IMG/VR virus record: IMGVR_UViG_3300021247_000197
Span: 1 to 25,198 of that record
DNA: 25,198 nucleotides
Reading direction: 5' to 3' (one strand)
Source of the DNA: a virus
Part shown: positions 1-25,198 of the stretch, in pieces
How the letters are laid out: every line of letters starts with the position of its first letter
Position numbering within the stretch: position 1 is the stretch's first letter
Translations under genes and position numbers: made by a program
Notes under the pieces: model-generated
Told to the model about the DNA's origin: nothing
Seen by the model: only the letters and a program-made list of their open reading frames with translations
The model's database searches: none

Positions 1-279
1 TTTTGGAATGGCGGCGGTACACGACGTTACTGGGGCGGTAGTTCGGGAGGAGGACCCGGTGGTATTGGTGGTGGTGGATCGTCTATAGGGTCCGGCACTG
101 CGAATACTGGTGGCGGTGGGGCTGGTGGACAGCAATATAACAACGCTGGTGGTGGTGGTTCTGGTATCGTAATTATTTCGTATAACAGCCCAGTTCAAAT
201 AGCTGTAGGTGGTTCAGTAGTTATAAGCAATGGTGTTTGTTACCACTACTATTATTCATCAGGGAATTTTGTACTATAA
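1..279 (+). CDS. Glycine-rich tail fibre / adhesin tip protein, C-terminal fragment
   Basis: Frame 1 is open from the first base to a TAA at 277-279, so the start lies outside the window. The visible 92 residues are dominated by glycine with scattered Ser, Asn and Tyr, and then run into GGGGSGIVIISYNSP. A Gly-rich stretch followed by SGIVII(S/R)Y is a familiar ending of phage tail fibre or adhesin proteins, where polyglycine helices pack into a compact tip. The last 30 residues (about QIAVGGSVVISNGVCYHYYY) look like a small beta-strand cap. The position directly before other tail-region genes fits a host-attachment role. Receptor binding is inferred from family resemblance and context. The N-terminal part that would identify the fibre type is missing. 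Confidence 0.6.
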   Translation, partial: FWNGGGTRRYWGGSSGGGPGGIGGGGSSIGSGTANTGGGGAGGQQYNNAGGGGSGIVIISYNSPVQIAVGGSVVISNGVCYHYYYSSGNFVL

Positions 280-281
280 CT

Positions 282-872
282 ATGCAAATAATTACTAATT
301 TTGTTAAGCCCCGTATTCAAGACGAGTTAGAAACTTTATTTCTAAGTAATAACTTTCCTTACTACTACAGTAATGAATCTTGCATACTTCCCGGGAATAA
401 AAATCTTATATCGGAAGATCCCCGTTTAACAGGTGATGTATTTGTTGATGAAGATACCGTAGAGTCTGCGCAATTTTCTCATTTGCTTTGTACTGATACG
501 GGGCCGAATTCAGATCACTACGTGAGAGTGCTACCTATCCTTAACAAATTGTTAGATATTGTTGATGGCGATTACCGTGTGCATCGGTGTAAAGTAAATA
601 TGAATTTAGCAGACGCTAGATTCGAAGGTAAATATCATATGCCCCATATTGATAATGGGTTTGAGGGGCAAATCACAGCACTCTATTATGTAAATGACGC
701 AGATGGTGACACTCTCTTTTTTGATGATAGCAATCAGATTACTAAAAGAATTACACCGGAAAAAGGGAAACTAGTGTGGTGGCCCGGTAAAGTTTTTCAT
801 GCTAAAGCCCATGCTATAAGCACACCTGCTCGTATTGTGTTGAATATAAACTTATTGCCTTGTGAGAATTAA
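282..872 (+). CDS. 2-oxoglutarate/Fe(II)-dependent oxygenase
   Basis: A 196-aa protein starting at ATG 282, three bases after the preceding stop. An in-frame TTG at 237 would add 15 residues overlapping the fibre gene and is less likely. The double-stranded beta-helix fold signature is visible: His122-Ile-Asp124 (MPHIDNG), a strand ITALYYVND, a turn WWPGKVFHA giving the likely distal iron ligand His173 (His177 is the alternative), and Arg184 in ARIVLNINL, which is placed to bind 2-oxoglutarate. Enzymes of this prolyl-4-hydroxylase-like superfamily hydroxylate protein side chains, nucleic acids or small molecules. The substrate cannot be told from sequence. Similar genes are common beside structural genes of aquatic phages. 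The location suggests action on a virion or cell-surface component, but that is inference. Confidence 0.8.
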   Translation: MQIITNFVKPRIQDELETLFLSNNFPYYYSNESCILPGNKNLISEDPRLTGDVFVDEDTVESAQFSHLLCTDTGPNSDHYVRVLPILNKLLDIVDGDYRVHRCKVNMNLADARFEGKYHMPHIDNGFEGQITALYYVNDADGDTLFFDDSNQITKRITPEKGKLVWWPGKVFHAKAHAISTPARIVLNINLLPCEN

Positions 873-1268
873 ATGTCGCATTTTGCCCAAGTTGATGAGA
901 ACGATGTTGTTATAGCAGTCATTGTTGCTGAGCAAGATTTTATAGACTCTGGCGCGGTAGGCGACCCTACATCATGGATACAGACATCATTCAATACTAG
1001 AGGCGGGATACATTACGGACCTGATGGTAATCCTGATGGTGGCATTGCTTTACGTGCAAACTTTGCAGTTATTGGTTCTATTTACGATAGGGCTAATGAT
1101 GCTTTTTATCCACCTAAGCCTGTAGACAATCCTAGTTTTGTTATGAGCGGTGCGCCAAAGTGGGTATGGACCTTTCCTGTTCCTAAACCTGTGGATCGAT
1201 ACAAATACGATTGGGATGAGGCAACTGTTAGTTGGGTGCTAAAGCCGGAGGCAGAATGGCGCAAATAA
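873..1268 (+). CDS. Conserved phage tail-region protein (MSHFAQV type)
   Basis: A 131-aa protein whose ATG follows the oxygenase stop with no gap. The opening MSHFAQVDENDVVIAVIVAE, the motif NTRGGIHYGPDGNPDGG and the ending YDWDEATVSWV match a small protein type that recurs in the tail regions of aquatic phages, including T4-like cyanophages. I recognise the type from memory but know no established function. It has no signal peptide, membrane segment or catalytic motif that I can see. The many Trp, Tyr, Pro and Gly residues suggest a compact beta-rich structural or decoration protein. Its 3' end overlaps the next gene by 13 bp, which suggests translational coupling within the attachment cassette. 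Confidence 0.7.
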   Translation: MSHFAQVDENDVVIAVIVAEQDFIDSGAVGDPTSWIQTSFNTRGGIHYGPDGNPDGGIALRANFAVIGSIYDRANDAFYPPKPVDNPSFVMSGAPKWVWTFPVPKPVDRYKYDWDEATVSWVLKPEAEWRK

Positions 1269-2158
1269 TAATCACTCCTGACGACAGCATATATAACGCT
1301 AATAGCCCGACATTTTTAGTATACGGATCTAAGTGTAAAGATCTGCTTTACACACGCCCCAAGCAAACAGAATTAAATTCTGAAGAATTATCTGGACAAG
1401 GTAGACCTACGTTTCGCCCATTCGGTATAGCTAGCGATGCACAATTTTTGTACGTTGTGTCTCATAACAAACTAGGCGTGTTTGACAAAAACAATTTTGA
1501 GTTTTGCCGCTTATTAGACATACCATTGTTTATCAACACACATGAGATAACTGCGCATAGCGGTGTTTTATATATAGCTAATACGGCAAACGATACGATT
1601 GGCATATACAACATTAAAGAACGTAGCTATAAGGTTTTTAGCGTTAACACCTTTGAAGTAACTGATGCAGGAATTACGCCAAACGATGTTAATTCACATG
1701 ATGCTTTACACGTAAACTCATTGTGCTACCACGAAGGATATATTTATTTCTGTCTACATAACTTGAACAAACGTAGTTCGCAGTTAGGTCGCTTTAATAT
1801 TAGCACCCATCAAGCCGAGATCATTTCGAACGCTGGCTATTGTGCGCACGGTGTGCAGGTGTTAAATGACAAGCTATATTCTTTATCAACAGGTACAGGC
1901 GAGGTAGTAGAAGTTGATTTAAATACTAGAAACGTCGCGTTATATAAAGTAGTAGACAGCGCTAAAACTTTTTTACGTGGGTTAGACATACTTGATGGTG
2001 GTTTAATTTTTGGCGGCTCAAATATGTATTCTGAAGAGCGCACTGTTTATATGAACAATTGTTTTGTCGCACAGTTTGACTTGGTAACAAAGAAGTCAAA
2101 AGTAATTTTGAACGTAAAAGATGCGTACATTATTTCGGATATGAAGGTACTAAACTAA
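1256..2158 (+). CDS. Putative beta-propeller-like phage protein, function unknown
   Basis: A 300-aa protein. ATG 1256 is chosen because GGAGG at 1247-1251 sits four bases upstream; an in-frame GTG at 1232 would add eight residues with no better signal. The sequence repeats a pattern of a short beta strand, a turn and a hydrophobic strand: FGIASDAQFLYVVSHNKLGV, HSGVLYIANTANDTIGIY, HEGYIYFCLHNL, LNDKLYSLSTGTGEVVEV and LRGLDILDGGLIFGGS. This spacing of roughly 45-55 residues is typical of beta-propeller blades, as in NHL or SMP-30-like folds. No catalytic residues can be assigned. It overlaps the preceding gene by 13 bp and ends one base before the tail hub gene, so it probably belongs to the tail or attachment group. 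The propeller call is an inference from repeat spacing. Confidence 0.6.
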   Translation: MAQIIITPDDSIYNANSPTFLVYGSKCKDLLYTRPKQTELNSEELSGQGRPTFRPFGIASDAQFLYVVSHNKLGVFDKNNFEFCRLLDIPLFINTHEITAHSGVLYIANTANDTIGIYNIKERSYKVFSVNTFEVTDAGITPNDVNSHDALHVNSLCYHEGYIYFCLHNLNKRSSQLGRFNISTHQAEIISNAGYCAHGVQVLNDKLYSLSTGTGEVVEVDLNTRNVALYKVVDSAKTFLRGLDILDGGLIFGGSNMYSEERTVYMNNCFVAQFDLVTKKSKVILNVKDAYIISDMKVLN

Positions 2159-2159
2159 T

Positions 2160-4610
2160 ATGCCATTACAAAAGATGCGCTTTAAGCCCGGCGTAAACCG
2201 TGAGGGCACATCGTTATCAAATGAAGGTGGTTGGTTTGACGGCGACAAAATTCGTTTTCGTTCTGGTTTTCCAGAAAAGATAGGTGGCTGGACTGCTAAC
2301 GGCTTTAACACTTTCTTAGGTGTGTGCCGTTCAATGTGGAATTGGATTACGCTTACGCAATATAACTTGTTAGGTATAGGTACAAACTTAAAATTCTACG
2401 TAGAAAATGGCGGTGTATATAACGACATTACTCCTATACGCGCAACTACAACCAACACTACAACGTTCAATGTAGCGCAGGGGTATTGTAACGGTGCAAT
2501 AACTGCGACACAAACAACTATCCCTTTAACAGCGACTTTAGTTCTACCCTTACAAGGTGATATTGTTTTAATTGAATATGAACAAGTTAAATATGGCTCT
2601 AGAGTTGGTGCATCATTATTAAACTGCCAGCGAGGCTACAACGGTACAACAGCTGCAGCCCATCCTAACGGCGCTAGAATTTCATCGTCAACAATTGAAG
2701 TAACTGACACTGCGATTACAGATGTTGCTATAGGTGATTTTGTTACTTTCTCTGGCGCTACTTATATTAGTGAAGGCGCACTAATTGGAGTAAATTCAAC
2801 TACTAATAGATTTACGTCATCTGTAACCTATTACCAACCGCTAGATGGAAACACTTTTCGAATAGTCTCTGCTGCTACTGTACCAAACCCACTATCATTA
2901 AACACAATTTATTATGTAATTAATGCAATATTCACTCCGGGGGTATCAACGTCGTTTCAACTTGCTTTAACTCCGGGCGGAGCTGCTATAGATATTTTAA
3001 CGGCAGGCTCTACTGTTAGAGCTATATTTAATAATGCTTCAGACATGCCTGCCCAAGTTGTAAACCAAGAATATCAAGTTATAGGTTTCCCAGCTTCATC
3101 AACACCCGGTGTTCAACCATATTATGTTAGAGCACGAGGATATGTTGTAGGCAATGTAACTGTTACTAATGGCGCACCTATTTGTTTTGCCACATCAGGA
3201 TGGCCTTACGCTAATGGTGGCGGCGCAGTTACTTCAACATATCAGATTAGTTCTGGTCTTGAGACTGTAACTACCGGTACAGGTTGGGGTGCAGGTCCGT
3301 GGAATGCTGGAGCTAGTACTGATACGTGGGCGCATGGTTGGGGTACAGGTTACACGTCAGGCATACCATTGCAGTTACGCTTATGGAATCAAATTAACTT
3401 TGGTGAGTATTTATTGTTTGCGCCTCGTAAAGGCCCTATGTATGTATACACACCCGGTGCCGGTGCTACACCTACGTTTACTGCAGGTACATTAGTTACA
3501 GGTAGCGAAGTACCATCACAAATAAATTACTTTACTGTATCTGATGCAACTCGTATTGTTATTGCATTTGGCTGTACATCATATTCGTTTGATACTCCAG
3601 CTAATACGTTTGATCCGATGCTTGTTCGTTGGACAGCGCAAGAGTCATACACAAACTGGCTACCTTCTGCTACAAATCAAGCAGGTAGCTATCGCTTATC
3701 GCACGGCTCCACAATCATAACTGCGCTACAAACTAAGCAAGAAATTCTTATCTGGACTGATGCAGCTGTCTACTCAATGCAGTATTTAGGACCACCATAT
3801 GTATGGGGTTTTAACTTACTTGCTGACAACATATCTATCATGTCGCAAAATTCTGTGTCTACGGCGGCTGGCATTACTTACTGGATGGGTACAGATAAAT
3901 TTTATGCTTATACAGGGCGTGTTGAGACTTTGCCTTGTTCCGTTCGTCAATTTGTATTTGATGACTTAAACAAAGATCAAGCAGGTCAGGTATTTGCTGG
4001 TACCAATGAAGGCTATAACGAAGTGTGGTGGTACTACTGCTCACTCAACTCTACTACTGTCGACCGCTACGTTATATTTAACCACCTTGATCGTGTGTGG
4101 TATTACGGTACGCTTCCACGTACAGCGTGGTTGGATAGCCCACTGCGTCAAAACCCTATGGCAGCTACATACACAGGGTTAGTTGTATACCACGAGGATG
4201 GTAACGACGATGGTTCAGTTAACCCCCCTGCACCTATTTATTCGTATATCCAATCGTCACAGTTTGATATTGATGACGGACAAAACTATTCGTTTATATG
4301 GCGCATGATTCCAGACATTACGTTTGATGGTTCTAACATGGCTGGTTTGTCGTTTACACCAAATGCTCAGTTTACGTTATTGCCGCAGCAAAACCCCGGT
4401 GCTACCTACGGACCGTATGCTTCACCTACTGTACAGTCAGATCAAAGCTATGTATCTAGACATACTTATACCGTGCAAGAATTTACCGGTATTGTATATA
4501 CACGTGTACGTGGCAGAGATATGTCGTTTAAAGTTTCTTCTAACACATTAGGTACAGCATGGCAGCTTGGCACTCCATCAATCGACATTCGCAAAGATGG
4601 GCGTAGATAA
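2160..4610 (+). CDS. Large tail hub/nozzle-like structural protein
   Basis: An 816-aa protein. The N-terminus (KPGVNREGTSLSNEGGWFDG, then KIRFRSGFPEKIGGW) is a recurrent opening of podovirus tail proteins. The C-terminal half (about 430-720) has the layout of the P22 gp10/T7 gp12 tail hub group: VRWTAQESYTNWLP, EILIWTDAAVYSMQYLG, ISIMSQNSVSTAAGITYWMG, then FYAYTGRVETLPCSVRQFVF. In between are probable inserted modules. One holds CQRGYNGTTAAAHPNG (from residue 156), a second holds LNTIYYVINA with LALTPGGAAID (about 240-280), and a Trp/Gly-rich stretch begins near Trp376 (GTGWGAGPWNAG). The protein probably forms the tail tube or nozzle through which DNA exits. The family link is by pattern only. 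The stop overlaps the next start (TAATG). Confidence 0.65.
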   Translation: MPLQKMRFKPGVNREGTSLSNEGGWFDGDKIRFRSGFPEKIGGWTANGFNTFLGVCRSMWNWITLTQYNLLGIGTNLKFYVENGGVYNDITPIRATTTNTTTFNVAQGYCNGAITATQTTIPLTATLVLPLQGDIVLIEYEQVKYGSRVGASLLNCQRGYNGTTAAAHPNGARISSSTIEVTDTAITDVAIGDFVTFSGATYISEGALIGVNSTTNRFTSSVTYYQPLDGNTFRIVSAATVPNPLSLNTIYYVINAIFTPGVSTSFQLALTPGGAAIDILTAGSTVRAIFNNASDMPAQVVNQEYQVIGFPASSTPGVQPYYVRARGYVVGNVTVTNGAPICFATSGWPYANGGGAVTSTYQISSGLETVTTGTGWGAGPWNAGASTDTWAHGWGTGYTSGIPLQLRLWNQINFGEYLLFAPRKGPMYVYTPGAGATPTFTAGTLVTGSEVPSQINYFTVSDATRIVIAFGCTSYSFDTPANTFDPMLVRWTAQESYTNWLPSATNQAGSYRLSHGSTIITALQTKQEILIWTDAAVYSMQYLGPPYVWGFNLLADNISIMSQNSVSTAAGITYWMGTDKFYAYTGRVETLPCSVRQFVFDDLNKDQAGQVFAGTNEGYNEVWWYYCSLNSTTVDRYVIFNHLDRVWYYGTLPRTAWLDSPLRQNPMAATYTGLVVYHEDGNDDGSVNPPAPIYSYIQSSQFDIDDGQNYSFIWRMIPDITFDGSNMAGLSFTPNAQFTLLPQQNPGATYGPYASPTVQSDQSYVSRHTYTVQEFTGIVYTRVRGRDMSFKVSSNTLGTAWQLGTPSIDIRKDGRR

Positions 4611-5272
4611 TGTCAACTACTAATATAGGTAAAGAAAAACTAGACGGTACTAGCAGACCGTCTTTAGCAAGCGCTCCAGTTGAGTATGATCGTCAATATA
4701 TTGATCAGCTTAATAATCAGTTGCGCCTGTACTTTACACAGATTGATAACCTATCTGCAACGTTACTAAACACATCAGGCACTAAGTTTTTAAGTGCGCC
4801 GTATGGGTCGTTTTATAGCACCGCTACACAGACCGCTGCCAATACAACCACTGCATACCCAATAACGTTTAGCAACACTGCGGTATCTAACGGAGTGACT
4901 TTAGTAAGCAGCAGCCGCTTAACGGTTGAGTATGCAGGTCTGTACAACCTACAGTTTTCTGCGCAGTTGGAAAACACCACTAATGCGTCAGTAGATATAG
5001 ATATTTGGTTTCGTAAAAACGGGGACACAAGCACTATAGCTAATTCAAATAGTCGTTTTGGTTTAGCCCCAAGGAAAGGGGTGGGTGATCCTTTTCACAT
5101 AATTGGTACAGTAAATTTGTTTATAGATTTGCAAGCTGCAGACTATGTGGAGTTGGTATGGTGCACTACGGATGTGGGGGCAGACATTAAAACTTATGCT
5201 GCTGGAACATCGCCAACCCGCCCTGCAATCCCTAGCATGATTGCTACTATGAACTATGTATCCCGACTATAA
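4610..5272 (+). CDS. Structural protein with C1q/TNF-like jelly-roll domain
   Basis: A 220-aa protein whose ATG shares one base with the preceding stop, so it is probably translationally coupled. Residues 1-55 are helical and polar (YDRQYIDQLNNQLRLYFTQI), as in trimerisation stems. From about residue 65 the sequence reads as a beta sandwich: APYGSFYSTATQTAANTTT, SSRLTVEYAGLYNLQFSAQL, VDIDIWFRKNGD, LFIDLQAADYVELVWCTTD and PAIPSMIATMNYV. The combination of AGLYNLQFSAQ, IWFRKNG and ADYVELVW is the usual strand pattern of C1q-like domains in phage tail proteins. Trimeric knobs of this kind often bind surface ligands or cap fibres. No enzymatic motif is seen. A virion role follows from family pattern and neighbours. 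Confidence 0.7.
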   Translation: MSTTNIGKEKLDGTSRPSLASAPVEYDRQYIDQLNNQLRLYFTQIDNLSATLLNTSGTKFLSAPYGSFYSTATQTAANTTTAYPITFSNTAVSNGVTLVSSSRLTVEYAGLYNLQFSAQLENTTNASVDIDIWFRKNGDTSTIANSNSRFGLAPRKGVGDPFHIIGTVNLFIDLQAADYVELVWCTTDVGADIKTYAAGTSPTRPAIPSMIATMNYVSRL

Positions 5273-5308
5273 AATGTTACCATTGACAAAATTCTTTCGA
5301 GGTGCCCT

Positions 5309-7318
5309 ATGAGCCTACCCGCAATCGCCAAACAGCTAGAAGCTAAAGGTCGCCACGGCGACACCAAGCTAATACATGTATCCGACTCAGAGTTAAAAGG
5401 GCTGCACGCCTTAGCTGAGGCACATGGCAAAAAGATAACTATTAACCCTGAGACAGGACTACCAGAAGCATTTAGCTTTAGTTCGCTCTTGCCTACCATC
5501 ATAGGTGCAGGTTTATCTATTGCGTCAGGTGGCGCATTGTCTCCGCTGATGGCGGCTGGTATTGCAGGTGCAGGTTATGGTGTAGCTACAGGTAGCCTAC
5601 AAAAAGGCTTGATGGCTGGTCTAGGTGCATACGGCGGTGCGGGTTTAGCTGAAGGCTTGGCTGGTGTTGGCGCTGGCGCTGCTCCTACTCCTCCTGTTGG
5701 CACTGCTCCAGCAGCGGTTCCTAATGTTACAGTCCCAACCCCACAAGTTGCGGCGTTTGATCCTAGTCAAATAAGTGCAGTTAACCCAACAACCGGAGTT
5801 AACAATGCGTTTACAGGTGGCTCGTCTGGTATACAAAATGGTCTGAACGCTAACCAATCGCAACTACTGTACGGCACACCACCAACCATTTCAACTAACA
5901 TTCCTACATCCACAGCGATAGCTAATACCCCTGCTCCATCTATGCTCGACACTGCAAGTAGCCAATTTGACAAAGTAAGTGGCGGGGTAAGTAAGTTGTA
6001 TCAAGGTGGCTGGGAGCCGACCAAAGAATTCTTGGGCGCAAACAAAATGAATATAGGTACAGCATTAGCTCCTGTGCTTACCGATGCTATGACCCCAGCC
6101 CCAGCAGGTCCCGGAACACCTACAGACAAAGGCACCATACGTCCGTATGCGTTTGACTACAACAAAACTAACGCAGAAGCGCAAAACGTAAATCCTATAT
6201 TTGATGGCAGCACTGCTAGCACAGCAGAAAAAACTTACTTTACCCCAACCTATACTGCAAAAGAAACATTCCCAGCAGCTAGGGGTGGCATTGTAGGTAT
6301 GGCGCTAGGCGGTCAGGTAGAACGTGATGCGGCGACTAAAGCGGTAGGTATGAACACAGAGTTTCCTATGGCGCATATTGAGACACCTATATATGCAAAC
6401 CCACAAGTACAACGCCCTGATGCTAAAGAAGTAGTTAATCCGTCTGGCGATGTAAGCGTTGATATGTTTACTGGTGAGCCACGTATGGCTAGTGGCGGTA
6501 TTGCTAGGTATGGCATGGGTGGATGGACAAATTTCTTAACTGCTGATGATTTAGATTTGTTCAAAGAAAGAAATGCTGCATACAACGCAGATGGCCCTGC
6601 TTACAAGTACGACCCTGCAACACAAACATACACACAACTAAGAGACCCAACGGGGGGCAATCTACCTTTCCCAGAACGTACACCGCAAGAAATGGTTGCT
6701 AGCTATGGCCCTTTTGCTATGGTGCCTTTTATGGTCAACGGAATTGCGGGTGGTATAAACAAAGCCAAAGATAGATACAACTACGTAAAGAACGGCCCTA
6801 AGCCAGCAGGGGGCGGTGTAGTAGAGCCTAAAGTAATTGGTGGTATAGCAGAACCAGCTGTAGTAACCCCAGCACAACAATCTAGCTATGTAAGCCCTAC
6901 AGAGCGTTTAGGTTTAACTGATTTCTACGCTACGACGAATAATGCGTTAGATCGTTTTGGTCAGCAATTTAACCCACCGCCACCTAAAGAAGAGGTAGAG
7001 CAAAAAGCTATGGGTGGTATAGCTGGTGATTCGCATTTAGGTGGTTATTCTGATGGTGGTCGTTTATTGAGAGGACCCGGAGATGGTGTATCTGATTCTA
7101 TCCCTGCTTCTATTGGTGGTCGTCAGCCCGCTCGTCTTGCTGATGGTGAGTTCGTGGTGCCTGCACGTATCGTATCAGAGCTGGGAAATGGATCTACAGA
7201 GGCCGGTGCAAGAAAGCTATATGCAATGATGGAGCGTGTACAGAAGCAACGTAGTAGAACTGTAGGTAAAGGTAAAGTAGCGGTTAATTCCCGTGCTGAT
7301 AAACACTTACCTGCGTAA
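5309..7318 (+). CDS. Probable internal virion / tail protein with GGI repeats
   Basis: A 669-aa protein starting at an ATG preceded by GAGG (TTCGAGGTGCCCTATG). Residues 1-65 are polar. Residues about 68-125 form a long Gly/Ala-rich hydrophobic segment (LLPTIIGAGLSIASGGALSP onward) that could insert into a membrane. The middle is Pro/Thr/Ala-rich and of low complexity. Three copies of a short GGI element occur: RGGIVGMALGG near 324, MASGGIARYGMGG near 392 and KAMGGIAGDSHLGG near 565. The C-terminus (about 588-650) carries PGDGVSDSIPASIGG, then QPARLADGEFVVPARIV and GNGSTEAGARKLYAMM, a block I know from internal or tail proteins of aquatic podophages. Size, hydrophobic start and position suggest a DNA-ejection or tail-lumen component. 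The exact role is unknown. Confidence 0.6.
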   Translation: MSLPAIAKQLEAKGRHGDTKLIHVSDSELKGLHALAEAHGKKITINPETGLPEAFSFSSLLPTIIGAGLSIASGGALSPLMAAGIAGAGYGVATGSLQKGLMAGLGAYGGAGLAEGLAGVGAGAAPTPPVGTAPAAVPNVTVPTPQVAAFDPSQISAVNPTTGVNNAFTGGSSGIQNGLNANQSQLLYGTPPTISTNIPTSTAIANTPAPSMLDTASSQFDKVSGGVSKLYQGGWEPTKEFLGANKMNIGTALAPVLTDAMTPAPAGPGTPTDKGTIRPYAFDYNKTNAEAQNVNPIFDGSTASTAEKTYFTPTYTAKETFPAARGGIVGMALGGQVERDAATKAVGMNTEFPMAHIETPIYANPQVQRPDAKEVVNPSGDVSVDMFTGEPRMASGGIARYGMGGWTNFLTADDLDLFKERNAAYNADGPAYKYDPATQTYTQLRDPTGGNLPFPERTPQEMVASYGPFAMVPFMVNGIAGGINKAKDRYNYVKNGPKPAGGGVVEPKVIGGIAEPAVVTPAQQSSYVSPTERLGLTDFYATTNNALDRFGQQFNPPPPKEEVEQKAMGGIAGDSHLGGYSDGGRLLRGPGDGVSDSIPASIGGRQPARLADGEFVVPARIVSELGNGSTEAGARKLYAMMERVQKQRSRTVGKGKVAVNSRADKHLPA

Positions 7319-7320
7319 CT

Positions 7321-7731
7321 ATGGCGCTATTTATAGTACCCCCAGCTAAGCTGCCTTTAGTATGGGCAACAGTTGCACCGTTACTGCAGAAAGCGATTGA
7401 TATAGATCCTGACTTAAATGATATTAAGTTAGTTGAGTATATGGTGCGTACTGGGCAACAACATTTGCTGATATGGGAAGACCCCGATACAAGTGACATT
7501 ACGGGTGCGGCAACAGTTTCAATTGTAGATTACTCCACAGAGCGTGTTGCAGTTGTGAATCTAATGGGCGGTAAAGGCATTGTTAGAGATCACGTGTTTG
7601 AACAAGCTAAAGAGTGGATGCGTTCGATGGGCGCTACTAAAGCGCAATGTATGTGCAGAAGCACACTTGTCCCAATGTATGAAAAGATGGGTATGGAGAA
7701 TACACATCACGTAATGAGGTTAAAACTATGA
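7321..7731 (+). CDS. Small GNAT-type acetyltransferase-like protein
   Basis: A 136-aa protein starting two bases after the preceding stop, with no clear ribosome-binding site. The pattern fits a short GNAT fold. There is an N-terminal helix region, strands HLLIWED and GAATVSIVDYS, then VAVVNLMGGKGIVRDHVFEQA where the acetyl-CoA pyrophosphate loop is expected, a helix AKEWMRSMGATKAQCMC, and the usual ending LVPMYEKMGMENTHHVMRLKL, which resembles the GNAT motif in which a helix ends in YEKxGF. At 136 residues it is at the short end for GNAT enzymes. The stop overlaps the start of the 802-aa protein gene (ATGA), so the two are probably coupled. Small GNAT-like genes among structural genes recur in podophages. 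Substrate and catalytic activity are unknown. Confidence 0.65.
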   Translation: MALFIVPPAKLPLVWATVAPLLQKAIDIDPDLNDIKLVEYMVRTGQQHLLIWEDPDTSDITGAATVSIVDYSTERVAVVNLMGGKGIVRDHVFEQAKEWMRSMGATKAQCMCRSTLVPMYEKMGMENTHHVMRLKL

Positions 7732-10136
7732 GATTCAACAACCGTGCAATGGCACTAGCGGGCATACCTGACCTGCCTATAGAAGCTTTTAAACATGATG
7801 GTGATCGTAAGATTAAACCTCAAGGTGGTGATTCTCCACCCCCACCACCATCGAACACTAGTTCAAACGTTACTCAGACTACGATCCCTGAGTATGCACG
7901 TCCTTACGTTGAAAGACTGCTAGGTAAATCTGAAGCGTATTCAGAAAGCCCATACCAAGCATATGGTGGTGAACGCATAGCTGGTTTTTCTCCTTTGCAG
8001 CAACAAGCGTTTGAAGGCGCTGCTAACTTAGGACCTGCTGAACAATTAGGTACTGCAACACGTATGGCTGGCTATGCTGGTCTTGGTTCTTTGGGTGCAG
8101 GTTCGCAATACGCACAACAAGCTACTAACCCATATGCGACGCAAGCATACATGTCACCGTACATGCAAAACGCTTTAGCTCCACAGCTAAGAGAAGCGGA
8201 ACGTCAGTCTGACATCATGGGACAAAAGAATGCCGCACAAGCTGTAGGTGCAGGTGCATTTGGTGGATCACGTTTTGGTTTACAAGAAGCTGAACGTCAA
8301 CGCAATTTGGGTCAACAACAAGCTGATATATACGGTAGAGGTATGCAGACCGCATACGAGCAAGCAAGACAAGCTCAACAATTTGGTGCCGACTTAGGAC
8401 TGCGTGGTTATGGTCAAGCGCTACAAGGTGCAGGTCAACTAGGTCAGATAGGACAGCAACAGTACAACCAACAACTAGGCGCAATGCAAGCGCAGGGTAT
8501 GGCTGGCGCACAACAGCAGCAGTTGGAACAACAAAAACTTACACAGCAATATCAAGACTACTTAACACAACGTGGCGATCCACAACAGAAGTTGGCGTTC
8601 ATGTCCGACGTGTTGCGTGGTGTACCACTAAGCCAGCAAACACAACAACAGTTTACTGCCGCTCCATCCGCTGCGTCTAACATAGCATCACTTGGTCTGG
8701 GTGCTTATGGTGTATCTCAGTTGATGAAGAAAGAAGGTGGCATTGTTGGTTTAGCTAATGGCGGTATGGTTAGTATGGCTAGCGGTGGTATATCGTCTGG
8801 CGTATCCCCAGAGAAATTGCAAACCATGTTGCGTGGTATGGGCGATGACAAACAAGGTGGTACTGATCAGCTAGCCACAATAGAAGCAAATGCAAACGAT
8901 GCATTAACACTAGCGTTAGTTCAAGAAGAGCGTCGTCGCCGTGAGTTAATTCGTATGGGTGAGATGTTAGGCAAACCACAAAGCGATACTACGGTTAAGG
9001 AAGACATGTTAGCCCAAGCGCTAGGCATAGAAGGAATACCAGTTCCTGATGCTATGTTTGCTGATACTGCAGTAGGTGAACAACCTGAACAAGCTCCACA
9101 ACAAGAGATGGCACGTGGCGGCATAGTTGCATTTAAAAACGCAGGCGCAGTTAAAGCACCAGCAGCATTATCCCCATCACAACAGTTAGCTGCGTTTGAT
9201 CCTAGTGCGGCGATGATGGATACAGGTGATGAGTTTGCTAAAGAACAGGAAGCTGCACTTGCAAGACGAGCAAAGTTTTTGGGTCCAGATACAGTAAGCC
9301 CAGTACTAGCTGAACTACAGCAAGCAACAAACCCTAAGTTAACCGACAGTGATTTAGCAGAGCGTAGAGCAGCAATGGCATTCGAAGCAGCACAGGCTTT
9401 CCAAGCTGCAGGTCCGGGGCAAGTTGCGCCTACGTTCCTACAAGGCTTTGCAGGTGCAGGTAAAGCAGTTGCTAATAAGTCAGCGGAGTACAAGAAGCTT
9501 GATAAAGAAGCTAAGAAAGCAGAGCTTGCGATTAAGCTTGACTCCGCTAAACTTGAAAGAGCAGAGAAGAAAGAAAACTTTGCTTTGTCTGAAGAAATTA
9601 CTCAAAAATTGGCAGCGCAAAAAGCAAAACTTGCTGAGATCAAATTGCAGCAGGCTCATTTCGTTGCACAAGATGCACGTGAAGGTCAGAAGATTGCTGT
9701 GCAAGCAGATGCTAATAAGATTGCTAAGACGACAGACACACGTTACGGAATGCAAGTCATGCTACCACCGCTAATTAGTAAGTTTGTAGCTAAAAATGGT
9801 AGGGAACCCAATGCAGCTGAGTTACAAGAACTACAAGCAACTGCGTTTACTATGTCTGCAAACTTAATGAAACAGTACGCTGGTCAACGTGGTGGTGATC
9901 AGCTTGAAATAAATAGAGCCAAAGAAGGTCGTGAAAAGCTTGACGATTTTAGAGGCACTTCTTCTTACAGAGAACTAAAAAAAGCAGCTAAAGCAAAAGG
10001 CCCTCAAGCTTTACAAGAGTTTGAGCGAAATCTGGAAATTGAATATGGGGTTAGAAGTGGTGGCGGTGGCGGTGGCGGTGGTGGTGGTAGTAGCAACCCA
10101 CGTATCCAATGGGAATCAATCGGCGGCAATAAGTAA
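7728..10136 (+). CDS. Probable internal virion / DNA-ejection protein, Gln/Ala-rich
   Basis: An 802-aa protein whose ATG overlaps the GNAT gene stop by four bases. After a Pro-rich segment (PPPPPSN, about 36-42) comes a conserved-looking block with TIPEYARPYVERLLG, AYGGERIAGFSPLQQQAFEG and YMSPYMQNALAPQLREAERQ. Residues about 140-300 are rich in Gln, Ala and Gly and probably form long helices. Three GGI elements follow (EGGIVGLANGG and MASGGI near 334-358, ARGGIVAFKNAG near 460). A strongly charged Lys/Ala/Glu coiled coil occupies about 585-660. The end is unusual: ten consecutive glycines (778-787), then SSNPRIQWESIGGNK. Membrane-active or tail-lumen ejection proteins of podophages often combine these features. 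No enzymatic motif is seen, and the assignment rests on size, composition and position. Confidence 0.55.
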   Translation: MRFNNRAMALAGIPDLPIEAFKHDGDRKIKPQGGDSPPPPPSNTSSNVTQTTIPEYARPYVERLLGKSEAYSESPYQAYGGERIAGFSPLQQQAFEGAANLGPAEQLGTATRMAGYAGLGSLGAGSQYAQQATNPYATQAYMSPYMQNALAPQLREAERQSDIMGQKNAAQAVGAGAFGGSRFGLQEAERQRNLGQQQADIYGRGMQTAYEQARQAQQFGADLGLRGYGQALQGAGQLGQIGQQQYNQQLGAMQAQGMAGAQQQQLEQQKLTQQYQDYLTQRGDPQQKLAFMSDVLRGVPLSQQTQQQFTAAPSAASNIASLGLGAYGVSQLMKKEGGIVGLANGGMVSMASGGISSGVSPEKLQTMLRGMGDDKQGGTDQLATIEANANDALTLALVQEERRRRELIRMGEMLGKPQSDTTVKEDMLAQALGIEGIPVPDAMFADTAVGEQPEQAPQQEMARGGIVAFKNAGAVKAPAALSPSQQLAAFDPSAAMMDTGDEFAKEQEAALARRAKFLGPDTVSPVLAELQQATNPKLTDSDLAERRAAMAFEAAQAFQAAGPGQVAPTFLQGFAGAGKAVANKSAEYKKLDKEAKKAELAIKLDSAKLERAEKKENFALSEEITQKLAAQKAKLAEIKLQQAHFVAQDAREGQKIAVQADANKIAKTTDTRYGMQVMLPPLISKFVAKNGREPNAAELQELQATAFTMSANLMKQYAGQRGGDQLEINRAKEGREKLDDFRGTSSYRELKKAAKAKGPQALQEFERNLEIEYGVRSGGGGGGGGGGSSNPRIQWESIGGNK

Positions 10137-10145
10137 GAGGTAACT

Positions 10146-13100
10146 ATGCCTTATGATATACAGCTCCCTGACGGTCGCATTGTTGAGGGTATTCCTGACA
10201 GCGTTGATCCTGTAGCTGCCAAAGCCCGCATCCAACAATCGATGCCGGATTTGTTTAAGCAAGAAAAACCAGAAGAGAAGCAATCGTTTCTTCGCTCGGT
10301 TGCTGATATTCCGCTGCAGCTGCAAGCAGACTACACTAACACTATCCGTTCTCAATTAAATACATTTGGTCTGGCTGGTGGCAAAACTGATAAGTTTCTT
10401 AAAGATGTAGCTGAGCATATACAAAGCTTAAAGAGTTCTGGGTCTAAGAAAGATGCGGAAGAAGCAGCTCGCATCATGAAAGAGGCTGAGGATAAAGGTT
10501 TTGGTGATCAACTACTTGCTGCAGGTAAAGCGTTTGCGCAAAACCCACTAGAGAATGTTGCTGGCGCTGTTGGTTCTTTAGTTCCGCAGTTAGTGTTCGG
10601 TCCGTTTGGTAAAGTAGCACAAGCTTTTGGTGGTGGTGCTGCAGGTGCAGGTGCTGTTAAGACTGCTATCTACGACACAGTCAAAGAAGAACTAGCTAAG
10701 AACAAGAAGTTAACTCCTGAACAAGTAGAAGCTCGTGCACAAAAAGCACAAGAGTATTTTGGTGAAAACTGGGACACTATTTCGGGTGGTGTTGCGCTTG
10801 GTGCGCTTGAGGGCATCACCGGTGTTAATCCTGCAATTAACCGAATCATATTTAATAAAGCGACTAAAAGAATCAGCGCAGAAGCAGCAGAGCAAGCCGC
10901 TAAAGGTACGGCTAAAGGTGCTATTGCTAAAGGCGCTGTTAAAGAAGCTACACCTGAATTCTTACAAGGTTCTGAAGAGCAAGTTGCTCAAAACGTTGCG
11001 CTCCAACGTGAAGGTATTGATACGCCTACATTCCGTGGTGCTGTATCACAAGGCGCATTAGAAGGTTTAACCGGTGGTGTTCTAGGCGGCGCTACTGGGC
11101 GAATAGAGTTGGCACAAGCTCGTGCACGTCAACAACAACTTGAACAGATTAACGAAGACTTAGCACAAGGTCCTGCAACGGGTTCTCCTGAGCAACGAGT
11201 ACAACAACTAGCTGCGCAGATACAAAGCCAGACAGGCATGGACGAGAAGTTAGCAATGATGACTGCTATGCAGTTAATCGCCGACGAAGAGAAGTCCACT
11301 GCGGGTAAACAAGTAGAAGCAAGTGAGCCTAAAGGCAAGAAGGGTAAGAAGCAGAAGAAAGCAGACAAAGCCGCTGAAGCTGCTGCAACTAACGTACCTC
11401 CTAACCCAGCGCTGGGTGTTCCGCTATTTGTTTTTGACACACCTGAGGAAGCTCAGAAACGTGTAGCAGTATTACAAGCTAATCGTCCTAACGACCAGAT
11501 TTCTATGTCTGAGATGGATGACGGTAAATTTGCTATATTTGCTAAACCTAAAACTGCAACGGAGACTAGCGATGTCACTACTGCAAATACGCCTAGTGCA
11601 ACAACCCCTAGTGGAACGCCTGACGTTAGCACAGCTGCAGGAAGCGCTGCATTGCCTGCTGTCGGGGGAGGAACCCAACCCGGAATTGAAAATGCCACAC
11701 CTGACCAGACAGGACTGGGAACAAGTAGCGGTGTTACTGGACAACCTGTTGCGGGAGCGGGAGTACAGCCTAGTGCATTAGCACCGTTAGGGCAGCCACA
11801 ACCTGACCAGACTAGTCAGATTACTCCTGACCAGATAGCCGCAGCGCAGCAACAAGAACAACAACGAGTACAGCAAGAGCAACAACGTGCTGAACTACAA
11901 ACGGTACACGACGAAACAACTAAAGCATTCGATGAAGCTAGGGCTGCATATGACTTAGCACGTCAATCTGATGATCCTAAAGCTGTATGGGCAGCTGCTG
12001 ACCAGTATGAAAAGGCTCGTGATGCATTTATCAAATCTAGAAAAGCTTTGGGTATCACAGAAGCCGAACAAGAAGAAATTGAGCCGACCGACCCCGAGGC
12101 AGAAGCAGCCACATCCGCGCTAACTAAAGCTGCAGACAACGTTATTAACATTGATGACGCACGTAAAGAGAAACGTGAAAAAGGTAAAGGCGAACCAGCG
12201 ATTGTGCGTCGTAGTAAAAGAGACGCTGACAAGATGTTGGAATCCGCTATCTCAGGTAAGTCTGGGTTAATCAATGTAATTCAAAAACTGCAAACTGAAC
12301 TAGCCGCTGCAGAAGCTGCATTGCAACCATATGGCGGCGTAAATATAGATCCCGAAGTGCTTAAGCGTCGTGGTGAAACATTAGGTGATCGCCTAACAGC
12401 CGCAGCTAACGAAAGCATAGGCACTTCAGAAATATCCCCCGAAGCTAAACGTGCGCGAGAGGATATGGATATTGCTGACGTTGAAGGTGCATATTTCCAT
12501 TACTTAAACACGCAACGTACTTTAGAAGGCGCATTAAAAAGCTTAGCTGAGTTTGATGTTAACCCACGCTTTGAAGCACACCCTTCTAGGGAAAAAGTGC
12601 ATGCGTTTATGAATTCTTTGCCGAAGCAGCAAGCATTGGCAGCGTATAAGAGTGTCTTAGCTAAAGAAGAAAGTTTAGCTCCTGCCGAAGAACAAATTGC
12701 GCCTAAGAAAGAAGGCCCAGCTCCTACCGTTGCAATTAAGAAACGCCGTAAAGTAGTTATACCGGGTAGAACATCAGCTAAGCGTAAAACACAAACTGTT
12801 ACTAGCACTGCTACGGATGATAGGTTTGAGTCGTACTCTGGACAGTCAGTAGTTAAAGCACTGCAACATATTCAAGCTACAGGTAATGAGTTTGAACGTG
12901 CGTTGGCTACACGCATGCTAGCTAGGGACAACATCGGTTCTATCAAAGACACTACGTTCTATGTAGTCAACCCTACAGACACAAACATAATAGATAACTT
13001 AGGCGAAGACTTCGATACCGCTAATGGTTTATATGTATTGGGCGAAACCAGCAAAGGCGCTAAAGATTTTGTGTTTGTGCGCGGTTCAGGTTTTGGTACA

Positions 13101-16100
13101 CAAGAAGATGCGAATGGCGTTAACAACGTAACTGTACTGCACGAAGCATTACACGCAACAGTAAACAAACGTATCTTGTACGCTATCTATGCTAAGCAAT
13201 ATGGGCTACCAATTGATGAGAACCTAGCTAAGAGCTATGACTCGTTAACCAACCTGCTTGATAGAGCGCAAGATAGAATCAACGCTATGTATACCGAGTC
13301 CAAAGCAAATGGTACTCCGATGCCTGCTTACTTTGGTAGGTTGTCTAGTGGCGGCGCATTTGATGACTTAACTGAGTTTGTTACTTACGGCATGACCGAC
13401 CCTGACATGCAAGCATTCTTGCGTGATGAAGTACAAGGTGTCGAAGCTAAGTCTAACGCTATGGATGGGTTCGTTCGTGCGATCTTGAACATGTTAGGTC
13501 TTGATGCTAGCCACATGTCTGGGCTGCGTGACTTGATTGAGTATACAAATAATATAGCTGCGTCTGTAGAAATAACTCCAACAGAAGCATCGATAGCTAA
13601 AGAGATATTAGACATAGATGAAATTACTAACATCAATGATGTGTCTAAGAAAGTTAAGAAGAAACAAAAGACAGCTGCACAACAGATGGCGGCTATTGAT
13701 CTATCTAATCAAACTAAGTCGTTAGAACAGCTAGGCACGATCAGCAATGCTTTGCGCAACCCGTCTGACATAGGCGACTACATGCGCATTAACTTCAGCA
13801 ACATAAACGAAGGCGCAATGAAAGCTATGCTGGCTGTGTTACCTACTAACGAAGTTGTTAAGATGGGTGTAGATCGTGGCATCGTGTCGTTGCAAGATGT
13901 AGACAATAGCGTTCGTGCTTTGGCTACTACTCGTCTACGTATGCTTAATAAAGTACAAGACGTTGCAGTGCCGTGGATTGGCTTAGACGCAAAGATGCAA
14001 ACTAAGCTTGCTAACGTTATGCACTTAGCCACAATAAATCAGTATGATCCTGCTATACAAAAAGGTGGCAACCCACTGCTAGATGGCATGTATAAGCAGT
14101 TAGATCCAGATGCTAAACAGATATACAAAAACGTACGCGACTTCTATCAGTCTAACTACAACGCATACAAAGTATTACTACAGCAGAACGTTAAAGACTC
14201 TGGCGTTGAAGGTGATGAGAACGATATAAACACACCTAAAGGTAGGCTAGCTGCTACGCTGCGTAATGCATTCGAGAAAGAAAAGACTAAAGGTCCGTAC
14301 TTCCCGTTGATGCGTTATGGTGATTACTGGCTAAGCTTCGGTAAGAAAGACAACCGTGAGTTCTACATGTTTGAGTCCGCAGGGCAAAGAGATTTGTTCT
14401 TGAAGCAGCGCTTGGCTCAGCTCAATAGAAAAGGTGATAAGCGTTCATTTGAGCAAATGGTTGTAGATAAAGATGCTGACATTGGTAACGATGCTAATGG
14501 TATGCGCAAGAAAGTAATTAACTCTAACGAAGGGTTAAAGCAAGTTCTTGAGCTTATAGAGAACACTAAAGACTTAGGCGACGAAGCTACTAAGAAAGAA
14601 ATGAAAGACCGAGTGTATCAGTTGCACTTAATGTCTTTACCTGACCAATCTATACGTAAACAATTTATACATCGTAAAGATAATGGCGTAGCTGGTTTCA
14701 GTGGTGATGCACTGCGTAACTTCATTAACGTTGGCACTCGCATGGCTAGTCAGTTGGCACGGGTTCAACATGGCAATAAGATAACTAACGCTATAAGTGG
14801 TGCAAACGAAGCAATCAAAGGCAACCCAGATAAAGCTAAGTTAGAGAACATAGTTAAGGAAGTGACTACTCGTGCAGAAGCAGAGTTGAACCCACCTATG
14901 TCAGACTCATTAGCAGAGAAGCTAGCTAACACTGCAAACAAAGTATCGTTCTTGTACTTGTTAACTTCTGCTAAGTCCGCTGCTAACCAGATGTTTGGTT
15001 TGATTAACTTTACTATACCTACGCTAGCCGCTAGACATGGTTTGGTTCGTACGCTTAACGAAGCACGTAAATATATGTTCTTGGGCTACGGTCAACTTGG
15101 TGTTAGTAAAGTAGACGCTAAAGGCAATACAACTTGGCATGCTCCATCTATTGCGCTATCTGAACGTGCGCAAAGTGGCCCAGAAAAAATAGCAATCATG
15201 CGCATGCAAGAGCTAGGTATTGCAGACATGACACGTACATATGATTTATATGGTCGTAGAGGCGCACCGTCTGCTACATACAACGACACATGGAATAAAG
15301 TAACAGGGTATATGGGGGCATTATTTCATCACGGTGAACGTCTATCTCGTGAGATTACATTCATGACTTCGTTCCGTCTGTCGTACGAAAAGACTAAAGA
15401 CATAGAAGGTTCGATTCAGCAAGCTATCAAAGATACAAACGAAGCATTGTTTGACTACTCTGGTTGGAATAGACCTCGCGCATTGCGTAGTCCCGGTGTG
15501 CGAGTAATTGCACAGTTTAAACAATTCCCTATGTTCGTTACGTTGTACTTAGCACGTAATGGTTACAACATGATCAAAGCAAACTCTACAGGTAAAGAGC
15601 GTATTGAAGCTGCGACTATGTTGTTTGGGACGCTATTTACTACAGGTTTGATGGCAGGCGCTGCTGGCTCTGTTGGCTTCAGTACTATCATGGGTGTATG
15701 CCAAGCTATACGTAACATGGCACGTGATGATGGTGAAGAGTGGCCTTTAGAAGAAGACGATCTTGAGTTGTGGTTCCGTAACATCTATTTACCTAAAGTA
15801 TGGGGTGACGCTAAGTTTATGGGTATGAACATAGCTGAGTTAATTGATTCCGGTGTACTTAATACTGCTACAGGCTACGATGTTGCATCAGGTATATCGT
15901 TAAACAACATGTGGTTCCATGACACACCTGATGCTATGAACTGGAAAGACGGCTTTGATCGTTTCTTAGTATCGTTGCAAGGTCCTGCTGTAGGTGTAGC
16001 CAAACAAGCATTCTCATCTATAGATGATTTTAATGCTGGGGACAACCTAAAAGGTGCAGAGAAACTTACTCCTGCTTTTGCTAAAGGCGCAGTCACAGCG

Positions 16101-16556
16101 CTTAGATACGCTACTGAAGGTGCGTTAACTAAAGATAAAAACGAACTTAAAGCTAAAGAAGATTTTACTTATGCGCAGTTGTTTGCACAGGCATTGGGTT
16201 ATCGCACCACAGGTTTAGCACAGATCATGAACAACAACTTTGCTATCCAACAACAAGTGCAAAAGTTGGAGCGTACTCGCAAAGACTTGATGACTAAACT
16301 GGACAATGCTATTGAGACAGACAACGATGACTTAATAGATAAAGCAACGGATGAAATAGACGCATTTAGTGATCGCTATCCAACATATCAGATTACTGAT
16401 AAAGATATAGCTAACTCACTGAAAGCCCGTGCGAAACGCGCAGCTAAGACAGAACGTGGTTTATACCTAGACCGTAAAGCAGAAGACTTTGACTACCTAA
16501 TAGACCGTGCTAGACGCACTCTGGAAGAGGAAGAACGAGCAGCTCGAAGTCAATAA
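10146..16556 (+). CDS. Giant internal virion protein (2136 aa) with HExxH metallopeptidase-like domain
   Basis: The start is an ATG with AAGAGG just upstream. The N-terminus MPYDIQLPDGRIVEGIPDSV is a common opening of large phage ejection proteins. Residues 100-320 contain glycine-rich hydrophobic helices, and 325-640 are low-complexity Gln/Ala/Pro/Thr linkers. His999-Glu1000-Ala-Leu-His1003 in VTVLHEALHATV is an HExxH zinc site, and Glu1077 in DDLTEFVTYGMTDP could be the third ligand. Residues 1590-2136 resemble the large polyvalent-protein C-terminal region: FLYLLTSAKSAANQMFGLIN, RVIAQFKQFPMFVTLYLARN near 1786, and a hydrophobic span from about 1825. The probable role is to enter the host envelope at infection and help move DNA inward, as T7 gp16 does. 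No lytic transglycosylase motif was seen. It is the last gene of the + module. Confidence 0.65.
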   Translation: MPYDIQLPDGRIVEGIPDSVDPVAAKARIQQSMPDLFKQEKPEEKQSFLRSVADIPLQLQADYTNTIRSQLNTFGLAGGKTDKFLKDVAEHIQSLKSSGSKKDAEEAARIMKEAEDKGFGDQLLAAGKAFAQNPLENVAGAVGSLVPQLVFGPFGKVAQAFGGGAAGAGAVKTAIYDTVKEELAKNKKLTPEQVEARAQKAQEYFGENWDTISGGVALGALEGITGVNPAINRIIFNKATKRISAEAAEQAAKGTAKGAIAKGAVKEATPEFLQGSEEQVAQNVALQREGIDTPTFRGAVSQGALEGLTGGVLGGATGRIELAQARARQQQLEQINEDLAQGPATGSPEQRVQQLAAQIQSQTGMDEKLAMMTAMQLIADEEKSTAGKQVEASEPKGKKGKKQKKADKAAEAAATNVPPNPALGVPLFVFDTPEEAQKRVAVLQANRPNDQISMSEMDDGKFAIFAKPKTATETSDVTTANTPSATTPSGTPDVSTAAGSAALPAVGGGTQPGIENATPDQTGLGTSSGVTGQPVAGAGVQPSALAPLGQPQPDQTSQITPDQIAAAQQQEQQRVQQEQQRAELQTVHDETTKAFDEARAAYDLARQSDDPKAVWAAADQYEKARDAFIKSRKALGITEAEQEEIEPTDPEAEAATSALTKAADNVINIDDARKEKREKGKGEPAIVRRSKRDADKMLESAISGKSGLINVIQKLQTELAAAEAALQPYGGVNIDPEVLKRRGETLGDRLTAAANESIGTSEISPEAKRAREDMDIADVEGAYFHYLNTQRTLEGALKSLAEFDVNPRFEAHPSREKVHAFMNSLPKQQALAAYKSVLAKEESLAPAEEQIAPKKEGPAPTVAIKKRRKVVIPGRTSAKRKTQTVTSTATDDRFESYSGQSVVKALQHIQATGNEFERALATRMLARDNIGSIKDTTFYVVNPTDTNIIDNLGEDFDTANGLYVLGETSKGAKDFVFVRGSGFGTQEDANGVNNVTVLHEALHATVNKRILYAIYAKQYGLPIDENLAKSYDSLTNLLDRAQDRINAMYTESKANGTPMPAYFGRLSSGGAFDDLTEFVTYGMTDPDMQAFLRDEVQGVEAKSNAMDGFVRAILNMLGLDASHMSGLRDLIEYTNNIAASVEITPTEASIAKEILDIDEITNINDVSKKVKKKQKTAAQQMAAIDLSNQTKSLEQLGTISNALRNPSDIGDYMRINFSNINEGAMKAMLAVLPTNEVVKMGVDRGIVSLQDVDNSVRALATTRLRMLNKVQDVAVPWIGLDAKMQTKLANVMHLATINQYDPAIQKGGNPLLDGMYKQLDPDAKQIYKNVRDFYQSNYNAYKVLLQQNVKDSGVEGDENDINTPKGRLAATLRNAFEKEKTKGPYFPLMRYGDYWLSFGKKDNREFYMFESAGQRDLFLKQRLAQLNRKGDKRSFEQMVVDKDADIGNDANGMRKKVINSNEGLKQVLELIENTKDLGDEATKKEMKDRVYQLHLMSLPDQSIRKQFIHRKDNGVAGFSGDALRNFINVGTRMASQLARVQHGNKITNAISGANEAIKGNPDKAKLENIVKEVTTRAEAELNPPMSDSLAEKLANTANKVSFLYLLTSAKSAANQMFGLINFTIPTLAARHGLVRTLNEARKYMFLGYGQLGVSKVDAKGNTTWHAPSIALSERAQSGPEKIAIMRMQELGIADMTRTYDLYGRRGAPSATYNDTWNKVTGYMGALFHHGERLSREITFMTSFRLSYEKTKDIEGSIQQAIKDTNEALFDYSGWNRPRALRSPGVRVIAQFKQFPMFVTLYLARNGYNMIKANSTGKERIEAATMLFGTLFTTGLMAGAAGSVGFSTIMGVCQAIRNMARDDGEEWPLEEDDLELWFRNIYLPKVWGDAKFMGMNIAELIDSGVLNTATGYDVASGISLNNMWFHDTPDAMNWKDGFDRFLVSLQGPAVGVAKQAFSSIDDFNAGDNLKGAEKLTPAFAKGAVTALRYATEGALTKDKNELKAKEDFTYAQLFAQALGYRTTGLAQIMNNNFAIQQQVQKLERTRKDLMTKLDNAIETDNDDLIDKATDEIDAFSDRYPTYQITDKDIANSLKARAKRAAKTERGLYLDRKAEDFDYLIDRARRTLEEEERAARSQ

Positions 16557-16582
16557 AAAAATCCCCCGATCTGAGTCGGGGG
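16555..16582 (-). terminator. Rho-independent terminator for the leftward replication module
   Basis: The stem CCCCCGA (16563-16569) pairs perfectly with TCGGGGG (16576-16582) around a six-base loop. Read on the minus strand, the hairpin is followed by A and then seven Ts (16561-16555), the classic intrinsic form. On the plus strand it is followed by TAAAAACT, so it is poor in that direction. It lies 67 bases past the stop of the 64-aa gene. Its U-tract touches the stop codon of the 2136-aa gene, so it marks the convergence of the two modules. Confidence 0.88.
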
Positions 16583-16649
16583 TAAAAACTTCCGTAGAAG
16601 GAGAATGACGACTGAAGGAGCTAACCACAGCCGTCCAAAGCAGTATAAC

Positions 16650-16844
16650 CTAAACCCTCCATATTCGGACCCCACGGGTGTTAAGTTCTATAACATCTTT
16701 CATTACAATGTCATACCCTAGACGCTTTGTAATACGCTGTATCTCTTCTCTAGCTTCAGCCGTGTCTAGGCATGGGATAAAGAACGAGTGGTTGCGCTTA
16801 AAGCTCTTCCAGTTAACTCTGTACTGTACTCCCGCTATCCGCAT
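16650..16844 (-). CDS. Small conserved-type phage protein (64 aa), unknown function
   Basis: A 64-aa protein whose ATG at 16844 lies inside the end of the primase gene (32-bp overlap). GAGAT on the minus strand is a modest ribosome-binding site. The sequence VQYRVNWKSFKRNHSFFIPC, then TAEAREEIQRITKRLGYD, then VRIWRV alternates basic strand-forming segments with one amphipathic helix, giving a compact alpha/beta layout of about 60 residues. The composition is that of a real protein, and the basic charge would suit contact with nucleic acid or a replication protein. No catalytic motif is present. It is the last gene before the terminator and probably shares a transcript with the primase. I do not recognise a named family. 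Confidence 0.6.
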   Translation of the reverse strand: MRIAGVQYRVNWKSFKRNHSFFIPCLDTAEAREEIQRITKRLGYDIVMKDVIELNTRGVRIWRV

Positions 16845-19662
16845 CTATGATCTCGTCTAGGTTTAGGAAGTCTGGGGTGTTGCAGTCAAAGTGCAGGACG
16901 TGAACAGGTGTGCCTTTGATCTTCGTACCTGTAGTCATGCGTCGGGTCGTAGCGCCTTTGTATATACCCTTACCCTCTAGCTGCTTCAACAATCCACGGT
17001 AGTTAATCTGTGCCTTCACGCAGTCATCACGGAATGGCTTAGACACAATAAACATCTGCTTGGTATCTGGCTCGTAGCGTATAAGCAGCGGACCGTACGG
17101 TTCTTGTTGCGGCGTAGCAAATAACTTAGTTCTAGCGTCAGCTTCACCGTTAACAATTAATGCGTTACGCATGTTGCGAATAATGTAATCACCCAGCGTA
17201 TTGGCTTCGCTTTCCACAGGAGCTATGCTGTTCTCACGGGTGTCACGAATCTGCTTGATTACCCACTTATATACAGCTGGCATATCATAATCAATCAAAC
17301 CTATGTCACATGCGATCAACCCACCTGCTAGGTTACATGCAACGATTGCAGACCAGAAACGTTCGCGCTGGGTTAGGCGTAGCTCTTTGTCTATCTTTGC
17401 CTGTATGGATAGCGTTAGGCGAATATGCTCGTCACGGTCGCTAACTAGATGCTGTGCATAGATGTCCCCTGCCAACCCATAGTTTTCACGCAGCTGGTGG
17501 TCAAACATATGCTTACCTTCTGCAGTAGATATGATGTTGGTATAGCCAATCTCGTATTCAAACAGACGCATCAGCTCACCGTCTGGCGAGTTCTTAAGCG
17601 AACCCATCTTCTCTTCGAATGCCGCATTGGCGCTAGCCAAAGACATGCCAGCCCATGAAGTTAGGTTTGCACGTAACTCGTTAGCATTAGCCTTCTGACG
17701 ATCTTTACCGCGACCTTGTGACATGGCATATGCTAAGTCCGAGAAGTCCTCAGCTTTCATGTTGGTGATCTCGTCCATCGTGAACGGCAGATTATTCATA
17801 ACGCCAAGCCTGTGCATACGGGCGTTGATTGTGTCTTTAGGTATAGCGCATAGTCGCTCAGGATGCCCCCAGACGCTGTTGCACATATATAAAGTGGTCG
17901 ACTTACCTGAACCTGACCCCTTGAATATGACGTTGATGATTGCGCCGTTTAACCCTAAGAACTTTAGTAGCGGCGAGCCAAACGCAGTAAGTGCAGCAAA
18001 CGCATTCGGTTCTAAGCCGGGGCGGTTATACAGATTAAACACTTCTTGCCATTTTTCTAACGTACCTGTTGGGTTCATCCATTGTGCAAGATGCTTTGTG
18101 CTACTAGATGGAGGGCTGTAGAACACACCGTCCGCTGTGATCTCCCTATCCCCCACGATGAATTTGCTGTCTTTATCAGCCCATCCGAATTGTGGTCTCA
18201 TTATTTCTGCCTTCTTTGATAGTTGTAAGTTCTTTACACTTGCCTGTACGTACGTAGCAATGCTCTCCATTTGTTTGGGGTATCCGACTACCCCCCGTCT
18301 AGACAGCACTTTGCGTAAATCTTCCTTCACTACAACGTTGTCTAGCGGTACTGCAAACTCATCCAACCCCTCACGTGGTAGCCGTAGCCGCATCAATGCA
18401 GACATAGCGTTATCCAGAGCGGGATCTTTCATCATCTTGACTACATACAAGTCATGCTCGTAGACGACGGGATCTTCGTCTTCATCTTCTTTAGCCGTGC
18501 GGTATACACCACCGTTCTTACCGCGAAAGTAAGGCCACGGGTAAGGCGGTATGACTAAATTTTCTTTAACCCCTTCTGCTTCTGGCTCGGGGGCAACTAC
18601 ATAGCCTTCGTCTGTTTCTTCTGACTTAGCTATCTCTTTACCTAGTGTTATAGGTGTAGTGATCTTGCCTTTGTTAGGGCAGCCTTCGCATCCTGATGGG
18701 TTATGCTTTTCAAACGTGGTGCATAAGTGCGGTCCACCATTACGCTGCAAATCTCTAACCTTGTTGTCTACTTCTTCTGGGTCATAGCCGGGATACTGTG
18801 CAGACATCTTATGCGCAGCATTGATACCTTCCTCGCAGAACGCAGCTATAGATAAAGCCGAGCGCCATAGATCATAACTAATGGTGTCTTGGTTTTGATA
18901 GCAATGGACTAATTGATTACATCCGTTACCTTCACCAGACTTCAACATGATCGTTTTGAATTTCGATACACGATTGCCCATCAAAGCTAGTGTTAGCGCA
19001 CTGCGTTGTTTAGGAGGCCCGGGCGTAAAGATGCTTTTGTGTACTTCAGCAACACCAAGTAGTGTGCGTAGCTCAGCTAAACTTGTGGTCTTACCAAGCG
19101 ATATATTTTCGACGGGTGCTGGTGGCTCGTCTTTAAAGTTAAAAGTATTAGGTATGCGCAATATCCGCGCAGCCTCGAAGCAAGCTGGGTCAGCTAAAAG
19201 ATCATGGATGTCGCATAGTGCTTTCAAACGATTCGATACAGGCTCCCACTCCTCACGGGATATAACCGAATCAAGCACCCAGTACACATGAATCCCACGA
19301 CCTGAGTTAATCAGTGTGGGGCGTGGTAGTCCTATAGTCTTACAAAACCGTTGTAGTTCTTGTAATCCGGTAGCTTGGTCTACGTAGCCTTTACCTTCGG
19401 CTGCTTTGTCCTCACCGCAATCAATGTCCATCCAAAATGCTTTGAAGTACTTAGCATTCTCGCGCTTGCGGCTTTCGTCTGTTTCGTACTTTGCGCATCC
19501 AAAATATACGTTGCGTTTTTCCGCTAAGAACTTTGCCACGTGAGTTTCTAACTCAGCACGTGTCTGGACTAATTCTTGTAATACCGATTTACCTTTTATC
19601 CCTACAACGGCATACCACCCTTCGGTGGCAAGAACTGTATCTAACAGGTCGAAGTTAGCCAT
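16813..19662 (-). CDS. Primase-polymerase / ATPase (helicase) fusion protein
   Basis: A 949-aa protein counted from MANFDLLDTV (ATG 19662). An upstream in-frame start at 19716 would place the start inside the terminator hairpin, so it is rejected. An archaeo-eukaryotic-type primase domain comes first: motif I FWMDIDCG (Asp79, Asp81), motif II SGRGIHVYW (His125) and motif III ARILRIPNTFNFKD (near Arg169). A zinc-type cluster follows (Cys314, Cys325, Cys328 in LCTTFEKHNPSGCEGCPNKG). The C-terminal ATPase has Walker A FKGSGSGKSTT (Lys587) and Walker B LPFTMDEIT (Asp630, Glu631), in the manner of D5/DUF927-like replicative helicases. One protein can therefore prime and unwind DNA at the phage fork. 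No good Shine-Dalgarno precedes the start, and a strong terminator lies just upstream. Confidence 0.85.
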   Translation of the reverse strand: MANFDLLDTVLATEGWYAVVGIKGKSVLQELVQTRAELETHVAKFLAEKRNVYFGCAKYETDESRKRENAKYFKAFWMDIDCGEDKAAEGKGYVDQATGLQELQRFCKTIGLPRPTLINSGRGIHVYWVLDSVISREEWEPVSNRLKALCDIHDLLADPACFEAARILRIPNTFNFKDEPPAPVENISLGKTTSLAELRTLLGVAEVHKSIFTPGPPKQRSALTLALMGNRVSKFKTIMLKSGEGNGCNQLVHCYQNQDTISYDLWRSALSIAAFCEEGINAAHKMSAQYPGYDPEEVDNKVRDLQRNGGPHLCTTFEKHNPSGCEGCPNKGKITTPITLGKEIAKSEETDEGYVVAPEPEAEGVKENLVIPPYPWPYFRGKNGGVYRTAKEDEDEDPVVYEHDLYVVKMMKDPALDNAMSALMRLRLPREGLDEFAVPLDNVVVKEDLRKVLSRRGVVGYPKQMESIATYVQASVKNLQLSKKAEIMRPQFGWADKDSKFIVGDREITADGVFYSPPSSSTKHLAQWMNPTGTLEKWQEVFNLYNRPGLEPNAFAALTAFGSPLLKFLGLNGAIINVIFKGSGSGKSTTLYMCNSVWGHPERLCAIPKDTINARMHRLGVMNNLPFTMDEITNMKAEDFSDLAYAMSQGRGKDRQKANANELRANLTSWAGMSLASANAAFEEKMGSLKNSPDGELMRLFEYEIGYTNIISTAEGKHMFDHQLRENYGLAGDIYAQHLVSDRDEHIRLTLSIQAKIDKELRLTQRERFWSAIVACNLAGGLIACDIGLIDYDMPAVYKWVIKQIRDTRENSIAPVESEANTLGDYIIRNMRNALIVNGEADARTKLFATPQQEPYGPLLIRYEPDTKQMFIVSKPFRDDCVKAQINYRGLLKQLEGKGIYKGATTRRMTTGTKIKGTPVHVLHFDCNTPDFLNLDEIIDADSGSTVQS

Positions 19663-19683
19663 TGTTGTATTTATGTAAGAGGG

Positions 19684-19707
19684 AAAAAAGGGGGGACGAA
19701 TCCCCCC
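19684..19707 (-). terminator. Strong intrinsic terminator with UUCG loop between the ssDNA-binding and primase genes
   Basis: On the minus strand GGGGGGA, loop TTCG, TCCCCCC and then TTTTTT form a textbook terminator: a seven-pair stem (19690-19696 with 19701-19707), a UUCG tetraloop and a six-U tail (19689-19684). It begins 22 bases after the stop of the ssDNA-binding-type gene and its tail ends 21 bases before the primase ATG. It should cut most transcripts after the ssDNA-binding gene. The primase would then depend on read-through or on an internal promoter that I could not identify. Confidence 0.9.
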
Positions 19708-19729
19708 AGCTGCCATACAACGAGACTAG

Positions 19730-20635
19730 TTAGTCATCGCTCCATGCGTTAACTACGTCTGCAAGATTTTTCTTCGGCGCATCAGAGACTGCTTCCGTCT
19801 TCTTGCTAGCACGTTTAGTAGGTGCAGCAACTTCCTCTTCCTGTTGTACTGCCTCAGGCGCAGCAGCTTGCGGGGTCTTTTCGAACTCAGCACTATCTTC
19901 CCCCTTATCAATGCTAGCTACGTTTAGTGTGACAACCTTATGTGCTTCAGGTGAAGCAACAGCATCAGCAACGATAGTAGCTAACTCAGAACCTGCAGCT
20001 ACAAAGTCAACCGCTCTAAACAATACGCTTTGGTTGTCGTTGTTCTCATCGAAGCTAATCTCAGTAACAACACCATCGATGTCTTCACCATTAGCAATAA
20101 CGTAGTCTAAGTATGCGTTGAACGGGAATAGATGGTTAGTGCCTTTACCAAAGATAGACTTAGATGCAAGCTCTAACTGATATACCTGACCACTAGCATT
20201 ACCTTCCATATCATCAGGCAACACAACAGCTAAACGACGTTTGAATCTGCAAGCACGTGTATCACCTTGACCAGAACCTTTAATGTTCTGTGGGCATGTC
20301 TCGCAGTTCTTACCTTGTGGTGCTTTGATACTAGCATCAGGTTTTTGACCGTCGTTAGTCCAGCAATCTGGTGCAGTTGGTTCTGCATTAGGATCGTATG
20401 ACTTGAGGTAGAACGTACGTTGTACTTGCGGTGCTGCGCCAACAATAACAACACGCAATGGTGACTTCAACTTACCTACATCATCACCACCTACGATGCG
20501 TTTAAACATACCGTTGCGTGGAGAAATACGTGGTGTTCTTGCACCAGACTTCATCAACGATTGTGTTAAAGCACTAGGTGCTTTCTTAGTTACTGTCGAT
20601 ACATCACGATTCTTAAAAATTGAGACTTCGCTCAT
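19730..20635 (-). CDS. Putative ssDNA-binding protein with four-cysteine motif
   Basis: A 301-aa protein starting at an ATG with AAGGAG six bases upstream, overlapping the preceding gene by four bases (ATGA). The central region alternates beta strands (RVVIVGAAPQVQRTFYLKSY; RLAVVLPDD; GQVYQLELASKSIFGKG) as in an OB fold. Inside it are four cysteines, Cys91, Cys111, Cys114 and Cys129, in DCWTNDGQKP, NCETCPQNIKG and RACRFKRR, which could bind zinc. The last 100 residues are Ala/Glu/Lys-rich and disordered, ending in VVNAWSDD, an acidic tail of the kind by which ssDNA-binding proteins recruit partners. In context it would coat unwound DNA for the helicase, polymerase and nuclease. The call is by architecture, not by certain homology. 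The terminator after it would allow much higher expression than the primase. Confidence 0.6.
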   Translation of the reverse strand: MSEVSIFKNRDVSTVTKKAPSALTQSLMKSGARTPRISPRNGMFKRIVGGDDVGKLKSPLRVVIVGAAPQVQRTFYLKSYDPNAEPTAPDCWTNDGQKPDASIKAPQGKNCETCPQNIKGSGQGDTRACRFKRRLAVVLPDDMEGNASGQVYQLELASKSIFGKGTNHLFPFNAYLDYVIANGEDIDGVVTEISFDENNDNQSVLFRAVDFVAAGSELATIVADAVASPEAHKVVTLNVASIDKGEDSAEFEKTPQAAAPEAVQQEEEVAAPTKRASKKTEAVSDAPKKNLADVVNAWSDD

Positions 20636-21033
20636 TTGCTTCTCCTTACGATGATTTTATATTGGCTATCCACGAGCATGCCGGGTGGGAATGTATCGGG
20701 GTGTTCTTCTAGAAACTGCTTCATGTTGCCTTGATGTATTCGTTTTTCAAACACACCTATTGCATCATTTTCTCTTACGAAGTTGTAAAAGCTGTCCCAG
20801 TCATTTGTCCAGTAGCGAGTAGCTACACTACGCATGATGGTTCCTGCAGAAGTTTTAATGCTGTCAGCTCCGTTCTCTTTGCATATCTCTAACATTTCCT
20901 TTGAAAGAATATCCATTTGCTCTGATAGCTCGGAATCTTCTTCTTCGAATTTAGTTTTGAGTGCTGTGCGTTTATCACGAAGTTTGACGTATATCTCAAC
21001 CAGCTTATCTGCTGGGTAATCAGTTACATCCAT
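20632..21033 (-). CDS. Gam-like coiled-coil protein (putative nuclease inhibitor or recombination helper)
   Basis: A 133-aa protein with a strong start signal on the minus strand (AGAAGGAGCTAAGTATG). Residues 8-55 form a charged helix with heptad spacing (LVEIYVKLRDKRTALKTKFE onward), as in a coiled coil. The rest reads ADSIKTSAGTIMRSVATRYW, then DWDSFYNFVRENDAIGVFEK and a terminal strand YKIIVRRSK. A helical hairpin followed by a TxxGTI beta element recalls Mu Gam-like host-nuclease inhibitors and similar small recombination proteins of phages. The resemblance is only in layout. It overlaps the ssDNA-binding-type gene by four bases, so the two are translated together. A role in protecting or handling DNA ends is inferred from that pairing. 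Confidence 0.5.
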   Translation of the reverse strand: MDVTDYPADKLVEIYVKLRDKRTALKTKFEEEDSELSEQMDILSKEMLEICKENGADSIKTSAGTIMRSVATRYWTNDWDSFYNFVRENDAIGVFEKRIHQGNMKQFLEEHPDTFPPGMLVDSQYKIIVRRSK

Positions 21034-21269
21034 ACTTAGCTCCTTCTATAGTTATATGCGAGGTCACAGAATTAAAAGGGAGAACTCAACAAGGAAACTC
21101 TGCCCCCGCTGCGGATGTTATATCGCCACCTTCCGCTGGGCTAAACAAACAAGTCTGAGAACTAGGGAAGGATTCCCATCGCTTTTTTATGCAGTAAACA
21201 AATACAACATCCTAGCTCTCAGGCGTGTTTGACTTTTTATTCTACACTATTCTATTACAATGTAATTCA
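21034..21269. promoter_or_regulatory. Non-coding gap in the replication operon with inverted repeats, possible promoter region
   Basis: This is the longest gap in the window (236 bp), between the helicase stop and the 133-aa gene. It holds two 12-base arms, CTGAGAACTAGG (21155-21166) and CCTAGCTCTCAG (21211-21222), which match as inverted repeats at 11 of 12 positions. It also holds a short stem GGGAA/TTCCC (21165-21177) followed by six Ts on the plus strand, and a 13-base palindrome ATTACAATGTAAT (21254-21266) just past the helicase stop. I found no convincing -35/-10 pair for leftward transcription. A promoter or leader for the ssDNA-binding operon is plausible but unproven. No tRNA fold was seen. 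Confidence 0.35.
21056..21232 (+). CDS. Candidate 58-aa basic protein with CPRCGC motif (doubtful)
   Basis: A short reading frame runs rightward through the 236-bp gap, opposite to all neighbours. It reads MRGHRIKRENSTRKL, then CPRCGCYIATFRWAKQ and further to NILALRRV. CPRCG is a typical zinc-ribbon half-site, but no second cysteine pair follows, so a complete zinc ribbon cannot be formed by one chain. There is no ribosome-binding site before the ATG; that sequence is the leader of the opposing 133-aa gene. It fills almost the whole gap, which is either chance or the reason the gap exists. It could be real, but I would not use it without homologues. Confidence 0.2.
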   Translation: MRGHRIKRENSTRKLCPRCGCYIATFRWAKQTSLRTREGFPSLFYAVNKYNILALRRV

Positions 21270-22829
21270 CTATTCCGATAATTCTTGTTTATAGAGTTCG
21301 ATGATTCGATTATGATTTTTAATGTTGTTACGCAACATGCTATACATTCTTGCTTCTACTTCGCTACCCTTAATATGTACAATAGTCATTGCATTCTTTT
21401 GCCCCGGTCTATTGATACGTGCATTAGCTTGTAGATATGTTTCTACTGAAGTGACAGGTGCGTACCATATTATTGTATCTGCTGCTGTCAACGTCAAGCC
21501 ATGTGATGCAGCTTGTGGTTGAATGATTAACACTCGTGGATCTTGTTGTTCTTGAAAGCTTTTAATAATATCGTTACGTCTGTTGACAGGTACTTTACCG
21601 CTTATGATGTCAGTACTGATACCAGACTTCTTAAGATGTGCTTGGAGTAAATCTATCGTATGTGAAAACGGAACGAACACTAAAACTTTGTTGCTCGCTT
21701 CTTCTATAACTTCTTGCACCACGTTGAGACGGTTTGATACATCAAACTCAATAACTTCTTTAGTATCTGAATATACTGCGCCACCTGATATTTGCAATAG
21801 CTTATTAAGTTTAACTGCAGCGTTCACTGATGTAACTTCTTCACCTGCTGCTTCCATACGCATTAAGTTCTTTAGCGTTGCGTAGTACATCTTCTGTTGT
21901 GGTGTTAGCGGTGCTTCACGTTCTAGGTATGTTAACTCTGGTAGGTCTAGACATTGCGACTTCTCAAATCGTATAGCAGGTTGCAATGCGTTATGTACAG
22001 TTACTTCAGCATTAGGACGTGGTATCCATCTGAACTGCCCTACCTTCTCCATAACTTTGTCACGGAACTGACCAAAGAACTTAGGCACTCCATCAGGGTT
22101 AACTAACTTAGCTAAACCATACGCATCTACAGGTGACTGCGCTGCTGGTGTACCAGTCAACATCCATAGCCATGTATCAGGCGTAACAACAGACTTAAGT
22201 GTTTTCCATCTATTAGTCTGCATGTTTTTGTATGCAGATGCTTCGTCAGCTACGATAAGATCAAACCTACCATCAGCTATAAGGTCATCTTTAACAATCT
22301 CTAAGCCATCAAAGTTAATGATTACAAACTCAGCTTCACCGTTGATGACAGCCTTACGTGTTTCACGTTTGCCATAAGCAATGTCACAGCTACGATGCAC
22401 AGCGAACGTAAACAAATCGTTCTGCCATGCAGACTTCATGATAGATAGTGGGGCTATGATTAGTACACGACGCACTAGACCTAGCTTCATAAGATAGTCA
22501 GCTGCCCATATTACTGCTGCTGTTTTGCCTGTACCTTGTTCGTTAAAACAAAATGCTTTCTTGCGTAACGTTAAGAACGCTGCTGTTTCTTTCTGATGTG
22601 CAAACGGTCTATGCCTACCGGGCCAGTCGTAATCACGAGTAATGGTAGACGGTACGTTTTTAATTTTTAGATTAGCTAACTCTTGTGCTTCTTTTAGCCC
22701 CCAGAATACGGCGACATCATGCAACCCATCAACTAAGACTTGCACTACTTTGCTCCTTTTTATTTTTTCTGTTACTAGATGCGGTCGACGTGTGCGTACA
22801 ACTAGTAATTTGTTATCTACGATTTGCAT
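21270..22829 (-). CDS. SNF2-type DEAD/DEAH-family DNA helicase
   Basis: A 519-aa protein with the superfamily 2 motifs in order: RPFAHQKETA (Gln79) upstream, motif I NEQGTGKTAAV (Lys102), motif Ia APLSIMKSAWQ, motif II VADEAS (Asp195, Glu196) and motif III LTGTPAAQSP (224-228). Later come a second RecA fold (KVLVFVPFSHTIDLLQAHLK) and motif VI NARINRPGQKN (Arg474). DEAS with the RxxRPGQ ending is the SNF2/Rad54 style, common in phage replication modules. It would translocate on duplex DNA to help initiation, fork restart or recombination. The ATG at 22829 has no Shine-Dalgarno and overlaps the 61-aa gene by 13 bp, so translation is probably coupled. The family is secure; the exact role is inferred from context. 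Confidence 0.9.
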   Translation of the reverse strand: MQIVDNKLLVVRTRRPHLVTEKIKRSKVVQVLVDGLHDVAVFWGLKEAQELANLKIKNVPSTITRDYDWPGRHRPFAHQKETAAFLTLRKKAFCFNEQGTGKTAAVIWAADYLMKLGLVRRVLIIAPLSIMKSAWQNDLFTFAVHRSCDIAYGKRETRKAVINGEAEFVIINFDGLEIVKDDLIADGRFDLIVADEASAYKNMQTNRWKTLKSVVTPDTWLWMLTGTPAAQSPVDAYGLAKLVNPDGVPKFFGQFRDKVMEKVGQFRWIPRPNAEVTVHNALQPAIRFEKSQCLDLPELTYLEREAPLTPQQKMYYATLKNLMRMEAAGEEVTSVNAAVKLNKLLQISGGAVYSDTKEVIEFDVSNRLNVVQEVIEEASNKVLVFVPFSHTIDLLQAHLKKSGISTDIISGKVPVNRRNDIIKSFQEQQDPRVLIIQPQAASHGLTLTAADTIIWYAPVTSVETYLQANARINRPGQKNAMTIVHIKGSEVEARMYSMLRNNIKNHNRIIELYKQELSE

Positions 22830-23002
22830 TTTATTTTTACTGTATCGTTAACTGGATCAGCTTCTAAGGAATCACTTAAGCGTAATTTAATATAGGTAGG
22901 CCATACTAGAACACTATCCGTATCAAACACGTCTTTCATATCAATCCAGCCTGAACCAAAAGTAGTGAGCCAGATAACTCTAGCTTCATCTATTGTTGGC
23001 AT
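22817..23002 (-). CDS. Small hypothetical phage protein (61 aa)
   Basis: A 61-aa reading frame starting two bases after the stop of the HNH-like gene, with a weak purine-rich leader (AAGAAGAAATAACA). It overlaps the helicase start by 13 bp. The sequence MPTIDEARVIWLTTFGSGWI, then DVFDTDSVLVWPTYIKLRLS, is protein-like with strand-forming segments, three Trp residues and an acidic middle. It has no recognisable motif. The tight fit between two clear genes in the same direction is the main support. It may serve mainly to couple helicase translation to the upstream gene. Function unknown. Confidence 0.5.
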   Translation of the reverse strand: MPTIDEARVIWLTTFGSGWIDMKDVFDTDSVLVWPTYIKLRLSDSLEADPVNDTVKIKCKS

Positions 23003-23004
23003 TG

Positions 23005-23319
23005 TTATTTCTTCTTACGTTCTTTTGTGCTCGTTTCAGATACAACTTTATGGTTTGAACCACGCTTGAACGAACGATTAACTGACGGTGCTTCAATGCG
23101 CACACCATCTTTGTTAGTGCCACCCTTAGACAAAGCTTTAACATGCGCAACATCTTTACCTTCTCTGATGTCAGCAATCTTGTTGCCGTTCTTGTCTGCA
23201 CTCTTCTTATCTATTGCTTCACGTGCACGTTGACGCTCCATGCGTTCAGGTAGTTCGCCACGTTCTTTCTGCTGTTGATATTCTTTCTTGTACGGTCTCG
23301 GTTTGTTCACATATGGCAT
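23005..23319 (-). CDS. Small HNH-like protein, possibly a degenerate endonuclease
   Basis: A 104-aa protein. The start at 23319 (MPYVNKPRPYKKEY) is chosen because GGAG lies seven bases upstream; a longer frame to 23442 has no such signal and would overlap its neighbour heavily. Residues 1-45 are highly basic and helical (YQQQKERGELPERMERQRAR). Residues 50-85 read GKDVAHVKALSKGGTNKDGV and then RIEAPSVNRSFKRGSNH, resembling an HNH core: a His (59) before a loop with GGTN, then an Asn (81) on the closing helix. The usual Asp before the first His is Ala58 and the usual last His is not evident, so metal binding may be weakened. It may nick or process replication intermediates, or only bind DNA. 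It lies between the nuclease and helicase genes. Confidence 0.6.
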   Translation of the reverse strand: MPYVNKPRPYKKEYQQQKERGELPERMERQRAREAIDKKSADKNGNKIADIREGKDVAHVKALSKGGTNKDGVRIEAPSVNRSFKRGSNHKVVSETSTKERKKK

Positions 23320-23638
23320 TATAAATCTCCTTAACATCGCCAGTTGTTTTGTCGGGTTGCAATTTGTGTGGCGCAAAGTCACTAGCAGACAAACCAAATT
23401 CTTCTGGTGTAGAGTCCCATAGTGGCTTGCGTCGTTCATCAATAAAACTTTTTAGCATTTGATTGACGGATACAGTTACCTCCATCAACATTGCGCCTTT
23501 TTCTCTACGAAGTAACTCATTCACTAATTCAGTTACTATGTGCCGAACTTCATGGCGTATAGATGCTTTAATGCGTTCGTTAACTCTGTTCTCTAATATA
23601 ATTGCTGCATTTACGTCTTGATCGTTTAATTCTTCCAT
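23246..23638 (-). CDS. Hypothetical helical protein (130 aa)
   Basis: A 130-aa protein with a very good start signal (AGAAGGAGCTAGCATG), beginning one base after the stop of the Cas4-like gene. Residues 5-70 look like one or two long amphipathic helices (AAIILENRVNERIKASIRHE, then HIVTELVNELLRREKGAML, then VSVNQMLKSFIDERRK). A middle segment, WDSTPEEFGLSASDFAPHKL, is more structured, and the C-terminal 25 residues are polar. The last 74 bases overlap the HNH-like gene in another frame, which is more than usual here; the C-terminal end may be dispensable. I recognise no family. Helical content and position suggest an oligomeric accessory factor of the replication group. Confidence 0.55.
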   Translation of the reverse strand: MEELNDQDVNAAIILENRVNERIKASIRHEVRHIVTELVNELLRREKGAMLMEVTVSVNQMLKSFIDERRKPLWDSTPEEFGLSASDFAPHKLQPDKTTGDVKEIYNAICEQTETVQERISTAERTWRTT

Positions 23639-23639
23639 G

Positions 23640-24308
23640 CTAGCTCCTTCTATTATGTGGGCACTTATCGACTGGACAGAACTTACATAGTGGACCTGAG
23701 TTAGGATTCCATACGTTGTTAGTCATAGCCGCTTCTAATCTCGTTAACTCCGGATGCATAGTTGACATGTAAGCAGTAGCAAACATTGCTTCATGTTCTT
23801 TTTGTACAACTTCGTTACTCACTACAAACAACAAAGCAGACTTAAGTGTTTTAACTTGTGGGTAGTGCAAGAACACCGCACCTGCAAGTAAGTCTAGTTG
23901 TTTAGTATCCGCATACTTAGCGTTCTTACTAGTCTTGTAATCAACCAAGAAACCTTTATCACCTTGTATGATTAGTAAGTCAGCTATACCTCGCCACCAG
24001 ACATTCTTATCAAAGAATTCGCAAGGTATATACTTGCCATCTTTCTTCGCCACGCCCAGTTTGATCTCACAGTGTTTCTCACCTTCAATCTTTCGTAACG
24101 CTTCAAGCGTATCTCTAATAAAGCTGAACTTTGCGGGTATCTCCGTACCGTCACGTATGAAAAACTCCGCAGCACTATGAAGCTCCGTGCCATAGATCGT
24201 TGCAGCCGTGTCCGAATCTTTAACATCCTTCGCTACCTTTAAGTGATAGTACTTCTTAGGGCACTGATCGAAAGTTTTGATACTGCTGTAAGACCAAGCT
24301 ATTGACAT
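23640..24308 (-). CDS. Cas4-like PD-(D/E)XK exonuclease with Fe-S cysteines
   Basis: A 222-aa protein taken from ATG 24308, seven bases after GGAG and overlapping the polymerase stop (TGATG). A TTG two codons upstream is less likely. All parts of the RecB/Cas4-type nuclease are visible: Cys16 (FDQCPKKYYHL), His44 in YGTELHSAAE, Asp110 in WWRGIADLLI, Asp123-Tyr-Lys125 in FLVDYKTSK, Gln137 in TKQLDLLAGA, and a C-terminal cluster Cys208, Cys211, Cys216 (CKFCPVDKC) that with Cys16 would hold a 4Fe-4S cluster. Such phage enzymes resect DNA ends to give single strands for recombination or packaging. No cas1, cas2 or repeat array is present, so a CRISPR adaptation role is unlikely. It is probably co-translated with the DNA polymerase. 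Confidence 0.85.
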   Translation of the reverse strand: MSIAWSYSSIKTFDQCPKKYYHLKVAKDVKDSDTAATIYGTELHSAAEFFIRDGTEIPAKFSFIRDTLEALRKIEGEKHCEIKLGVAKKDGKYIPCEFFDKNVWWRGIADLLIIQGDKGFLVDYKTSKNAKYADTKQLDLLAGAVFLHYPQVKTLKSALLFVVSNEVVQKEHEAMFATAYMSTMHPELTRLEAAMTNNVWNPNSGPLCKFCPVDKCPHNRRS

Positions 24309-25114
24309 CAACAATCTCCGTATGACTTACCATGCCCTGATTCACAATTCAGTGGCAACTCTAGTGCCCAGTCTGGTCGTATGCGCATGCACATCTCAAC
24401 AAACTCGACTGCTGTACTTGTTTCTTCTTCTGGTACTACGCAAGCAATCGCATCATGCACCGTCATAACTACCTTGTACTTCTTAGCTATGAGTAGCATT
24501 TGATTCCCTATGACTATCCTTGCTAGTGCCTGACACACGTTCTCTGTTACCTTACCGCCGTATATCCTATTCGCTACAGTTGCTTTACCCCTCTTTGTAT
24601 CGTACACCATTTCGTCCGTACCGTCTTCTTTTTTTAACTCACGAACGTTCGGATATTTTAGATACATACCGTTAGGTAACTTAATGCCTTTTTTACCTTC
24701 GACCACTAACAACTTGTCACGCCCAAGATGCGTAATCTTGTTGTCCCGTATGTTAAACAATGCTTTACCTGCTGCTCTCCAGAACGCTGTGATCTGTGGA
24801 TACGTTTCTCGATACACTTGTATGATGCGCTTACATTCTTCTAGTGGCACTTCTACATTGAAGTTCTTAAGTTGCGCCTGAAACTTAGTTGCACCCATGC
24901 CATACCCTGCACCAAGAATAGTTGTCTTTCCGACAAATCTTTCATCTTTGGTAACGTCAGCTTCATCCTTGTTGTATATGGCGGCTGCCATCTTCTTGTA
25001 CACATCTTCGCCCTTCTCAAACGCTTCAACCAAATCATCCTGTTCAGCCAACCACGCTAGCGTCCGCGCTTCGATTTGCGATGAGTCAGAGTCGATCATC
25101 ACCATACCTTTAGG
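24308..25114 (-). CDS. Family A DNA polymerase, C-terminal fragment cut by adapter junction
   Basis: These 268 residues are the C-terminal part of the palm-finger region. Motif A is DSSQIEAR (Asp10 of the fragment), motif B is RFVGKTTILGAGYG (Arg59, Lys63, Tyr71, Gly72) and motif C is TVHDAIACVV (His220, Asp221). These are the catalytic elements of Pol I-type replicases, so this is the phage replicative polymerase. The position aligned with E. coli Phe762 is Leu67. Motif C has Ala where Glu is usual. The frame remains open to 25129, but codons 25115-25129 (MLFRS) are encoded by sequencing adapter. The true gene, expected to be 550-800 residues with or without a 3'-5' exonuclease domain, continues beyond the window. 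Its stop overlaps the Cas4-like start. Confidence 0.9.
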   Translation of the reverse strand, partial: PKGMVMIDSDSSQIEARTLAWLAEQDDLVEAFEKGEDVYKKMAAAIYNKDEADVTKDERFVGKTTILGAGYGMGATKFQAQLKNFNVEVPLEECKRIIQVYRETYPQITAFWRAAGKALFNIRDNKITHLGRDKLLVVEGKKGIKLPNGMYLKYPNVRELKKEDGTDEMVYDTKRGKATVANRIYGGKVTENVCQALARIVIGNQMLLIAKKYKVVMTVHDAIACVVPEEETSTAVEFVEMCMRIRPDWALELPLNCESGHGKSYGDC

Positions 25115-25198
25115 AGATCGGAAGAGCACACGTCTGAAATCCAGTCACATCACGACCTCCTATGCCGCCTTCTGCTTGAAAAAAAAACACTAACACGA
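25115..25198. other. Illumina TruSeq adapter with index ATCACG and poly-A read-through (artefact)
   Basis: From 25115 to 25178 the bases follow the TruSeq read-1 adapter (AGATCGGAAGAGCACACGTC at its start), the six-base index ATCACG (25149-25154) and the flow-cell tail ending TTCTGCTTG, with four substitutions in 64 positions by my alignment. Nine As follow (25179-25187), as when a read runs past the end of its fragment, and then eleven uninformative bases. This is library sequence, not phage DNA. Reading frames that extend into it, on either strand, have false ends. Confidence 0.97.

Follow-up and report, generated by a model that had tools for sequence, protein, structure and literature searches.

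A polyvalent-protein zincin-like metallopeptidase domain in the giant ejection-type protein of a metagenomic phage

The zincin-like metallopeptidase (MPTase) domain of polyvalent phage proteins was described in 2017 as three strands together with two helices, one bearing HExxH and the other the Glu (Iyer 2017, PMC5512222); its possible roles were set out in the same paper, where its proteolytic activity is predicted only and where phiKMV is not mentioned. The prototype, C1 of the N4 vRNAP (PDB 9pnr/9pnt, residues 2124-2368), has been solved, and the order along the N4 polymerase is a functional part, the zincin and a large C-terminal part (PMC12633501). In the tetrameric ejection protein (TEP) of PhiM1 (gp48, PDB 8vb2), the stretch Asp268-Asp528 was named 'endolysin/exotransglycosidase-like' after BLASTP and DALI, and a lysozyme-like domain was placed in a separate octameric protein (PMC11440229). 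LUZ19/phiKMV gp37, an internal virion protein of 1337 aa (PDB 9sfn chain G), is the product of the last ejection gene, after gp35 and gp36; many phiKMV-like records annotate the gp37-type gene as 'with endolysin domain'.

The window, an IMG/VR virus record of 25,198 bases, showed no megablast match to phages. On its + strand, an open frame at positions 10146-16556 encodes a giant polyvalent/ejection-type protein of 2136 aa, with family matches to LPD39 and PLxRFG, preceded by a gene for an 802-aa protein of the 'DNA ejection protein' family (7728-10136; PHROG 4287, E 1e-12). A small GNAT-like gene (7321-7731; weak match to PHROG 1249, E 0.005, and the annotation of phage Parlo) lies directly upstream; in Parlo, an acyltransferase gene is likewise annotated upstream of the giant gene. 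Elsewhere in the window, a 211-aa ORF (237-872) has a match to a PHROG named DNA endonuclease V (E 1e-35) and weaker ones to 2OG-Fe(II) oxygenase families.

The N-terminal ~880 residues of the giant protein (10146-12785), a fast-turnover 'cargo', have no family match (BLAST, Pfam). They are followed by the domain of interest (~residues 890-1138, 12813-13559, delimited with AlphaFold2, VIA-align and the sequence profile), by LPD39 (large polyvalent protein associated domain 39; residues 1224-1352, 13815-14201; Pfam PF18858, E 1.1e-9) and by the PLxRFG C-terminal module (residues 1383-2113, 14292-16484; NCBIfam NF032893, E 1.6e-113), which tblastn also links to PEp14, Parlo and similar phages. 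Among 56 full-length relatives, chosen by the presence of the zincin domain, residues 1-860 were BLAST-matched in 5 and the part after residue 1200 in 47. The variable parts of different relatives contain ART (ADP-ribosyltransferase), MORN, HATPase-like and other segments (Pfam), and helicase/methylase modules are also combined with the zincin domain; thus, the setting is a large phage protein built of several domains, including LPD or effector ones. In most relatives, as in the window, the zincin domain stands just ahead of the LPD39/PLxRFG part. The giant ORFs of six relatives (L042, L036, L057, L017, L059 and L019) have two to three short tandem copies of aromatic/acidic motifs (for example, FVPLSE, FSFEEA or YTPEELG) near the N-terminus; these motifs, present in many giant proteins, are possibly docking or packaging signals.

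The first-pass annotation had placed an HEALH motif with a downstream glutamate inside the giant protein, and both elements were confirmed. HEALH, with the predicted zinc ligands His999 and His1003 and the predicted general base Glu1000, occupies codons 13140-13154 (residues 999-1003); the predicted third ligand, Glu1077, is encoded by GAG at 13374-13376 within TEFVTYGMTDPD, in the stretch TEFVTYGMTDPDMQ (13371-13412), 74 residues past His1003. The chance expectation for HExxH in a protein of such composition and length is 0.010. To gather relatives, of which L001 (84% identical across the whole protein), L003 and L004, all from IMG/VR, are the nearest, the domain profile was used with the search patterns EF[VY][TA]YGM or DPDM[QK][AL]F, yielding 73 loci. 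Among the IMG/VR relatives, the H, E and H of the motif were present in 65 of 65 extracted motif regions, an unbiased test, and Glu1077 in 66 of 66, although it is partly ascertained in the fetched loci because the search patterns were drawn from its region. The sole record without HExxH (L068) begins at the domain. With the patterns used, no relatives of the domain were found in genome contigs, and no prophage copies were seen.

An alignment of 18 sequences, 12-79% identical to the window, contained only four invariant columns, namely H999, E1000, H1003 and E1077, whereas the spacing between the second histidine and the glutamate varied from 48 to 80 residues. This alignment includes rows not fetched with the Glu-region patterns (LUZ19, phiNV3, Parlo, CP2, Vibrio phi 1, N4 and the Limnohabitans phage) as well as L088, fetched with an HExxH-region pattern; its rows were cut out around HExxH, so that the Glu column is more telling in the distant phage proteins. 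Free variation at the putative ligands is therefore excluded for the sequences compared. Comparison with L001 gave dN/dS of 0.075 in the zincin domain, a rough ratio given that dS there is 1.8, near saturation.

Several other HExxH matches were considered and rejected as members of the family. HEGRHRA in some relatives lies in what we read as a ParB-like context, and HELAHFKVRNHGAEF, also present in some relatives, is a different motif; HERLH of T7 gp16, HEILH of PEp14 and HEFGH of Mel-JY34 have no family match. The T7 motif, at residue 559 (L083), falls in a protein without a profile match to the zincin domain and is probably a chance occurrence. Separately, the giant ORFs of L019, L021, L023, L024 and L029 contain a second, distinct zinc-protease-like motif, IHELAHFKVRNHGAEF, near the C-terminal module, which in L023 is downstream of the HATPase-like stretch. 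In L067 (4554-11387) and in the Vibrio phage phi 1 vRNAP (L093), the zincin domain occurs twice in tandem, with HExxH and Glu in each copy.

Structure prediction and fold comparison agreed with the gluzincin layout and the tie to polyvalent phage proteins that the first-pass annotation had proposed. From 54 sequences, those of the window and the fetched loci, AlphaFold2 predicted the domain with confidence; a model trimmed to residues 889-1141 scored even higher (pLDDT 93.8, pTM 0.91) and is a zincin. In model numbering, strands span 49-53, 73-80 and 83-91, and helices 106-131 (HExxH) and 187-196 (Glu, near the helix start) are separated by a long helix at 137-167, in agreement with the published description of the polyvalent MPTase (PMC5512222), in which HExxH likewise lies on one helix and the glutamate on a following one, both being conserved. 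Both the fold and the conservation agree with a putative convergence of the two histidines and the glutamate on one metal.

In VIA-align, PhiM1 TEP came first (residues 289-516 of the chain; Z 10.2, rmsd 3.3, 149 aligned), followed by N4 vRNAP C1 (Z 9.9, rmsd 4.1, 199 aligned); both rank well above all other rows, and the next ~30 rows are mostly zincins, including lethal factor (Z 5.4), PPEP-1/2/3 (Z ~4), SPRTN and vibriolysin. For a domain made up mostly of helices, a Z of ~10 does not settle the matter by itself; the sequence profiles, however, agree independently, with matches to LUZ19 gp37 (9sfn_G, E 7e-32), PhiM1 gp48 (8vb2_A, E 9e-7) and the N4 vRNAP MPTase (HMM E 6e-9, in a small set). 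Foldseek found a phiKMV-like core protein as the best match in BFVD (E 1.3e-12) but nothing significant in the PDB (best E 0.11 and 0.26), so that the PDB fold evidence comes from VIA-align, with support from the sequence profiles. PDB 9sfn is absent from the structural match lists, conceivably because the entry postdates the structure library, and LUZ19 gp37 is accordingly tied to the window by sequence only. The stretch of 9sfn that served as query is identical to LUZ19 gp37, a protein of the same length (1337 aa) as the deposited chain.

No peptidase family of Pfam or NCBIfam matched the domain above its curated cut-off, and it is not covered by a Pfam model; a scan of 54 members for peptidase families gave only a weak SprT-like match (E 0.023) in one member. 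A recurrent weak ANAPC4 match (E 0.0016, below cut-off), which begins on the helical insert, was taken to reflect chance similarity between helices. Taken together, the conservation, the model and the matches to solved structures and profiles indicate that residues ~890-1138 are, almost certainly, the MPTase predicted for polyvalent phage proteins (PMC5512222). Given that the domain class was already described in 2017, the novelty implied at first is reduced, and the window domain is a new member of that class.

Comparison with individual systems shows what the window protein shares and where it departs. N4 vRNAP C1 has the same fold, with HExxH and the later-helix Glu as in the window, at ~12% identity; in both proteins, the zincin is preceded by a variable functional part and followed by a large C-terminal part, whereas the RNA polymerase is present in N4 only and the PLxRFG C-terminus in the window protein only. 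The lethal-factor/PPEP-type gluzincin proteases (M34-like) share the zincin core and the HExxH...E layout (Z 4-5.4) but are remote, the insert between HExxH and Glu being long in the window domain; in view of the lack of a sequence-family match, we do not file the domain as M34. T7 gp16, like the window protein, is a large last ejection protein of short-tailed phages, but it has an N-terminal transglycosylase, whereas no SLT domain was found in the window protein (Pfam), as the first-pass annotation had noted. T7 gp16 shows no profile match to the zincin domain or to the PLxRFG part, and profiles detected no homology of the PLxRFG part to LUZ19 gp37, T7 gp16 or N4.

The closest comparison bears on the endolysin label. 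The predicted metal-site quartet is kept over the domain in LUZ19/phiKMV gp37, which has no LPD39 or PLxRFG match, whereas the window protein has both. PhiM1 TEP contains LHEAAHA at 384-390 and the conserved HEF, although the YGMT part of the Glu motif is altered compared to the window. Pfam gave no match to lysozyme or SLT families for PhiM1 TEP, LUZ19 gp37 or the window domain. Given these motifs, the profile and fold match to the window domain and the lack of a lysozyme/SLT match, the PhiM1 'endolysin/exotransglycosidase-like' domain appears to be a polyvalent-protein zincin. Thus, in both PhiM1 gp48 (L094:4198-7989) and LUZ19 gp37 (L077:3319-7332), the endolysin-labelled domain appears to be a zincin in which HExxH is followed by a Glu further along the chain. 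A zincin in the phiKMV/PhiM1 ejection proteins is not stated in the literature found, most subscription papers being outside the search.

For this particular phage, we infer the metal, catalysis, timing, substrate and packaging as follows. Zinc would be held by His999 and His1003, which share a helix, together with Glu1077 from a helix further on, and water would be activated by Glu1000. Judging from gene order and from its relatives in LUZ19/phiKMV, PhiM1 and N4, the giant protein is probably carried in the capsid and leaves it before the DNA or together with it. The peptidase would most likely act after ejection, during refolding of the protein in the envelope or cytoplasm, and, as a first guess, would cut between the N-terminal cargo, which varies, and the LPD39/PLxRFG part, which is conserved. 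Peptidase activity of the domain is highly probable, the invariance of the HExxH general-base Glu being an argument for catalysis, and action after ejection is likely. The combined statement, an active zinc gluzincin-type peptidase used after ejection with cargo release as the first guess, is the reading that we favor on balance; a variable N-terminus and a conserved C-terminus flanking the zincin fit such a release.

The same fold and metal site could instead belong to an effector protease whose target is a particular protein of the host, such as a defence factor or a transcription factor. This option, listed in PMC5512222, is compatible with the presence of secreted effector proteases among the structural neighbours and with the joining, in relatives, of the zincin to modules characteristic of injected effectors (ART, helicase/methylase). 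However, the zincin is fixed before LPD39/PLxRFG in most relatives while the cargo changes, which suits a processing role better than the cutting of a host protein, and we consider the effector reading unlikely, albeit a serious competitor. A catalytically inactive domain that would serve the ejectosome structurally or by guiding DNA appears improbable: the loops of the PhiM1 domain were suggested to anchor packaged DNA (PMC11440229) and the N4 work gives C1 no activity (PMC12633501), but the HExxH Glu, which a domain without catalysis would not be expected to need, is kept in the 65 intact motif regions and in the phage relatives.

Maturation of the ejection proteins was among the roles first entertained, and such processing within the head or ahead of packaging has a precedent in the suggestion made for P1 DdrB, a processed head protein (PMC5512222). 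This role is quite improbable considering that N4 vRNAP is reported to be packaged unprocessed (PMC5512222), that PhiM1 TEP was modelled in mature particles as one chain including the zincin domain (PMC11440229) and that LUZ19 gp37 was deposited with the full-length 1337-aa chain sequence. Similarly disfavoured is the proposal that the domain opens the envelope in place of the missing transglycosylase. The window protein does lack an SLT domain and the PhiM1 authors assigned the equivalent domain a cell-wall-cutting role (PMC11440229), but SLT and zincin coexist in one protein in L010, Parlo and the Limnohabitans phage, PhiM1 has its separate lysozyme-like domain in the octameric protein (PMC11440229) and the zincin domain itself matches no muralytic family; we regard this proposal as very improbable. 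An HExxH oxygenase-type metal enzyme, brought to mind by the reference to radical SAM/alpha-KG HExxH enzymes in the N4 structure paper (PMC12633501), is barely conceivable given that, of the enzymes ranked after the phage proteins down to ~rank 35, almost all are zincin peptidases or homologous domains and that an invariant Glu downstream is what gluzincins show.

The analysis links a domain from a metagenomic phage to ejection proteins with solved structures. Its most useful side result is that the ejectosome domain published for PhiM1 as 'endolysin-like' appears to be a zincin, for which the fitting assay is a protease assay rather than a cell-wall assay. A long-standing gap, the role of the HExxH domain of N4 vRNAP and of the phiKMV core protein during DNA entry, thereby becomes testable in model phages. 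Tentatively, and as a conjecture that we hold less firmly than the reading of the window domain itself, phiKMV-like, PhiM1-like, N4-like and PLxRFG podophages may share an ejectosome-borne zinc protease that would be switched on only after ejection and would be needed for DNA delivery or takeover; on that conjecture, the endolysin label would have hidden the shared protease in the phiKMV/PhiM1 branch.

Follow-up and report, generated by a model that had tools for sequence, protein, structure and literature searches.

Adaptors are listed among the common contaminants of new submissions (PMC10898089), and vector sequence is frequently located at contig ends (PMC10978663). We found no paper on the subject of adapter-encoded peptides in protein databases, as judged from search entries alone, and a literature query directed at such peptides returned only articles that, by title, concern plant phytochromes and light signalling. 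The closest counterparts of the locus described here are the adapter-ended contigs in IMG/VR, GTDB genomes and GenBank phages, which carry the same oligonucleotide, in most cases in an outward orientation at the end of a contig. Nothing substantive distinguishes them from the window, the index and the length of the tail being variable. Concerning the gene that adjoins the adapter, the counterparts are the phage family A DNA polymerases (PF00476), among which those of Pseudomonas phages phiR18 and KPP25 were the best GenBank phage matches, with 40% identity. The window, that is, the whole stretch of DNA that was analysed, corresponds to an entire virus record of 25198 bases, and the features at its end are the following.

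24308..25114, minus strand: family A DNA polymerase, genuine C-terminal 268 residues, cut by the end of the assembly (PF00476, PHROG 17 and upstream continuation in IMG/VR relatives)
25115..25129, minus strand: false N-terminus MLFRS with GTG start, encoded by the adapter (ORF translation; frame closed by an in-frame TGA at 25145-25147)
25115..25178, plus strand: Illumina TruSeq index adapter from read-through (60 of 64 bases identical)
25149..25154, plus strand: sample index ATCACG, TruSeq index 1 / AD001
25179..25187, plus strand: poly-A run of nine A beyond the adapter end (read from the sequence)
25188..25198, plus strand: 11 bases, probably end-of-read noise, judging from the like pattern at other adapter ends

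The sequence ATCACG is TruSeq index 1 (AD001). When positions 25115-25178 were compared without gaps to the 64-nt TruSeq index adapter, 60 bases were identical, and the four mismatches were located at 25139, 25156, 25160 and 25168. The index was identical to that of AD001, whereas 4 to 6 mismatches were counted against the other 11 indices compared. The second-best ungapped placement of the adapter in the window, considering both strands, had 33 mismatches. The adapter is directed outward and is terminal, with the nine A's and the 11 further bases being all that precedes the end of the record. The order observed at this end, insert, then AGATCGGAAGAGC..., poly-A and noise, is the layout of a read-through of a short insert. 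The window's copy is thus like TruSeq index adapter 1 with poly-A in its bases, index, orientation and trailing A's, and differs from it by the four mismatches and the 11 terminal noise bases, as a poor read end would. The initial annotation had described a TruSeq adapter with index ATCACG and a poly-A tail in the last 84 bases and had set alignment to the adapter sequence as a check; the alignment to the oligonucleotide, the identical index and the nine A's agree with this description. Near-identity to the oligonucleotide, including a listed index, together with the outward position at a contig end and the poly-A, confirmed that the 84-base end is an adapter artefact and not a real feature. 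The start at 25115 was also correct, apart from an uncertainty of possibly one base: the codon at the junction is GCT in 6 of 80 relatives, and the A with which the adapter begins could also have originated from the template.

The polymerase fragment matched PF00476 with 108.8 bits (cut-off 34.3) and was assigned to PHROG 17. As its 268 residues cover only positions 151-380 of the 381 in the profile, the gene is a fragment; due to the contig end, it is devoid of the N-terminal part found in other phage family A DNA polymerases (a median of 337 residues in relatives). An IMG/VR scan with the fragment provided 573 relatives, of which the best 80 were used; the closest display 87-88% protein identity. 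Many polymerases in IMG/VR are closer to that of the window than those of GenBank phages, which are at best 40% identical. The upstream comparison covers the 78 of these 80 relatives with at least 28 residues beyond the junction. In all 78 the frame is open through the junction; a stop lies farther upstream in L158, a member of the set of 80. The 28 upstream residues are conserved among the 78 loci (on average 23 of 28 identical in pairwise comparison, 20 at the lowest), whereas identity to the peptide on the adapter side was 1 of 28 in 75 loci and 2 of 28 in the remaining 3. No copy of the adapter's initial 13 bases was present in any of the best 80 relatives. The adapter therefore interrupts a sequence that is continuous in relatives (78/78). 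In the 62 of 80 relatives with an upstream stop within the locus, the polymerase ORF has a median length of 606 residues, 337 of them before the junction, and with 268 residues in the window, under half of the gene is present. Judging from the relatives' sequences, the remaining part would be missing from the record rather than absent in nature. A near-identical contig crossing the junction was not found among the best 80 of the 573 relatives. The polymerase had been proposed to be truncated by the adapter. The continuation in relatives bears out the truncation, but the adapter itself is not the truncating agent, as the assembly stops there.

On the minus strand, the ORF at 24308-25129 encodes 273 residues and begins at a GTG at 25129 within the adapter, with VLFRS being read as MLFRS. 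In the frame of the polymerase, the adapter is translated as a stop followed by LDFRRVLFRS, after which the genuine PKGMVM begins; the in-frame TGA at 25145-25147 is also derived from the adapter. The fragment mimics a complete gene because the adapter supplies both an in-frame stop and the GTG. The false N-terminus MLFRS noted in the initial annotation is thus the start that the ORF actually has, and the ATG at 25103-25105 is a possible alternative. Without trimming, the 273-residue protein with its false start can pass as complete. The last 84 bases are untrimmed laboratory adapter without biological meaning, and removing them is advisable before the neighbouring polymerase gene is used. For the record itself the value of this result is one of housekeeping only: everything after 25114 should be cut off, and the polymerase needs to be labelled as incomplete.

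The distribution of the adapter in public assemblies was investigated with a 24-nt core. The core was present in at least 120 IMG/VR stretches, and 124 of 125 copies among the IMG/VR matches listed were located within 247 nt of the end of the stretch and pointed outward. The sole copy far from an end (L017, 3889-3912) lies 1291 nt in and is followed by other sequence, and is possibly a chimeric join. Among the 80 listed IMG/VR loci, the adapter was found at the contig end in 65 of 66 whole contigs, and many of the listed adapter ends have poly-A and noise behind a full adapter. As a control, the core reversed without complementing gave no matches in viral_contigs. The index ATCACG, flanked on both sides by adapter, was found in 29 IMG/VR stretches, within 208 nt of the end in 28 of them and 665 nt in for the other. 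In genome_contigs (species-level bacterial and archaeal genomes), at least 120 stretches harboured the core, and 122 of 126 copies (genome_contigs matches listed and three phage loci) were located within 300 nt of an end, these stretches often being parts of contigs. Of 50,697 GenBank phage records, 19 matched the terminal 84 bases of the window, as did 3 of 5,426 E. coli genomes; no match was obtained among 72,556 plasmid records. The presence of the same oligonucleotide at many other contig ends indicates that the problem is general.

At 76 of the 124 adapter ends tested (IMG/VR matches listed), a frame that stays open for 100 residues or more reaches the adapter, and 20 adapter-end frames among the IMG/VR matches listed begin with FRRVLFRS in the same register as the window. 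It had been predicted that clustering on this N-terminus would group unrelated contigs. When the 20 proteins and the window's fragment were compared (21 proteins, 210 pairs, E 1e-3), 1 of 210 pairs was related without FRRVLFRS and 3 of 210 with it. Two pairs were thus adapter-driven, neither of which involves the window's protein. Adapter residues can accordingly create false links as predicted, but the effect is mild, with few such links and none for the protein in question. That adapter-encoded residues reach protein databases was also predicted, and is illustrated by one deposited protein, WZP35516.1 from Enterococcus phage vB_Efs26_KEN12 (PP582185.1 17844-17975; L351 399-530), which spans a TruSeq adapter, poly-A and bases beyond. 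In NC_047813.1, the RefSeq record of phage Andhra, a TruSeq adapter with the index ACAGTG extends from 18493 to the record end, and the same oligonucleotide is present, inverted, at the 5' end. The annotated repeats of this phage at 14-168 and 18380-18534 (L350 and L349) each contain part of the adapter; as it is present at both ends, the repeat as annotated is partly artificial. With these two GenBank/RefSeq phage records, the adapter problem extends to annotation, and adapter ends could be a simple means of flagging gene starts and terminal repeats that are false in these collections. The window is very probably one case of an under-cleaned pool that includes untrimmed TruSeq ends in IMG/VR and in the species-level bacterial and archaeal genomes (at least 120 stretches each), in a deposited phage protein and in the annotated terminal repeats of a RefSeq phage.

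We consider it practically certain that the sequence from 25115 onward is artificial, an untrimmed TruSeq adapter read-through, and that the phage genome and the polymerase gene naturally extend past 25114. The adapter identity, outward orientation and terminal position, as well as the continuation of the polymerase in relatives, were observed directly, and a read-through event with missing trimming would account for them. In the library, a short fragment of the phage's DNA would have ended at 25114, and the sequencer would have run past this insert into the ligated TruSeq index adapter (ATCACG). The read would have continued beyond the adapter end, giving A's and then noise, and the untrimmed read would then have been used by the assembler to extend the contig end. 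Among 47 full-length adapter copies in the IMG/VR set (from the matches listed), 29 had no mismatch, 11 had one and 7 had two or more. The four mismatches of the window would place it in the last group, fitting a single low-quality read that carried the end; being more than those in most full-length copies, they show that no consensus of many clean reads underlies this end. A search for sister contigs with the exact mutated tail (31 nt) gave no matches in viral_contigs, a search from which records very near the window were possibly excluded.

It is extremely improbable that the adapter was ligated at the true physical end of a linear phage genome, with 25114 as the genome terminus. The record of phage Andhra, with annotated repeats and an adapter attached at both ends, does indicate that adapters can mark possibly real ends. 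In the window, however, the junction lies inside a polymerase gene that runs through in every one of the 78 relatives compared upstream, no terminal repeats were found within the window, and the contigs of relatives are as long as 66 kb. We assign a similarly minute likelihood to a chimera, formed in the library or during assembly, with the adapter between two genuine pieces of DNA. Internal copies occur, as exemplified by the L017 copy among the 125 listed from IMG/VR, but the window ends just 20 bases after the adapter, and these begin with nine A's. Both readings were rejected on these grounds. The chance that the end is genuine phage sequence resembling the adapter by coincidence or descent is smaller still and close to nil; no point in its support was found. 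In three shuffles of the window (one strand), the best adapter scores were 32-35 mismatches of 64, against the four observed. The absence of matches to the reversed core in viral_contigs and to the 84 bases among the plasmid records also argues against genuine sequence, as does the lack of the adapter at the same position in the best 80 of the 573 relatives. The matches obtained were in phages of many hosts, several at record ends, as expected of contamination.

Apart from its adapter-derived end, the window (1-25000) had no megablast match in the 50,697 GenBank phage records, and no tRNA was found in the window. Gene directions converge at 16556-16813. Virion genes are encoded on the plus strand up to 16556, and replication genes on the minus strand from 16813, comprising a DUF927 primase/helicase-like protein, a helicase, an exonuclease and the polymerase. 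The region 10146-16556 encodes a protein of 2136 residues. Its single Pfam match, to LPD39, is moderate (38.7 bits, cut-off 27), and by that domain the product is predicted to be a large polyvalent protein.
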